A stretch of 64,000 bases of DNA, taken from Periweissella beninensis (lineage in GTDB: Bacteria; Bacillota; Bacilli; Lactobacillales; Lactobacillaceae). Made by a program: the position numbers and the translations under genes. Positions 1 to 64,000 of this stretch are shown one piece after another. The DNA is taken from NCBI RefSeq assembly GCF_016908275.1, contig NZ_JAFBDN010000004.1:62001-126000 (forward strand), given 5' to 3'. The notes beneath the pieces are model-generated. The model saw only the letters and a program-made list of their open reading frames with translations, was not told where the DNA came from and did no database searches. The first letter of the stretch is position 1. The number at the start of each line of letters is the position of its first letter.

Positions 1-450
1 CGCCTAGATTATGATACTACTGGGGCCTTAATTATGACTAATGATGGGGCCTTAATGCAACAATTAACCCATCCTAAATATGAGGTCGATAAGGTTTATA
101 CTGCTAAGGTTGAAGGCTTACCAACTAATGACCAACTCCAAACTTTGCGGCATGGTATTATCCTCGAGGGGAAAAAAACCAAACCCGCCAAAACTAAAAT
201 TTTAGCTACAAATACAAAAAAGGGCAAGACAACTAGTTTAGTTCAAATTACGATTCATGAGGGTCGTAATCATCAGGTTAAAAAAATGTTTAAAGCAATT
301 GGGCATGAGGTTGTTGGTTTGCGCCGAGAAAAATATGGCTTCCTTGATTTAACCGGATTACAACCAGGGGAGTATCGTGATTTACGGTTTGAAGAAGTTG
401 AAGCCTTACAAAGTGGCTTTGCTAACTTTAAGCAACAAGGGCGACTTTAA
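1..450 (+). CDS. rluB: Ribosomal pseudouridine synthase RluB/RsuA family, 3' part
   Basis: The reading frame is open from base 1, so the N-terminal S4 domain and first part of the catalytic domain lie outside the window; 149 residues are visible. It begins at RLDYDTTGAL, the conserved RsuA/RluB catalytic motif whose Asp (third visible residue) is the nucleophile that isomerises uridine in rRNA. Further on come the family motifs EGRNHQVKKMFKAIGHEV and LRREKYGFLDL. Homologues modify 23S rRNA in the cytoplasm. RluB against RsuA cannot be decided without the N terminus; RluB is the usual Firmicutes assignment. The next feature downstream is an FMN riboswitch with its own promoter, so this is the end of a separate transcript. 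Confidence 0.9.
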   Translation, partial: RLDYDTTGALIMTNDGALMQQLTHPKYEVDKVYTAKVEGLPTNDQLQTLRHGIILEGKKTKPAKTKILATNTKKGKTTSLVQITIHEGRNHQVKKMFKAIGHEVVGLRREKYGFLDLTGLQPGEYRDLRFEEVEALQSGFANFKQQGRL

Positions 451-479
451 ACATATTAAGAATTGATTATAAATAATTC

Positions 480-508
480 TTGACAACTTTTTAAGCATAA
501 GTTATGCT
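480..508 (+). promoter_or_regulatory. Sigma-A type promoter of the ribU leader
   Basis: A consensus -35 box TTGACA (480-485) and a -10-like TATGCT (503-508) are separated by 17 bases. They lie about 24 bases before the first helix of the FMN riboswitch, as expected for a riboswitch-led transcript. The -10 matches the consensus at four of six positions. Confidence 0.6.
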
Positions 509-531
509 TTAGTTAAATTAATATACAGTAA

Positions 532-644
532 ATCTTCAGGGCAGGGTGTAATTCCCGACCGGCGGTAAAGTCCGCGACCTTGTTTTTAACAAGTTGAACT
601 GGTGTGATTCCAGTACCGACAGTAAAGTCTGGTATGTAGAAGAT
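532..644 (+). promoter_or_regulatory. FMN riboswitch (RFN element)
   Basis: The conserved RFN blocks occur in order: P1 strand ATCTTC, then CAGGGCAGGGTG, TTCCCGACCGGCGGTAAAG, TCCGCGAC, a variable hairpin, GGTGTGATTCCAGTACCGAC, AGTAAAGTCTGG, and the closing P1 strand GAAGAT (639-644). This is the FMN-binding aptamer that shuts off riboflavin genes when FMN is abundant. It precedes the riboflavin transporter gene ribU. Bases 642-650 (GATTGGTTT) can pair with 665-673 (AAATCAATC) and so compete with the terminator that follows, which gives a plausible antiterminator for transcriptional control. Confidence 0.97.
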
Positions 645-668
645 TGGTTTATTTTGTTATGGACAAAT

Positions 669-704
669 CAATCCTCTTTGTGATGAAGACAGAGAGGATT
701 TTTA
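669..704 (+). terminator. Riboswitch-controlled intrinsic terminator
   Basis: AATCCTCT (670-677) pairs with AGAGGATT (693-700) and is followed by a T run. It lies between the FMN aptamer and ribU and overlaps the proposed antiterminator strand, so it is the likely expression platform. Confidence 0.85.
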
Positions 705-767
705 TTTGGCCAAATTTAATTGAATAGCCAAACCACGAAGATCCTGTATCAAAGGATGGTATATATT

Positions 768-1355
768 ATGCATAGTGTTTCTAGAACTAGACGATTAGTA
801 GTAATTGCTTTATTATCAGCAGTCGCAGCAGTTTTAATGATTTTTCCAACTTTACCAATGTTTGGTGGCTTTATGAAACTAGACTTTTCAGTGGTAATTG
901 TTTTGATTGGGATGTTAATCATGGACTTGCCAAGTGCGTTGGTCATCTTAGTATTTCGATCAGTCATTAAGGTTTTGATTATGAATAGTGGTGTCAATGA
1001 TTGGATTGGAATGCCAATGAATATTATTGCAATGGCACTTTTTATAACGTCAATTTGGCTATTTACCCGTAAAAGTCCTGTCCTTACTCTTAAAAACTAT
1101 ATTATTGGGGCAACTTTTGGTACTGTTAGTTTAACGATTGTGATGGCATTCTTAAATTATGTTTATGCAATTCCTCTTTATCAAAAATTTGCGAACTTTA
1201 GCTTAGCATCAGTGGGGTTAAATTTAAAGCAATGGATTGTTGAAATGGTCTTACCATTTAACTTAATTCAAGGAATTGTATTATCATTTGTAACAGCGCT
1301 TGTAATTTTTCCAATTTTAAATTATATTAAACAACAGAAAGTACAGTTAAAATAA
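768..1355 (+). CDS. ribU: Riboflavin ECF transporter S component RibU
   Basis: This is a 195-residue, strongly hydrophobic protein with about six predicted membrane segments, the size and pattern of ECF S-components. RibU-type features include the N-terminal RRLVVIALLSAVAAVLM, the MKLDFSVV segment near residue 37 and a VLIMNSG loop. In the membrane it binds riboflavin and works with a shared EcfAAT energising module not present in this window. The FMN riboswitch directly upstream fixes the substrate as a flavin. I chose the ATG at 768, preceded by AAAGGATGG at 751-759; an ATG at 756 is in the same frame but overlaps that ribosome binding site. Confidence 0.95.
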   Translation: MHSVSRTRRLVVIALLSAVAAVLMIFPTLPMFGGFMKLDFSVVIVLIGMLIMDLPSALVILVFRSVIKVLIMNSGVNDWIGMPMNIIAMALFITSIWLFTRKSPVLTLKNYIIGATFGTVSLTIVMAFLNYVYAIPLYQKFANFSLASVGLNLKQWIVEMVLPFNLIQGIVLSFVTALVIFPILNYIKQQKVQLK

Positions 1356-1374
1356 TTTAAAAAGAAGGCAGTTT

Positions 1375-2082
1375 ATGTATGAAACAAATACCGGCATCAC
1401 ACGCAATCTGACAGGGCGTGAGATGTCTTTTTATTTGATTATTTCGCTAATTTTAAATAGCATGGGCAACGGTTTAACGGTTGCTTGTAATCTGGGCAGT
1501 GCCATGTGGACTGCTTCCGCGGCTAATTTGGCATTAGTAACACGACAAGACATTAGCTTCATCCTTATTTTATATGGCATATTAGTGATTGGGCTAAATA
1601 TTATCTTGTTGGGTCATCTTGAGTGGCCGAGAATTATTGGTAATTTATTATTTATTGGCCCGTTTGGCTTTTTTGTTTCTCTTTGGGCGAGCTGGTTTGG
1701 TCGTATCGGCGTTGGTACTTTAAATTATGGTGTTCGACTTGGCTTAGATGTCTTAGGAATTATTTTACTAGCAATAGCGGTTTCGATTTATCAACGAGTT
1801 AATCTTATTTTACATCCAAATGACGATATGACGAATATTATTCGGTTTAAATATGTGCATGGAAACCCGATCTTAGCTCAATTATTAAATTTTACTTTTC
1901 CCTTAACGATCATTATAATCATTTGGATCGTTGAAAGAAAGATTGTGGCGTTTAATATCGGTACGTTATTTGCCTTTTTATGTCAAGGAGCTATCATTGG
2001 GTGGAGTGATCAGCATATTTTTCCCTATTTAAAACATCGTATTAATACATTGAAACAACAGCAACCAGTTCATAATAGATAG
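1375..2082 (+). CDS. YczE/YitT-like integral membrane protein
   Basis: This 235-residue protein has five to six hydrophobic stretches. Its first segment carries NSMGNGLTVACNLGSAMWTA, which fits the YczE/YyaS/YitT membrane family of Firmicutes. The function of the family is not established. It starts 19 bases after ribU with ribosome binding site AAGAAGG, and there is no terminator between them, so it probably shares the flavin-regulated transcript. A terminator follows. A flavin-related role is only suggested by the shared operon. Confidence 0.7.
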   Translation: MYETNTGITRNLTGREMSFYLIISLILNSMGNGLTVACNLGSAMWTASAANLALVTRQDISFILILYGILVIGLNIILLGHLEWPRIIGNLLFIGPFGFFVSLWASWFGRIGVGTLNYGVRLGLDVLGIILLAIAVSIYQRVNLILHPNDDMTNIIRFKYVHGNPILAQLLNFTFPLTIIIIIWIVERKIVAFNIGTLFAFLCQGAIIGWSDQHIFPYLKHRINTLKQQQPVHNR

Positions 2083-2133
2083 GCTAAATTAGTTGTTGTT
2101 AAGTATGTTGCTTTTGACAATTCACTAATCAGT

Positions 2134-2164
2134 AACGACTAGGCAAATGTCTAGTCGTTTTTAC
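2134..2164 (+). terminator. Terminator of ribU–yczE-like transcript
   Basis: A nine-base perfect stem AACGACTAG / CTAGTCGTT (2134-2142 with 2151-2159) has an eight-base loop and is followed by T residues. Confidence 0.85.
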
Positions 2165-2252
2165 TTAGTAATCTAATGGAACCTCAGTATCGCTAAAATG
2201 TTAAGTAATTAATTAAAATTAATAAAAGAGGCTTGCAACTTTGCTTTACTAA

Positions 2253-2284
2253 GTGTACTATAATTTGTAGTACAGGTGGTACAC
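2253..2284 (+). promoter_or_regulatory. Palindromic operator overlapping the -10 of the BceAB-type operon
   Basis: GTACTA-N7-TAGTAC is a perfect inverted repeat (2255-2260 and 2268-2273) that encloses the -10 hexamer TATAAT (2259-2264). A wider repeat GTGTAC (2253-2258) / GTACAC (2279-2284) also frames it. The nearest -35-like box, TTGCAA at 2233-2238, has a long 20-base spacing. GTGTACTA / TAGTAC half-sites resemble those described for YtrA-type GntR repressors of ABC transporter operons; that assignment is inference, and no such regulator is encoded in the window. Confidence 0.6.
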
Positions 2285-2338
2285 GCAATACACCACCAGC
2301 ATTAATCAATTTTAAATGGTCAGAAGGGAATCACAATT

Positions 2339-3091
2339 ATGAAAAACGTAATTGAAGTTAATAATTTAACGCAGGTTTATGGTCAAAAGACTAATAAACC
2401 ATATAAGGCTCTGAAAGGGATTGATCTCCAGGTTGCCAATGGCGAGTTTGTAGCAATCATGGGTCCTTCAGGATCTGGTAAATCTTCATTATTAAATGTG
2501 CTAGCAACATTGCAAGCTCCAACAAGTGGAACCGTTAAGGTTAACAATCAAGATATTTGGCAATTAAACGACAAAAACTTGGCTAAATTTAGAGGTGAAA
2601 CATTAGGCTTTATTTTTCAAGAGTACAATCTAATTGAAAGCCTTAATGTTTTTGATAATATTGCTTTGCCATTAAGCCTTCAAAAAATTAAAAAAGCTCA
2701 AATAAAAAAAGCGGTCCATTTAGTTGCCAAGCAACTTAATCTAACCGAACAGTTAAATAAATTTCCAACCGAGCTATCGGGAGGTCAAAAACAACGGGTT
2801 GCAGCAGCAAGAGCATTGGTGCATCAACCAAGTCTGATTTTTGGTGATGAACCTACCGGTGCACTTGATTCAAATAATGCACGTGAAATGATGAATTATT
2901 TATCAGCAATTAATATGGAAAATAATATTTCGATTTTAATGGTTACCCATGATGCTTTTTCAGCGAGTTTTGCGCAAAAAATTCATTTTTTGAGCGATGG
3001 TCAAATCGTACAAACGTTAGAACGACACAATGCTAGTCGAGAAGATTTCTATCGTGATGTCTTGACAACACTAGGAAACTTTAATGAATAG
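2339..3091 (+). CDS. BceA-type ABC transporter ATPase
   Basis: The protein is 250 residues, a typical length for MacB/BceA-class ATPases. It has Walker A GPSGSGKSS (about 42-50), Q-loop FQEYNL (about 93-98), signature LSGGQKQRV (146-154), Walker B LIFGDE (166-171) and H-loop THD. The FQEYNLIESLNVFDNIALPL stretch is typical of the antimicrobial-peptide-resistance group. It energises the FtsX-like permease encoded 10 bases downstream, in the membrane. Ribosome binding site AGAAGGGAA precedes the ATG. No BceRS-type two-component system lies next to it, unlike many such transporters; a GntR-type operator-like palindrome sits over the promoter instead. Confidence 0.9.
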   Translation: MKNVIEVNNLTQVYGQKTNKPYKALKGIDLQVANGEFVAIMGPSGSGKSSLLNVLATLQAPTSGTVKVNNQDIWQLNDKNLAKFRGETLGFIFQEYNLIESLNVFDNIALPLSLQKIKKAQIKKAVHLVAKQLNLTEQLNKFPTELSGGQKQRVAAARALVHQPSLIFGDEPTGALDSNNAREMMNYLSAINMENNISILMVTHDAFSASFAQKIHFLSDGQIVQTLERHNASREDFYRDVLTTLGNFNE

Positions 3092-3101
3092 GAGATAAAT
3101 T

Positions 3102-4955
3102 ATGTTATCAAAAATTGCTTTATCAACTATTAAACATCGGTTAAAAGATTTTATTGTGTTATTTACTGGTTTGACAATTGCAGTCGCAATCTTTTTTATG
3201 TTTACCACGATTGCTAATAATCGTGCTTTCTTAGAAGCTAATTCAATAATTCAGCAAATTACGTTAATTTTTGTGATTGGTGAATTTTTACTAGGATTCA
3301 TTACATTAATTTACTTAACATTTGCTAATAATTTTCTATTACAATTACGCCAACGTGAATATGGTTTATTGATGATGTATGGAGCCACTAAAAGCCAAGT
3401 TTCACAGTTATTATTTAGAGAAACTCTTATTTTAGGTTCATTAGCTTCAGTAGTCGGGATCTTCGTCGGTATGGCGTTGACAGCGATTGCAGGGAATGTT
3501 TTACAAAAATTACTATATTTGAATTTACCACATTGGCAATTTTTTAATGGTCGAGGCTTAATTGTTACGATTGTTTTCTTTGCAGTAATTCTAACAATTA
3601 ACGGTATTTGGAATGTATTGCATTTAAAACGCACGCAACTTAATGATTTACTCCATGCCAATCAAGTAAATGAAAAACTACCAACTAAAATGGGACGTTA
3701 TTTTATTTTTGGTATTTTGGGTATTATTTTGATGATTTTAAGTTTCATAATCATGCACAAAATTGCGCAAATGGGCTTGATGGGCTTAATCTTAGCTTTG
3801 ATTTTGAATGTGAGTGGAACATTCTTAATTATTCGTGCTAGTTTGATTTTAATTTTGAACGTCTTACAAAAGTTAACTGGTTCATATAAGGGATTACGGC
3901 GCTTTACGATTGGTCAGTTAACCTTCCGCTTAAGCGCATTTGATAAGCTACTAACAATTGTGACGCTAATGTTTGCATTAGCACTCGGTGCATTGAGTGT
4001 AGGTCGAGGCTTTCAAATGACTGTTCCTATTTTGGCTAGCCAAAATTCCGCATACACCATTGCAATTAAAGATCCAACTAAGCAAGAGACGGCAAATATT
4101 GACAAGTTAACAGGCGTTACGTTTAAGACCACTTATCAATATAAAATGGTAAATAAAGCCAAACTTTATTTAAGTAAAGCCGAGTTTAGTCAAGTTAACC
4201 TACCAGTATTAGCAACTAATGGTACTATGCAGACGCAAGAATCCTTAAAAATACCAAAGACAACTTACGCTGATGCCAAAGAACTGGCTAATAAATATCC
4301 ATCAGCTTTAAATCAATTATTGGTTAATATTACTGCTAATAATGTTAATGTTACTGCTAATAATATGGGAGCGATTGATGCTAGCTTTTTAAATAAAACC
4401 GCATTTGCTGTAGCCAAAGGGCAATCTGGTTCGATTACGGTTATTCGGGTTAAAGATTATAATGCTAATGAAACAACTTTAGCGGCGTTAGTTAAATCAC
4501 AAATGGCAAATCATTCTGATTTTTCAACGGATACCATTACTGGTACTTATCCTATTGTTCAACTATTACGTAGTTACATGGGGGGGATTGAGTTTATGGG
4601 CTTCTTCTTAGCAATTGCATTCTTAACAATGCTTGCAAGTACTTTAATGTTTAAAGTATTAAGTAATACAGCAATTGATAAAAAACGGTATCGCATTTTA
4701 TCAATGATTGGTGCTAATACTAGTTTACTTAAACAAACCAATGCTAAAGAAATTGGTGTTATCTTTGGTATTCCAATGATTATTGGGTTCTTAGATGTTT
4801 GGTTTGGTTTACCAATGTTTAAACCAATCATGGGCAACGTTTATTTAGGATTTGGTTTTGCGGCAGTTGTCGTAGTTATCTTATACGTATTGTATTACTT
4901 GTTAACAGTATTTTTATATCAAAAAATACTAGCATTAAAACAAAAGCACAATTAA
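3102..4955 (+). CDS. BceB-type FtsX-domain ABC permease
   Basis: This 617-residue membrane protein has ten or so hydrophobic segments in the BceB pattern. One comes at the N terminus, a FtsX-type cluster of segments spans about 50-300, a large polar (probably extracytoplasmic) region spans about 310-485, and a final group of three segments reaches the C terminus. The motif NFLLQLRQREYGLLMMYGAT after the second segment is characteristic. With the ATPase upstream it would form a transporter that removes or senses cell-wall-active peptides or lipid-II-binding compounds; the exact substrate cannot be read from sequence. Ribosome binding site TAGGAG precedes the start. Confidence 0.88.
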   Translation: MLSKIALSTIKHRLKDFIVLFTGLTIAVAIFFMFTTIANNRAFLEANSIIQQITLIFVIGEFLLGFITLIYLTFANNFLLQLRQREYGLLMMYGATKSQVSQLLFRETLILGSLASVVGIFVGMALTAIAGNVLQKLLYLNLPHWQFFNGRGLIVTIVFFAVILTINGIWNVLHLKRTQLNDLLHANQVNEKLPTKMGRYFIFGILGIILMILSFIIMHKIAQMGLMGLILALILNVSGTFLIIRASLILILNVLQKLTGSYKGLRRFTIGQLTFRLSAFDKLLTIVTLMFALALGALSVGRGFQMTVPILASQNSAYTIAIKDPTKQETANIDKLTGVTFKTTYQYKMVNKAKLYLSKAEFSQVNLPVLATNGTMQTQESLKIPKTTYADAKELANKYPSALNQLLVNITANNVNVTANNMGAIDASFLNKTAFAVAKGQSGSITVIRVKDYNANETTLAALVKSQMANHSDFSTDTITGTYPIVQLLRSYMGGIEFMGFFLAIAFLTMLASTLMFKVLSNTAIDKKRYRILSMIGANTSLLKQTNAKEIGVIFGIPMIIGFLDVWFGLPMFKPIMGNVYLGFGFAAVVVVILYVLYYLLTVFLYQKILALKQKHN

Positions 4956-4983
4956 CGGATGTTTTAAGCATAACGTTGATCAA

Positions 4984-5010
4984 GGTCTGGGGTAATCCCA
5001 GGCTTTTTTA
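4984..5010 (+). terminator. Terminator after the BceAB-type operon
   Basis: GTCTGGG (4985-4991) pairs with CCCAGGC (4997-5003) with a G-T wobble, and is followed by TTTTTT. Confidence 0.8.
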
Positions 5011-5221
5011 CTGCATTTTTGCTTGGCAAATAATAAGGAAGTGTTTGTGGTTTCGGTTAGGCAGTACTTATAGCGATGAATTAGTAAGCCATATTTTGAT
5101 AATATGGCCGGAAATATTAAATAAAAAGTAATATGCCTAATATAAGTTATATTGATCATTGATTAGGTGTATAATTTATATTCGGGAATTTATTTATATT
5201 ATCTATGAGAAGGATAAAATT

Positions 5222-8200
5222 TTGACAGAATTAATTTATAAAAGAGTTAATAATAATAGTTTCACACTTAAACTAGTCGATTTTAAAGTACAGGGATTAT
5301 TCGTTTATTTTAATCATAAATATAGACCATTACCGTTAGTAGCGGGAGCCTATTTAGTTAATATCAACGAATTAACGAATGATTATCATATTATTAATAC
5401 TACTAAGGGAAAAGTCGATTTTTATTTTCAAGAAAGCACTGGTCAATTTAAACGGTTAAATACAAATTTATTTAGGACCGTTACGCCAATTGGGCCGTTT
5501 AAATATCAAACGGTAGCAAATACCATGTTTTTCCACCGGACGGTTAATGGAAATTTAGCAATGATGCTTAATACGGTTCCTGGTATCCGCGGCTATATTG
5601 GTAATACGAGTATCACTGAGATTGAAACAACGCCAATAGCCATGATTTGGCGCGGTAGTATGGCAATACAACTATTGACAGTTGCAAAGCTTAGTCTCAA
5701 AATGATTGACCAAACTAATAATCATGGCATAGCAATAGCAGCTAAAATAATTAGTCAGGTTCATAATACGGTCATTTTTGAAATTACGATTAGTAAAGAA
5801 AAGTTGCATGATTTTTATCAAGAATTTGATTTAAAGACGGCAACGATTTTATTAAATACGTATTTAAAATTGACTTTTACGGAACTCCAAACGCGCCAAG
5901 ACATGGTCAAATTGCAAGGCTTTAGTGGCCAGACGCGTAATGAATTACAAAATATTTTAGTAAATCGGAAACCGGGTGAAAAAATTCGGGATAATATCTA
6001 TGCAAAATTTTTGCCAATTAAAGCGTTAACAACGGTACTTGAAAATCATCAATTGATGCATTTTTATCCTTATGTTAATAGTTATTTTAATTTAAAAGTG
6101 TCCTTAAGCTTAAGTCAATCTGAAACTAGCCAATTATTGCGAAATGACAAACAAAGAGCCTTAAACTTAGCTCATTTAAAGCATGTGGAGCCTAAGACTG
6201 GAATGGTAGTAATAGATATTAATGAAGATCTTTGGAAAAAATATTCAACAATCACAACCATTCTAGCGTTATTAACGGAATACGCGTTTAAAAGTGTGTA
6301 TCTGTTAGCACCACCTAATTTAGATTTAACTTTTTTAAACACAAAAATAGAAGCAGAATTACATATCGTTCAGCGAAATAGTGATCAAGCAATTCAAAGC
6401 CAAGCGCAAGCCGCATGGTTAATTGATAACGAACTAGTAGTTAGAGAAAACATGCCGCAACAAATGATTGCTGAGAAGTATACAATTACGGATGTTACCA
6501 GTGTTAATGATGGCTTACTTATTAAAGTCGACACAGCACAATTGATTTCGCAAAATAAGGATTTTTATCTAGTAATTACTAATCGTGATAATAAAGATCA
6601 ATATTATCTGGCAAGTGAAAATGTTGCTGAAGAGGCGTTAACCTTTAAGATAAGTAATACTATCCTTATTACAGAAATTTGGCCTCAAATATGGCAACAA
6701 CAAGGATTATTAGATTTAGGGTTGGTTATTGATAATCGTGATCATAGGCGGCAATTAGCGGAATTACCACGCTTGACGCTAATCGCGGCAACGCCAAAGC
6801 TACAAGCCAAAATTACCGATTGGTATTTGGACTTACATGCCAATTTAGATAAGCAATTAAGCACGAAAATTGGTTATGACAGTCATGTTATTAAATTGGC
6901 TGATGAAAACAATGTCTTGGTGTTGACTCCTTATATTAACAAGTCGTTGAAACTAACATTTGCAATTATAAAAGTTAAGCAAGCAATTCATACTAAGTTA
7001 GTTGAAAATGGCGTACCAATTCCGATTGCGAAGACACCTGATAGTCGAATTGCTAGTTATTATGCTGAACTCATCACAACTACTGAAGTTATTCCACAGA
7101 CAATTTTATATGAATCACGAGATGGACAAACGATTGTTGATTCACCATTAGCGATTTTTGATTATCTTAAAAAAGATACTTTTTTTGCTAATTATCAACA
7201 TATTTGGGTGATTAATAATCCTGACAATCCGACAATTCATGAATTAGATGAATATCAACAGGATAATGTTAAAGTCGTTATTAGAAATACCGCTGCATAT
7301 TTTAAAGCAATGGCAACTGCTAATTATTTAATCACTAATGCAACATTACCAGCATTTTTTGTCAAGCAGCCACAACAGATTATTGTAAACACCTGGCATG
7401 GCACACCACTTAAGCATATGGGATTTGATATGCCAGGTGATCCTGGTAAATCAAAAAATGTGGTCCGTAATTTTTTGATGGCTGATTATTTAATTTCTCC
7501 CAATACTCATACTACTAATATTTTATTAAATGGATATAAATTAGCTGGTCTTTTTACTGGTAAAATTATTGAAAATGGGTATCCTAGAATTGATTTTACG
7601 TTAAACGCGAATCAAGTCCAGCTTAAACAGCAACTTACAAAGCTAGGAATCAAACTTGATAATAATAAAAAAGTAATTGCTTGGACCCCAACTTGGAAAG
7701 GAGAGGCAGTCAATGCGCCGACTGATGATATTGCTAGTATAATTAAAAGTTTCAAACAGTTACAGACTAGTTTACCAGCATATAATGTCGTGCTAAAAGT
7801 GCATCCTTTTATTTATGATTTAATTAGAAATGAGCCTAGTTTAGTACATTCTTTAATTCCTGATAGCTTTGACCCTAATAAATTTTTAGGTCTTGTCGAT
7901 ATTTTAATCACTGATTATTCAAGTATCTTTTTTGATTATTTAGCAACTAAGAAACCAATTATCTTTTTTGTCCCCGATAAAGATGCTTATCAAGCTCAAC
8001 GTGGTTTATACTTAAAAGAAAAGAACCTACCGGGGCCAATTGAGCGTCGCTTGGCAAATGTCATTGATGATATTAACAATATTGATATAATTAACCTAAA
8101 ATATCAGCAGCAATATGCACAAATTGCTGCTGATATGGTTAAATATGATGATGGTCAGACTACTAAAAAATATGTTGATGCCATTTTTAAGGGTCAAACG

Positions 8201-9448
8201 AACAATCTTAAAATTATTCAACAACATCGTTTTAAGAAACGAATTTTAATTTATCCTGGTAGCTTAGCCAAAAACGGGATTACGACCAGTTATATTAATT
8301 TAATGAGTAATCTTGATTTTACGCAATATGATGTAACCCAAATTGGCGCATTAGCCACAGATGGTGGACTCGAAAACACATTAAAAGTACCAAAAAATGT
8401 CCGCCAAATGTTTTTGGTTGGCGCACCGCTTTTAACAGTTAATGAACGGCTTGAAGATGCCTACAATAATGAATTAGGTGTAAATGATCCCACCTTTTAT
8501 CCCCAAATAGGTTATGAAAGGAATATGCGACGATTATTGGGAAACCAAGTTTTTGATGTAGCAATTGATTATAGTGGCTATAGTTTCTATTGGGCACATA
8601 ACATAGTAGCGGCTAAGGCGACTAAGCATATTATTTTTATGCATAATGATTTAGCTGCAGATGCGCTGCGTAAGATTGGTGATTATAAACCACACTATCA
8701 GAATTTAACTACTTTATTTACGTTATTGAAGAAATTTGATTTGGCATTATCTGTTTCACCCGCACTTCGGGATATTAATGCTAAAAAACTGAAAGCATAT
8801 ATTAAACCACGTAAGATTAAGGCTCAAGTTAATACACTGAATTTAAAAAATTTAGAGCAAGCGTTGGCGGTAGATGTTACCCAAAAATTTAAAGTAATGG
8901 AAAATATTTTTGGAGAAACAATTGTTGATTTTGATGAAAATGTTGCTAATTTTGTTGTTTCAGCCCGACTTTCACCAGAAAAGAATCATCTTAATTTAAT
9001 TGAAGCATTTGCAAAATATGTTACTGACATTGATTATACTGCACGTTTGTACTGTTTGGGCCAAGGACCATTAGCAAGAATATTACAAGACAAAATTATA
9101 AACTTGCATATGGAAAAGCATATTTTTTTAGTCGGATATCTAGATAAACCATTCGAATTTATTCGAAAAACAGATTATTTTATTTTACCGTCATTATGGG
9201 AAGGACAACCAATGGTATTATTAGAAGCAATGACACTTGGTAAAAAAATATTAGCAACTAATATTGCGACTAATCAATATGTTATTGGCCGTCATGAAAA
9301 ATACGGCTGTTTAACTAATGGCACCACAGTAGCTGCTATCTTTAAGGGGCTAATAAAGTTAGTTAAGAGTACTAAACGCTATAAACAATTTAATGCGGAA
9401 AAATATAATAAACAAGCAATTAGAAATTTTTATCGGTATTTAAGATAA
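5222..9448 (+). CDS. Fused CDP-glycerol glycerophosphotransferase–GT4 glycosyltransferase
   Basis: This is a 1408-residue protein. About 600 N-terminal residues match nothing I recognise and look like beta-rich accessory modules. Then comes a teichoic-acid polymerase domain: YESRDGQTIVDSPLAIFDYL near 655, NTWHGTPLKHMG near 723 with the likely catalytic His, KVHPF, and TDYSSIFFDY near 897, matching TagF-type enzymes that move glycerol phosphate from CDP-glycerol. The last ~400 residues are a GT4 glycosyltransferase with SARLSPEKNH near 1247 and the EX7E-type region PSLWEGQPMVLLEAM near 1323. It probably builds and sugar-decorates a glycerol-phosphate wall polymer at the inner membrane face. 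The start is the TTG at 5222, with AGAAGGA eight bases before it; an upstream in-frame TTG at 5159 would lie on top of the likely -10 TATAAT (5170-5175). It stands alone between terminators. Confidence 0.85.
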   Translation: MTELIYKRVNNNSFTLKLVDFKVQGLFVYFNHKYRPLPLVAGAYLVNINELTNDYHIINTTKGKVDFYFQESTGQFKRLNTNLFRTVTPIGPFKYQTVANTMFFHRTVNGNLAMMLNTVPGIRGYIGNTSITEIETTPIAMIWRGSMAIQLLTVAKLSLKMIDQTNNHGIAIAAKIISQVHNTVIFEITISKEKLHDFYQEFDLKTATILLNTYLKLTFTELQTRQDMVKLQGFSGQTRNELQNILVNRKPGEKIRDNIYAKFLPIKALTTVLENHQLMHFYPYVNSYFNLKVSLSLSQSETSQLLRNDKQRALNLAHLKHVEPKTGMVVIDINEDLWKKYSTITTILALLTEYAFKSVYLLAPPNLDLTFLNTKIEAELHIVQRNSDQAIQSQAQAAWLIDNELVVRENMPQQMIAEKYTITDVTSVNDGLLIKVDTAQLISQNKDFYLVITNRDNKDQYYLASENVAEEALTFKISNTILITEIWPQIWQQQGLLDLGLVIDNRDHRRQLAELPRLTLIAATPKLQAKITDWYLDLHANLDKQLSTKIGYDSHVIKLADENNVLVLTPYINKSLKLTFAIIKVKQAIHTKLVENGVPIPIAKTPDSRIASYYAELITTTEVIPQTILYESRDGQTIVDSPLAIFDYLKKDTFFANYQHIWVINNPDNPTIHELDEYQQDNVKVVIRNTAAYFKAMATANYLITNATLPAFFVKQPQQIIVNTWHGTPLKHMGFDMPGDPGKSKNVVRNFLMADYLISPNTHTTNILLNGYKLAGLFTGKIIENGYPRIDFTLNANQVQLKQQLTKLGIKLDNNKKVIAWTPTWKGEAVNAPTDDIASIIKSFKQLQTSLPAYNVVLKVHPFIYDLIRNEPSLVHSLIPDSFDPNKFLGLVDILITDYSSIFFDYLATKKPIIFFVPDKDAYQAQRGLYLKEKNLPGPIERRLANVIDDINNIDIINLKYQQQYAQIAADMVKYDDGQTTKKYVDAIFKGQTNNLKIIQQHRFKKRILIYPGSLAKNGITTSYINLMSNLDFTQYDVTQIGALATDGGLENTLKVPKNVRQMFLVGAPLLTVNERLEDAYNNELGVNDPTFYPQIGYERNMRRLLGNQVFDVAIDYSGYSFYWAHNIVAAKATKHIIFMHNDLAADALRKIGDYKPHYQNLTTLFTLLKKFDLALSVSPALRDINAKKLKAYIKPRKIKAQVNTLNLKNLEQALAVDVTQKFKVMENIFGETIVDFDENVANFVVSARLSPEKNHLNLIEAFAKYVTDIDYTARLYCLGQGPLARILQDKIINLHMEKHIFLVGYLDKPFEFIRKTDYFILPSLWEGQPMVLLEAMTLGKKILATNIATNQYVIGRHEKYGCLTNGTTVAAIFKGLIKLVKSTKRYKQFNAEKYNKQAIRNFYRYLR

Positions 9449-9488
9449 TTATTTTTTAAATTAATTATGATAATTACAAAATAAAAAA

Positions 9489-9549
9489 AGCTGTAATTGG
9501 TGGCTACCTTAAAGTGATATCACTTTAAGGTAGCCACCTTTTTTCAGCT
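9489..9549. terminator. Strong bidirectional terminator, 18-bp perfect stem
   Basis: GGTGGCTACCTTAAAGTG (9499-9516) is perfectly complementary to 9521-9538 around the loop ATAT. A run of A precedes it and a run of T follows, so it can stop transcription from both sides. An outer short repeat AGCTG (9489-9493) / CAGCT (9545-9549) extends the symmetry. Confidence 0.9.
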
Positions 9550-9566
9550 CTTTTTTATAGCGCTAA

Positions 9567-10177
9567 TTAATTCAAAATATTAATACCTTTGATAAAATTT
9601 ATTAATTTAGTAGTATCAGAGTTAACAAGACGGCCTTTGACAGTCACCATATAGATAAGCCGTTCCCATTTTGGAAATGAGATTGGGATAATACGAATTG
9701 GTAGATTATATAACATGTCCATCATAGGCACAACTGCAATTCCAAAATCATTAGCCACTAAACCCGCGATTGTTTCATCTTCTTCAACCGCACAAATACT
9801 ATTTGGTTTACCACCACATAAGTTAAACAAATCAGCAAGCTGGTGGCTAAGCCCACTTTTAAGTGCAAAGGTAATTTAAGGATAGGGAAGTGTTTCGGCT
9901 AGATTAACAGCTGTTTTATTGGCAAGCGGGTGATTAAGTGGGGTGATTAAAACCATTTTTTGCCGACTTATTGGGGTGAATTCGAATAAGTTATCATCAC
10001 GACACTTAGAGCAAAAGGCTACATCAAACTCTTCTGCTAGTAAACTATTTAAAATATCAGGACTTAAGCCAGTACCAGTACTAATTGAAAACTTGCTAGA
10101 GGTTAGTTGGTTGTTTTCAAATTTTTTTAATAATTGTGGCAACCAATTAACAGTGACATATCTAATAGAGCCAATTC
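9567..10177 (-). pseudogene. LysR-type regulator remnant (substrate-binding domain only)
   Basis: Read on the minus strand from about 10177, the frame gives GSIRYVTVNWLPQLLKKFENN and continues through a typical LysR effector domain (SRQKMVLITPLNHPLAN). It then meets a TAA stop (9876-9878) and carries on in the same frame with FNLCGGKPNSICAVEEDETI and NDFGIAVVPMMDML to a final stop at 9567. The N-terminal helix-turn-helix (about 90 residues) is absent, so it cannot bind DNA as a normal LysR protein. Together with the MFS remnant on the other strand this looks like a divergent regulator/transporter pair collapsed by a deletion centred near 10150-10180. Confidence 0.88.
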
Positions 10178-10979
10178 AGCTTCAATTGCTAATTTATTTA
10201 CTAAAATGTCAATTGTAACTGCACAATTTTTATTACCATTTTTAATTGGTTTCATTGCTAGTTCACATATGTCATACCATACGATTTTTATCGTGTGTGG
10301 GATTGCTATGTTAATTGATGCTGGTTTAGTGATAATTCTACCATTCCCACAGTTAAAACAAGCGGAAGTGATAGCAACAACAAATGCGGCTACAAAAGGA
10401 AAACCACATCTCAACTTTAATAAAAGTTCAGTTGCGGCGATTTTACCAGGTTTTACAACTTCGACAACATTTATGTTGTGGCTGAACTGTAATCAAGAAC
10501 TAGGTCAACTATATGGTATTAAAGATGCAAGCGTTTTACAATCATGTGATGCCTTTGGGGCAGCTTTGGGTGTTTTAGCAACGGCACAATTAATAAAATT
10601 AGGCCTTAAGGAAACAACAATTCTTGTTTTGTATCCTGCCATTTCAGTAGTAATGCTTTTACTGTGTTATGTAATAACAGCACCATTCGTGCTTTATATT
10701 GGTAGTGTGGTAATCGGTTATGTAGCAGTAGGTGGGTTATTGCAACTAGCGACATCAACAACGATTATTTTTTTCCCCTTGAACAAAGGACTTGCAACTT
10801 CAATGGTTATGATTGCCTCAAGTATCGCCAACTATGCAGTTTTATCAGGGGCAGCCTATATCACAAATGTTTTAGGTAAAGGGGCATCACGAGTTATTGT
10901 GTTATTAAATGTTGGCATTACCATTATCGGTATTATTTTATCTGTGATAGTTAAAAAAGGACAGGCACAAAAGATATAA
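10150..10979 (+). pseudogene. MFS transporter remnant, N-terminal segments deleted
   Basis: The frame encodes NRANSASIANLFTKMSIVTAQF and then about seven membrane segments of a major facilitator family permease, ending at 10979. MFS proteins usually have about 400 residues and twelve segments; the first four or so (about 125 residues) are missing. An in-frame ATG at 10134 exists but lies in sequence that belongs to the LysR remnant on the opposite strand, with no convincing ribosome binding site. The likely ancestral state is a LysR regulator divergent from the MFS gene it controlled. Substrate unknown. Confidence 0.8.
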
Positions 10980-11006
10980 AATATAAACATTAAGTTTAGG
11001 AAAAAC

Positions 11007-11052
11007 AAGAAGAAGCAAGCAAAATTCTACAATTTTGCTTGCTTCTTCTTTA
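11007..11052. terminator. Terminator with 20-bp perfect stem
   Basis: AAGAAGAAGCAAGCAAAATT (11007-11026) is perfectly complementary to 11031-11050 around loop CTAC. It lies 27 bases after the MFS remnant. A 20-base perfect stem is long for an intrinsic terminator; the T-rich end TTCTTCTTTAATT makes termination on the plus strand plausible. Confidence 0.75.
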
Positions 11053-11124
11053 ATTAATTAAGCGCATAGACAAATTTTTTCAATTAATCTAAAATTAACA
11101 GTATTAAAGTTTAGGATGGTCAAG

Positions 11125-11763
11125 ATGATAAAGACTAAAATAAAAACAATAAGCATATATGGCAGTCTAGGCATTATGCTACTAGTGATTGGTCGTGAAA
11201 TAGTATTACCATTTGTTATGGGTGCCTTTCAACAAAACAAACAACTTGCTTTGTTAAGTGATTTAGGGGCTCCTGGAATGCCAATGCGGCGCGCTTTTAA
11301 AAGTTGGGAAGATCTCGACGGCTTGCTATTTATCTTGGGAACACCATTTTATTATTTTTATTTAAAGCCAATTAGTCAAAAATTAGCTTTATTAGTTACC
11401 AGCTTAATAATTACTTATGGGATTGGCGATTGTCTTTTTACCGGTATTTTTGATTATTCAGGTAGTTATTTTGCAAATCTACACAGCTTTTTACATGCCT
11501 TTGGATCAATCATTGGTTGTAGTGCTCTCTTCTGTGCTAATTGTTTATTACTATTGGCAGAATTATACTATGGGCACACGGATTTAGCCCGATTAATCGG
11601 TTTAATACAAATAGTGGCAGCCGGAGCTTGTTTCGCTTGCATTTTGTTGGAAAATATTTGGCCATTGTTAGCAAGTATCTTGCAAATAGTTGGCTTAAAT
11701 AGTTTATATTTACCATTGGTACTTGTGGCATTAAGCCAATTAGTACTTACAAGGAATCACTGA
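11125..11763 (+). CDS. DUF998-like membrane protein
   Basis: This 212-residue protein has about six hydrophobic segments and little else. The pattern (REIVLPFVMGA, LHSFLHAFGSIIGCSALFCANC) resembles the DUF998 family of small bacterial membrane proteins of unknown function. I prefer the ATG at 11125, which has TTAGGATGG just before it; the ATG at 11116, three codons upstream, lies inside that site. It is single, with the terminator of the MFS remnant before it and coaBC 140 bases after. No function can be assigned. Confidence 0.6.
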   Translation: MIKTKIKTISIYGSLGIMLLVIGREIVLPFVMGAFQQNKQLALLSDLGAPGMPMRRAFKSWEDLDGLLFILGTPFYYFYLKPISQKLALLVTSLIITYGIGDCLFTGIFDYSGSYFANLHSFLHAFGSIIGCSALFCANCLLLLAELYYGHTDLARLIGLIQIVAAGACFACILLENIWPLLASILQIVGLNSLYLPLVLVALSQLVLTRNH

Positions 11764-11903
11764 TACTAAAGTAACTACGAATAGGTTAACAGTTATCACG
11801 GTGGTAGCGTAAAGCCTTTTCAAAAATTAGTTTATACCGTATACTTATTTAGCATACCAATGAAATCTAACTATGAGATAGGATTATTTAAAGGAGGAGC
11901 AAA

Positions 11904-13148
11904 ATGTCTAACAAAAAAGTATTAGTCTTAGTTAGTGGTGGTATCGCAGCGTTTAAAGCTGTTAGTTTTGTGCGACTATTACAAGCCAATCATTGCGTAG
12001 TCCGTGTCATGATGACTGAAAGTGCGACTAAATTTGTTACATCACTGACTTTTGCGACATTGACCAAAAATCAAGTCTTAACGAAAATGTTTATTGATGA
12101 AAAGCAAAACCCTACAGGAGCTATTTTCCATATTGAATGGGGTGCATGGGCCGATGTAATCGTGGTAATTCCGGCAACCGCAAATATAATTGCGAAAATT
12201 GCCAATGGAATTGCGGATGATCTAGTAAGTACGACTTTATTAGCAAGTAATCGGCCAAAATATATCGTTCCCGCGATGAATGATAATATGTGGCATAATA
12301 TAGCAACGCAACAGAATTTGGCGCAACTAAAGCAAGCAGGGATTGCTGTTATGGAACCAGCAACCGGACTCTTAGCCGAGGGTTATCAGGCAAAAGGCCG
12401 TATGCCAGAACCAAATGAAGTTTATCAGTGGTTGCGGCATGCAATACAAGATAGCGAACCCCAAAAGAAGCAAGCAACACAAATTTTAAAAGGCCAAAAA
12501 ATTTTAATTACAGCAGGTGGAACACGGGAATATTTAGATCCTGTGCGGTATATCGGTAATAAATCATCCGGTAAAATGGGGTGTGCATTAGCAATACAAG
12601 CACAAGCGCTCGGAGCTGAAGTAACATTAATCAAGACGACAACAGTTACTTTACCAATACCTACTGGGATTACTGTTCATACGGTTGAAACAACCAGTGA
12701 ACTGGCGCATAAAGTCAAAGTAGAGTTTGCTAAGCATCAGATTATTATCATGGCAGCGGCCGTTGCAGACTATCAACCGAAAACGCGTGCTGTGACAAAG
12801 ATTAAAAAAAAGGTCAATCAATCTGAACTAATGCTAACTTTGATTAAAACTGAAGATATTTTAGCGTATTTAGGACACCATAAGCACCAACAATTCGTCG
12901 TAGGATTTGCGGCTGAAACTAATAACTTACTAGCACATGCACAAGCTAAATTAACCGCCAAAAAGGTAAATATGATTATTGCCAATGATGTTAGTAATAC
13001 CGCGATTGGCTTTGATAGTAATCAAAATGCGGTGACACTTTTACAGCCTAATGCAGCCAATATTCAGTTAGCACAAGCAGATAAAGCAAGCATTGCAAAA
13101 CAAATTTTAACTGTGATTGCTCTAAAAACTGCGAAACAAAAAAATTAA
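11904..13148 (+). CDS. coaBC: Bifunctional phosphopantothenoylcysteine decarboxylase / PPC synthetase
   Basis: At 414 residues this is the usual length for CoaBC (Dfp). The N-terminal flavoprotein CoaC domain has GGIAAFKA near 12-19, the catalytic His of HIEWGAWAD at 76 and the PAMNDNMW motif at 123-130. The C-terminal CoaB domain starts at about 190 with ILITAGGTREYLDPVRYIGN and KSSGKMG, and contains AAAVADY and GFAAET. It joins cysteine to 4'-phosphopantothenate using CTP and then decarboxylates the product, on the cytosolic path to coenzyme A. In the flexible flap the family Cys of ACGxxGxGRM is replaced: the sequence reads LAEGYQAKGRM. Ribosome binding site AAAGGAGGAG is excellent. panT follows 45 bases downstream. 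Confidence 0.96.
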   Translation: MSNKKVLVLVSGGIAAFKAVSFVRLLQANHCVVRVMMTESATKFVTSLTFATLTKNQVLTKMFIDEKQNPTGAIFHIEWGAWADVIVVIPATANIIAKIANGIADDLVSTTLLASNRPKYIVPAMNDNMWHNIATQQNLAQLKQAGIAVMEPATGLLAEGYQAKGRMPEPNEVYQWLRHAIQDSEPQKKQATQILKGQKILITAGGTREYLDPVRYIGNKSSGKMGCALAIQAQALGAEVTLIKTTTVTLPIPTGITVHTVETTSELAHKVKVEFAKHQIIIMAAAVADYQPKTRAVTKIKKKVNQSELMLTLIKTEDILAYLGHHKHQQFVVGFAAETNNLLAHAQAKLTAKKVNMIIANDVSNTAIGFDSNQNAVTLLQPNAANIQLAQADKASIAKQILTVIALKTAKQKN

Positions 13149-13193
13149 CGCACTAAATAATTAATCTAAATTTATTGAATAGGAGATTTTGGC

Positions 13194-13799
13194 ATGGCCA
13201 TTACCAAAATAAAAAAATTGGTGCTGACCGCACTGTTTATGGCAATTATTTTATTACAAACACAAATACCATTTTTAGGATATATTCCATTAGGTGCAGT
13301 CGCTGTTGGTGTTTTTGCAACAATTATTCAATTTACCATTGCTATTGCGACCATTATTTTAGGAACTAAATCGGGGATAATTATTGGTGGTTTCTTTGGT
13401 ATAATCTCATTTATCCGAGCATGGAGTAATCCAGGATCAATTGGGGCATTAATATTTCAAAATCCATTTACAGCCATTGGCGCACGCATTATGATTGCCA
13501 TCATAATTGGTTGGTTTGCTAAGCGCTATTTAATTAATTCACCGCAAAATCAGTTATTTTTCAAACTAAGTTTAGCCGGTTTGCTAGCAGCTTTTGTGAA
13601 TACCGCTAGTGTTGTTATGACAACATGGCTAGGCTTTAATGTCATGCATACAACGTACAATGGGATTCCAAATAGTAATCTTTTTCATTGGTTATTAATT
13701 AGCGTGGTCGGGTTCAATGGGATTGCCGAAATGTTGGTTGGAATGATCTACGTACCGTTGATTACGCAACCATTACTTAAACATATTAAAAATAGTTAA
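13194..13799 (+). CDS. panT: ECF transporter S component, probably pantothenate (PanT)
   Basis: This 201-residue protein has about six membrane segments and the size of an ECF S-component. Its N-terminal TKIKKLVLTALFMAIILLQ and the central GIISFIRAWSNPGS are typical of the group. It lies 45 bases after coaBC with ribosome binding site AGGAG (13181-13185). Pairing an S-component with coaBC points to pantothenate as the vitamin, giving uptake and the later CoA steps in one transcript. It would need the housekeeping EcfAAT module. Substrate assignment is by context. Confidence 0.85.
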   Translation: MAITKIKKLVLTALFMAIILLQTQIPFLGYIPLGAVAVGVFATIIQFTIAIATIILGTKSGIIIGGFFGIISFIRAWSNPGSIGALIFQNPFTAIGARIMIAIIIGWFAKRYLINSPQNQLFFKLSLAGLLAAFVNTASVVMTTWLGFNVMHTTYNGIPNSNLFHWLLISVVGFNGIAEMLVGMIYVPLITQPLLKHIKNS

Positions 13800-13803
13800 T
13801 TAC

Positions 13804-13842
13804 AAAACTAGTTATACATATAAAATGTATGCTAGTTTTTTG
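13804..13842 (+). terminator. Terminator of coaBC–panT
   Basis: AAAACTAG and CTAGTTTT form the outer stem, with ATACAT / ATGTAT inside, followed by TTTTTT. Confidence 0.8.
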
Positions 13843-14355
13843 CGAGCGAAAAAAGATAATATATATTATCTAGTTTACATAATATATATTATTAAAAGTT
13901 ATATCAATAACCCAAAAGACAACTTTCTTACTTTTTCTAGTCCTAACTTTAAATTGATCACTTAACTTATTTTATCTAAATTTAGTAAGGTTCTGCATTA
14001 ATTTTTCTTACCTGATACGTGCCTTGCTGCTTAATTATTCCGTGATAAGTATTTGAGTGTGTTTGCTTAGTAATTAACGCCATAATAAGCAACTGAATAA
14101 ACAACTTACGGTAAATTGACCAATTTGACTGATTATTTTAAGTTAACTGAAACGTATTTTCATCAATTTTTGCAATATATAATTGTATATGACAAAAACC
14201 TATTTTATAGTTTTTTACGCATTTTTATTAAAAAATACGCTAAACTAACTTAGGCAGCTTAAAAAGCTCTTAAAAACGCCTTTGTGAAATAAATAACAAT
14301 TATTGAAGCTTAAAACATCTATTAAACTGGTCTAATTTTGCTATTTATTTATAAG
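13843..14355. other. AT-rich intergenic region without a recognisable gene
   Basis: About 510 bases carry no plausible coding frame, RNA gene or mobile element that I can recognise. Two near-identical AT palindromes, ATAATATATATTAT, occur about 10 bases apart inside 13855-13894. It separates the plus-strand panT from the convergent broken membrane-protein gene and may itself be decayed sequence. Confidence 0.5.
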
Positions 14356-14386
14356 AAAAACCGCTATTTAATACTTAGCGGCTTTT
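14356..14386 (-). terminator. Terminator overlapping the end of the PTPS-related pseudogene
   Basis: CCGCTA / TAGCGG form a stem flanked by A and T runs; the hairpin overlaps the final codons of the broken membrane-protein gene. It can also end transcription coming from panT. Confidence 0.7.
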
Positions 14387-16082
14387 TCAAAATTCTGTCC
14401 TGTTTAAACTTATGAATACTTAGCCAAAGATAACCGGACCAACTAAAGAGCCACAGACCACAAATCCATAAAGGAGTCTGATAAACTAATTGTACACGGC
14501 CACGATATCCTTTAGGTAACTGAAATGTTACGAGACTGGTTTGATTATAATGTGCTTGCACGTATTTCCCATTATCTGGTCTTAAGCGGTACCCTGGGTA
14601 ATAAATCTTTTTAAATGTTATTGTTTATGTTGTTTTACGCCGTTGATTAATGGTTACCTGATTGTGATTAGTCCGGATATATTGACCATTTAACCAATCA
14701 TTTGTTTTAGTAGTAATTAGTTTTTGATTTTGATAAACACCAGTCGTTGCATATTCAAAATACCACGCATCGTTTTTAGTATGAGGATTATATACCTTAT
14801 AACCAGTTGTTAAACGGCTAGTTATTTTAACCGCATGGCGAATGCTATAGGAATACTGGTACATTTGCCCCTGAACCATTAAAGCATACAAGGTACTGAG
14901 ACTAAGCAACAGGCTACGCTGTATGGTAGCTCGTTTAATTGTAGATTGCCAAAAGGACAAACTTATTACCATGGCAATTGTCATAAAGAAGTAGCCAATC
15001 AACATAAACCGCCATTTAAACTGTAAACTATAAAAGCAGCTAGGCATATATGACCAATTGATGGGGGCATAGCTTAGGCTATAAAACAATATAGTTAAAC
15101 TAACCGGATAGCACAAAAGTTTTTTAGGTGAAACATTTCCAAAAGATGTTTTTAACGTTTTATTATTAACCCAAAAGATTTTAATAACCGTAACGGTCAG
15201 TAGCATCAACAACCCTATATTAATATATAAAATCAAGCTACTGTATGGTTGCCAATTATTAGAATTATTTAAAAAGGTTGCTGTTCGATCCATCGTATAG
15301 ACTTGTTTGTTAAAAACATTATATAAGTTAATGTGTTTTAAATATAATAATGGAATCCAATAGTAGCAACTTAAAAACAAAGTTAGTCCTAATACTTTAA
15401 ATAACTGTTTTAAAACAAATCGTTGTAAAAAAAGTTTGGGTAAACTAATTATTAAAATACCAATTGTTAATGCAACTAAAAAGGTGCTTAATAGATGACC
15501 CGCTAATAATAATGATGCGCCAATGCTTAAAACAACAATGCTTTTACGATGTTCAATTACAATTTGCCAAAGATTGAAGATAATGATTGGCAAAAACATA
15601 ATTCCTAATAGTGCCCCTTGATCACCTGTTAGTAATAAATTGTGAAGCACGAATAGTGAACTAATATAGAAAACAGCACCCAAGGTACTATAAAAATTAT
15701 TTACAAATTTTAAAAGTAATTTACGCATGCTAATCCCAGCGATTAATAAGACGCTAATATTAAACAAGATAAAAACCGCAATGATGGAATGCGTTATGCC
15801 ATAGACTAGCGCCAATAAAAAGGCTTGCCATGTCCCGTAAAAAAAATTACTACCTAAGCCTAAATTATTTAGCGCAGTTGTATTAATGTATGGAATAATT
15901 TGACCATTTTGCCAACCTTGCCAGGCACCAATAATCCGATTAATATGAAATGGTGTATCATAGCTATTAATCAACTTAGGATTATTAATAATGATTGTTA
16001 GATTAACAATGATAGCTACTAACAGCATCACTAAGTTGGGCTGTCTAGTTAATTTTCCAAGCTTTCTTTTTTCTAATTTCAT
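14364..16082 (-). pseudogene. PTPS-related / YfhO-like membrane protein gene with one in-frame stop
   Basis: On the minus strand a frame of 573 codons runs from ATG at 16082 to TAG at 14364 and is interrupted once, by TAA at 14625-14627. Before the stop it encodes a polytopic membrane protein with DTPFHINRIIGAWQGWQNG near 42-60, a motif of 6-pyruvoyl-tetrahydropterin-synthase-related membrane proteins, and about ten hydrophobic segments. After the stop the same frame continues with TFKKIYYPGYRLRPDNGKYV, a C-terminal module and a last membrane segment. The clean continuation shows a single nonsense mutation, not a frameshift. Proteins of this type are large membrane enzymes or flippase-like factors of unclear role, often linked to cell-surface polysaccharide. 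The truncated 485-residue product might still be made. Confidence 0.85.
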
Positions 16083-16157
16083 CTAAAACTACCCCTGTTT
16101 TGCTTAAAAGCAACCTACAAGAGCAACTTACGCTGTTGATATTAATTAAATATTAAA

Positions 16158-16700
16158 TTAGTTATGGTTAACTCGACCATGTATCAAAGCATCATGAAAT
16201 TGACCGCTAGCATCTTTCAAATACTCAACAAGCCGCCCTTCTTCTTTAAAACCAGCATTAAGCGCAACATGATGACTTGCCTGATTTTCAACATCCGTAT
16301 ATAAATTTAAACGATGCATTTTAAGATTGGTAAAGGCATAGATGCTCAAAGCATTAACGACTTGTTGCATAAGATGCTGATGCTGAAAATCTTTTCCTAA
16401 CCAGTAGCCAATTTCACCTTGTGCTAAGCTTGGGTTGATAGAATGGATATCAATCATACCTGCAACATGGCCCATATACTCAATTGTCAAAAGAACTAAT
16501 TGATTTTTACGCACTTTCATTTGAGATACTTGAATAAAAGCTAATTCATCTTTAATAGTTTTAGTTAATGGTTCCCATGGCATCCATTGCTTTAATTGAT
16601 CACGATTATCATCAATTAACCTAAAAAGATCAACTGCATCAGTGGTCACGGTCGAACGTAAAACTAATTCTGGTGTCACTTTAATTTTAATTGTTTTCAT
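16158..16700 (-). CDS. GNAT N-acetyltransferase, RimJ/RimL type
   Basis: This 180-residue protein has the RimJ/L pattern: LVLRSTVTTDAVDLFRLID at the N terminus, a central IGYWLGKDFQHQHLMQQV acetyl-CoA binding region near 95-115, and LNLYTDVENQASHHVALNAGFKEEGRL near 130-155. Such enzymes acetylate the N-terminal amino group of ribosomal proteins L12 or S5, or other substrates, with acetyl-CoA in the cytosol. The ATG at 16700 has GAGGAAAAG before it. It lies alone between two pseudogenes. The target cannot be inferred. Confidence 0.88.
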   Translation of the reverse strand: MKTIKIKVTPELVLRSTVTTDAVDLFRLIDDNRDQLKQWMPWEPLTKTIKDELAFIQVSQMKVRKNQLVLLTIEYMGHVAGMIDIHSINPSLAQGEIGYWLGKDFQHQHLMQQVVNALSIYAFTNLKMHRLNLYTDVENQASHHVALNAGFKEEGRLVEYLKDASGQFHDALIHGRVNHN

Positions 16701-16832
16701 TTCTTTTCCTCATTTGATCAGACTAGTTAACCCCTATACTATAACCCAAATAATCAATTGTAAATAACAGCTATATTACAATTTAACTTATTTTCATTTT
16801 TGGTCCATACAATTTAATCGTAACCAAAAAAT

Positions 16833-16870
16833 AAAAACGGAGTAAATTTATAAAAATTTAGTCCGTTTTT
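16833..16870 (-). terminator. Terminator after the Gfo/Idh pseudogene
   Basis: AAAAACGGAGTAAATTT and AAATTTAGTCCGTTTTT form a 17-base stem with one mismatch, flanked by A and T runs. It lies just after the minus-strand oxidoreductase gene. Confidence 0.8.
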
Positions 16871-16923
16871 ATATGTTAGTAGCAAACATCATTATTACAC
16901 CTACATTTTTAAATGCTGTTTAC

Positions 16924-17895
16924 TTATTCAAAACTATATTTTAAGCCCCATTTTGTTCTTAATACATCAAACAGTTTAAAAACATCATCGGTAATTAAAT
17001 TGTATTGTGTAGCCAAGTTAGGCTGCTGTAACGCTGCTTCAAAGTCATCTATTTCATATTTAAGGGCATCTGCTGTCGTACCTACCTTTATTACATTAGT
17101 TGTCTTAGTTGCCGTTTGAAACCATAGTGCTTCTTGTGCGCGTGGAAATTCCATAATACGAAAATAGCCTTTTGTCCCCGAAACTGTCAATGCTTTAGGT
17201 TGTTTAGCTTGCATTGATAAATTGATGGTGGCTAGTTCGCCTTGGGTGTTTTGTAAAATAGTCGTTGATTGTTCATCGACGCCCGTTTCAAAAAAATCGA
17301 CAAATGTTTGAACCGCGGTTGGTGACTCACTCATAAAATAGCGTGCCCCAGTCAAAGCGTAGCCACCAATATCTAATAATGCGCCGCCCGCTAAAGCTGG
17401 ATTAAAGAAACGATTATTAACGTCATATGGCTTATAGCTACCAAACGTGACATTAATCAGCTTAATTTGACCTAGTTGCCCTTCATCAATAAGTGATTTT
17501 AATTTTTTGATCAATGGCATGTGTAAGACCGTCATTGCTTCTAGTAGTAATAGATTATTTTATTTAGCTAATGTTTGTAATTCATTGAGCTGGGTCCCAT
17601 TAACTGTAATCGCTTTTTCAGCCAAAACATGCTTACCTTTAAGTAAAGCTTGCTTAATCATTTCATAATGTAAATTATGTGGTGTGGCCACATAAACCGC
17701 ATCGACGGCATCATCATCTAATAAATCTGCTAGGCTTGCATATTGTTTTTCGACATGATAAGTATTGGCAAATGTGGCTAGTTTAGCAGTATTTCTAGCC
17801 GTAACCGCATCAATACCACCATCACGGCTTAATAAGGTTGCACCCATTTGGTTAGCAATTGTTCCAGTACCAATAATTCCCCATTTTAAACTCAT
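16924..17895 (-). pseudogene. Gfo/Idh/MocA oxidoreductase with one in-frame stop
   Basis: On the minus strand the frame starts at ATG 17895, with GGGAGC as ribosome binding site. It gives MSLKWGIIGTGTIANQMG (NAD(P)-binding Rossmann motif), VYVATPHNLHYEMIKQALL and the conserved AEKAITVN near residue 100. TAA at 17560-17562 interrupts it, then the same frame continues with NNLLLLEAMTVLHMPLI and the C-terminal domain (GGALLDIGGYAL) to 16924. Without the stop it would be a 323-residue dehydrogenase of the sugar/diol type. Substrate unknown. The second half has an ATG at 17535 but cannot work without the cofactor domain. Confidence 0.9.
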
Positions 17896-18033
17896 TGTGA
17901 TGCTCCCTTCAATTGTTAATATCATTATTATACTGCTGATAACATGTAAATGCTTACACGAGACGCGGTTGATCGATAAACCCATAAATACATGTATACT
18001 ACAAAAAGTTAAAATAAGATATCCATTGATGAT

Positions 18034-18696
18034 CTAAAAATTAAATTTAAGTTGTTGCACAATAGTGGGTAATTTATTTATTGGCGCTTTTGTTAACGCT
18101 GAAATAATTGCTACACCGCTAATTGGTAGGTTTTTTAGGTATTGGATATTATTATAATCAATACCGCCAATAGCTACAATTGGCAAATTGGTAATAGCAA
18201 TTATTTTCCGTAACCCTGCAATGCCAATTACTGGATCAGCATCTTGCTTAGAGTTGGTTGCAAAAATAGGGCCACTGCCAATATAACTTAAGTGACTAGC
18301 AATTGTAGCATTCGGCATTTGCTCAGGGGTACTAACCGATAGCCCAATAAAAGGAGGCCGTAGCGATCGCTGGGTTAAAATATTTACTAATTCGGTAACC
18401 TTTACATCACTTTGACCAATATGAATACCGTCAGCCTGGCATTGCAAAGCTAGTTGCCAATCATCATCGATAATTAGTGGGACATTATACTGTTTAGTTA
18501 CTCTTCGTAAGCCAAGCGCAATGGCTTGTTTTGTAGTGTCATTTGGGGCCATTAGACCCTTTTCACGATATTGAACGGCTGTCACACCACTCGCTAAAGC
18601 TGTAGCTACAAATTCAAGAATATCAGTACCTGGCTTAAGATCTTGGCGACCCACGACTAAGTAACATTGCAACATGTTAGTTTCAAATTTTAGCAT
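18034..18696 (-). CDS. thiE: Thiamine-phosphate synthase
   Basis: The protein is 220 residues. Family motifs are visible: VQYREKG near 40, the IDDDWQLALQCQADGIHIGQ region, GLSVSTPEQ and YIGSGPIFATNSKQDA. It condenses HMP pyrophosphate with thiazole phosphate to give thiamine monophosphate in the cytosol. It is the last gene of the operon; its ATG directly follows the thiD TGA, with GAGGGGGAA as ribosome binding site inside the thiD end. Confidence 0.96.
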   Translation of the reverse strand: MLKFETNMLQCYLVVGRQDLKPGTDILEFVATALASGVTAVQYREKGLMAPNDTTKQAIALGLRRVTKQYNVPLIIDDDWQLALQCQADGIHIGQSDVKVTELVNILTQRSLRPPFIGLSVSTPEQMPNATIASHLSYIGSGPIFATNSKQDADPVIGIAGLRKIIAITNLPIVAIGGIDYNNIQYLKNLPISGVAIISALTKAPINKLPTIVQQLKFNF

Positions 18697-19515
18697 TCAT
18701 TCCCCCTCAGCTTGCGCCCAATGATTTAAAGGGCCATGACCATGACCAACAATAATTGTTTTTTTAATAGTATTCATTAAATATTCTTTGGCGGCAAAAA
18801 CGGCATCCACTAACCCCATACCCGTCGCAAGATTACTAACAATAGCCGCCGCGTACGTGTCACCAGTCCCATGCGTGCGTTGTGTCGCAAGTTTATTATT
18901 TGCTAAAATATGGTACTGACCATTTGCTAGTAGTAATAAATCTTTTACGTGATGCCCTTGTCCATGACCGCCTTTGATGAGTACGTTTTGAGCACCCAGC
19001 TGTTGAATTTCTTTAGCTGCCGCAATTAACGTTTGTTCATTATTGATTTTAAAATTAACCAAGGCTTCCGCTTCAAGTAAATTTGGTGTTACTAATGTTG
19101 CTAATGGTAATAATCTAGTTTTGATGGTCATAATTGCATCAGCAGTTAACAAACGGGCCCCCCCTTTAGCTATCATAACTGGATCTACAATGATGGGACC
19201 AAAATCATATTTTTCTAACGCTGTGGCTACCATTTCAACATGTAATTTGTCACCAAGCATGCCAGTTTTTACTGCACGAATCGCTAAATCATCATTGATA
19301 CTAGCAAACTGTTGCTCAATAATTGTTGGTGGTAATAAATCAGTTGCCTGTACGCCATACGTGTTTTGTGCAGTGATGGCAATTACCACGGTGGCAGCAT
19401 AAACTTGATGCGCAAAAGCAGTTACAATATCTGCATTAATACCCGCACCTCCACTGCTATCAATCCCGGCAATTGTTAAAATTTGTGGAAATTGGGTGAT
19501 ATTTTGTTTAGGCAT
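18697..19515 (-). CDS. thiD: Hydroxymethylpyrimidine/phosphomethylpyrimidine kinase
   Basis: This 272-residue ribokinase-fold enzyme has TIAGIDSSGGAGINADI at the N terminus, VKTGMLGD near 85, IVDPVMIAKGGARLL near 105, NLLEAEAL, IKGGHGQG and THGTGDTYAAAI near the C terminus with the catalytic Asp. It phosphorylates HMP twice for ThiE. Its ATG overlaps the end of thiM by eight bases, indicating translational coupling. Confidence 0.97.
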   Translation of the reverse strand: MPKQNITQFPQILTIAGIDSSGGAGINADIVTAFAHQVYAATVVIAITAQNTYGVQATDLLPPTIIEQQFASINDDLAIRAVKTGMLGDKLHVEMVATALEKYDFGPIIVDPVMIAKGGARLLTADAIMTIKTRLLPLATLVTPNLLEAEALVNFKINNEQTLIAAAKEIQQLGAQNVLIKGGHGQGHHVKDLLLLANGQYHILANNKLATQRTHGTGDTYAAAIVSNLATGMGLVDAVFAAKEYLMNTIKKTIIVGHGHGPLNHWAQAEGE

Positions 19516-20308
19516 TAACTAAATCCCACTTTCCATATTCTGTTAGTTTAGTTGGTGTTAGCTGATATAGTTCATCGAGTAAAACATTACTAAATGAACC
19601 TGGTTGATTAGGTGTTTTTTGTGCAGCTAATTCACCAGCAACACCCATCGCTAATACAGCAGTGGCAACTGCTTGTAACCGAGGGACGCCAGGTAATAAA
19701 AAAGTACCTATTAGTGAAGAAAGCATATCTCCTGACCCCACATTGGTTGCTAAAAGTTGCGTATTATTATGAATAACATACGTAGTACGTCCGTCAGTTA
19801 TGACATCAATCCTTCCAGTTAGAGCAATGATTTTACCAGTTTTTTTAGCTGCTTGGATGGCAACGCTGACGCTATCTAGTTCTTCAACCGCATCAATACC
19901 TCTTGATTTAGCATTTATTTCAGCAAAGAAAGCAATTTCACTAGCATTACCACGAATAATATCAATTTCAATATTTGTCAATAACTTTTTTACATACTGA
20001 CTTCTGAATGGCACGTTAACGGCCACAGGATCTAATATAACTGGAATTTTATATTTGTGAGCAGCCGTACCCAGTGCTTTTAATTCTATAAAATCACTTT
20101 CAGCTCCTTGGGATGTTCCTAAATTTAAAGTTAAGGCAGTTGCGAGACTAATTAAATCATCAGCTTCAGCTGGTTCAAGTGTCATAATCGGCGAACCACC
20201 AATAACATTGATAGCATTAGCAACAATTTGTGGTGTTACAAAATTAGCAAACGTTACTACGACTGGATTTTGTTGGCGAATATCGTTTAATATAGTAAAA
20301 TCAAGCAT
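19508..20308 (-). CDS. thiM: Hydroxyethylthiazole kinase
   Basis: The protein is 266 residues and the fold motifs are present: VTFANFVTPQIVANAINVIG at the N terminus, GGSPIMTLEPAEADDLI, LNLGT and DPVAVNVPFR. It phosphorylates 4-methyl-5-(2-hydroxyethyl)thiazole for ThiE. The C-terminal active-site loop reads VGSGDMLSSL, where many ThiM proteins have a Cys in GTGCML; the Asp here restores the general ribokinase GxGD motif. Its ATG overlaps the tenA stop by eight bases. Confidence 0.95.
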   Translation of the reverse strand: MLDFTILNDIRQQNPVVVTFANFVTPQIVANAINVIGGSPIMTLEPAEADDLISLATALTLNLGTSQGAESDFIELKALGTAAHKYKIPVILDPVAVNVPFRSQYVKKLLTNIEIDIIRGNASEIAFFAEINAKSRGIDAVEELDSVSVAIQAAKKTGKIIALTGRIDVITDGRTTYVIHNNTQLLATNVGSGDMLSSLIGTFLLPGVPRLQAVATAVLAMGVAGELAAQKTPNQPGSFSNVLLDELYQLTPTKLTEYGKWDLVNA

Positions 20309-21008
20309 TCATTAATTCCTCCATTGTAATTGTACTAGTATTAGCTAATAAACGTGTTTTTTGAAAATACGTTGCGTCAAAAAAGTGCCATTCATAGATA
20401 CATCCTTGCAAAAAAATTGCTAAAAGCTGTTGTTGCTTACTTTGTGTAAATGTTTCTTGATCTAAGATGGTAAATAAAACGGTAGCTAAGTCCATTTTTA
20501 AAAGATCGGGAAATTGATTATCATATAATTGCAACCAATTAATTAATGGATTATCAGTAACTTCTTGCGGTACGAGCTGCTTTGCAAACTCAGGATAAAC
20601 CCAAGCACATGGTAGTAAAGCCGTAATTAAACTGAAAAAATCTTTACTTTTATTGGCAAATAAAAAATCAATATATGCTTGTGTAGTGGGGTTGGGAACT
20701 GTTGTTGGGAGTTGCTCAACTTGGCTAATATCAATACTTTTTAATAACCAAGTATGCGCAATACTTTCACTATTTGGTTCAAAAAGTAACGGCATAAGCA
20801 CGTGAGCAATTGTTGGACTTGGTGCCAAATCTGCAGCAGCTTTTAATGCTAATGCATACTGGCTAAGATAAAATTCATCTTGCTGTACATACGCAATAAT
20901 TGCGGCTGGTGCTAATGTGTTAGTAGTAATATCTGTTAAAAATGGATGCTGAATAATTTCCTTAACAAGTGGTTCAGCATGGCTTTTTAAAACTTCTGAA
21001 AATATCAT
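20301..21008 (-). CDS. tenA: TenA family thiaminase II / aminopyrimidine aminohydrolase
   Basis: The protein is 235 residues. TenA motifs: HPFLTDITTNTL near 21, YVQQDEFYLSQYA near 40 and the catalytic Cys in LLPCAWVYPEFA near 130. It hydrolyses aminopyrimidine thiamine breakdown products to HMP, feeding ThiD. It is the first gene after the TPP riboswitch and its terminator, with AGGAGA before the ATG. With ThiM, ThiD and ThiE and no ThiC or ThiG in the window, the operon is for salvage rather than de novo synthesis. Confidence 0.94.
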   Translation of the reverse strand: MIFSEVLKSHAEPLVKEIIQHPFLTDITTNTLAPAAIIAYVQQDEFYLSQYALALKAAADLAPSPTIAHVLMPLLFEPNSESIAHTWLLKSIDISQVEQLPTTVPNPTTQAYIDFLFANKSKDFFSLITALLPCAWVYPEFAKQLVPQEVTDNPLINWLQLYDNQFPDLLKMDLATVLFTILDQETFTQSKQQQLLAIFLQGCIYEWHFFDATYFQKTRLLANTSTITMEELMNA

Positions 21009-21023
21009 AATTTAATTTCTCCT

Positions 21024-21060
21024 AAAAAAAGATGCCTACCCACGTATGGATAAGCATCTT
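21024..21060 (-). terminator. Riboswitch-controlled terminator of the thi operon
   Basis: On the minus strand AAGATGCTTATCCA pairs along 14 bases (G-T wobbles included) with TGGGTAGGCATCTT around a TACG loop, followed by seven T. It lies between the TPP aptamer and tenA, so it is the expression platform. Confidence 0.92.
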
Positions 21061-21082
21061 AAAAAAAGCATTATTTTTAAGG

Positions 21083-21178
21083 TAATAGCTACTTCCCTAC
21101 GCGAGTATTAACTCAACAGGTTCAAGGGTCCTAGCGCAATGCTAATCTCAGTGACGATAACTGTCACACCCCTAGTGC
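21083..21178 (-). promoter_or_regulatory. TPP riboswitch (THI element)
   Basis: On the minus strand the conserved blocks occur in order: ACTAGGGGTG, CTGAGATTAG, ACCCTTGAACCTGTTGAGTT and GCGTAGGGAAGTAG. These form the TPP-binding aptamer. With the terminator hairpin that follows it should switch off tenA-thiM-thiD-thiE when thiamine pyrophosphate is plentiful. Confidence 0.97.
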
Positions 21179-21254
21179 ATAAATATTATTGATTGTTGTC
21201 AGTTTAACATAGCCCTAACTAATAAGTCCACACCTTATTTTTTATTTTTTATAA

Positions 21255-22445
21255 TTAGGCATAATTATTTTTATGATAAGCATGTTTTAAAAAATAAGCA
21301 AAGCCTGGATTTGGTAGTGGTAAGCGTCGCTGACAATATTGCACAAACGTTTGATAAACTTGCATTTTATCGGTAGCTGGAATTTGTTGCCAAGCAAAAA
21401 AATCACGCGGTCCAATTTTAACAATATCTGCATATTCGCCCCGTAAAACATGCGCCTTATCTTTAAAATAATAATTTTTGGGCGCCACCCACGCAAAATT
21501 ATTTTTATGATTTGTAATCTTTTTTCTAACTTTAGGATCATCAGGATGGCTAATGTCTAATCTAAAATGAGTATTTTCAGGTAATAACCAATTAAGCGGA
21601 TTTGTACCCTTAGAGCGCCCATAATTGAATGAACTAGTATTAGCAATTGGTTGTGCTAGTTCAATTGGATAGTTAGCAGGATTACTATCAACTTGCCGTA
21701 AATTGGCTATATCTTGCCGATAATTTTGCCATTCACTTACAAAATTACCAGTTTCTAAGTTAATGATGAATTCACTCATTCGACTATGTTTCGTGATTTG
21801 TACTTTAAAATTTTGCGGATATGTAAAGCCACGCCACTTAGGATAGCGATTATGGTAATTTGCAATCGTTGTATAATCTAATCTTAAGCGATTAAGTCGT
21901 GCGTAGGCTAATAGTTTAGCAAAATCAGTTTTACCGGTAAAGTTTTGTAATACATAGTGTGTTATTTGCCGATCTAAATAGCTACGAAATAAATGAACTT
22001 TTTGGGCTAATAATTTAAGCCTTGGTGGATAATTAGCATTTAACGGAGCTTTTTTAAAAACGCGTTGCACATAATGACGCCACAACTTTAAAAAAACAGC
22101 ATGTGGTGGTAAGTTATTAGTTAATCGGTAGTGCCCAACTAATTGTAAAAAACCGTTATTATCAATCGTGGCGCCTAAATGGTTTAAGACAAGCTCTAAT
22201 TTTTCAAGTGGTGACCGCCGAACTGCTTTTAGCATGCTAGTATACAGCTCACTACCAACCGTTAAAGTTTCTGAGGGGGCCTTTTTTGTCGCTTTTAAAT
22301 AACACTTAATGGCCCGTTTATCCCAATCATCTTGTGATAAGTCAAGTTGTTGTTTAATCATATCAAATCCCACCCTTTTAATGCTTAAAATTTTTAAATT
22401 GCTTACTACAAAAAGGGACGTGCCTTGTTCGCTATTCACGTTCAT
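21255..22445 (-). CDS. Uncharacterised 396-residue protein
   Basis: I do not recognise this protein with confidence. It is soluble, basic and rich in aromatic residues, with no signal peptide or membrane segment. The C-terminal half holds its most distinctive parts: SSFNYGRSKGTNPLNWLLP near 275, FRLDISHPDDPKVRKKITNH, WVAPKNYYFKDKAHVLRGEY and a tail ending YAFYLKHAY-like. The layout recalls the lactobacillar DUF3114 family, but that is a low-confidence guess. The ATG at 22445 has TGAGGGG upstream; an internal ATG at 22361 also has a good site (AAGGGTGGG) and would give 368 residues. It is between the thi operon and ppaC on the same strand without shared regulation that I can see. Confidence 0.6.
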   Translation of the reverse strand: MNVNSEQGTSLFVVSNLKILSIKRVGFDMIKQQLDLSQDDWDKRAIKCYLKATKKAPSETLTVGSELYTSMLKAVRRSPLEKLELVLNHLGATIDNNGFLQLVGHYRLTNNLPPHAVFLKLWRHYVQRVFKKAPLNANYPPRLKLLAQKVHLFRSYLDRQITHYVLQNFTGKTDFAKLLAYARLNRLRLDYTTIANYHNRYPKWRGFTYPQNFKVQITKHSRMSEFIINLETGNFVSEWQNYRQDIANLRQVDSNPANYPIELAQPIANTSSFNYGRSKGTNPLNWLLPENTHFRLDISHPDDPKVRKKITNHKNNFAWVAPKNYYFKDKAHVLRGEYADIVKIGPRDFFAWQQIPATDKMQVYQTFVQYCQRRLPLPNPGFAYFLKHAYHKNNYA

Positions 22446-22494
22446 GCACACCCCTCACATTATTTAAAATTTAAGTTTTACAAGTAATTGGTAA

Positions 22495-23415
22495 TTAAAA
22501 AGCAGCTGTCAATGGTGGCACAACTTGTTTTTTACGAGAAACAACCCCTGGTAAGGCCAAGCGATCATTGTCTAATTTACCACCAAAGGCTTTTTCAATT
22601 GGCGCAACTGGGGCACCAACAACTAATAATTCAGAATCGGAAGTTAAGATGTTTGTTACGACAAATAAGAAAAGATCATAGCCATTTTGATTGATTTCAG
22701 CTTGCATGGCTTCTTCTAGAGCAACTTGCCGTTCAAATACTTCATCAATATCAACTGTGTTGACCTGACCAATGCGCACTTGTTTACCACCCATTTCGAA
22801 TGATTTAGCATCACCTTCAATTAAATCTAATTCTGATTTAGTTGCGAGATTAGTACCAGCTTTTAGCATTTCAAGGCCATATGTTTCATAATCAACATCT
22901 GCAATTTCAGCTAAAGTTTGCACTGCAATTTTATCAAATTCAGTTGTTGTTGGTGACTTTAATAATAAAGTATCGGAAATAATAGCTGAAAGCATTAAAC
23001 CTGCTAAATTAGCTGGAATTTCAACTTTATTTTCGTTAAACATTTTTAATAAAATTGATGAAGTTGCCCCAAGTGCTTCAGCACGAATATTTAGTGGCGT
23101 CGCAGTTGTTAAATTAAATTTATGATGATCAACAATTGCACTAATTTCAACTTCAGCGACATCACTGACTGATTGTTGAGCTTCATTATGATCAACTAAA
23201 ATAACACTATTAACTTCAGGTTTAGCAGCTGTAATAACTCGTGGTGCAGTTGCATCAAAATGACGTAGCGCAAATTGCGTTTCTTCATTTGGAGTACCAA
23301 GGGCGACTGCTTCAGTTTCTTGTCCTGTTTGGTTTAAAAGATATGAGTAGGCCATGGCTGCAACGATTGCATCTGTATCGGGATTAGCATGCCCAAAAAC
23401 TAATTTTTTTGTCAT
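22495..23415 (-). CDS. ppaC: Manganese-dependent inorganic pyrophosphatase
   Basis: This 306-residue protein belongs to the DHH family II pyrophosphatases. It has GHANPDTDAI near 8-17, LVDHNE near 73, IVDHHKFN near 93 (metal ligands), and the C-terminal SRKKQ motif that binds substrate. It hydrolyses pyrophosphate to drive biosynthesis in the cytosol. Ribosome binding site GAAGGAG precedes the ATG. It is a single gene. Confidence 0.98.
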   Translation of the reverse strand: MTKKLVFGHANPDTDAIVAAMAYSYLLNQTGQETEAVALGTPNEETQFALRHFDATAPRVITAAKPEVNSVILVDHNEAQQSVSDVAEVEISAIVDHHKFNLTTATPLNIRAEALGATSSILLKMFNENKVEIPANLAGLMLSAIISDTLLLKSPTTTEFDKIAVQTLAEIADVDYETYGLEMLKAGTNLATKSELDLIEGDAKSFEMGGKQVRIGQVNTVDIDEVFERQVALEEAMQAEINQNGYDLFLFVVTNILTSDSELLVVGAPVAPIEKAFGGKLDNDRLALPGVVSRKKQVVPPLTAAF

Positions 23416-23699
23416 TATGTGACTCCTTCATTAAATAGTTGCTTATTACATACACTTTAATTATATGCTAACTTTCCTTAATGTACCATCAAAAAATTAA
23501 AAATTTTGGCATCATCGAGGGTAGAGCATAATGTTACTAGAAATTATCAAAATCACATGTTTATGTGATTACTATTATCAATCCCAGCACCCTTTTTTGC
23601 TACCCGCCCTATTTTAAGAATATCAATGCAGACTTTTTGTACCTGCTCAATTTAATTTTCCAGTTTATAAAAAACAATTCCATTAATATGTGCAATCAC

Positions 23700-23736
23700 A
23701 AAAAACAACTAATTCAAATTATTAATTAGTTGTTTA
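23700..23736 (-). terminator. Terminator of the LysR gene
   Basis: AAACAACTAATT pairs with AATTAGTTGTTT around a short loop, flanked by A and T runs. Its sequence is shared with hairpins near 43654, 47314 and, less well, 62861. The rest of the 23416-23764 gap shows no gene. Confidence 0.75.
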
Positions 23737-23764
23737 AAATAAATTTTTAAAGTTTAGCGCCAAA

Positions 23765-24724
23765 TTAGTCGAGCGTTGTTAACCGGGTTAGATAATTCTT
23801 ATCAGCTAAGTAAGTATCAAATGCTTGTAAGAAACTAGCGATTCGTGGAATTTCACTCTTATCTTTGCGATAAACAAATGATAAGTCAAACTTAATATTT
23901 GGTTCAAAGGGCACAGCATGCATATTTTCACCCATGTTACCTTTTTGACTAGCAACATAAGAATTAGGTAATGCCGTAAAGGTACCTGTTTGTTTAGCAA
24001 AGCGTAAAATTTGATTTGGAGTTGAGAAACGCGCCACTGACTTAGGAATATCTAGTAAGTGGTTTTTGTAAATTTCCCGAACAGTTTGTTCAATATAATA
24101 AGTTTCAGGATAAGTTACCCAATCTGATGAAAGCGTATCTTTTAAACGAACTTGTTCAAGATTAGCTAGAGCTGGGTTACTATGCACAAACATCAAATCT
24201 TCATTCATAATTGATTTAGCAGTGTATGGTTTCCAATTTTTAATTGAATCATCTGGTAAATACATAATCGCTAAATCAATACGGTTATTTTCGAGTCGCT
24301 CCCAAATTTCCTTTCGGCTTAACGTGTAGAAAGTAACACGGACATCAGGATGTTCACGATAATATACCGTAATAAAGTCTTCAATTACTCGATCTTCAAT
24401 TGAAGAAAGTAAACCAATTGAAATTTCACCTTGTGTTGCTGAAGTTGATTGTTGAATTTCATCAGTTGCCTTATTTAATAGTTCATAAATTTGTTGTGTA
24501 GTTGCTAGCATTGTTAAACCAGCATCAGTCATTCGCAATTTTTTACCAATTGAGTAAAATAATGGTGCTCCAACAGTTCTTTCGAGTTTCTTAATTTGTT
24601 GTGTTAACGCTGGTTGTGTAATTCCTAAAATTTGTGAGGCTTGGGTATAATTCATGGTCTCAGAAAGTTGTAGAAAGTATGACAACGTCTTTGATGAGAA
24701 AATATTTTCTTGAGTAGTTTTCAT
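23765..24724 (-). CDS. LysR family transcriptional regulator
   Basis: At 319 residues this is a full-length LysR protein. The N-terminal winged helix-turn-helix is intact: FLQLSETMNYTQASQILGITQ, PALTQQIKKLERTVGAPLF and LTDAG-like MTDAGLTML within residues 15-75. The effector domain begins near 95 with GEISIGLLSSIEDRVIEDF. It would bind DNA and respond to a small molecule that I cannot predict. I take the ATG at 24724, which has TAGGAGC before it, over the in-frame TTG six bases upstream. No divergent target gene is adjacent; parC lies upstream in the same orientation. Confidence 0.92.
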   Translation of the reverse strand: MKTTQENIFSSKTLSYFLQLSETMNYTQASQILGITQPALTQQIKKLERTVGAPLFYSIGKKLRMTDAGLTMLATTQQIYELLNKATDEIQQSTSATQGEISIGLLSSIEDRVIEDFITVYYREHPDVRVTFYTLSRKEIWERLENNRIDLAIMYLPDDSIKNWKPYTAKSIMNEDLMFVHSNPALANLEQVRLKDTLSSDWVTYPETYYIEQTVREIYKNHLLDIPKSVARFSTPNQILRFAKQTGTFTALPNSYVASQKGNMGENMHAVPFEPNIKFDLSFVYRKDKSEIPRIASFLQAFDTYLADKNYLTRLTTLD

Positions 24725-24862
24725 CGCCAATTGCTCCTAACTATAGATATTATATTATACATGATATTATCAATATAAGAAAAATGCAAGCAATTTAACT
24801 TTTAATTTATAACAACGCATAAATTAAACTTATATTAAACTCTATAAAGAAAATTTAATACG

Positions 24863-27310
24863 TTAAACAAGTTCTATCTGATATTGATTTAGGGCGATTG
24901 GCACCCCTTCACTAGCTGTATCAATTACAAAGGAACCATTTGAATAACGTTGACTCAGCGGATGTTCAGCAACCAAAATATCATGCGTTAAGCCGCGATT
25001 AGTAATTACTTGCAATGCCTTATCTTGTTCTGTAGCGTCAATACCTAAAGCACTAATTATTTCATGAGGTTGAGCTTTTAATTCACGTAAAATCACCACG
25101 CCACGACGAGCCCGTGAGCTCAGTGGAATTTCACTAACTAACATTTGTTTAAACGCACCACGTTGAGTAATTAATGCTAAGTGATCGGTGTCCTTAACGA
25201 ACAAGCAACTAACAATTGATTCCTTATCTCGAATATCCATGGCCTTAACGCCACTCGTCCGTGCTCCGGATACGGGAACTTGGGCTAAATCATACCGTAA
25301 CGCATACCCGGTTTGGGTCAGTAATAAAACACTTGTATCGGTCATCCCCAGCGGTAAGTATAAAACATTGACCACGGTTGCTTGCGGTTGCTTTAATTTG
25401 ATTGCAACACTTGCTCGTTTACGATAATTTCGTCCCGGCGTTAAATCAGCAAAGGCAGTTTGTTTAATGTATCCATCAGATGTGGCGAGAGTAAACATCC
25501 CCGTTTCCGCTAAGTTATTAAAGACAAATACTTGCAGCACTTCTTCTTCAGAATCTAAGCCATTAATTGCTTGGGAGAGATGCTCACCAGTATCTTTCCA
25601 TTTAACATCACTAACTTCATGAACTGGCCGATAAATTAAGTTTCCTTTATTCGTGAAAATGAATAAATGGGATAACGTATTAACCTTTGCTAAATACACT
25701 GGAACATCGTCATCCCGGAGCCCATTTTCACCTTCGCTTGATGCATTATATGAACGTAGCGATGAGCGTTTGAGATAGCCGGCTTTGGAAACAAGTAACA
25801 CGACATTTTCATCGGCAACAGTCACAGTCGTATCAATTTTTAATTCCTCAACTTGGGCTTGAATTTCAGTCCGTCGATCATCTCCAAATTCTTTAGCCAA
25901 CGTTTTTAGTTCTTTGCGTAACACTTTATGTAATTCTTTGATATCACTTAAAATTAATTGATATTGCGCAATTGCAGTGGCTAATTGTGTTGCCTCGGCT
26001 TCAAGCTGCGTAACATCGGTATTCGTTAACCGGTACAATTGGAGCGTAACAATAGCTTCTGCTTGTTCATCAGTAAAGCCAAATTGGTCCATAATATTTT
26101 GCTTGGCATTTTTCCGATTTTCACTCGCTCGAATTGCAGCTACGACCGCATCTAGAATTGAAATCATTTTTATTAAACCAGCGACAATATGTTGTCGTTT
26201 TTGGGCCTTAGCCAAATTAAAAGCCGTTCGCTTCGTAATAATTTCTTTTTGATGTTCTAAATAGGCACTTAGAGCTGTCTTTAAGCTGACACGTTCTGGC
26301 CGTTGCTTATGGATTGCTACCATATTAAAGTTGTAAGTGATTTGTAAATCTGTTTTTTTGAAGAGATATGTTAAAATCCCATCGGCATTGGCATCCTTAG
26401 CTAATTCAATGACAATCGCTAAACCCTGTCGATCGGATTCATCCCGAACTTCAACAATTCCAGCAACATCTTTATTAAGGCGAATTTCATCAATCTTTTT
26501 GACAAGTTGGGCTTTGTTGACTTCATATGGAATTTCACTAACTTCAATTTGTTGTTTACCTGCTTTTAAAGGTTTAATGGCTGTTTTAGACCGTAAAATA
26601 ACTTTACCTTTACCAGTCTCATAAGCTCGCTTAATTCCATCAATCCCTTGGATAATTCCACCAGTTGGAAAATCAGGACCTTTAATAAATTCCATTAATG
26701 CATCAGTGGTGGCACTAGGGTGACTTAATAAATAAATTAATGCGTCAACTACTTCCCGAAGGTTGTGGGGTGGAATGTCAGTAGCATACCCTGCTGATAT
26801 CCCAGTCGCCCCATTAACTAGTAAATTGGGAAAATGTGCTGGTAAGACGGTTGGTTCATACTCTGTATCATCAAAATTTAAAACCATTTCTACCGTATCT
26901 TTATCTAAATCTCGCAACAACTCACCAGCAATTTTGCTAAGCCGTGCCTCTGTATACCGCATGGCCGCTGCGGGATCCGCATCGATTGAACCATTGTTCC
27001 CATGCATTTCAATTAGTGGTGCGCGTAATTTCCAATTTTGTGACATCCGCACCATTGCTTCATAAATTGATGAGTCACCATGGGGATGAAAATTACCCAT
27101 GACGTTCCCAACGGACTTAGCTGATTTACGATATGCTTTATCGTATGTATTACCATCCTTATTCATTGCAAACAAAATTCTGCGTTGCACTGGCTTTAAG
27201 CCATCCCGAATGTCAGGTAAGGCCCGTTCTTGAATAATGTATTTTGAATAACGTGCAAAGCGGTCACTCATTACATCTTCAAGGGCTAATTCTTGAATAT
27301 TGTCAGCCAT
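24863..27310 (-). CDS. parC: DNA topoisomerase IV subunit A
   Basis: The protein is 815 residues. The winged-helix region contains the catalytic Tyr119 in AAMRYTEARLS and the quinolone-resistance region HPHGDSSIYEAM, with Ser80 and Glu84 in the wild-type state. The C-terminal half has the beta-pinwheel repeats. With ParE it decatenates chromosomes after replication, using ATP. It follows parE by 40 bases with ribosome binding site AAAGGAGC. ParC rather than GyrA is supported by the adjacent parE and by the length. Confidence 0.97.
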   Translation of the reverse strand: MADNIQELALEDVMSDRFARYSKYIIQERALPDIRDGLKPVQRRILFAMNKDGNTYDKAYRKSAKSVGNVMGNFHPHGDSSIYEAMVRMSQNWKLRAPLIEMHGNNGSIDADPAAAMRYTEARLSKIAGELLRDLDKDTVEMVLNFDDTEYEPTVLPAHFPNLLVNGATGISAGYATDIPPHNLREVVDALIYLLSHPSATTDALMEFIKGPDFPTGGIIQGIDGIKRAYETGKGKVILRSKTAIKPLKAGKQQIEVSEIPYEVNKAQLVKKIDEIRLNKDVAGIVEVRDESDRQGLAIVIELAKDANADGILTYLFKKTDLQITYNFNMVAIHKQRPERVSLKTALSAYLEHQKEIITKRTAFNLAKAQKRQHIVAGLIKMISILDAVVAAIRASENRKNAKQNIMDQFGFTDEQAEAIVTLQLYRLTNTDVTQLEAEATQLATAIAQYQLILSDIKELHKVLRKELKTLAKEFGDDRRTEIQAQVEELKIDTTVTVADENVVLLVSKAGYLKRSSLRSYNASSEGENGLRDDDVPVYLAKVNTLSHLFIFTNKGNLIYRPVHEVSDVKWKDTGEHLSQAINGLDSEEEVLQVFVFNNLAETGMFTLATSDGYIKQTAFADLTPGRNYRKRASVAIKLKQPQATVVNVLYLPLGMTDTSVLLLTQTGYALRYDLAQVPVSGARTSGVKAMDIRDKESIVSCLFVKDTDHLALITQRGAFKQMLVSEIPLSSRARRGVVILRELKAQPHEIISALGIDATEQDKALQVITNRGLTHDILVAEHPLSQRYSNGSFVIDTASEGVPIALNQYQIELV

Positions 27311-27350
27311 GTTTTGCTCCTTTGAAAAGTGTTATCTGTTAATACTATCT

Positions 27351-29393
27351 TTATTCTTGCCAATTAGTTATCTCAGGTTGAACTACCGTAGTTAGGTCGT
27401 TAGTTTCAACACCACTTGGAATTGGCGTCGTTGTTTGACTTAATGTATTGGTAGTATCCAAAATTGAGTCGGCTTCTTCTAAAGTAAAGGCGACATTGTT
27501 CTCAATCCATTTCCGGCGGGGCTCCACCTTATCACCCATCAAGGTCGTTACGCGTTTTTCAGCTAACATGGTATCTTCTAGCTTAACCCGAATAAGTGTT
27601 CGCGTCTCGGGATTCATAGTCGTCTCCCACAGTTGGTCAGCATTCATTTCCCCTAACCCTTTAAATCGTTGAAGGGCATAACCACGGCCAAAGGTAGCTT
27701 CTTTTTGTGCTAATTGATCATTTGTCCAGGCATATTCAATCATTTGCTTTTTGCCGGCCCCTTTTTGTAATTTATAAAGTGGTGGTAAAGCAATATAGAC
27801 TCGCCCGGCTTCAATCATAGGTCGCATATATTTATAAAAGAATGTTAATAATAAGGTTTGGATATGCGCCCCGTCATCATCGGCATCGGTCATAATTATA
27901 ATTTTGTCGTAATTAGCATCCTCAAGCTTAAAATCCGCACCAACTGAAGCACCAATCGTATAAATCATTGTCGCAATTTCTTCGTTTTTTAAAATATCCG
28001 CTAATTTAGCTTTTTCCGTATTCAAAACTTTTCCCCGCAATGGCAGAATGGCTTGAAACTTACGATCACGCCCTTGTTTGGCTGAACCACCAGCGGAATC
28101 ACCTTCGACAAGGAAAAGTTCATTTCGTTTGGCATTTTTGGACTGTGCCGGGGTCAATTTACCAGATAGCAAGCGTTCTTGTTTACCACGCTTCTTACCA
28201 TTGCGACTCTCATCACGGGCTTTGCGGGCAGCCTCACGGGCTTCACGCGCTTTAATAGCTTTCCGGATTAATGTTTGCGCAAATTCGCCATTTTCCATTA
28301 AATAGAAACCTAATTGCTCATTAACAATGGTATCAACAATTGTCCGAGCTTCAGGCGTACCTAATTTATCTTTAGTTTGTCCTTCAAATTGTAATAATTC
28401 CTCAGGCACCCGTAAAGAAATGACTGTTGATAATCCTTCACGGACATCAGCACCTTCTAAGTTCTTATCTTTTTCTTTTAATAAACTAACTTTGCGGGCA
28501 TACTCATTAAACGCCTTGGTCCAGGCTGATCTAAACCCAGCCTCATGGGTCCCCCCATCTGGTGTACGGACATTGTTAACAAATGATAATGTTGTTTCGG
28601 AATAACCATCATTATATTGTGCCGCAACTTCAACTTCCACGCCTTGGTTAAAACCATCAAAATACATAATATCACCAAGGGTTTCTTTATCTTCATTTAA
28701 ATAAGCGACAAACTCTTTAATTCCGGCTTGATAAAAGAATTCTTCATGTCGCTCTTGACCAACACGCTCATCTGTTAAAGTAATTTTGATATCTTTTAAT
28801 AAAAAGGCGGATTCACGCAACCGTTGCGCCAAAGTATTAAAACTATACACAGTGGTCGAAAAGATTTTCGGATCAGGTTTGAAGGTTACGGTGGTTCCAG
28901 AATGTTTTTTGGTCGCACCTAAACGTTCAAGTGTTCCGACGGGCTGGCCACCATTTTCAAAGATTTCTTGATACGCATAACCATCCCTAACAATTGTGAC
29001 GGTTAAGCTCGCACTCAAGGCATTTACAACTGATGACCCAACACCATGTAAACCACCTGATGTTTTATAGCCACCTTGACCAAATTTTCCACCTGCATGT
29101 AGTACGGTTAAAATTACTTCTGGGGTTGGTTTACCAGAGGCATGCATCCCCACTGGCATTCCCCGCCCATGATCAACGACTGTAATCGCGTTATCTTGAT
29201 GAATTACTACGGCAATTTCATCGCCATAACCAGCTAACGCTTCATCAACAGCATTATCAACAATTTCATATACCAAGTGATGTAATCCACGCCCATCGGT
29301 TGAACCGATATACATCCCTGGTCGTTTACGGACTGCTTCAAGTCCTTCAAGGACTGTAATGGAATCATCTGAGTATTCCGGTTTTTGCGCCAT
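27351..29393 (-). CDS. parE: DNA topoisomerase IV subunit B
   Basis: The protein is 680 residues. The GHKL ATPase domain shows EIVDNAVDEALAG, VVDHGRGMPVG and GGLHGVGSSVVNAL. The Toprim domain has LFLVEGDSAGGSAKQGRDR near 425, ILPLRGKVLN and MTDADDDGAHI. It supplies ATP-driven strand passage for the ParC2ParE2 enzyme. The ATG is preceded by AGAAGGAA. A -10-like TATAAT on the minus strand (29452-29457) about 60 bases upstream may be its promoter, with a weak -35. C-terminal tail is long and variable. Confidence 0.97.
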   Translation of the reverse strand: MAQKPEYSDDSITVLEGLEAVRKRPGMYIGSTDGRGLHHLVYEIVDNAVDEALAGYGDEIAVVIHQDNAITVVDHGRGMPVGMHASGKPTPEVILTVLHAGGKFGQGGYKTSGGLHGVGSSVVNALSASLTVTIVRDGYAYQEIFENGGQPVGTLERLGATKKHSGTTVTFKPDPKIFSTTVYSFNTLAQRLRESAFLLKDIKITLTDERVGQERHEEFFYQAGIKEFVAYLNEDKETLGDIMYFDGFNQGVEVEVAAQYNDGYSETTLSFVNNVRTPDGGTHEAGFRSAWTKAFNEYARKVSLLKEKDKNLEGADVREGLSTVISLRVPEELLQFEGQTKDKLGTPEARTIVDTIVNEQLGFYLMENGEFAQTLIRKAIKAREAREAARKARDESRNGKKRGKQERLLSGKLTPAQSKNAKRNELFLVEGDSAGGSAKQGRDRKFQAILPLRGKVLNTEKAKLADILKNEEIATMIYTIGASVGADFKLEDANYDKIIIMTDADDDGAHIQTLLLTFFYKYMRPMIEAGRVYIALPPLYKLQKGAGKKQMIEYAWTNDQLAQKEATFGRGYALQRFKGLGEMNADQLWETTMNPETRTLIRVKLEDTMLAEKRVTTLMGDKVEPRRKWIENNVAFTLEEADSILDTTNTLSQTTTPIPSGVETNDLTTVVQPEITNWQE

Positions 29394-29842
29394 ATTACTG
29401 ATTCCTTCTTTCGTTTATTAAATTTTATTAATCGCATTTGTTAATGCTACAATTATATGCATAAGGATTGCATTATTAAGTTAATGGCAATTTAAAATTG
29501 CACCTCTTTTAGCTTACACGCTTTTAATCAGGTCGTAAAGTCTGTTAATATCATGTTTTAAGACCATGATAGCCCAAACTGTACACTTTAACTTAAAGAT
29601 TATACTATAAGTTACTTAAATATGGACAACAAACTTAACTTTGCAATCAAAAATTAATTACTAACACCCTCCATAATACGATTTTGTACTAGAAAACCCC
29701 CTCGCTTGGTACTTACCAATGCAAGGGGGTTGTTAAAAGGTATTAGTTACAACACTATTTTGATAAAAACAGCTTAAGCAAACTCTAGATAATAATAGGC
29801 TGCTACTACCTTAATTGATTAGTGACGGTACAGTAACGTAGC
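29394..29842. other. Intergenic region between rpoD and parE
   Basis: About 450 bases carry the likely parE promoter near its right side, the hairpin at 29693-29732 and otherwise no coding frame or RNA gene that I recognise. Confidence 0.5.
29693..29735 (-). terminator. Terminator downstream of rpoD
   Basis: AACCCCCT with AAGGGGGTT, and TTGGTA with TACCAA inside, form an extended hairpin, followed on the minus strand by TTTTCT. It lies about 110 bases after rpoD. Confidence 0.75.
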
Positions 29843-30961
29843 TTAGTCTAGAAAATCTTTTAGTTGTTTTGAACGTGAAGGATGCCGTAACTTTCTAAGC
29901 GCCTTGGCTTCAATTTGCCGAATCCGCTCACGCGTTACCCCAAAGACTTTACCAACTTCTTCTAAAGTTCTCGTGCGTCCATCCTCCAAGCCAAACCGTA
30001 GGCGTAAAACATTTTCTTCTCGATCAGTTAAGGTATCTAGGACGTTTTCAAGCTGTTCTTTTAACATTTGATAAGCCGCTGAATCCGCAGGGGATGTTGC
30101 ATCTTGATCTTCAATGAAATCACCCAGATGTGAATCATCTTCTTCACCAATTGGTGTTTCTAACGAAACTGGTTCTTGTGCAATCTTTAAAATCTCACGT
30201 ACTTTTTCAGTTGGCATGTCCATTTCAGCCCCAATTTCTTCAGGGGTTGGTTCCCGGCCTAAGTCTTGTAGCAATTGGCGTTGAATTCTAATTAATTTAT
30301 TAATTGTTTCCACCATGTGTACGGGAATCCGAATAGTTCTGGCTTGATCGGCAATGGCTCGCGTAATTGCTTGGCGAATCCACCACGTAGCATAAGTTGA
30401 AAATTTAAATCCTTTACGGTAATCAAATTTTTCAACTGCTTTCATCAAGCCCATGTTTCCTTCTTGAATTAAATCAAGAAACTGCATGCCACGGCCAACA
30501 TAGCGTTTCGCAATAGAAACAACTAACCGTAAGTTTGCTTCAGCTAACTCTTGTTTAGCCTCTTCATCGCCTTCTTCAATTCGTAAAGCTAAAGCGACTT
30601 CTTGTTCACCAGTTAATAGTGAAACACGGCCAATTTCTTTCAAATACATGCGGACCGGATCATTAATTTTAACACCACTCGGTGCTGTATCAGCTGCAGC
30701 TAGTTCTTTTTTAGTAGGGGTATTTTTTTTAGCTGTCAACGCATGCTCGGATGGATTACCATTTTCATCAACGATTGAAATACCAGCATCTTCAACCCGT
30801 TCAATCAATTTATCAATTTGATCCGCATCCAAATTGTACTTTTGTGCAATGCGACTTTCTAATTCATCATAATTAATTTCTTTTTTTGCGCGATAATCTT
30901 TAATTAAACCATTAACGTCCTTTAAAAACGTTTTTTTATCAAACTCTTGTGCTTCAGCCAT
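29843..30961 (-). CDS. rpoD: RNA polymerase primary sigma factor SigA/RpoD
   Basis: The protein is 372 residues, the short Firmicutes form. Region 1.1 lies at the N terminus; region 1.2/2 has [17 protein letters not shown] near 103, [25 protein letters not shown] (2.1-2.2), [13 protein letters not shown] (2.3-2.4); region 4.2 has [20 protein letters not shown] at the C terminus. It directs RNA polymerase to housekeeping promoters. It follows dnaG by 18 bases with AGAAGGAG upstream, the classical macromolecular synthesis operon without rpsU here. Confidence 0.98.
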
Positions 30962-30979
30962 TTATAGTCTCCTTCTCTT

Positions 30980-32815
30980 CTACTGACGACTTGCTTGCTG
31001 CTCTCTTAGTAATGAAATATATTGGTTAGTCAGTTGTAACAACAATTCGTTATTACCTAACTGTTTAGCCTCGTTAATATCGGCAACTGTTGTAGCAATT
31101 TGAGTTGCCAAGGGTATTTCTTTAGTAATAATCTGAATTAATTCCGGCACAATTGATAATTGAGGGGCTGAAATTAACGGATCATTTTCTAGTTCACTCA
31201 TTTTACTAATCAGATTAGGATCTTGAATAAAATCTAGAAATGCTCCTAAGTCAAAGGTTTGATACATTGTTTTATAACCTTGAGCCATTAAAAATAAGGT
31301 TTCATATTCAACTTGACTAAAGTGAAAATCATCAAGCGCTGTCACATTTTGCCACACTAAAGGATCATGAATCATCCATAACAGCAACGTACGTTGGGCC
31401 CGTTCAATGCGTGAATAACTTTTAAGGGGCGGCGCTTGGATTAATTGCTTATTTTTGGTTACTGACAAGGGGTTAGCATGTCCTCGCTGGTCATTTTGTG
31501 GTTCTTGTTCAAAATGGCTGAGCTGTTGCTCTAACGTAGTTGCTTTAATTGCAAATTCAGTTGCTAATTCATTGACTTGAATTTGCCGTTCTATTTGATT
31601 AGGGCTTTGGGCAATAACTTTTAAAATGGCTTCAATATACGCGAGTTTTTCCGCTTCATTAGCTAAATTATAATTATTACGTAAATACTTACGCATGAAA
31701 GTTAATGGTGTTTCAAGCGAATGCTGCAAAGCATTTTGTAAAGCAGTTGCTCCATATTTTTTCAAGTATTCATCAGGATCTAATTTTTCAGCTAACCGCA
31801 CAACCTTAATCGCGAGCTTATTACTATGTGCCTGTACTAATTTAATGGCACGAGCTGTTGCTTTTTGGCCAGCTTCATCATCATCATAGGCAATAATTAG
31901 TGTTTCTGCAAAGCGCGTTAAAATGCCAACTTGTTCTGGTGTTAACGATGTTCCCATGGAAGCAACACCATTAGGAAGACCAGTAGTATATGCTGCTAAA
32001 ACATCCATATAACCTTCAAATAAAAAAACCGTTTTGCTTTTACGAATCATTTGCTTGGCTAAGTCCAGATTAAAGAGTTCTCGACTTTTTTTGAAAATCG
32101 CACTTTCCGGTGAATTAATATACTTTGGGCTATCATCATTAGCCATCCGCCGGCCAGAGAAAGCAACTACTTGACCTGCCATATTACGAATGGGAAATAA
32201 TACTCGATTGGTAAAGCGATCATGTAATTGCCCTTCATCATCCTCAATAAACAAAGCACTATCGCGTAGTACAGTATATTCAATCCCTTTTTCTTGAAAA
32301 TACGGTAATAATAATTCATTTGTGGGTGCATAACCTAAGTTAAAAGTATCAATTAAATCGCGACCAAGCCCACGTCCCGTTAAATAATTCAAAGCGGCAT
32401 CCCCGGCTTGCGTATTAACTAACATATGGTGGTATAACTTAGCTGCTTGCTGATATAAATCATAAATGGCGGCTTCTTTCCCCTTAGGTTTAGGAGCTTG
32501 CTCATTTTTTAAATATTGCTCATCAATCGGAATATTTTGTTGCTCGGCGATTTTTATGACGGCTTCGGGAAAACTGATATTTAAGATGTCAATTAGAAAT
32601 TGAAAAACATTCCCTCCACGCCCACACGAGAAACAATGAAAAATCTGTTTTTCTTCATTAACCGAAAATGAGGCTGTCCGTTCTTCATGCCAAGGACATT
32701 TACCAAAATAATTCCGCCCTTGTTTATGCAATTGCACATATTCACTCACGATGTCCGTAATATTGACACTATTGCGGACATCGCTGATAACCTCATCAGG
32801 AATGCGTTTGGCCAC
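30980..32815 (-). CDS. dnaG: DNA primase
   Basis: The protein is 611 residues from the chosen GTG. The N-terminal CHC2 zinc finger reads FGKCPWHEERTASFSV and HCFSCGRGGNV; the Toprim region has VFLFEGYMDVLAAY and IIAYDDDEAGQKA; a helicase-binding domain follows. It makes RNA primers at the replication fork. I prefer the GTG at 32815 (VAKRIPDEVI, the usual DnaG beginning), which has GTTGGTGAG just before it; an in-frame ATG at 32836 lacks a good ribosome binding site. A strong promoter and a terminator-like leader hairpin lie upstream. Confidence 0.95.
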   Translation of the reverse strand: MAKRIPDEVISDVRNSVNITDIVSEYVQLHKQGRNYFGKCPWHEERTASFSVNEEKQIFHCFSCGRGGNVFQFLIDILNISFPEAVIKIAEQQNIPIDEQYLKNEQAPKPKGKEAAIYDLYQQAAKLYHHMLVNTQAGDAALNYLTGRGLGRDLIDTFNLGYAPTNELLLPYFQEKGIEYTVLRDSALFIEDDEGQLHDRFTNRVLFPIRNMAGQVVAFSGRRMANDDSPKYINSPESAIFKKSRELFNLDLAKQMIRKSKTVFLFEGYMDVLAAYTTGLPNGVASMGTSLTPEQVGILTRFAETLIIAYDDDEAGQKATARAIKLVQAHSNKLAIKVVRLAEKLDPDEYLKKYGATALQNALQHSLETPLTFMRKYLRNNYNLANEAEKLAYIEAILKVIAQSPNQIERQIQVNELATEFAIKATTLEQQLSHFEQEPQNDQRGHANPLSVTKNKQLIQAPPLKSYSRIERAQRTLLLWMIHDPLVWQNVTALDDFHFSQVEYETLFLMAQGYKTMYQTFDLGAFLDFIQDPNLISKMSELENDPLISAPQLSIVPELIQIITKEIPLATQIATTVADINEAKQLGNNELLLQLTNQYISLLREQQASRQ

Positions 32816-32843
32816 AAAACTCACCAACTTTCTCATAAGCCTA

Positions 32844-32872
32844 GAAAAGTCGCACTCAAATTGAGCGCGACT
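32844..32872 (-). terminator. Terminator-like hairpin in the dnaG–rpoD leader
   Basis: On the minus strand AGTCGCGCTCAA and TTGAGTGCGACT form a near-perfect stem (32848-32872) followed by TTTTCT. It sits between the -10 box (32900-32905) and the dnaG start, so it is inside the leader of the operon. It could attenuate transcription or stabilise the message. Confidence 0.65.
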
Positions 32873-32899
32873 ATAACGATTGATTTTTAATACAATTCT

Positions 32900-32938
32900 A
32901 TGATATATAATTATTTATGTTTTGTCAACCCCTTGACA
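32900..32938 (-). promoter_or_regulatory. Promoter of dnaG–rpoD with palindromic -35 box
   Basis: On the minus strand the -35 is TTGACA (plus 32923-32928), the spacer 17 bases and the -10 TATCAT (plus 32900-32905). The -35 is one arm of a perfect palindrome TGTCAA-CCCC-TTGACA (32923-32938), so a second TTGACA faces right on the plus strand. Confidence 0.8.
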
Positions 32939-33093
32939 GAATTAATAAAGTAGATTATTTATACATTTTGCATAATACATTTAATTTTCTAAAAAATATT
33001 ATGTAAACTAAACGAAGGGTATTGCACAACTCTCAGTTAAAAAATTAATAACATTAGGCATAAATATCTTAACATTACTTCTTCATTTAACAT

Positions 33094-33129
33094 AAAAAAA
33101 GAAATCAAGGGCACACAACCCTCAACTTC
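33094..33129 (-). terminator. Terminator of the GlsB-like gene
   Basis: On the minus strand AGAAGTTGAGGG pairs (with wobbles) with CCCTTGATTTCT and is followed by seven T, 40 bases after the gene. The 32939-33093 stretch shows no further gene. Confidence 0.75.
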
Positions 33130-33167
33130 TTTCTTGTATACTTATGTTTTTACCCTAAAAGTGATAT

Positions 33168-33413
33168 TTAGTGACTACGGCTAACCACCCATGAAACAAC
33201 AACAACTAAAATAACTGCTCCAATAATTGATGGTATTAAAGCCATTCCTGCAAGATGTGGGCCCCAACTACCTAAAAGGGCTTCCCCAAGCCAAGAACCA
33301 ACTAAACCAGCCACAATATTACTAATCCAGCCCATTGCGGCCCCTTTACTTGTAATCGCGCCGGCAATCGCTCCAATAATAGCACCTACAATTAATGACC
33401 ATATTAATCCCAT
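33168..33413 (-). CDS. GlsB/YeaQ/YmgE family stress membrane protein
   Basis: This 81-residue, glycine-rich protein has three hydrophobic segments: GLIWSLIVGAIIGAIAGAI at the N terminus, WISNIVAGLVGSWLGEALLG in the middle and a final segment ending VVVVSWVVSRSH. This is the transglycosylase-associated/GlsB pattern. Such proteins are linked to general stress in Gram-positives, with unknown biochemistry. It is a single gene with its own terminator. Confidence 0.9.
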   Translation of the reverse strand: MGLIWSLIVGAIIGAIAGAITSKGAAMGWISNIVAGLVGSWLGEALLGSWGPHLAGMALIPSIIGAVILVVVVSWVVSRSH

Positions 33414-33533
33414 GATATATTCCCCCTTAAGATTTATATTAGATAAAGCCTATATATAAGCTTTATATCATAATACCACATTAATATAAGAATTACCGTG
33501 ATTAAGCTCATGTTTTTTAACGTATTAGCTAAA

Positions 33534-33558
33534 AAATTATGGTAACGTTGCCATAATG
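33534..33558 (-). terminator. Terminator of recO
   Basis: On the minus strand ATTATGGCAACG / TTACCATAAT forms a near-perfect hairpin followed by TTTTTT, 25 bases after recO. Confidence 0.8.
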
Positions 33559-33582
33559 GCACGAATTAAGCGCAAAAGACGT

Positions 33583-34383
33583 TTAATTATCTTGTAGATG
33601 CCGTCTTTTAGCAATTAGTGTTTGACTAGCTTGTTGCCATGAGTCCATTTGATCAATAAACGATTTAGCTTTCAATTGGATACCGACAGCATTCGTATAA
33701 CGTTCATCAATAAACCGTTGTAGTTCATCTTTAGTACCTTGTTTCATCGTGATGGAATTTATACGGGTTAAATCTAAGGTCTGAAAGTGTTGTAAGTAAT
33801 AAACAGCTCGGGGGCTTAAGTGCAACCGGTGTTCATCTAAAGCCCAATGATTTTGGCAAAGCATCCCATTATGGCGTGGCGAGAAATCCATTGTTATTTG
33901 CGTTTGTTGACAGCTAACACACGCACTTAAGCTAGGCTTGACCCCAAACGGTTCTAACATTTGAATGGCAATAATCTGTGCAATTACTTGCGGATCAATA
34001 CCCGCATTGAGTTTACCTAAGACTACTTTTAGCTGGTTATACCATTTTGGAATACTAATACGATCTTCATACGCTGCATCTAGCAGACTCATAATGTAAG
34101 TTGTATACGCATTGAGCTTAATATCTGCCAAAAGTTGCGGATAATTAGTCACATTGCGCGCAGTATTAATAAACGATAAACCCGTTAAGTTTAGTTTACC
34201 CTCATAAGTTGCCGTGGTAAAAGGTAATAAGGCACTCGCTAGTGGGAAATTAGTTTGCCGCGCCCGTTTTAAAAAAAACATTCGTTTACCGGCATGTTCT
34301 GTTAAAACTTTGACTAATAAATCTTGTTCACGGTAATTCTGCCGATACATAATAATGCCATTAAAATGTTGGTCTTGTACCAT
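33583..34383 (-). CDS. recO: DNA repair protein RecO
   Basis: The protein is 266 residues. The N-terminal OB fold begins FNGIIMYRQNYREQDLLVKVLTEH; the helical domain has the PxxxLLPF-type LASALLPFTTATYEGKLNL, and a Cys cluster CVSC with a second, partial set (CQNH) matches the zinc site. RecO loads RecA with RecR in recombinational repair. The ATG at 34383 has AAAGGA upstream. It is the last gene after accB and EIIA rather than in the usual era–recO neighbourhood. Confidence 0.93.
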   Translation of the reverse strand: MVQDQHFNGIIMYRQNYREQDLLVKVLTEHAGKRMFFLKRARQTNFPLASALLPFTTATYEGKLNLTGLSFINTARNVTNYPQLLADIKLNAYTTYIMSLLDAAYEDRISIPKWYNQLKVVLGKLNAGIDPQVIAQIIAIQMLEPFGVKPSLSACVSCQQTQITMDFSPRHNGMLCQNHWALDEHRLHLSPRAVYYLQHFQTLDLTRINSITMKQGTKDELQRFIDERYTNAVGIQLKAKSFIDQMDSWQQASQTLIAKRRHLQDN

Positions 34384-34405
34384 CAAAAAATCCTTTCCTC
34401 ACAAC

Positions 34406-34858
34406 TTAATCAATTGGCTGAATGGTCATTAAAGGTTGATCATATTCCACAATTTCTTCATTTTTAACTAAGATACTTGTTACAGTACCGGTTACCGTAC
34501 TTGGAATTTCAGTCATCATTTTCATTGCCTCAATAATGGCAAGTGGCTCACCAACTGCCACATGATCACCAACTTGCTTGTAAACAGGTTGATCATCTCC
34601 TGGTTGTAAATAAACTGTTCCTACGAGTGGTGATTTAATTGTTAGTTGTGAATTGTTTTTATTATCTGTCATTGCCGCAGCCACTGGTATTAACGGACTC
34701 GCCTCATCAGAGGAAGTTGTTGTTACACTGGGTGTGTGACTATGTCTATTGATTTGTTTACTGAAATAAATTTTTTCCGTGCCATCTGATAAATCTAACT
34801 CTTGTAAGGAACTTGCGTCAAATTGCGTTAATAAATTTTGAATGTCTTTTAAGTTCAT
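34406..34858 (-). CDS. accB: Biotin carboxyl carrier protein of acetyl-CoA carboxylase
   Basis: The protein is 150 residues. An N-terminal helix-rich segment is joined by a Ser/Thr/Ala-rich linker (about 40-70) to a biotinyl domain with SPLVGTVYLQPGDDQPVYKQ and the biotinylation motif EAMKM (lysine near 113). It carries carboxyl-biotin for fatty acid synthesis. accB is normally inside the fab cluster with accC and accD; here it stands between an EIIA gene and recO with 22-27 base gaps, as if in one transcript. Two adjacent ATG codons are possible; the second has the better spacing to AGGAG. Confidence 0.92.
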   Translation of the reverse strand: MNLKDIQNLLTQFDASSLQELDLSDGTEKIYFSKQINRHSHTPSVTTTSSDEASPLIPVAAAMTDNKNNSQLTIKSPLVGTVYLQPGDDQPVYKQVGDHVAVGEPLAIIEAMKMMTEIPSTVTGTVTSILVKNEEIVEYDQPLMTIQPID

Positions 34859-34885
34859 CATGTTCTCCTGAATTATTAAGTTAAC

Positions 34886-35347
34886 TTAAAAAGTTAAAAT
34901 ATTGCCTAATAAATCACCAACTTCATGATCAGCTAGCGAAATAAATTGTAATTGTAAGCGTGCTTGATTGGTATTAACTAAGGCAACCTCACAAAAAAGA
35001 TCTGTTAATTGTTCCATCTTCGTATCTGGCCACGCCACTGATGCTAACGTTACCCCAGCTTCAAGCTTAGTTGCATTATAAATACCAAAAAATTCAACAG
35101 GCATAATTGGTAATTGCTCCAATCCCACACCAATGTGTAATAACCATTGGCCTCCGTCAGCTGTTTCAATGTGGAGATTGTGATCATTGATTTGGGTATA
35201 GTAGCCGTCAAATGGCGCTTGTAGTTCTGTTCCTGTGGCAAAAACAACTAACCCATCCCCTAAGACGCCGCTGTTAAACAAATCTACTTGTGAATTAGCC
35301 AATGATTCAATTTTACCCGTTATTGGCATTGATAAAGATAATTGCAT
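34886..35347 (-). CDS. PTS glucose-type EIIA protein, free-standing
   Basis: At 153 residues this is the size of EIIA-Glc. The residues His56 (DHNLHIETADGG) and His71 (LLHIGVGLEQL) have the 15-residue spacing of the active-site pair His75/His90 of the E. coli protein; His71 would carry the phosphate. It takes phosphate from HPr and gives it to an EIIB, which is not encoded here. It is free-standing and immediately upstream of accB; its partner permease or a regulatory role cannot be inferred. Confidence 0.88.
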   Translation of the reverse strand: MQLSLSMPITGKIESLANSQVDLFNSGVLGDGLVVFATGTELQAPFDGYYTQINDHNLHIETADGGQWLLHIGVGLEQLPIMPVEFFGIYNATKLEAGVTLASVAWPDTKMEQLTDLFCEVALVNTNQARLQLQFISLADHEVGDLLGNILTF

Positions 35348-35389
35348 GGTATTCCCCCATTAAATATATTAAGTATATTATACCGACTA

Positions 35390-36298
35390 TTACTCATTTC
35401 CAAAATAGTGAGTTTGAAATTGAACTAGTTCAGCATTGGCAATGACATCCGCTAACTCTTTAGTAACTGCTTTAGTGATTATGTGATTAGCAACTGAATC
35501 ACTTAAATATTGATATTCTAATTAAAAACCTTGCACATATGCTTCATTTAAAGTATCACTATTAATCATATTTTGCTGATTAGTTTGTAATTGAACTAAT
35601 TTATGCCAACGAGTTAGATAAGAAACTTTAAGGGCATTTACTTCTGCTAAATTATTTTCAGTGGTCTGACTAGCTAGATAGTTTTCAGTGGTCGTTTTAA
35701 TTATTACTTGCATAGTTTTTAAACCTTGAGTTTGGGAAATGTGTTTTAGCTCATTTCGCTTATGCTTGAAAATATGCCAATGTTGTAATTGCCGCTTAAT
35801 CCGCCACCAAGTATGGCTTTAATCATGCCGAATTGTACGATTAACTAGGGGCTCAATATTAGCTGGTAAGCGACCATCATCAAGGGCTTGTTCTAACGCA
35901 TGCAGATTCGCATTATTAATGCCTTGTAATAAACTTTTAATGACCTTACGATTGCCGGCAATAATAAGCTTAGCATAATAACCATTGCTGCAATAAATAA
36001 AATCTCGATACGATATGGGAGCGGCTGCTTATTTATGGTTAATGGTAGTGAAAAGGCCATTGTAAGTGTGATTGTCCCATGAAATCCGCCCAAAGCAAAT
36101 ATCAATGAATCGAGGCGATGTTTAGCACGAGGCCAGTGTTGATCGGCTAAATTAAAGCGAACAAAAAAGTACCGTAGCGCAAACATAAACATAATAGTAT
36201 AAATTAAAACGGTATTTTTGGTACCAACCGACCAAGCAAGTCAGCATCCAATGCACCGACCATAATTAAAATAACAACAAAAAAACTAGACATTCATT
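35390..36298 (-). pseudogene. Na+/H+ antiporter (CPA1/NhaP-like) remnant
   Basis: Minus-strand pieces in different frames add up to the C-terminal half of a cation:proton antiporter. From about 36290 the sequence reads FFVVILIMVGALDADLL and then a stop. In another frame come YFFVRFNLADQHWPRAKHRL and the family motif GGFHGTITLTMAFSLPL (36192 to 35893). A third segment has a stop after VNRTIRHD, and a last one (35713-35522) stops after YVQGF and continues to 35390. The N-terminal membrane half is missing. Several stops and frameshifts make it clearly non-functional. Confidence 0.88.
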
Positions 36299-36422
36299 TC
36301 TCTCCCTTGCTTAAGCTTCTTATATTATAACAAGTAATATCATTGTATTTGATATTTAATCTCCCTGCAAAACATGCGTGCTAAAAGCTTGACAACCCTT
36401 AAAACTGTGAACCAATAATAAA

Positions 36423-36457
36423 AAGGACTGAATTTATAAAAACTCGGCCCTTGTTAT
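36423..36457 (-). terminator. Terminator of topA
   Basis: On the minus strand AAGGGCCGAGTTT pairs with AAATTCAGTCCTT at 12 of 13 positions (wobbles included), followed by TTTTATT. Confidence 0.7.
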
Positions 36458-36527
36458 TATATTGCATATTCATACTTATTACTTTGATACTTATTTTAGT
36501 ACTAAGCGTTTAATAAGTTAATTTTCA

Positions 36528-38624
36528 TTATTTTTGAATATCTTCTTCGTAATCGCCATTTGGACAAACCACTTGTTTACCACCTTTAACCTTCTTTTCA
36601 ACTAAGAAATGTTGATCATGTGGGCAGTTACGGGTTAGTGGCTTATCCCATGAGGTAAATTCACATTCAGGATACCGCGAACAACCATAAAATACGCGAT
36701 TCCGGCGTGACTTACGTTCAACTACTTGACCAAGACCACAAATTGGGCACACCATTCCAATCTCTTTAATTACCGCCTTGGTATTGCGACAATCAGGGAA
36801 GCGTGAGCAAGCAAAAAACTTACCATACTTACCTAATTTAACGACCATCGGCGCCCCACAAACTTCACAATCAAAGCCGGCAAGTTCATCTTTTACAATA
36901 ATTTTTTCTAAGTTTTCTTCAGCTACTTTAACTTCTTTTTCAAAAGGACCAAAGAAATCTTCAATAACTTTTACCCATTCTTCTTTACCTAATTCAACAT
37001 TATCAAGTTTATTTTCAACATTGGCGGTAAACTTGATATCAATAATATCGGGGAAAAATTCACGAATCACCTCTTCAACAATCATCCCCAATTCCGTTGG
37101 TTCAAAGCGCCGGGCTTCTAATTTAACGTAGTTACGCCGTTGAATCGTATCTAGCGTTGGAGCATAAGTTGATGGTCGGCCAACACCGTTTTCTTCTAAT
37201 GCTTTAATTAAAGCAGCTTCTGAATAACGGGCTGGTGGCTGCGTAAAATGTTGGGCCGGATCTAGCTTAACTAAATTAACATGGTCGCCAAGCACTAAAT
37301 CAGGTAAGACATTGTCCTTTTCTTTAGCAGCTGGGTAGGCTTTGGTAAACCCTGCAAACTTTGTTTTTGCACCATTAGCCTTAAAACTTACCCCGTTTTG
37401 TTCAATTGTCACCGTCATTGTATCCAAGACTTCAGCTGTCATTTGGCTCGCAACAAAACGTGACCAAATTAAGGAATATAATTTAAACTGATCGTTGGTT
37501 AACTTGTCTTTAATTGACGTTGGTGTTCTAAAAACAGAAGATGGGCGAATCGCTTCGTGAGCATCTTGCGCGCCCTCTTGCATTTTGGTTGTTCGAGGTT
37601 TACTAGCCGCAAAATCAGCACCAAATTCAGTATGAATATATTGAGCCGCATCCGCTTTGGCACCCGCAGAAATTCGGGTCGAATCAGTCCGCATATACGT
37701 AATGAGACCAACCGTGCCTTCCTTACCACCAAGATTAATACCTTCATACAATTGTTGGGCCGCCATCATTGTTTTACGTGTGCGGAAATTAAGTTGGGTA
37801 TTGGCAGTTTGTTGCATTGTTGATGTGGTAAATGGTGGTTGTGGTTGGCGTTTCCGTTCTTTTTTAACAACATTGGTAATCGTGAAGTCAGCTGTTTGAT
37901 CAAGTTTAGCCAAAATTGCTTGCACCGCAGCATTATTGGTTAATTTTTCCTTTTTATTAGCAAGACCATAAAATGTCGCTTTAAACTTGTTGCGTTGTTT
38001 TTTAAATTCAGCATCAACAGTCCAATACTCTTCAGGTATAAATGCTTTAATCTCTTGCTCACGTTTGATAATTAAGTCAAGTGCAATTGACTGAACACGA
38101 CCTGCAGATAAACCCTTCTTTACTTTTTTCCAAAGAACTGGTGAAATTGAATACCCGACTAACCGATCTAAAACACGGCGTGCTTGTTGGGCATCAACTA
38201 ATTTCATATCAATTGAACGTGGATTTTTAAATGCATCTTTAACTGCATCTTTGGTTATTTCATTGAAAACAACCCGATTAGTATCAGTTGGATCCAAACC
38301 TAGTAAGTAGCTTAAATGCCATGCAATTGCTTCTCCCTCACGGTCCGGATCACTTGCAAGAAAAACTTTTTTCGCGGCTTTTGCTTCTTTCCGGAGGCCT
38401 TTAATCACATCACCTTTTCCGCGAATTGAAATATATTTGGGTTCAAAGTGATTTTCAATATCAATACCCATTTGCGATTTTGGCAAATCACGGACATGTC
38501 CTAGTGAGGCCACTACTTTGTAGGTACTCCCTAGATATTTTTCGATTGTTTTGGCTTTAGATGGTGATTCGACAATCACCAAATTTTTTTTGCGTTTTGT
38601 AGTTTTCTTTACAGTAGTCGCCAT
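36528..38624 (-). CDS. topA: DNA topoisomerase I
   Basis: The protein is 698 residues. The Toprim domain is at the N terminus: [17 protein letters not shown] near 16 and [14 protein letters not shown] near 91. The catalytic Tyr310 lies in [12 protein letters not shown]. The C terminus has two four-cysteine zinc ribbons (CEVCGAP...CSRFPDC and CPICGLG...CSRYPEC) and a degenerate third. It relaxes negative supercoils. Ribosome binding site TTAGGAGC; it follows dprA by 113 bases, the common order in Firmicutes. Confidence 0.98.
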
Positions 38625-38737
38625 AAATGCTCCTAATTGTTTTTTTTCTTCTTATTTAAATATTAGTACCGTTCTTTTATCGGTCAATTAGGACAATACC
38701 ACAAATTAAATAAGCATGTCAAAAGCTAATCTTAAAT

Positions 38738-39616
38738 TTAAGGTAAATATTTAAAATTAGTTAACGCCGCCGCAATAATATTATTAGCCCCTATAACACA
38801 TTCAGCTCCTTCATTTAAAAGCGCATTACTACCTTTAAAGTGCTCATTTAACGCTGGACCAGGAATTGCTAATACATTACGATTGGCATGTAAGGCCATA
38901 TTAGCGGTGATTAAACTACCTGATTTTTGCCGTGCTTCAACAACGACCGTTGCTTGACAAAGGCCGGCAATAATACGATTACGAGCTGGAAAATGGTGTT
39001 TTCGTGGTGGTGTATCAAGTGGATACTCTGAAAGGACTAAACCATATGCTTTAACTTGGGCCTGCAAACTCGCAAGTTGTTGCGGATATACCTGATTAAG
39101 CCCTGTGCCAATGCACCCAATTGCGACGCCACCATGCTGGATAGTCAATTGGTGGGCCCACCCATCAATCCCTTGGGCTAACCCACTAACAACGCCAATT
39201 CCCTTAGCAATTATTTCGGGTAGTAACTGATCTAAAACATGATAGCTATGTTTGTCAGGCAAACGAGACCCGACTAAGGCAATTTTTGGTAGTTTTAATG
39301 CCCGTAAATCACCCTGATAAAATAAAATTAATGGTGGTAACGCTATTTCTTTTAATAATAACGGATACGCTAAATCACAAATTGCTAAAAAAGGCCCTTG
39401 TTTGTGGGCTTGCTGATAGTGATGCTCTGACAAGTATGCATGCCCAATTAATGTCTGAAGACTAGTTGGCAACGTTAGAATTTCAAATAAAACATGCGTT
39501 GTTAACGGTAGTGTTGCTTGGGGATGCTTTTGGAGCCATTGCCATACGTGCTGTTGCCGCTTTAAACCAATATGGGGGACTAATGTTAATAGTAATAAAT
39601 AATCTCTTAATTTCAT
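38738..39616 (-). CDS. dprA: DNA processing protein DprA
   Basis: The protein is 292 residues. The Rossmann-like DprA domain has IALVGSRLPDKHSYHVLDQLLPE near 115, VVSGLAQGIDGWAHQ near 143, GCIGTGLNQVYP near 165, FPARNRIIAGL and ARQKSGSLITANMA, and VLAIPGPA near the C terminus. It protects incoming single-stranded DNA and loads RecA in natural transformation. The ATG at 39616 has GAGGTG upstream. Its presence alone does not prove competence; no other com genes are in the window. Confidence 0.96.
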   Translation of the reverse strand: MKLRDYLLLLTLVPHIGLKRQQHVWQWLQKHPQATLPLTTHVLFEILTLPTSLQTLIGHAYLSEHHYQQAHKQGPFLAICDLAYPLLLKEIALPPLILFYQGDLRALKLPKIALVGSRLPDKHSYHVLDQLLPEIIAKGIGVVSGLAQGIDGWAHQLTIQHGGVAIGCIGTGLNQVYPQQLASLQAQVKAYGLVLSEYPLDTPPRKHHFPARNRIIAGLCQATVVVEARQKSGSLITANMALHANRNVLAIPGPALNEHFKGSNALLNEGAECVIGANNIIAAALTNFKYLP

Positions 39617-39676
39617 AAACACCTCGTATTAAAATACATAATTAATCTTTATATAAAATACGGAGTGGTCAAACTT

Positions 39677-39717
39677 AAAACCCCACAGAATTAAAAGAGA
39701 TTCACCGTGGGGTTTTA
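39677..39717 (-). terminator. Terminator of the rbgA–rnhB transcript
   Basis: AAAACCCCAC and GTGGGGTTTT form a perfect ten-base stem, 14 bases after rnhB. Confidence 0.85.
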
Positions 39718-39730
39718 CTAATAAGGTTTA

Positions 39731-40492
39731 TTACAAATATTTTTTAACAGGGGCAAAACTTTTACGATGCAGTGGTGTAACCCCATACTTAACGAGCGCT
39801 GCTATATGCTTTTTAGTACCATAACCAGCATTTTGAGCAAAATCATAGCCAGGGTATGTTTTAGCGAAGGCTGCCATCATATCATCACGCGTAACTTTAG
39901 CGATAATACTAGCTGCCCCAATCGATGCTGACCGTGCATCCCCTTTAATTAATTTATCTTGAGGAATGGCTAAATCAACCGTCATCGCATCAATTAATAA
40001 GTGATTAGGAACTAACTCAAGATTTTCAATAGCAGTTTGCATAGCCACTCTACTTGCTTCATAAATATTTATCTCATCGATTATCGGTGGTTCTACCACC
40101 CCGGTGGCCCATGCTAGGGCCCGCTCTTTAATTAAAGGCGCAAGTTGTCGCCGTTGGTGGTCATTTAATTGTTTAGAATCATTAACACCAACTAACAAAA
40201 AGTCTTGCGGTAAAATAACCGCTGCCGCAACCACAGGCCCTGCTAATGGTCCACGACCAACCTCATCAACGCCGGCAATATATTTGACTCCGGCGTGCCA
40301 CAGTTCTTTTTCAAGTTGGAGATGCTGCTCAAAACGGATTAATTTAGCTTGTTGCTTAGCATATTGCTTATACCAATTATTAACCGCTGCCTGAACTCCT
40401 TTACGTGGATCGGCTTTCAATGCTGTTAAAAATGCTTCATCGGGCTCAACTAAGGTTGCCAATTGTTGCTTGATTGCTAAAATAGTTGCCAC
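39731..40492 (-). CDS. rnhB: Ribonuclease HII
   Basis: The protein is 253 residues. The catalytic core begins IAGVDEVGRGPLAGPVVAAAV near 75, with acidic residues of DEVGRG, and continues with VNDSKQLN, LLIDAMTV and GDARSASIGAASIIAKVTRD. It removes RNA from RNA:DNA hybrids in the cytosol. It starts with GTG directly after the rbgA TAA, with GGAGGAGG inside the rbgA end, so the two are coupled. Confidence 0.97.
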   Translation of the reverse strand: MATILAIKQQLATLVEPDEAFLTALKADPRKGVQAAVNNWYKQYAKQQAKLIRFEQHLQLEKELWHAGVKYIAGVDEVGRGPLAGPVVAAAVILPQDFLLVGVNDSKQLNDHQRRQLAPLIKERALAWATGVVEPPIIDEINIYEASRVAMQTAIENLELVPNHLLIDAMTVDLAIPQDKLIKGDARSASIGAASIIAKVTRDDMMAAFAKTYPGYDFAQNAGYGTKKHIAALVKYGVTPLHRKSFAPVKKYL

Positions 40493-41362
40493 TTAAGCCT
40501 CCTCCGTGGTAGTCCGATAAGTAGCAACTTTTTCGATAGTATAACGACCTAGCTTACCGCGGCGTAAATCAAGCATCATTCGTTCTGCTGCTCGATCATA
40601 ATCATCACGAAAACCTAATTTTTGCGTAATGGTTAATAAAATATCAACATCGCTTTGTGTTTCAAAAATCGCCGGACTTAAATGATAGCGTTCAATCATT
40701 GCTTGCGGCTTATCAAGACGATAAAACGCAATAATGGCTAAAGCAATATCGTCTTTGGCTAATAGCGCATCTTTAATCGCTCCCGTCATTGCTAAATGCT
40801 TACCTACCAACGGATCTTCAAATTTTGGCCATAAAACACCTGGTGTATCAAGTAGTTGTAAATTAGTGGGCGTTTTCAACCACTGTTGCTTTTTAGTGAC
40901 TCCTGGTCGATCACCAGTAATGGCAACGTTTTTCATTACTAAATGGTTTAACAGCGTTGATTTCCCTACGTTAGGAATACCAGCAACCAATGCCCGCAAT
41001 GGTTGTTCTTTAATTCCTCGCTCAGCATCTTTGGCGAGCTTATCTTTTAACACTAATTTAGCGGCTTTAGTAACTGTTTGCGGTGTTTTATGATCTCTCG
41101 AATCTAAGCCAATGGCATGAATACCCTGTTGGCGATAAAAAGTTAACCATCGACTAGTTTCATCTGGATCAGCTAAGTCCGTTTTTGTCATAATTAATAA
41201 TCGTGGTTTATTGGTGATTATTTCATCCAATTGTGGATTACGTGAAGCAGCTGGAATTCGCGCATCAACTAGTTCAAAAACAATATCAACAACGTTCAAA
41301 TTTTCCCGCATTTGGCGAAAAGCTTTAGCCATATGGCCGGGATACCATTGAATATTTGCCAT
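40493..41362 (-). CDS. rbgA: Ribosome biogenesis GTPase RbgA (YlqF)
   Basis: The protein is 289 residues, with the circularly permuted GTPase order: G4 TKTDLAD near 59, then G1 GIPNVGKST near 129, then G3 DTPG near 173. It begins IQWYPGHMAKAFRQM, the RbgA signature. It acts in late 50S subunit assembly. Pairing with rnhB is common in Firmicutes. Confidence 0.97.
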   Translation of the reverse strand: MANIQWYPGHMAKAFRQMRENLNVVDIVFELVDARIPAASRNPQLDEIITNKPRLLIMTKTDLADPDETSRWLTFYRQQGIHAIGLDSRDHKTPQTVTKAAKLVLKDKLAKDAERGIKEQPLRALVAGIPNVGKSTLLNHLVMKNVAITGDRPGVTKKQQWLKTPTNLQLLDTPGVLWPKFEDPLVGKHLAMTGAIKDALLAKDDIALAIIAFYRLDKPQAMIERYHLSPAIFETQSDVDILLTITQKLGFRDDYDRAAERMMLDLRRGKLGRYTIEKVATYRTTTEEA

Positions 41363-41575
41363 AAATTAATAACTCCTTAGGTTAGAGACACTAATGTCTT
41401 ATCTGTATTTTGGGCAATCTTAAAAATTAATAGTTTGGTTTAATTTTTTTATCAAGCAAACTACTTTAGCAAAAGGCTAAAATAGTCTCAAGTATAGCCA
41501 ATCTTATTCTAGCATTTAATGCTAACTGCTGTCTTAGTTAATCTCAAGATATTAACAATATTACATTAAATACAT

Positions 41576-41612
41576 TAGGCGTTAGTAGCTTTAAAAAAGT
41601 TACCAACGCCTA
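41576..41612. terminator. Hairpin after yozE, probable terminator
   Basis: TAGGCGTT and AACGCCTA with inner GTAGCTTT / AAAGTTAC form a long hairpin. It lies 15 bases after the minus-strand yozE gene; the T run is poor. Confidence 0.5.
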
Positions 41613-41626
41613 TTTGTACTAAATTA

Positions 41627-41845
41627 TTAACAATTATCTAAATATCTTTGCCAAGCGTCATCAAAAACATCCATACTTGGTAAATAGCCAGCTGTTAATT
41701 CTAAATATTCCGTAATTTCATGATAATTTTGGCTTTGCTTTGGAAACGCATGATCTAAAGCAGCATTATGCGCAAAAATACTGACCAAATCAGCCTGATC
41801 ATCGCTACGTTGCGTTAATAAATAGTGATAAAAAGAATCCTGCAT
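41627..41845 (-). CDS. YozE family protein
   Basis: This 72-residue acidic protein reads SFYHYLLTQRSDDQADLVSIFA, HAFPKQSQNYHEITEYLEL and PSMDVFDDAWQRYL, the pattern of the YozE/SAM-like family of Firmicutes. The function is unknown. Its ATG overlaps the stop of the ypmS-like gene (TAATG), so the two are co-translated. Confidence 0.9.
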   Translation of the reverse strand: MQDSFYHYLLTQRSDDQADLVSIFAHNAALDHAFPKQSQNYHEITEYLELTAGYLPSMDVFDDAWQRYLDNC

Positions 41846-42432
41846 TATTTTATTCCACCTTCAAAAACAAATTTATCATTATCAATGTCAATCGTTTTTG
41901 CATGAATCGTGAGCCCATTACTTAGTTTTAAAGCATTTAAATCGAATAAAATTGATTCACTTTTGGCATTAACATGCACCCAATTTGGTAAGCTATATGT
42001 CTGCTTTAAAACAGCCAAGACTAATGAGACTGGTAGATTTAAAGAACCAACAGCCATTGAGCTTGCCTTTAAATTAATATTACCGGCCTTTGTGACGGTT
42101 GGCTTAAAGGTGATTCCAGCGTTAATATTTTGGCCCAGGATTTTAACGGTTCCTGTCAAAAGCGCCTCATCAGTAATGACAAACTGGAGTTTAGTTTGCT
42201 TATTTTGATATTGACTTAAAAAATGTTTAGCTAAGCGATTAATTTGATTTTTTTGTAAACTAATTTCAAAATCTGAGGTTTTCGTATTCACTTGTTGCGT
42301 TTCTTGATAATTGTTAGGCACGAATACCAAAGTTGTTGCTGTGATACCACTGATAATAATAAGCGTGGCTAATGCCCAAAACAACCAAAACCACAAACGT
42401 GTTGGTGCCTTTTGTTTCCGTTCTCTTTGCAT
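41845..42432 (-). CDS. ypmS: YpmS family (DUF2140) membrane-anchored protein
   Basis: This 195-residue protein has one N-terminal membrane segment (LWFWLFWALATLIIISGITA, about 13-35) and an outside domain with SDFEISLQKNQINRLAKHFL and GSLNLPVSLVLAVLKQTYSLPNWV. This is the YpmS/DUF2140 pattern. No function is established. It lies 14 bases after ypmR and overlaps yozE, in a conserved degV–ypmR–ypmS–yozE group. Confidence 0.88.
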   Translation of the reverse strand: MQRERKQKAPTRLWFWLFWALATLIIISGITATTLVFVPNNYQETQQVNTKTSDFEISLQKNQINRLAKHFLSQYQNKQTKLQFVITDEALLTGTVKILGQNINAGITFKPTVTKAGNINLKASSMAVGSLNLPVSLVLAVLKQTYSLPNWVHVNAKSESILFDLNALKLSNGLTIHAKTIDIDNDKFVFEGGIK

Positions 42433-42446
42433 GCTTACTCTCCTTA

Positions 42447-43334
42447 CTATTTTTCATAGAGCCATGTCGCCTTATGTTTTATCATTGTAGCATACAACTT
42501 TTTGGTCATATAGTTGTATCCTTTGCTATTAGGATGAAAATGATCACTTTTCGCAATATAGGCATTTTTTTCATCCGTTATCTTATTTTCATGTAATGTT
42601 TTGACCACTCCTTCAACAGACGAGGCATTCGCTTCCTGTAATAATTTTTGTTTAGCCAAGGCACTTTGGTATTGGCCAAAAGTAAGTTGTTTAAAGGTTG
42701 AAACATAGTAGCCATGATATTTTTTGACAATTTTTTTATTAATATTGTTATATGCAATAACGCTAGTATTTATACTTTGTAAATTAGCAAAGTAAACATA
42801 AAGTGGATTGTAGTTACCAAACACAAAAATTGGTGCAGTTTTATTGTAGCGGCGAATTGACTGCATTAATTTTGTCAACTTGGCTGTATACTCAGGTTCG
42901 CTCGCTTTAATCGCCTGCGTTAATTCCTTAGCTGAGCGATCGAGAACACTCCCACCAATTTTTTGAATTAAATCATCCCCCCCAACGGTCATAATAATGG
43001 CATCGGCTTTTTTAATTGCAATTTGCTGTTGGGTACTATTCGTTAAATGCTGATTAATTTGATCGGACCGATCTCCTGAATTACCATAATTAAGCACTTT
43101 TGTAGGAACTACTAATTTATTGTTAATTAATTTCGCTAAGCGTTGCGTATAGCCACCTTGCTTAGTCGAATCACCCATCCCTTCAGTTAAGGAATCACCA
43201 AGGGCGACTAATTTTAACTGTGGTTTAACAGTTTCTTTATTATTCATATACTTATAATAAGCCAAACCAACAATTCCAATGCCAACAACTGTAGCGGAAA
43301 TGGTGATGAGGGCCCTTTTTTTATTTAGTCGCAT
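42447..43334 (-). CDS. ypmR: SGNH/GDSL-type lipase-esterase, YpmR-like
   Basis: The protein is 295 residues. An N-terminal membrane anchor (ALITISATVVGIGIVGLAYY) is followed by the SGNH blocks: LVALGDSLTEGMGD (block I Ser), NYGNSGDRSDQ (Gly), a GGDD variant of the block III GxND motif, and DHFHPNSKGYN (catalytic Asp/His). It is probably a surface-anchored esterase of unknown substrate. The ATG at 43334 has AAGGAG upstream; in-frame codons further 5' lack a site. Confidence 0.92.
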   Translation of the reverse strand: MRLNKKRALITISATVVGIGIVGLAYYKYMNNKETVKPQLKLVALGDSLTEGMGDSTKQGGYTQRLAKLINNKLVVPTKVLNYGNSGDRSDQINQHLTNSTQQQIAIKKADAIIMTVGGDDLIQKIGGSVLDRSAKELTQAIKASEPEYTAKLTKLMQSIRRYNKTAPIFVFGNYNPLYVYFANLQSINTSVIAYNNINKKIVKKYHGYYVSTFKQLTFGQYQSALAKQKLLQEANASSVEGVVKTLHENKITDEKNAYIAKSDHFHPNSKGYNYMTKKLYATMIKHKATWLYEK

Positions 43335-43798
43335 GCTGCTTCTCCTTAATCGTATCTTCATTAAAATAATAACCACGAATCACTATTAATTACAAGCCTC
43401 CTTTCATGTTAACACCACATCTTGACTAAAATTTTAACCAGCTTCTTAGTTTGTAAAAACTCGCTATTCACTCGAATTTTTATTTATTCTAGTTCTTGAA
43501 AAGTTATAACCATCAATCCCAATAAACAAATTAAAGCAAAATTAACTGGTATGCCAGACTACACTATCCAATTAATTACTTTAAACATCACTAAAAGATA
43601 AGGCTACACATTTTAAGCAAGCTTAGTGTTTTAGATGCGGCGATACATTAAAAAAGCAGCTAATTCAAACTTGAATTAGTTGCTTAATAAGTTAATCGCA
43701 TTATTTAATCTATCAATCTCATTGCCAAAGAAGCCTAAAAGGCAAATCTGTGGTGGCAGTAGCTCTTATAATTATCTTTTAGTTTTGCTACAAAGTCC
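43335..43798. other. Intergenic region between ypmR and degV
   Basis: About 460 bases have no coding frame that I can support. It holds the hairpin at 43654-43685 and presumably the ypmR promoter near its left end. Confidence 0.5.
43654..43685 (-). terminator. Terminator-like hairpin after degV
   Basis: AAGCAGCTAATTCAA and TTGAATTAGTTGCTT form a 15-base stem with one wobble and a two-base loop. It is one of a family of closely similar hairpins in this window. Confidence 0.7.
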
Positions 43799-44644
43799 TT
43801 AATCTGCGTACAAATACGAAATCGCAATGGCCCCAGGGCCCGCATGCGTTGACAGAATTGGTGAAGATTGCTCTAACAAAATTTCACTATCCGGAAAGTG
43901 TGCTTGCATTTGTGCGACGACTGTTTGACCAACCGTCAAAGCCCCAACGTGTGAAACACCAATTTTTTCAATTTTTGGATAGCTAGCCATGTCATTATAT
44001 AGTTGAGTATAAAATTTATTAATTGTTTTATTACCCCGGCCTTTACTGTTAATCGTAATAGCCCCATTAATTAATTCAATAATTACTTTGATATTTAAAA
44101 AACCACCAACTACCCCAGCAACTTTACTTAAACGACCACCAGCAACAAGGTTATCTAGATTATCAACCGCCAAAAATAGCCGCGTATGTTGTCGAATATC
44201 AGTCATTTTTGCCAAAATAGTCGCTTTAGTTTGACCAGCCGCCGCCATTTGTGCCGCTGCAATAACCTGAAACGCTAAACCACGATCAGCAAATTGCGAA
44301 TCGATAACCGTTACCTTAGCATGGGTTAATTCAGCTGCTTGATGTGCAGCATGGACGGTCCCTGATAAATGCTCAGTCATATGAATACTAATTATTTCGG
44401 TATCATCATCAGCTAATTGATTGTATATATCAACAAATGAACCCAATGGTGGTTGGCTCGTTTTCGGTAAAGCATGGGCTAGTGCCATCTTATCCATGAA
44501 TTCGGAACGTTGAATTGTCTCGCCGTCAAAATAGACGGTCCCATCTATCATTACAGATAAGGGGACAATTTTAATATCATATTGTGCAATTTCTGCTGGT
44601 GATAATTGGACGGATGAATCAGTCACAATTTTAATTTGGGTCAT
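43799..44644 (-). CDS. degV: DegV family fatty-acid-binding protein
   Basis: The protein is 281 residues. DegV motifs: IVTDSSVQLSP at the N terminus, PKTSQPPLGSFVDIY near 60, IHMTEHLSGTVHAAHQAA near 86, VIDSQFADRGLAFQV near 112, and a C-terminal HAGPGAIAISY. Such proteins bind fatty acids and feed the FakAB phosphorylation route of phospholipid synthesis. Ribosome binding site GGGAG; an extended -10 TGCTATAAT lies on the minus strand at plus 44695-44703. Confidence 0.94.
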   Translation of the reverse strand: MTQIKIVTDSSVQLSPAEIAQYDIKIVPLSVMIDGTVYFDGETIQRSEFMDKMALAHALPKTSQPPLGSFVDIYNQLADDDTEIISIHMTEHLSGTVHAAHQAAELTHAKVTVIDSQFADRGLAFQVIAAAQMAAAGQTKATILAKMTDIRQHTRLFLAVDNLDNLVAGGRLSKVAGVVGGFLNIKVIIELINGAITINSKGRGNKTINKFYTQLYNDMASYPKIEKIGVSHVGALTVGQTVVAQMQAHFPDSEILLEQSSPILSTHAGPGAIAISYLYAD

Positions 44645-44715
44645 TAATTTTTTCTCCCAGTGGAATCATTTATGGTCATAACCATTTGCAAATAATTATA
44701 GCAGATATAAGCATA

Positions 44716-45204
44716 TCATGCATTGTTTAGTTTCGTGATATCTCGCACATATTCGTTTGTTGCTTCATTAATTAAATAGGCAACATCAATATGCCATTTT
44801 GCCCCTTGTTTAGGCTGTTCTTGCCAAAAATCAGTAACCTTAAAAGGTTGTGAATTAGCTTGATACCCAACAATTTTTTCTTGCTGCGCATAGCGATTTA
44901 ACTCATTTTCCAGTGCAATTTGAGTGCTTATCGCACTATCAATCTTAGCTTCTGGAATAATAAATTCAAATACCATCACCCCGTGGCCCCAAACATTGGC
45001 AATTAAAGTTGAATTAAGCATCGCTGGATCCACTTTAAATTGACTAGACAATTGGGCCATTGCATAACTCATTGCTTTGTTAGTTGGGTGTTGTGCTGCT
45101 AAGATTAACGTACCAGTTGTTTTTTGGGCTGATTGGTGACTAACTAAATGATAAATGATAATCATACTAATTACGGCAACAACGCTAATTAAAAAAACAT
45201 GCAT
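44716..45204 (-). CDS. Small membrane-anchored protein of unknown function
   Basis: I do not recognise this 162-residue protein. It has one N-terminal membrane segment (HVFLISVVAVISMIIIYHLV) and a soluble part with KAMSYAMAQLSSQFKVDPAM, NVWGHGVMVFEFIIPEAKID and WHIDVAYLINEATNEYVRDI. The ATG at 45204 follows GAGAGGTG, which is a good ribosome binding site; an in-frame TTG 15 bases upstream overlaps that site. It is divergent from rpoY–rnjA. Confidence 0.65.
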   Translation of the reverse strand: MHVFLISVVAVISMIIIYHLVSHQSAQKTTGTLILAAQHPTNKAMSYAMAQLSSQFKVDPAMLNSTLIANVWGHGVMVFEFIIPEAKIDSAISTQIALENELNRYAQQEKIVGYQANSQPFKVTDFWQEQPKQGAKWHIDVAYLINEATNEYVRDITKLNNA

Positions 45205-45284
45205 TTTAACACCTCTCAATCTACTTTAATTATAGCAGTATTTAAGCTAATTTGGCTAATTTATAACTTTCAGTTGATTGCTAT

Positions 45285-45313
45285 ATGACATTAAATATTA
45301 TTTTTGCTATAAT
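45285..45313 (+). promoter_or_regulatory. Promoter of rpoY–rnjA
   Basis: The -35 ATGACA (45285-45290), a 17-base spacer and an extended -10 TGCTATAAT (45305-45313) lie 50 bases before the rpoY start. Confidence 0.8.
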
Positions 45314-45363
45314 GATACTAAATGTATGTCGTGAAAAATTTATTTTAAGGAGCATTACTATTC

Positions 45364-45576
45364 ATGGTATTTAAGATTTACTACCAAGAAACAAAAAAAC
45401 AAAATCCAAAGCGTGAAAACACGCAAGTGTTGTACATCAATGCTGATAACTTAGCAGATGCACGTGAATTGGTCGAAACTAACACTACCCATAATATTGA
45501 ATTCATTGAAGAATTGTCGACGGCGGCACTCGAATATGAACAAGATGGTGTTAATTTTGCAATCACGGAGTTTTAA
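45364..45576 (+). CDS. rpoY: RNA polymerase epsilon subunit RpoY
   Basis: This 70-residue protein reads MVFKIYYQETKKQNPKREN, LYINADNLADARELVETNT and ALEYEQDGVNFAITEF, the DUF1447/YkzG pattern of the Firmicutes epsilon subunit. It binds the polymerase core. It lies three bases before rnjA, its near-universal neighbour. Ribosome binding site AAGGAG lies 11 bases before the ATG. Confidence 0.96.
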   Translation: MVFKIYYQETKKQNPKRENTQVLYINADNLADARELVETNTTHNIEFIEELSTAALEYEQDGVNFAITEF

Positions 45577-45579
45577 TTA

Positions 45580-47256
45580 ATGCACAAAGTTGATATTCGC
45601 CCCGATGAAGCAGCAGTATATGCTGTTGGTGGTCTTGGTGAAATTGGAAAAAATACATATGGTATTCAGTATGGTGATGAAATCATCGTGGTTGATGCTG
45701 GTATTAAATTTCCAGAAGATGAGTTATTGGGAATTGATTATGTAATTCCTGATTATACCTACCTTAAAGAAAATGTTGAAAAAATTAAGGCTTTGGTAAT
45801 TACTCATGGTCACGAAGACCACATTGGAGCAATCCATTACTTTTTAAACGCCGTCAACGTTCCCGTGTATGCTGGTCCACTTGCCCTTGCTTTAATTAAG
45901 GGGAAACTGGAAGAACATGGATTATTAAACAGTACCGAGCTACATGAAATTAATGAAGATACTGTTTTGCAATATGATCATTTAAAAGTTGAATTTTTCC
46001 GCACAACTCACTCAATTCCAGACACATTTGGGGTCGCAGTCACAACACCAGTTGGGGTCATTGTGGAAACTGGGGACTTTAAATTCGATCTGACACCAAC
46101 GACTAAACAGCCACCTAACTTACAAAAAATGGCTAAATTTGGGGCCGAAGGTGTATTAGCCCTGCTTTCAGATTCAACGAATGCTGAACGGGCAGAATTT
46201 ACTAAGTCTGAACAGTTTGTCGCTAATTCTATCAAAAAGATTTTTAAAAATATTGATGGTCGGATTATTTTTGCAACTTTTGCCTCAAATTTATCGCGTG
46301 TGAAGGTCGCTGCTGAAGTTGCCATTGCTGAAGGTCGTAAAATCGCTGTTTTTGGCCGTTCAATGGAAACTGCTATCAATAATGGCCGCGAATTAGGTTA
46401 TTTAAACATTCCGGATGAAGCCTTAGTTGATGCTTATGAAATTAATCACTTACCTGCTGAAGAAGTCATGATTTTATGTACTGGTTCGCAAGGGGAACCT
46501 ATGGCTGCCCTCGCACGGATTGCCAATGGTACACACCGGCAGGTCACCATTCAGCCAAATGATACCGTTATCTTTAGTTCTTCACCCATTCCTGGTAATA
46601 CCCAATCAGTTAATCGGGTTATCAACGAACTAGAAGAAGCTGGAGCCAATGTAATTCATGGTAAGATTAATAATATTCATACTTCCGGTCACGGTGGCCA
46701 AGAAGAGCAAAAACTCATGCTTTCACTAATTAAGCCAAAATTCTTTATGCCAATTCATGGTGAATATCGAATGCTTAAAGTGCACGCTGGTTTAGCTGAA
46801 GAAATTGGAGTTTTACATGAAAATACGTTTGTTTTGGATAATGGTGATGTATTAGCTCTGACTAAGGACACTGCGCGTGTCGCTGGTAAATTCCCGGCTA
46901 ACGATGTTTATGTTGATGGTAATGGCATTGGTGATATTGGAAATGTTGTTTTACGCGATCGCCAAATGCTCTCCCAAGATGGCTTAGTTGTCGTTGTTGC
47001 AACGATTGACTTAGCACGTAAAGAAATTACGGCTGGTCCTGACCTCCTTTCACGTGGCTTTGTTTACATGCGGGAATCTGGAGAAATGATTAATGAAGGT
47101 CGTAAAAGAGTCTTTTGGGCTATCCGACATGCCATGGAAAATCCTAACGCAACTGAAAACACGATTAGAATGGCTATTATCGAAGATCTACAAGCCTTTT
47201 TATATGAAAAGACTGAACGGCGGCCAATGATTTTGCCAATGTTTATCATGATTTAA
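45580..47256 (+). CDS. rnjA: Ribonuclease J1
   Basis: The protein is 558 residues. The metallo-beta-lactamase core has THGHEDHIG (His76, His78, Asp80, His81 bind zinc), the beta-CASP part contains ATFASNLSRVKVA, STNAERAEFTKSE and SPIPGNTQSVNR, with HTSGHGGQEEQKLM and PIHGEYRML near 370-390. It is an endo- and 5'-3' exoribonuclease in RNA decay and rRNA maturation. RNase J1 rather than J2 is inferred from the rpoY neighbour. GGAG about ten bases upstream serves as ribosome binding site. Confidence 0.97.
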   Translation: MHKVDIRPDEAAVYAVGGLGEIGKNTYGIQYGDEIIVVDAGIKFPEDELLGIDYVIPDYTYLKENVEKIKALVITHGHEDHIGAIHYFLNAVNVPVYAGPLALALIKGKLEEHGLLNSTELHEINEDTVLQYDHLKVEFFRTTHSIPDTFGVAVTTPVGVIVETGDFKFDLTPTTKQPPNLQKMAKFGAEGVLALLSDSTNAERAEFTKSEQFVANSIKKIFKNIDGRIIFATFASNLSRVKVAAEVAIAEGRKIAVFGRSMETAINNGRELGYLNIPDEALVDAYEINHLPAEEVMILCTGSQGEPMAALARIANGTHRQVTIQPNDTVIFSSSPIPGNTQSVNRVINELEEAGANVIHGKINNIHTSGHGGQEEQKLMLSLIKPKFFMPIHGEYRMLKVHAGLAEEIGVLHENTFVLDNGDVLALTKDTARVAGKFPANDVYVDGNGIGDIGNVVLRDRQMLSQDGLVVVVATIDLARKEITAGPDLLSRGFVYMRESGEMINEGRKRVFWAIRHAMENPNATENTIRMAIIEDLQAFLYEKTERRPMILPMFIMI

Positions 47257-47313
47257 GGTCCAAGCACTTTGAAATCACGCTTTTGGTCAAATGGTACTGC
47301 TAGCGTAGCTCAT

Positions 47314-47354
47314 AAAAAAACAACTAGTTCATAATTTGAATTAGTTGTTTTTTT
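47314..47354. terminator. Bidirectional terminator between rnjA and the ABC exporter
   Basis: AAAACAACTAGTTCA pairs with TTGAATTAGTTGTTTT (one wobble), with seven A before and seven T after. It serves the two convergent genes. Confidence 0.9.
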
Positions 47355-47411
47355 AATTTTTATTTTTACAACCTTGAAACAGTGATATTCGTTGATATTG
47401 TATTACTTATA

Positions 47412-49007
47412 TTATTTTTTTATAGTAACATCATCGTCCATATAATCATTGAAATTGATGACCATATCGTAACGTTTCAAATTTGCTGGTTCATAATGGT
47501 GAATCACTTCAATAAAAGTAAAATTTGACCTGAACAGATAGTCATGAATCACCTTCGATGTTGTTTTATCCAATGAGGCATTGATTTCGTCTAACAATAG
47601 AATCGGCCGATTAGCCAAAATTGCTCTTGCCAGTTCGATTCGCGCTAATTGACCACCAGATAGTTGATCGGCATTATCGCCCAGCTGATAGTCTAGCCCT
47701 TTTTCTGTGATGAGTTTACCCAAATCTAAGCCTTCACACACTGCAATAACTTTTTCCTTTTCAAGAGGGACACCCAAGGTCAAGTTAAACCACATGGTAT
47801 CCGCAAAGATTACGGCACTCTGACTCGAATAAGCAAACAAATTAGTAAATGAACCCTTGGTGACCTCTTTTTGATTAAGCATGATTCTTTGCGCTTGTCC
47901 ATAATCCCCATACATCAAAAATTGAAGTAATGTTGATTTGCCAGAGCCAGATGGTCCAATTAATGCAATTTTTTGGCCGTTACTGAGAGTAAAACTAATA
48001 TTACTTGCCAGACTGTTTTGTTGACGTTTTAATGAAAGATTGTCAACCTGCAAATGATTGAAATGACTGAGTTCAACGGTGTTTATCGTTTTGTGATTAT
48101 TCTTTCTCGTAAAACGTTTTATCTTTGCTACAATTTCCTTAGTCGTTGATAAATTATTACGCTGATTTAGGATTTGTAGAATTGGATTAGTAAAGGAATT
48201 AGATAGTTGCGTAATTGCAAAAAGTGCTCCTAAACTTGTCTGTCCCTTGATAACCAAAATAATTCCAATGGAAAAAGGTAATAAGAAAGTTCCACCAATT
48301 GCGATAATATTAAGATACGCATTAGTATTATTATTAAGTAAATTCATTTTGGCTAATTTTTCTTCTAAGTGGCTAATCGTCCCTTTACTCTGCATAACTG
48401 CGCTATCTTGTTGGCCATATAAATTAAAAGTTCCTGTTCCAGCTAACAAGTTTTTGGTTTGATTAACGTATTGTTTATTAGCAGTTGTCCATTCTCTAGA
48501 GGCTTTTTGAATTCCTTTTTGAAAAAAATTAGAAGCAATCGTTGGTAGAATGGATCCAAGTAAGAAAATAAGTGTAATTCCAATGTTCAAGTACAGTGCA
48601 TAACTTAGCGCCAAAATAACTGTATAAAGATTAATCAAGATTTCAATCTCAGACTCGTATCGATTCGTTTCGAGTAGTTTAAAATCATTTGTCAAAAAAC
48701 CTAAATTCGAACTGTCTTCCTTTTTATTGAGTAGCATTCCTCGCAGTATATTCGTTCTTAGTACAGTGTTTGTCTGCTTGATTGCGTCAGCCTTAAGATA
48801 ATTGAAAATCAAATTAGCGGCCAAAACGATAATTAACGCTACCAAAATTTCAATAAAAAAAGTAGATACTTTAGCAAACTGGTGACGGGTCGCCATATTT
48901 GTCAAAGTGCCAACAATGTATGCCATAATAATATTTTCTGTACTGTAGATTAAGCCAAAAAAATTCAGCCAGAAAAACTTATAATGTGAATAATTCTGAT
49001 ATATCAT
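47412..49007 (-). CDS. ABC half-transporter (membrane domain plus ATPase)
   Basis: The protein is 531 residues. An exporter-type membrane domain of six segments (about 1-300) is followed by an ATPase: Walker A GPSGSGKST near 353, signature LSGGQLARIELARA near 454, Walker B ILLLDEINASLD near 476 and H-loop IHHYE. It probably works as a homodimer or with a partner not in the window. Lactobacilli have many such short exporters of unknown substrate, some linked to peptides. Ribosome binding site AGGAGGAAAA. It directly adjoins the SolA fragment, suggesting it arrived by recombination. Confidence 0.88.
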   Translation of the reverse strand: MIYQNYSHYKFFWLNFFGLIYSTENIIMAYIVGTLTNMATRHQFAKVSTFFIEILVALIIVLAANLIFNYLKADAIKQTNTVLRTNILRGMLLNKKEDSSNLGFLTNDFKLLETNRYESEIEILINLYTVILALSYALYLNIGITLIFLLGSILPTIASNFFQKGIQKASREWTTANKQYVNQTKNLLAGTGTFNLYGQQDSAVMQSKGTISHLEEKLAKMNLLNNNTNAYLNIIAIGGTFLLPFSIGIILVIKGQTSLGALFAITQLSNSFTNPILQILNQRNNLSTTKEIVAKIKRFTRKNNHKTINTVELSHFNHLQVDNLSLKRQQNSLASNISFTLSNGQKIALIGPSGSGKSTLLQFLMYGDYGQAQRIMLNQKEVTKGSFTNLFAYSSQSAVIFADTMWFNLTLGVPLEKEKVIAVCEGLDLGKLITEKGLDYQLGDNADQLSGGQLARIELARAILANRPILLLDEINASLDKTTSKVIHDYLFRSNFTFIEVIHHYEPANLKRYDMVINFNDYMDDDVTIKK

Positions 49008-49190
49008 TCTTTTTCCTCCTAGGCTTTATTAAACACAAATTCAGTCTATATTTAATGTTTGCGCCTTTTATATTAGTTTCATGCCATTGTTTTATCATTT
49101 TTTACTCATTTTATTTTAGACCTATGATAATATTAAATCAAGCTAAATTTTATTTTGATAATTAATGCTTATTAAATATCAAAGACAAAT

Positions 49191-49232
49191 AATCAGCCAC
49201 TAATTGCATTATGCAATTGGTGGCTGATTTGT
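49191..49232. terminator. Long hairpin, possible terminator of the pur–fhs transcript
   Basis: AATCAGCCACTAATTGCA pairs with TGCAATTGGTGGCTGATT (one wobble) around a TTA loop. T runs are weak on both sides, but it is the first strong hairpin after fhs and the SolA fragment. Confidence 0.55.
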
Positions 49233-49253
49233 AATATTAGTAAAGTTTAATTG

Positions 49254-49454
49254 CTAGTATAACAACGGAATATAGGTTGCCCCTTCACCATAGGCCTGCC
49301 GAATTATTCTAGTTTCACCATGGTGAGATCTTTGGGTATGGGGTGGTTGATTGGCATCAATGGCTAATACTTTTAAGCCTTGTTTAGCTGCATAATAACT
49401 AGCACTAGCTCCCACCGAACCACTACCAATAAGAATTAGATCATAGGTTTCATT
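49254..49454 (-). pseudogene. SolA-like FAD-dependent amine oxidase, N-terminal fragment
   Basis: On the minus strand 66 codons read [18 protein letters not shown] (FAD-binding dinucleotide motif), [20 protein letters not shown] and [20 protein letters not shown], then TAG. This matches the N terminus of N-methyltryptophan/sarcosine oxidase (SolA) enzymes, which have about 370-390 residues. There is no in-frame start codon: the only ATG near the front is in another frame. The remaining 300 or so residues are missing. A degraded remnant. Confidence 0.85.
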
Positions 49455-49528
49455 CTTATTTATTCCTCAAGCATCGATTTGTTTTCATTTATTATAACGC
49501 TTAATTAACCAACTTCCATCAATTTTAA

Positions 49529-51193
49529 TTAGAATAAACCGGTAATCGTTTCACCGTCTGGTAATAAATCAATATGATTAGCAGCTGGATCGGCTGGCAA
49601 ACCAGGCATCGTAAGGATATTCCCAGTTAACGCCACAATAAAACCAGCGCCAAGTTTTGGCACCAGTGTTTTTATATGGATAGTAAAATCACGCGGTGCC
49701 CCTAGTGCCTGAGCATCATCCGATAATGAATACTGCGTTTTTGCCATGACCACTGGTAGTTTATCCCATCCATATTTGGCAAATGTCTTTAATTCACGCA
49801 ATGCTTTCGGGCTGTACTCAACCTTACTACCACCATAAATTTCTGTCACAATTTTTTCAATTTTGGTCGTTAAAGCATCCTCACTAGCATACAATGGTCG
49901 TAGTTGACTGGCTTTTTCCGTTAATTTAATCACCTCAGCTGCTAAGGCATTAGCCCCTGCACCACCTTTGGCCCAAACATCAGTTGGAATTGCCTTAACA
50001 TCAAATTGTTGTGTGTAATTTGCAATTAACGCCAATTCAGCTGGCGTATCACTACTAAATTCATTAATGGCAACAACAACTGGTAAGTCATAACGTTGCA
50101 TGCTTTGGATATGTCGCCCTAAGTTAGCTAATCCAGTAGTTAACGCGGCAATATTAGGTGTTGTTAAATCGCTTTTAGCTTGACCACCATGCATTTTTAA
50201 AGCCCGTACTGTGGCAACAATGACCACCGCACTAGGGGCTTTGCCGAGTTTAGGTACTTTGATATCTAGAAATTTTTCGGCTCCTAAGTCAGCCCCAAAA
50301 CCACCTTCTGTTACAGCAATTTCACCTAATTGGAGAGCCGCTTTGGTTGCTTGCACTGAATTCGTACCTTGGGCAATATTAGCAAATGGTCCGCCATGCA
50401 TAATTACCGGCGTTTGTGCAAGTGTTTGAACCAAGTTCGGCTTAATCGCATCTTTTAATAAAACAGTTAATGCTCCGGCAACATCTAATTGGGCTACAGT
50501 AACTGGTTCTTTATCATACGTGTAACCAACAACGATTGCTTCAATTCGGTGTTTTAAATCTGGTAAGTCCGTTGCTAATGTCAAAATAGCCATTAATTCA
50601 GAAGCAACTGTAATATCAAAACCATCTTCACGGACAATTCCACTAGTTGGCCCCCCTAGACCAATCGTTGTGTGCCGTAATGCACGGTCATTAATATCTA
50701 ATACGCGTTTCCATAAAATACGGCGAGGATCAAGTCTTAAGGTGTTCCCTTGATACATGTGGTTGTCAATTAGCGCAGCTAAAGTATTATGCGCCGTTGT
50801 TAGTGCATGAAAATCCCCTGTAAAGTGCAGATTAATTTTATCCATGGGAATAACTTGGCTGAAGCCACCACCGGTTGCACCACCCTTCATCCCCATGACA
50901 GGGCCTAGTGATGGTTCACGCAAAGCAATCACGGTTTTTTTACCAGCTTGTGTGAGCGCATCGCCTAAGCCAACCGTTACTGTCGATTTTCCTTCACCAG
51001 CAGGGGTTGGATTAATCGAAGTGACTAGCACCAATTTACCAGTCATGGGATCATTTTTTCGGTTTTTTAAATCTAGTTTGGCCATATAATGCCCATATGG
51101 TTCAATTTCTTGAGGCGCTAAGCCGAGATTAGTTGCAATTTCATTAATGGGGGCAATCTTGGCTGCCTGGGCAATTTCAATATCTGATAACAT
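49529..51193 (-). CDS. fhs: Formate–tetrahydrofolate ligase
   Basis: The protein is 554 residues. ATP-binding [18 protein letters not shown] near 63, [18 protein letters not shown] near 94, [14 protein letters not shown] near 125, and [10 protein letters not shown] near the C terminus. It makes 10-formyl-THF from formate and ATP, which PurN and PurH consume. It lies 35 bases after purD in the same orientation, so it is the last gene of the purine operon. Ribosome binding site GAGG. Confidence 0.97.
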
Positions 51194-51228
51194 TTAAGTA
51201 AGTACCTCACTCAGTTTTAATTTAATGA

Positions 51229-52482
51229 TTAATTTTTGGTTAGTGCCTTATTACCAATATCATGACGATATTGTAATTGTGTTTGACTAGCCGCTAGGAT
51301 TTGATAGATTTGTTCTTGTGCTGCTGTAATTGTATTAGCAGCTGTCACTAACGTCGCAACCCGACCACCCGCTGTCACGAAACCGGCATCTGTTTTAGTG
51401 ACACTGGCATAGTTAACTTGCGTTAATCCTGAATTACTTAGTGTTGGTAAAAGATCACCACTGACTGAATTTTGTGGATATCCTTGCGCTGCAAGAACAA
51501 CACCTAGATAGTATTTATCAGTTTGCCATTTAGCAACTACGGGTTCACCGGTAACTAACTTATTGAGTAATTCATATAAATCCCCTTCTAATTGTGGCAA
51601 CAGTACTTGTGCTTCAGGATCACCAAACCGTACATTAAATTCAATTACCTTAGGACCGGTACTTGTTTGCATGACCCCGGTATATAAAACACCGGTGAAG
51701 GGGCGACCTAATGCTTGCATCGCGGCTAGTGTTGGTTTCACAATCTCATCAATAGCAACCTGTTTAATTATATCATCAAATTGTGGTAGTGGGCTATAGG
51801 CACCCATCCCCCCTGTATTAGGACCTAAATCATTGTCCAAAAGTCGTTTATGATCTTGGGCTAAGGGCAACGTAATCAGCTGCTTTTCCCCAACTAATGT
51901 AAATAACGAAAATTCTTCACCTGTCAAATACTCTTCAATCACAAGTTTAGCGGTCGGGTTATTTTGATATAGTTTTGTCAAATAAGTTTGAGCCACTTGT
52001 TGACTTTTAATTATCGTCACACCTTTACCGAAAGCCAAGCCATCCAACTTAAAAACCAAGGGAAAGGTTTGCGTCGCAATGTAGGCTTGTGCCGTTGCTA
52101 AATCAGTAACGACTTGATACTGCGCAGTCGGAATGGCTGCATTCGATAATAATTCCTTAGTAAATGATTTTGAACCTTCTAGTATGGCTGCCGCTTTATT
52201 AGGCCCAAAAATTTTTAACTTAGCCGTGTTAAAAGCATCTACAACACCAGCCATTAAAGCATCTTCCATTCCTACAACGGTTAAGTCAATCGCTTTTTGT
52301 TGCGCAAAAGTCACTAAACTAGCAATATCCGTGACAGCAATTGGAACTACCGTAATTCCAGTTTCAGTCATACCAGGATTACCCGGTGCCACAAAAACCT
52401 GTGTCACTTGCGAACTAGCTAATAATTGTTGGGCGAGAGCATGTTCCCGTGCCCCATTGCCAATTACCAATACCTGTGCCAT
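51229..52482 (-). CDS. purD: Phosphoribosylamine–glycine ligase
   Basis: The protein is 417 residues. ATP-grasp enzyme: VLVIGNGAREHALA at the N terminus, FGPNKAAAILEGSKSFTKEL near 92, FKLDGLAFGKGVTI near 142, LGPNTGGMGAYSP near 220 and FNVRFGDPEAQVLLPQL near 285. It makes GAR, the second step of purine synthesis. It follows purH by ten bases. Confidence 0.97.
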   Translation of the reverse strand: MAQVLVIGNGAREHALAQQLLASSQVTQVFVAPGNPGMTETGITVVPIAVTDIASLVTFAQQKAIDLTVVGMEDALMAGVVDAFNTAKLKIFGPNKAAAILEGSKSFTKELLSNAAIPTAQYQVVTDLATAQAYIATQTFPLVFKLDGLAFGKGVTIIKSQQVAQTYLTKLYQNNPTAKLVIEEYLTGEEFSLFTLVGEKQLITLPLAQDHKRLLDNDLGPNTGGMGAYSPLPQFDDIIKQVAIDEIVKPTLAAMQALGRPFTGVLYTGVMQTSTGPKVIEFNVRFGDPEAQVLLPQLEGDLYELLNKLVTGEPVVAKWQTDKYYLGVVLAAQGYPQNSVSGDLLPTLSNSGLTQVNYASVTKTDAGFVTAGGRVATLVTAANTITAAQEQIYQILAASQTQLQYRHDIGNKALTKN

Positions 52483-52492
52483 GTTATCACTC

Positions 52493-54022
52493 CTAATGTT
52501 TAAAGTGTCTTGTCTTTGAAAAGACTAGAACAATTCCTAATTCGTTAGCTTTATCAATGGATGCTTGATCTTTAATGGAACCACCTGGTTCGACAATAGC
52601 TTGAATCCCGTGAGCTGCAGCGTAGGCCACTGAATCAGCCATTGGAAAAAACGCATCTGAAGCTAGGACGGCCTCTTTAAAGGCTACTTTGGTTTGTGCT
52701 TTTTGAATGGCCATTTTGACCGAGTCAATCCGGTTTGGCTGCCCCGCTCCCATTCCAAGGGTCTGACCAGCCACGGCAACCATAATGGCATTTGATTTAA
52801 CATGTTTCACTGCTTTTTGGGCAAATACTAAACTAGCCAATTGATCGGCAGTTGGTTGTTTTTCCGACACAACTGTAAAATCAGACGCCCTTTCCGTTTC
52901 TAAATCACGATCTTGCACTAATACTCCTCCTAAAACAGACACAACATCTTTCATCGGTGCAATGGGTTGTGCAAATGGTAATTTTAACAGGCGCAAATTC
53001 TTTTTCTTAGCCAACTCAGCATAAGCTTCTGGTGTATAGCTCGGCGCAATAATAATTTCTAGGAAAATTTGGTGCATGGCTTGAGCCGTTTTTAAATCCA
53101 CTTCCCGGTTTAAAACCACAATTCCCCCAAAAATCGAAATATCATCAGCTTTAAAGGCTTTGTCCCAAGCATCATAAATAGTGTCTGCCTGACCAATACC
53201 AGCTGGGTTCATGTGCTTAAGGGTCACGACGGTCGGTTGATCAGTAAAATCAGCAATAATGCGTAATGCTGTATCAGCATCGCGTAAGTTATTATATGAA
53301 AGTTGTTTACCATGCATAATATCAGCCGATAAGATGGAATATGCTTCGGGCATGGCACTACGATATGCGGTGGCTTGTTGGTGACTGTTTTCACCATAGC
53401 GGAGATTAGCAAATTTTTCGTAGCTTAAAGTTAATTTTTCAGGAAATTCAGTTTCAGCAAGATACGTTGCGATTAAACTATCGTAAGCTGCCGTATGCGC
53501 AAAAACCTTAGCGGCAAAAGCTTTTCGAATGGGATTCGTTAGGCCATCAGTATGCAGTAATTCAAGAACTTTTTCATAATCTGTTGGGTCAATTACTGGT
53601 AAGACACTCACGTAGTTTTTGGCAGCTGATCTAAGCATTGATGGACCACCAATATCAATTTGCTCAATTGCTTGGGCTAATTTAATATCAGGTTGCTTAA
53701 TCGTTTCTTTAAATGGATACAGATTAACAACGACCAAATCAATTGGTGTAATTTGATGCTCTGCTAACGTTTGCATATGTGCTGGTAAGTCGCGCCGTGC
53801 TAAAAGACCAGCATGGACCCGGGGATGCAATGTTTTAACCCGTCCGTCCAACATCTCTGGAAACCCCGTCACATCGTCAATTGCTACGACCGGTAACCCG
53901 GCTTGGGCCAATACTTTTAATGTCCCCCCTGTTGAGACTAATTCAAAATCTAATGCGACCAGTTCCGTGGCAAATTCAACAATGCCCGTTTTATCTGAAA
54001 CACTAAGTAATGCCCGTTGCAT
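52493..54022 (-). CDS. purH: Bifunctional AICAR transformylase / IMP cyclohydrolase
   Basis: The protein is 509 residues. The cyclohydrolase part has [30 protein letters not shown] and VVNLYPF; the transformylase part has [23 protein letters not shown] and [12 protein letters not shown] near the C terminus. It carries out the last two steps to IMP using 10-formyl-THF. Confidence 0.98.
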
Positions 54023-54028
54023 AATTTT

Positions 54029-54601
54029 TTATTCCTCCGAAAGTAATTTAGCTAAAACAGCTGGATAAAGTTGGTGTTCTGCGGCATGAATTCGTTTTTC
54101 AAGATCAGCTAAGGTATCCGTTGCCAACCGTGGTACCGTCATTTGCTGAATAATTGTGCCTGTATCAATACCAGTGTCAACATAGTGCACAGTAACACCA
54201 GTCAGCTTAACATTGGCCTGATAGGCATCTAAAATCCCGTGCCGACCAGGAAAATTTGGTAACAATGCCGGATGAATATTAATAATTTGGTTGGGATACG
54301 CTGTAATCAGTGTTGGTGTCAAAATACGCATATAACCGGCTAATAAAATGAGTGTAACTCGATGTAAATTAAGTTGTTCAATTATTGCTAATTCGGCCAA
54401 CTTTTTTTCAGCGTAAGCACGATAGTTCACAATAAACACCGGAATACCTAATGCTTGCGCCTTGGCAATAACTGGTGCGTTAGGTTGATCAACTACAACT
54501 AGACTAATTTTAGCGGGTAATTTTTGATTAATAATGGCTTGGTGCAAAGCACTAAAATTAGTGCCCGTTCCCGAGGCAAATATCGCAATTTTAGTCACCA
54601 T
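54029..54601 (-). CDS. purN: Phosphoribosylglycinamide formyltransferase
   Basis: The protein is 190 residues. KIAIFASGTGTNFSAL at the N terminus, LAGYMRILTPTLI near 85, NIHPALLPNFPGRHG near 106 and HYVDTGIDTG near 135 contain the catalytic Asn, His and Asp of the GART family. It formylates GAR. The ATG at 54601, with GGAG upstream, overlaps the end of purM by 11 bases. Confidence 0.97.
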   Translation of the reverse strand: MVTKIAIFASGTGTNFSALHQAIINQKLPAKISLVVVDQPNAPVIAKAQALGIPVFIVNYRAYAEKKLAELAIIEQLNLHRVTLILLAGYMRILTPTLITAYPNQIINIHPALLPNFPGRHGILDAYQANVKLTGVTVHYVDTGIDTGTIIQQMTVPRLATDTLADLEKRIHAAEHQLYPAVLAKLLSEE

Positions 54602-55637
54602 AATGAGCTTCTCCAATCATTGTTAGCCGTGTAGGTGTTGATGGTGATGCTTTTTTGATGTGTCCTATCACGTGTGCTTCTTCATTATGGGCTGCTAATT
54701 GGTTTAACACTTGGGTGACGTGTTCCGGTGCCACGATTAAACAAAAGCCAATTCCTAAATTAAAGGTCCGTAATAAATCATGAAACGTAAGCTTACCTAA
54801 TTGGGCCATAGTTTGATAAATCATCGGAATATGCCAACTGGTTAAATCTAGTTCAACTTGTACATCGGAACCAAAGGCACGCGGTAAATTTTCTAATAAA
54901 CCACCACCAGTAATATGAGCGGCCCCCTTAATTAGTTGCTTATCAATTAAAGGCAATACCGTTGGTCCATATAATTTAGTTGGATTTAGTAACGCTGCTT
55001 GAGTCTTTTTGGACAAATCAGCCCATTTTTTTTGCTGATCAGTAAGCAAAATTTTACGCGCAAGTGTAAAACCATTAGAATGTAACCCACTCGCTGCTAG
55101 ACCAATTACGACATCACCAACTTGTACTTTACTACCATCTAGTAGATCTTTTTTTTCAACAATTCCTACCGCAAAGCCAGCCAAATCATAATGATTTTTA
55201 CCGTATAAAGCAGGTAACTCAGCTGTTTCACCACCAATTAGAGCGGTTTTAGTCAGTTGACATGCCTGCGCAATACCACCTACAATCGTCGCTATTTGCT
55301 GGGGGTTCACATGATTAGTGCCAATATAATCAAGCAAAAATAATGGCTGTGCCCCTTGTGCTAAAATATCATTAACCACCATTGCTACTAAGTCTTGGCC
55401 AATTGTAGTATGATCTTGGGCTGCAATCGCCAATAAAAGTTTGGAACCAACACCGTCACTGCCGGCAACTAAAATTGGTTCTTTAAAATTAGCTGGTAGC
55501 GAAAATAAACTACCGAATGAACCTAAACCAGTTAGGACATGATCATTATGAGTTGCATTAACAGCCGCCTTCATTAAGTTAACTGCGGTATTACCGGCGC
55601 TAATATCAACTCCTGCTTGGGCATATGCATCTGTCAT
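54591..55637 (-). CDS. purM: Phosphoribosylformylglycinamidine cyclo-ligase (AIR synthase)
   Basis: The protein is 348 residues. AGVDISAGNTAV at the N terminus, LVAGSDGVGSKLLLA near 57, VNDILAQGAQPLFLLDYIGT near 88, IGGETAELP and HSNGFTLAR are AIR synthase motifs. Its start overlaps the purF stop by four bases. Confidence 0.98.
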   Translation of the reverse strand: MTDAYAQAGVDISAGNTAVNLMKAAVNATHNDHVLTGLGSFGSLFSLPANFKEPILVAGSDGVGSKLLLAIAAQDHTTIGQDLVAMVVNDILAQGAQPLFLLDYIGTNHVNPQQIATIVGGIAQACQLTKTALIGGETAELPALYGKNHYDLAGFAVGIVEKKDLLDGSKVQVGDVVIGLAASGLHSNGFTLARKILLTDQQKKWADLSKKTQAALLNPTKLYGPTVLPLIDKQLIKGAAHITGGGLLENLPRAFGSDVQVELDLTSWHIPMIYQTMAQLGKLTFHDLLRTFNLGIGFCLIVAPEHVTQVLNQLAAHNEEAHVIGHIKKASPSTPTRLTMIGEAHYGD

Positions 55638-57106
55638 CGTGGTTCCTCCATATAATCAACTTTTCCAGTAGCTACAAATTTTGCCATTGTCGGTGCATAA
55701 TCATAAATTGGCGATGGATAGTGTCCGTCAAAATAAGCAGTTGTTAAACCAGTCCCGGCAACTTGTTGATTTAAGCCAATCGCATTAACTAATCCATCAA
55801 CACTTAAAAAGGCAAGACTATCGGCACCAATTAAAGCCGTCATTTCAGCTAAACTATGATTAGCTGCCATTAATTCGGCGGTTGTTTGCATATCAATACC
55901 ATAAAATGACGGGAATTTAAACGCTGGCGAAGCAATGCGGACGTGTACTTCTTTTGCCCCAGCTTCACGCAACATTTTAACGATATACATTGAAGTTGTT
56001 CCCCGGACAATTGAATCATCAACTAATACAACTCGCTGATTTTTGACAATACTAGCTACCGCGGCTAATTTCATCCGCACTGATCGTTCACGGCGTTCTT
56101 GAGTAGGTTCAATAAATGTTCGGGCAATATATTGATTTTTTACTAGTCCCATTTCATTTGGTAGACCAAGTGCTTCAGCATAACCAGAGGCAGCCGAAAG
56201 TGATGAATTAGGAACACCAACCACCATATCAGCTTCAACAGGATGCTCGTTAGCTAAGCGTGCCCCCATCCGTTTCCGCGCATTGTGGACATTAATACCA
56301 TAAATATCTGAGTCAGGGCGAGCAAAATAGATATACTCCATGGCATCGATTTGGAGTGCCGTCTTATCCGTAAAATGATCAATTTGCATACCAGTGTCAT
56401 CAATTTTAATTAATTCCCCAGGAAAAACATCACGGACTAACTTAGCGCCAACAACATTTAATGCCGCTGTTTCACTAGTCACAATGTATTCACCACCTGG
56501 TAATTGGCCAATCACAAAGGGGCGAAAACCATGGGGGTCAAGCGCGGCATATAAGGCATTTGGTGTCAAAAGCAAAAATGCAAAGCCACCATGGATTTGG
56601 TTTAGCGCATCTTTAATTTGTGCGGTCAAAGTCGTTGCCTTTGAATGACGAATTAGATGTAATAAAATTTCTGAGTCCGATGTTGATTGGAAAATGGCCC
56701 CTTCTGCTTCCAATTGCCGTCGTAAACTAACCTGATTAGTCAAGTTACCATTGTGCGCCAAAGCAAGTTGGGTATCACTAAAATGAGCCAGTAATGGCTG
56801 AATATTTTCAATACCATTGGCCCCACTAGTGGCATAGCGCACATGACCCAAGGCACTAGTACTCCCGGCTAAGTTAACCAAACGAGTCCCCTTACCAAAA
56901 ACATCTGCTAGTAGACCTAATCCGCGTTCTTGTCGCAATGTGCCTTCACAGCACCCAACAATGCCAGCTCCTTCTTGACCCCGATGCTGTAGCGCGTGGA
57001 GCCCATAATAGGTGATCTCGGCAGCCTTTTGTGTCCCCCAAATACCAAAGACGCCACACTCTTCATTTAAGCCCGTCATCGTTTTTTCATTCACTTCAAT
57101 CGCCAT
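55634..57106 (-). CDS. purF: Amidophosphoribosyltransferase
   Basis: The protein is 490 residues. After a 16-residue propeptide the nucleophile Cys17 lies in [11 protein letters not shown]. The glutaminase part has [19 protein letters not shown]; the PRPP part has [14 protein letters not shown] near 350. It makes phosphoribosylamine, the first committed step. Cysteines near the C terminus of the Fe-S class are not obvious. The ATG at 57106, with GGAAGG upstream, overlaps purL by 16 bases. Confidence 0.97.
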
Positions 57107-59307
57107 TTTAGTGCATCCTTCCAAGTTTGATAAGCTGTTTTTTGATCGATTTCGGTGGTGCTTAGCTTGGTATTAAATACTAACTGCCTAGTTGCTGTTA
57201 CCGTACCAATTTGCGTTAAATCAGCACTAAAATAGCTCTCAAAAGTGGCTTGGTTAGCTGGATCAACCGAAATAATAAACCGACCTTGGGTTTCACTAAA
57301 TAACTGCGCATCGGTTCCGTTAAAGTTAACAGTAAAGCCTAGTGCGGTACCAAAAGTCGCTTCAGCAAGCGCTACTGCTAAGCCACCTTCTGCTAAATCA
57401 TGGGCACTGTTAACCACCCCACCGCGGATTGCTGCTAAGACACCTTGCTGATTAGTAACTTCTTGTTGTGCATCAAAACCAAACAAGGCGCCGGTAATTT
57501 GACCGGTTTCTAATTTTTGAATTTCACTTCCATTAAAAGCATCAGTTGTTTGCCCAACCAGATAAATTAAATCACCAGCATTTTTAAAACTTTGCGTCGT
57601 AATGTGGGCGACATCTGTGTGTAGGCCAACCATTCCAATCATTGGTGTTGGGTAAATTGCTTCATCATTATATTCATTGTATAAAGAAACATTCCCCGAA
57701 ATAACTGGGGTATTAATTGCTTTGGCAAACGCCGTAATGCCAGCGCCGGCTTGCGTCAGTTCATAATATACTTCAGGTTTATCGGGATTACCAAAATTTA
57801 AGCAATCGGTAATCCCAATTGGTTCCGCTCCGGCCGCAATAATGTTACGGGCTGCTTCGGCTACCGCCATCTGAGCACCGTTAAATGGATCTAAGTACAA
57901 ATAACGCCCATTAACATCAGTAGTCATGGCTAACGCCTTTTTAGTATCACGAATTCGTAAGACAGCGGCATCACTTCCTGGCCCTACCACCGTATTAGTA
58001 CGTACCATCGAATCAAAATGCTGATATAAACTAGCTTTTGATGCAATCGTTGGCTGTGCCAATAACGATAATAAGGTGGTCTTAAAATCAGTAATAACGG
58101 GTTGGTATTGGTGCGGATTAGCCTGTATTAAGCGCGTAGGCTTGACACTTGGCAATTGATAGTTAGGCGCATGTGTCAAAAATTGAACATCTAAATCAGC
58201 GACCGTTTTCGCTTGGAAAGTTAACCGGTAGCGTTCATCTGCTGTGACCCGCCCGATAACGACTGCATCTAGCCCATAGCGTGCAAAAACCGCAATGATT
58301 TTTTGTTCTGCTCCTTTTTTAATAACTAACAGCATCCGTTCTTGCGATTCAGAAAGCATCAATTCATAAGGTGTCATATTAGTTTCTCTTTGGGGAACTA
58401 AATCCAGATTTAAGTTAACCCCCATTTTAGCCTTAGCTGCCATTTCTGCTGATGATGATACCAGGCCGGCCGCGCCCATATCTTGAATACCAATTACTAA
58501 TTCTGGGTATTTAGTAGCAATTTCAATTGTGGCATCCATGACTAATTTTTCGGTAAACGGATCGCCAACCTGAACAGCAGAACGATCAACGTGAGCTTCA
58601 TCAGAAAATGCAGCTGATGCAAAAGTAGCCCCATGGATACCATCGCGACCAGTTTTGGCCCCGACATAAATAATTGCATTATCTGCGCCTTTAGCTTGAC
58701 CAACCTTCATAGCAGCTTGATCGAGTAACCCAACTGCCATAACGTTTACTAGTGGATTACCCGCATACGTATCATCAAATGCGGTATCACCACCAACAGT
58801 GGGAATCCCAATGGCATTACCGTACCCAGCAATACCGGCCACAATTTCATTGATTAAGTACTTTGTATGTGCATCATTAATTTCGCCAAAACGTAAACTA
58901 TCTAATAACGCAATTGGTTGTGCACCCATTGAGAAAATATCGCGCAAGATGCCCCCCACACCAGTGGCAGCTCCTTCATAAGGTTCAACGGCTGAGGGAT
59001 GATTATGACTTTCCGCCTTGAAAACAACGGCTTGATTATCACCAATATCTAAAATCCCCGCCCCTTCACCCGGCCCTTGTAAAACGCGTTCATTTTGGGA
59101 CCAAAAACGCCGCAAAACTGGTTTTGATTTTTTATATGAACAATGTTCACTCCACATGGCAGCAAACAAGCCAGTCTCCGTATAATTAGGTAAGCGCTTG
59201 AGCTTAGTCGTAATTAAGTCATATTCTTGTGTTGTTAAGCCCCAGGGTAAATACAATTTAGCCGTTTTAATTTCAGCTGGGGTTGGTTCATGATAAGTGG
59301 GTGTCAT
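57091..59307 (-). CDS. purL: FGAM synthase subunit PurL
   Basis: The protein is 738 residues, the small form that works with PurQ and PurS. It has [15 protein letters not shown] near 46, the [20 protein letters not shown] and [20 protein letters not shown] region, and the second AIR-synthase-like half with [13 protein letters not shown] near 435. It amidates FGAR with ammonia from PurQ. It overlaps purQ by four bases. Confidence 0.98.
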
Positions 59308-59984
59308 GCTTTAACAGCCTCCGTTTTTTGATTTAAAAAATTAATAATTGAGGTAAAAAAAGCTTGGCCATCTGTGTTGTTTAAAATTGTTTCAACAGCC
59401 CGTTCTGGATGGGGCATCATCCCAAAGACATTACCCGCGACATTTGTCACGCCAGCAATATTAGCTACGGATCCATTAGGGTTATCGTTATATGTAAAAA
59501 TAATTTGGTTATTTGCTTTTAGTTGGCTTAACTGTTCATCGTCAATATAATAGTTTCCTTCACCGTGTGCAATTGGTAAATTAATATCGGTTTTTTGATA
59601 GGCACTCGAAAATGCTGATGTAGAATTGACAATATGCAAAGCCGTCGTTGTACAAATAAAGCCTGGATTTTGATTAGTTTGTAAAGTACCGGGTAATAAA
59701 CCTGCCTCAGTTAAAATTTGAAAGCCATTACAGATACCAATAATTAACTTACCCGCTGCATTCGCCGTTTGTAACGCTTGCATAATTGGTGAAAATTGGG
59801 CAATGGCCCCCGTTCTTAAATAGTCCCCATAGGAAAAGCCACCAGGTAAAAAAATTACATCATAGGCTGTCAAATCAGTAACACTAGCCGGAACAATTGT
59901 TGGTGTAATTTGCCAATTTTTTAACGCATAGTACATGTCATAATCACAGTTGGATCCTGGAAAACTAATTACCGCTGCCTTCAT
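59304..59984 (-). CDS. purQ: FGAM synthase glutaminase subunit PurQ
   Basis: The protein is 226 residues. [14 protein letters not shown] at the N terminus, [18 protein letters not shown] near 50, the nucleophile Cys in [18 protein letters not shown] near 85, and [10 protein letters not shown] near 195 (His and Glu of the triad) define it. It gives ammonia to PurL. Confidence 0.98.
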
Positions 59985-59994
59985 TATTATCTCC

Positions 59995-60255
59995 TTAAAC
60001 TGCCGTTGAGAGTGCTATTAATTCATATCGAAAAACTTCCATATTAACATTAATTAGTAGTTGTTGACTGAACGCTTCAACCATTTTCCGCACATCACTT
60101 TCATTATCATTAGCAATTTTTATTTCAAAGTATTTGCCCATCACGACATCGCTAACGGCTTGATAATCTAACCGATGAAGGGCATCCTTAACCGTTTCAC
60201 CTTTTGGATCAAGAATTGATGGTTTGTAAGTTACATAGATTTTTGCTAAGTACAT
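59995..60255 (-). CDS. purS: FGAM synthase subunit PurS
   Basis: The protein is 86 residues: [21 protein letters not shown] and [22 protein letters not shown] are family motifs. It bridges PurL and PurQ. It lies 14 bases after purC with a GGAG-type site. Confidence 0.95.
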
Positions 60256-60269
60256 GGCTTTTTCTCCTA

Positions 60270-60983
60270 TTATTTGCGATTAATTAAGCGGTCTAAAACA
60301 ATTTGATAACCACTCGTCATGTCACCACTTTGTTGCCGAAAGACATCTTTATCTAGTGAAGCATGCGTTGTCATATCAAGTAGCCGCATATTATCTGGTG
60401 ATAATTCATCAGCCAAGATTAAAGTTTGGGTTTCATCATAGCCAAACTCTAATTTGAAATCGACTAATTCAATATTAATTTCTTTAAAAAGCGTTGTTAA
60501 ATATTGATTTACCAAATCAGCCTGGGCTTTTAAGGTCGCAATTTCCGCTTTTGTCGCTAAGTTTAAAGCCATAATTTGTTCATCATTCATGAATGGATCA
60601 TCTAGTTCATCATTTTTTAAATAAAATTCGTGGATCGTTGCGGTTAATTTTTGATGCATCGGTACCCCATACTTAGTCACAAAGTGGCCGGCTGCTAAAT
60701 TACGAACTACAACTTCAAGTGGTAAGATCTCGACCTTTTTTACAAGTTGATCAACTGGGCCCACTTTTTTTAGATAATGATTAGCGATACCTTTATCTGT
60801 TAAATAGTTAAAGAGATAATCAGAGATTGCACTCGCTAATTGCCCCTTTTGAGCGATTTGTGTTTTACGCTTACCATTTAAAGCAGTAACTTGGTCCATA
60901 AAATGAACCCACAAAATATTAGGCTCATTTGTGCTATAAACTTGTTTAGCTTTACCTTCATATAACAATGTTTGCTTTTCCAT
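60270..60983 (-). CDS. purC: SAICAR synthetase
   Basis: The protein is 237 residues. LLYEGKAKQVYSTNEPN at the N terminus, ALNGKRKTQIAQKGQLASAIS near 34, PLEVVVRNLAAGHFV near 87, LVDFKLEFG and LADELSPDNMRL near 200 are diagnostic. It joins aspartate to CAIR with ATP. Confidence 0.98.
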   Translation of the reverse strand: MEKQTLLYEGKAKQVYSTNEPNILWVHFMDQVTALNGKRKTQIAQKGQLASAISDYLFNYLTDKGIANHYLKKVGPVDQLVKKVEILPLEVVVRNLAAGHFVTKYGVPMHQKLTATIHEFYLKNDELDDPFMNDEQIMALNLATKAEIATLKAQADLVNQYLTTLFKEINIELVDFKLEFGYDETQTLILADELSPDNMRLLDMTTHASLDKDVFRQQSGDMTSGYQIVLDRLINRK

Positions 60984-60998
60984 TAGGTTACTATCCTC

Positions 60999-62117
60999 TT
61001 ATTTATCCGTTTTTAACCAATTTTTATTGTGATTAATTGCGTTGGTCCCAATAACGGTAATGTGGCCCAATTTACGCAATGGTCGAATTTGTGCTTTACC
61101 GTAATCGTGAAAGTGCCACTCAGGGTGATGACTTAGCTCGTTTCTAGCATGCGTTAACTGTTCACCTAGTAAGTTAACCATGAGGGCTGGCTGGTATAAT
61201 TTTAACGGTGCAATTGGTAAATTAGTAATACTGCGAATGTGGCCTTCAAATTGTGATACGTTCATTGCTTCAATTGAGTAATGCCCCGAATTATGGGGAC
61301 GTGGGGCAAGTTCATTCACTAATACTTGCTCATCAGCAGTAACAAACATTTCAACCCCCAGGACACCTCTTAAATCAAGTTTTTTAGCTAATTTTGTCGC
61401 AATTTGCGTTACTTGTAAGGCCACCTTAGGACTTACTTGTGCCGGTATTAAACTTGTTTTTAAAACATGTTGTTCGTGTTTATTTTCTGCAATTGGCCAA
61501 ATATGCACTTGATCTAGGCCATCTTGCGTAACCATTACTGAAATTTCTTGTACAAAGGCAAGCCGTTTTTCAAGAATTGCCGGCGCCTGTTGATATAATT
61601 GCGCGTGGGCCGTAATCATCGTGGTATTTGCAATATCTACTTGTCCATGACCATCATAACCACCCACTGTTGTTTTTAAAATACCTGGTAGATAGGCACC
61701 CACTGTTGTTAAATCTGTCGTTGCTTGAATTTCTGTAAACGGTACGGTTGGAATATCATTAGCGCGTAAAAAGTTTTTCTCAACTAACCGATTTTGAGTA
61801 ATTGCTAATAGCCTCAATCCTTGCGGTAAACTGACATCATTTTTAAGCGTTTCTAGCGCAATTAAACTAACATTTTCAAACTCATAGGTTAATAATGCAC
61901 ACTTATTAGCTAATTTTTTTAAAGCCACTTGATCATCGTAGGCCGCAATAATTTGAAAATCACTAACTTGCGCCGCCGGACAGTCAGGTATCGGATCTAA
62001 AATACCAACATGATAGCCCATAGTCTTAGCACTTTGCGCTAACATCTGGCCAAGTTGCCCGCCACCAATAATCCCAATCGTTGCTGGCGGTAAAATTGGT
62101 GCCTTATTCATCTTCAT
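60999..62117 (-). CDS. purK: N5-carboxyaminoimidazole ribonucleotide synthase
   Basis: The protein is 372 residues. ATP-grasp enzyme with IGIIGGGQLGQMLAQSAK near 14, LTYEFENV near 75, KTTVGGYDGHGQ near 148 and NELAPRPHNSGHYSIEA near 268. It carboxylates AIR to N5-CAIR using bicarbonate. The ATG at 62117 lies inside the end of purE (14-base overlap); a second ATG at 62111 is possible. Confidence 0.97.
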   Translation of the reverse strand: MKMNKAPILPPATIGIIGGGQLGQMLAQSAKTMGYHVGILDPIPDCPAAQVSDFQIIAAYDDQVALKKLANKCALLTYEFENVSLIALETLKNDVSLPQGLRLLAITQNRLVEKNFLRANDIPTVPFTEIQATTDLTTVGAYLPGILKTTVGGYDGHGQVDIANTTMITAHAQLYQQAPAILEKRLAFVQEISVMVTQDGLDQVHIWPIAENKHEQHVLKTSLIPAQVSPKVALQVTQIATKLAKKLDLRGVLGVEMFVTADEQVLVNELAPRPHNSGHYSIEAMNVSQFEGHIRSITNLPIAPLKLYQPALMVNLLGEQLTHARNELSHHPEWHFHDYGKAQIRPLRKLGHITVIGTNAINHNKNWLKTDK

Positions 62118-62598
62118 CTAGCTGTGCCTCACTTTCTTGTGCCATGTAGGTCTGATTTGCCCTAAAACTAGCTAGATTTCGCGCGACGGCACTATCATTT
62201 AATGCGACAATTTCTGCAGCTAAGATGGCCGCATTACTTGCCCCAGCCTTGCCAATTGCGACCGTAGCTACTGGTACTCCAGTTGGCATTTGAACAATCG
62301 ATAAAAGTGAATCTAAGCCATTTAAAGCATGCGTTTGCATTGGGACACCAATTACAGGAATTTGCGTATTGGCTGCGACCATGCCGGGTAAATGTGCCGC
62401 TCCCCCCGCCCCAGCGATGATAACTTTTAACCCTTTTGTTTGAGCCGTTAGTCCAAATTCTTGTAGTTCATTCGGCATCCGATGAGCTGAAATAATATGT
62501 TTTTCAAAAGTTACACCCAATTCCTTTAACTGGGCGGTAGTTGCTTGCATAACTGGCCAATCAGAAATAGAACCCATAATAACTGCTACCTGAACCAT
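62104..62598 (-). CDS. purE: N5-CAIR mutase
   Basis: The protein is 164 residues. IMGSISDWPVMQATTAQL at the N terminus, ISAHRMPNEL near 40 with the catalytic His, AGAGGAAHLPGMVAA near 63 and MQTHALNGLDSLLSI near 93 are class I PurE motifs. It is the first gene of the operon. The ATG at 62598 follows GAGGTG by nine bases; an in-frame GTG at 62610 overlaps that site. Confidence 0.97.
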   Translation of the reverse strand: MVQVAVIMGSISDWPVMQATTAQLKELGVTFEKHIISAHRMPNELQEFGLTAQTKGLKVIIAGAGGAAHLPGMVAANTQIPVIGVPMQTHALNGLDSLLSIVQMPTGVPVATVAIGKAGASNAAILAAEIVALNDSAVARNLASFRANQTYMAQESEAQLDEDE

Positions 62599-62616
62599 TT
62601 TTCTTTTCACCTCAAC

Positions 62617-62785
62617 AAAGTTCGTTTTTTGTAATAATATGTGATTATAGTAACGTAAACTTTTGTCGTTTTCAAGTTTTTTACGTATATTAATAAATTA
62701 ATATTTTATAATAGTTCGCTTTTAATTTTAATTTAAGTCACATTATTCACACTATGGTAGTAACAAATAGTAAAAGACGAACTTT
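62617..62785 (-). promoter_or_regulatory. purE promoter region with three PurBox-like sites
   Basis: On the minus strand a -10 TATAAT lies near plus 62643-62648, with TTGAAA about 20 bases upstream as a weak -35. Three sequences match the Bacillus/Lactococcus PurBox AWWWCCGAACWWT: AAAAACGAACTTT (plus 62617-62629, minus strand, 12 of 13), AAAAGCGAACTAT (62711-62723, minus strand, 12 of 13) and AAAGACGAACTTT (62773-62785, plus strand, 11 of 13). This suggests control by PurR with PRPP. The most upstream two are 49 bases apart and opposite in direction. Confidence 0.65.
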
Positions 62786-63205
62786 AAAACTAAATAAAAA
62801 ATATCTCAATTTAATTTATAAACCAATAAATTGATACCAATTTGCTTACCGTAATTAGTAAAAAAGCCCCTAACTTAAGTTTCAAATTAGTTGCTAGATG
62901 TGTAACTTATTTAATTTTTTGACAAATTTTGATAAATCAGACAAATGAATATTGAAATAAATAAGCTAAGTGGAGTTATTCAAATTTAAAAAGTTTTTAC
63001 GCTATGTTATATTGAACAAAAGATAGGCATGATTACTTAAGATATTCCTCGTTCGTTATGTTTTGTATTTAATGTATGGCTTAAAAAGCCGGGGATCGTT
63101 AATCGCTGAGTCAATCACCACTATCGTATTGGAAAAATGTGATTGAACAAGAAATCTGCTTGTCACATGACACAAATTTTAACATCGTTGAGGGGGACGA
63201 ATAAC
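62786..63205. other. Intergenic region before the ABC ATPase
   Basis: About 420 bases contain a poor hairpin around 62861-62895 of the CTAATT family and no clear gene. A 35-codon open stretch ending with TGA near 63143 might be the tail of a lost regulator, but I cannot support it. Confidence 0.4.
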
Positions 63206-64000
63206 ATGACAACAACTATCATCAAGCTTGATCATCTTCAGAAAAAATTTGGTAAATTTGTAGCATTAAGCGATGTCAGTTTCACCTTGGAGACCGGTCA
63301 AATTTTGGGCTTTTTGGGACCTAATGGGGCTGGAAAATCAACTACTATTCGAATTATTTTAGGCTTATTAAAAAGCAGTGGCGGTTCAGTCTCTGTCTTC
63401 GGTAAGGATGCCTGGCAGAATGATGCTAAAATTCATCCCCGCATCGCATATATTCCTGGTGATGTTAATTTGTGGCCAAACCTTTCTGGTGGTGAAATTA
63501 TTGATCTCTTGCTACGTTTGAACAACCAAAAGCATAATCAAAAGACCGATGAACTAATTAAAAGCTTTGAACTCGATCCGAAGAAAAAAGCACACACCTA
63601 TTCAAGAGGCAATCGGCAAAAAGTTGCGTTAATTGCTGCTCTATCACAAGATGTAGATTTGTATATTTTTGATGAACCTACTGCCGGACTTGATCCATTA
63701 AATGAGCAGACTTTCCAAACGGAGGTTTTAAAATTGAAGAAGGCTGGTAAAAGTGTGTTGCTATCGAGTCATATTTTGTCCGAAGTTGAACGAATGTGTG
63801 ATTCAATTGTCATCATTCGTGAGGGTCAAGTGATTGCGAGCGGTAGTCTTGCTCAATTACGGCATTTATCACGGATCAAAATTGCAGTTGCCACCGCTAC
63901 TTCAATGACTGACATCAGTAATCAGGTTGGTGTTTACGATCTGACATATAAAAATACTGCGCACACCAAAGCTGTTTTCACTGCTGATCGTGACGCGCTT
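63206..64000 (+). CDS. ABC transporter ATPase, 5' part, cut by window end
   Basis: The frame starts at ATG 63206 with GAGGGGG as ribosome binding site and is still open at 64000 (265 codons). It shows Walker A GPNGAGKSTT near 40, a Q-loop region IAYIPGDVNLWPNLSG, signature YSRGNRQKVALIAAL (a degenerate SRGN instead of LSGG), Walker B LYIFDEPTAGLDP and H-loop SSHILSEVERMCD. This is the drug/bacitracin-type (ABC-2) ATPase class; its permease should follow. The third-codon positions look less AT-rich than the neighbours. Substrate unknown. Confidence 0.9.
   Translation, partial: MTTTIIKLDHLQKKFGKFVALSDVSFTLETGQILGFLGPNGAGKSTTIRIILGLLKSSGGSVSVFGKDAWQNDAKIHPRIAYIPGDVNLWPNLSGGEIIDLLLRLNNQKHNQKTDELIKSFELDPKKKAHTYSRGNRQKVALIAALSQDVDLYIFDEPTAGLDPLNEQTFQTEVLKLKKAGKSVLLSSHILSEVERMCDSIVIIREGQVIASGSLAQLRHLSRIKIAVATATSMTDISNQVGVYDLTYKNTAHTKAVFTADRDAL

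Follow-up and report, generated by a model that had tools for sequence, protein, structure and literature searches.

A TagF-like/GT4 protein of Periweissella beninensis is a probable two-active-site polymerase of a glycerol-phosphate/sugar surface polymer

Analysis of a 64,000-nucleotide stretch of the Periweissella beninensis genome (the window) suggested that one of its genes encodes a cytosolic polymerase with two active sites, of the TagF-like/GT-B kind, which probably makes a surface polymer of glycerol phosphate and sugar. With CDP-glycerol as donor, the TagF-like domain (residues 622-990) would place glycerol-3-phosphate on a hydroxyl of the sugar that ends the growing chain, and the retaining GT4 domain (residues 1000-1408) would then use a nucleotide sugar to attach an alpha-linked sugar to the glycerol at the chain end. 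Alternation of both steps would result in an (hexose-glycerol-phosphate)n backbone, that is, a type II teichoic-acid-like polymer. Glycerol phosphate is the probable phosphate unit, although homology cannot separate it for certain from other polyol or hexose phosphates. Against this reading, Glyphos_transf members also work as primases or attach only one unit. The gene, the parts of its product and the flanking signals are located in the window as follows.

5208..5213, + strand: Shine-Dalgarno-like AGAAGG, with an 8-base spacer to the TTG start (sequence reading)
5222..9448, + strand: whole gene, a single open frame of 1408 codons with TTG start, plus stop (9446-9448)
5222..6961, + strand: N-terminal orphan part, residues 1-580, with no convincing relative in family, order, class, plasmid and viral searches
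6284..6433, + strand: possible remnant of a second TagF, residues 355-404, weakly resembling the N-terminal Rossmann lobe of TagF; unproven
6962..7084, + strand: linker, residues 581-621, aligned with the end of the Cps3D TPR region and the start of its TagF-like domain
7085..8191, + strand: putative CDP-glycerol glycerophosphotransferase (TagF-like, GT-B), residues 622-990 (PF04464; alignment to 3l7i and Cps3D; model)
within 7085..8191, + strand: predicted active-site His726 and His861 of the TagF-like domain (alignment to TagF and Cps3D)
8219..8866, + strand: GT4 N-terminal lobe, residues 1000-1215 (alignment, model)
8867..8932, + strand: inter-lobe linker, residues 1216-1237, the site of a GW insert of 306-404 residues in the nearest relatives
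8933..9445, + strand: GT4 C-terminal nucleotide-sugar lobe, residues 1238-1408, with Arg1249, Lys1254, Glu1327 and Glu1335 (PF00534; Cps3D alignment)
9499..9538, + strand: strong terminator hairpin with an 18 bp stem and a T run behind it (-40.1 kcal/mol, z -11.2)

The three-part layout proposed in an earlier note, in which a glycerophosphotransferase and a GT4 glycosyltransferase follow an unrecognized N-terminal part, was borne out by the Pfam search, which identified Glyphos_transf (PF04464) at residues 622-990 (E 1.9e-80) and Glycos_transf_1 (PF00534) at residues 1238-1395 (E 2.8e-24) and listed no family on residues 1-621 (limit E 10, HMMER filters on). The motifs on which that layout had been based were present as well (TDYSS at residue 897, SARLSPEKN at 1247 and WEGQPM at 1326), and a WHGTPLKH motif was found at residue 725.

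In a sequence search of the PDB, Cps3D (8qoy) aligned over residues 581-1407 with an E-value of 1.2e-111, and TagF followed far behind (4.8e-45). The TarF equivalog NF041712 scored 178.6 bits, below its curated cut-off of 550. His444 and His584 of TagF correspond to His726 and His861 of the window protein, and Arg982, Lys987, Glu1059 and Glu1067 of Cps3D correspond to Arg1249, Lys1254, Glu1327 and Glu1335, as counted by hand in the alignments, in which the Cps3D chain numbering is offset by 3 from the numbers in the paper. All six catalytic residues checked are thus retained; for the TagF-like domain, the check covered the two histidines and TDYSS out of five published motifs. The features of the TagF-like/GT-B class are therefore present, namely a TagF-like domain with both histidines and, C-terminal to it, a GT4 domain with the R/K and EX7E residues; the residues of the nucleotide-sugar site, the loss of which the earlier note would have held against its reading, are kept in the alignment. 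A structure model of residues 560-1408, built from 5 sequences (pLDDT 74.7), matched 8qoy with Z 35.7 and an rmsd of 4.7 over 746 residues, and the next structural matches were TagF with CDP-glycerol and then UDP-bound GT4 enzymes.

The architecture is of a kind already known from Cps3D. The polymerases Cps3D and Cps7D of Actinobacillus pleuropneumoniae (Litschko et al. 2018, PMC5974469; Nat Chem Biol 2024, PMC11666461; PDB 8QOY) have the same order of a TagF-like domain and a GT4 GT-B domain on one chain, and are described there as alternating glycerol-3-phosphate and galactose transfer, based on product NMR and active-site mutants. The Cps3D core is 30-32% identical to that of the window protein, with the same catalytic residues, whereas its front consists of a predicted four-helix bundle and a TPR region, in place of which the window protein has approximately 580 residues without a Pfam family. 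The TPR region is found in most, though not all, TagF-like/GT-B polymerases. Cps3D serves a Gram-negative capsule, whereas the window protein comes from a Gram-positive cell. TagF, the type I wall teichoic acid polymerase (PDB 3L7I and others), shares the glycerophosphotransferase domain and the two histidines but, unlike the window protein, has no glycosyltransferase domain. The Haemophilus influenzae b capsule polymerase Bcs3 is, as described in PMC10299916, likewise a multi-enzyme polymerase with a TagF-like domain, but it has a ribosyltransferase and a phosphatase in place of GT4, and an SH3b domain, whereas no GW or SH3b part was recognized in the window protein.

By analogy with Cps3D, we infer that the window protein alternately transfers glycerol phosphate and an alpha-linked hexose, with both sites active on one chain. 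Because residues 581-1407 match Cps3D end to end with the catalytic residues retained, the most likely place of the sugar is the backbone. The earlier proposal that polymerization and glycosylation of a wall polymer occur on one chain therefore holds in that a bifunctional polymerase fits Cps3D, but the sugar would be a backbone unit and not a decoration of a finished polymer. The associated suggestion of a fixed sugar-to-glycerol-phosphate repeat fits well, since such a repeat is made by Cps3D, in which both domains occur in this order. The product can be assigned in part to an already characterized family, which the earlier note would likewise have held against its reading, because the class has been characterized in Gram-negative bacteria (PMC5974469, PMC11666461), but the Gram-positive variant is unusual; its orphan N-terminal part, absent GW insert, solitary position and occurrence in a genus without detectable TagA set it apart.

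Among 315 genomes of the order, at least 34 encode fused TagF-GT4 proteins, and in 27 of these 34 genomes an insert of 306-404 residues with GW motifs lies between the GT4 lobes. The TagF domains of these TagF-GW-GT4 proteins (Enterococcus gallinarum, L060; Enterococcus lactis, L062; Peribacillus, L063; and others of the order) are 43-51% identical to that of the window protein. They start shortly before the TagF domain, whereas the window protein has a 580-residue front; they carry the GW insert, whereas the window protein has a 22-residue linker without a GW match; and their genes mostly lie by tagB-tagA-tarF-like genes, whereas the window gene does not. In 17 of 25 loci inspected, the fused gene follows tagB-tagA-tarF-like genes, which is the position of the polymerase gene, with no long separate TagF-type gene listed in between; two other loci, L143 and L147, do contain a TagF-type gene of about 765-771 aa. 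No description of Gram-positive TagF-GT4 or TagF-GW-GT4 polymerases was found in open-licence PMC texts, while homologues of Bcs3, which has another architecture, have been reported in Gram-positive bacteria (PMC10299916).

In phylogenetic trees, the core of the window protein branched within the TagF-GW-GT4 group (95/92 in the 8-row set, 98/94 in a further set), and a tree that grouped the insert-bearing rows together without the window protein was rejected (AU p 0.0149). Its terminal branch was long (1.27, compared with a median of 0.36), which calls for caution about this placement. The core is conserved: of 110 columns that are invariant in 31 insert-bearing relatives, the window protein differs in 6. 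Duplicates of the window or of L036-L039 (L113, L121, L128, L138 and L139) were excluded from the tree, as were proteins in which the C-terminal lobe was not matched (L036_121 and L141), and several rows lack their last residues because the retrieved locus stops there.

Residues 1-605 were searched in overlapping samples of genomes from the family (397), the order (395) and the class (398), each of which included the own genome; 5, 1 and 2 other genomes, respectively, contained matches with E-values of 0.001-0.007. Four of these matches, inspected by sequence reading, were two glucansucrase-like proteins, one PTS-permease-like and one BirA-like protein, and were treated as chance, as were three further matches (L052, L071 and L072). 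The N-terminal part had no match in the plasmid or viral collections, and an AlphaFold model of residues 1-620 from the single sequence (mean pLDDT 32.5) was uninformative as to the beta-rich character suggested for this part in the earlier note. Kinship with the GW inserts was rejected (P 0.66 in hhalign; in an hmmsearch of two sequences the best domain scored 0.5 bits, E 0.028), and a blastp match of the L036 insert to residues 379-487 (E 0.001, without composition correction) was unsupported by hhalign and hmmsearch. Kinship with the beta-rich module preceding the TagF domain in the other TagF-like proteins of the genus was also rejected: the best stretch (548-581) scored 4.9 bits with a 15-row profile, a score reached by 13 of 2000 shuffles, hhalign gave P 0.02 with a 4-row set, and the protein had an E-value of 7.4 in the larger search. 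Residues 355-404 scored 3.7-5.4 bits against the TagF lobe, and 9 of 2000 shuffles scored equally high. A similar TagF remnant was seen in two GT4 proteins of genome G043 (19.6 and 6.5 bits). Our guess is that the N-terminal 580 residues might hold the acceptor or a partner and set processivity, as the TPR region does in Cps3D or the SH3b domain in Bcs3.

The gene had been described as standing alone, and no tag/tar gene was found among the window ORFs scanned; the window has 55 other ORFs of at least 100 aa, of which 48 were scanned against Pfam or NCBIfam and the other 7 overlap scanned genes. The scanned ORFs encode ABC/ECF transporters and housekeeping functions, such as thi, gyrAB, topA and pur. 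A broken reading frame lies downstream of the gene. The genome as a whole, however, contains a glycerol-3-phosphate cytidylyltransferase gene (TagD, the CDP-glycerol synthase) on another contig (L097; TIGR01518, 195 bits, cut-off 165.4), adjoined by two LicD-family genes, and three further TagF-like genes (L040, L098). A match on the own contig C1 (L045) was a tandem pair of GT4 genes and not a polymerase. TagA (PF03808) was detected in none of the five genomes of the genus, compared with 7 of 14 reference genomes, including B. subtilis, in the control; the canonical linkage unit of wall teichoic acid is therefore probably not the acceptor.

TarM of S. aureus adds side-chain sugars to teichoic acid, and in structure the GT4 half of the model also comes near to TarM (7qd7, Z 30.6). 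The GT4 domain might likewise decorate a poly(glycerol phosphate) with side-chain sugars, so that polymerization and decoration of a type I backbone are fused, and a separate 697-aa TagF-like protein of the same genome could make or prime such a polymer. This is considered unlikely, since the sequence match to TarM (at best E 2.2e-6) falls far short of the whole-core homology to Cps3D, which builds the sugar into the backbone, and since in the 17 loci described above no long separate TagF-type gene is listed between the tagB-tagA-tarF-like genes and the fused gene. Alternatively, each domain might act only once or a few times on another surface polymer, as a transition or capping enzyme that builds no long chain. 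The undetected TagA would fit such a role, as would the lack of the GW insert, which might serve to hold the polymer, and the main polymer could be made by the two LicD-family genes beside tagD, as by the LicD-family CpsC in A. pleuropneumoniae (PMC11666461). The nearer relatives, however, are laid out like a polymerase and their genes occupy the polymerase position, and TPR-truncated Cps3D is reported to still elongate capsule fragments, though its processive elongation is hampered (PMC11666461), which makes a capping role quite improbable.

It is also conceivable that the gene is decaying, or that a random N-terminal extension was joined to it in a fusion without function: it is full-length in one of five genomes of the genus, its branch is long, its GC content is 0.327 compared with 0.367 for the window, the reading frame downstream is broken, and the 6 changed invariant columns of its core lie at the top of the range of 0 to 6 for single insert-bearing relatives, each compared with the rest. 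Nevertheless, the gene is intact, without an internal stop, has its own ribosome-binding site and terminator, and retains the checked catalytic residues, and comparable numbers of changes occur among the insert-bearing relatives (6 in one, 5 in two), so that decay is regarded as very improbable. The two-active-site polymerase is the preferred reading.

Wall teichoic acids serve phages as receptors and are also surface antigens (e.g. PMC9045211). The polymerases of complex wall teichoic acids were called unidentified in 2023, with only type I synthesis well studied (PMC10299916), and whether type II wall teichoic acid is made by homologues of the capsule polymerases was left as a question in the 2018 paper (PMC5974469). 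The fused proteins encoded behind tagB-tagA-tarF-like genes are candidates for these complex (type II) polymerases. In Bcs3, the SH3b domain is reported to hold the polymer, with activity lost upon its disruption (PMC10299916), and may serve as a model for the GW inserts. We tentatively propose, as a possibility still somewhat doubtful as a whole, that the TagF-GW-GT4 proteins encoded behind tagB-tagA-tarF-like genes in this order are the missing type II (glycosyl-glycerol-phosphate) wall teichoic acid polymerases with a polymer-holding GW module between the GT lobes, and that the window protein is an escaped descendant, which would have exchanged this module for a new N-terminal part and would make the same kind of polymer on a TagA-independent anchor. 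The gene clusters with fused genes provide testable candidates for type II polymerases, and the window protein provides a natural test of the dispensability of the GW module.

The gene at 5222-9448 is intact, with 1408 codons and a TTG start with a good ribosome-binding site. Pfam profile search placed both a glycerophosphotransferase and a GT4 glycosyltransferase on its single product, as the earlier note had read from the sequence, and listed no family up to E 10 for the first 621 residues, which that note had described as unrecognised.

Features of the gene at 5222-9448 and its product
9499-9538: strong terminator, 3' of the gene
residues 622-990: CDP-glycerol glycerophosphotransferase (Pfam)
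residues 1238-1395: group 1 glycosyltransferase, C-terminal lobe (Pfam)

Among all PDB chains, the best match of the window protein was Cps3D (8qoy), the TagF-like/GT-B capsule polymerase of Actinobacillus pleuropneumoniae serotype 3 (residues 581-1407, E 1.2e-111), with weaker matches to TagF (4.8e-45) and TarM (2.2e-6). In residue alignments with hand-counted positions, the two active-site histidines of TagF corresponded to His726 and His861, and Arg982, Lys987, Glu1059 and Glu1067 of Cps3D, named as its sugar-site residues in the published text (PMC11666461), corresponded to Arg1249, Lys1254, Glu1327 and Glu1335. A structure model of residues 560-1408 (five input sequences, mean pLDDT 74.7) aligned with 8qoy over 746 residues (Z 35.7, rmsd 4.7); its first half matched TagF structures and its second half UDP-bound GT4 enzymes. 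Within the reach of sequence and model comparisons, this answers the doubt as to whether the GT4 part has a nucleotide-sugar pocket.

According to the two reports on Cps3D and Cps7D (PMC5974469; PMC11666461), these enzymes use CDP-glycerol and UDP-galactose as donors to add glycerol-3-phosphate and galactose in alternation, yielding poly(galactosyl-glycerol phosphate), and their polymers are likened by the authors to type II wall teichoic acid. The window protein is predicted to be a TagF-like/GT-B polymerase. The possibility that it belongs to an already characterised family holds for the kind of enzyme, which is known, but not for this member, which is new in being Gram-positive and stand-alone, in lacking the insert of its kin and in having an orphan front half.

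Comparison with fused genes in relatives, as had been proposed, identified TagF-GT4 fusions in at least 34 of 315 genomes of the order, own genome included. These were found with a 351-residue query that ran across the junction, from the last part of the TagF domain through the first GT4 lobe, and were counted by hand among the matches listed, provided that the match began no later than residue 10 of the query and extended at least to residue 309. Proteins from 30 of the 34 genomes were examined: 27 had 306-404 residues between the GT4 lobes, and the other three were the window protein (linker of 22 residues), one protein with a linker of 44, and one without a second lobe in the fetched stretch. 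Fusions were also found in three actinobacterial contigs and one viral contig, and on plasmids of Enterococcus, Staphylococcus, Peribacillus, Phaeobacter and Paracoccus (four plasmids inspected).

GW modules scored above the cut-off in all five of the long-stretch proteins scanned with Pfam, and the motif GW[LIVF] was found in all listed long stretches. GW (PF13457) lies between the GT4 lobes of proteins expected in the cytosol, at the Enterococcus gallinarum locus (L060:11944-18786) and at the other fetched loci L036, L037, L038, L039, L063 and L143-L162, by Pfam for five and by motif counts for the others; most of these loci have tagA nearby. GW modules usually serve surface proteins as parts that bind the cell wall, and are described in Listeria surface proteins that are held by teichoic acids. 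The SH3b domain of Bcs3, the Haemophilus influenzae b capsule polymerase, is reported to bind polymer and to be required for activity (PMC10299916). Two polymerase-like architectures occur together on a Staphylococcus nepalensis plasmid (L061:5509-8853), where a GT2-TagF fusion adjoins a TagF-GT4 fusion, and two further fetched loci (L046:4067-9064 and L047:17027-19900) encode two full TagF-like domains in tandem per chain.

The neighbourhood of insert-bearing genes was analyzed at 25 loci (20 newly fetched, five earlier), a non-random sample selected for such a gene, with genes labelled by BLAST against the cluster of E. gallinarum, in which Pfam had confirmed TagA and two TagF-type genes. 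TagA lay inside the fetched stretch at 19 loci and was absent from it at six. Labelled genes followed the order TagF/B-type, TagA, second TagF-type (about 390-430 residues), fused gene at 17 of the 25 loci, 15 exactly so and two with an interposed TagD-labelled gene; this count concerns the order of labelled genes, strict adjacency being seen just in the annotated E. gallinarum cluster. At L147 the fused gene points away from TagA, and at L159 TagA is on the opposite strand. The fused gene therefore usually occupies the position of TagF or TarL of type I clusters, and the TagF/B-type gene presumably encodes a primase, with TarF encoded by the second TagF-type gene.

In a tree of the core (38 rows: 31 with the long stretch, six with a short linker, and the window protein), the window protein nested among insert-bearing rows only (8-row set, 95/92; 10-row set, 98/94). 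A topology uniting all 31 insert-bearing rows to its exclusion was rejected (AU p 0.0149), in a test whose group was defined by the insert, yet which was run after the tree had been seen. Its lineage has therefore probably dropped the insert. As cautions, the window protein has a long branch (1.27), support at its nearest fork is weak (91/63), and the node that unites all insert-bearing rows is left open (88/95). Of the 110 columns that are invariant among the 31 insert-bearing relatives, the window protein deviates at 6 (single relatives, 0 to 6), and all six checked catalytic residues were unchanged, which argues against a gene in decay.

For residues 1-605, no convincing match beyond the own genome was found in 397 genomes of the family, 395 of the order and 398 of the class (overlapping draws, each including the own genome), nor in plasmid and viral contig collections, and single-sequence fold prediction gave no usable model. 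Comparison of this part with the GW inserts showed no resemblance. Two weak resemblances were not accepted as shown: residues 355-404 to the first lobe of TagF (9 of 2000 shuffles scored as high), and residues 548-581 to the module that precedes the TagF-like proteins encoded elsewhere in the genus (13 of 2000 as high; below significance in a wider search). Two GT4 proteins of about 570-600 residues in one other genome (G043; L042:3930-5726 and L041:3957-5672) seem to open with a shortened form of the first TagF lobe (scores of 19.6 and 6.5 bits).

The gene had been described as solitary, and no tag/tar gene was found by Pfam or NCBIfam among the 48 scanned of the 55 other window ORFs of at least 100 aa. 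No full-length counterpart, but only separate TagF-type or GT4 matches, was found in the four other genomes of the genus. In three of these (G002-G004), upstream gene order is kept up to the ABC permease gene at 3102-4955 and differs thereafter, which places the gene at a breakpoint, and it looks acquired or rearranged; the permease was not found in the fourth (G001). Downstream, a gene broken over two frames (9567-10175, minus strand) resembles, by reading, the effector domain of a LysR-type regulator. Elsewhere in the window, an FMN riboswitch (528-648, plus strand) precedes the gene for an ECF transporter substrate-binding protein, and a TPP riboswitch (21077-21183, minus strand) precedes thiamine genes.

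TagA (PF03808) was found in none of the five genomes of the genus; of 14 reference genomes searched as a control, 7 gave a match, B. subtilis included. Three further TagF-like proteins, of 697, 820 and 856 residues, are encoded on one contig of the own genome. On another contig (L097:4087-9109), TagD (TIGR01518, above cut-off) adjoins a LicD-family gene; another LicD gene lies upstream, a few genes away, and the locus also contains a gene labelled flippase-like by reading. This is possibly a glycerol-phosphate polymer locus without TagA, and it recalls poly(glycerol phosphate) synthesis of the CpsC (LicD) type.

The role of homologues in type II wall teichoic acid was left for study in the 2018 discussion (PMC5974469), and polymerases of complex wall teichoic acids were described as unidentified in the 2023 Bcs3 paper (PMC10299916). 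The wider TagF-GT4 group is of more interest than the single window gene, because it offers candidates for an unidentified step of teichoic acid synthesis.
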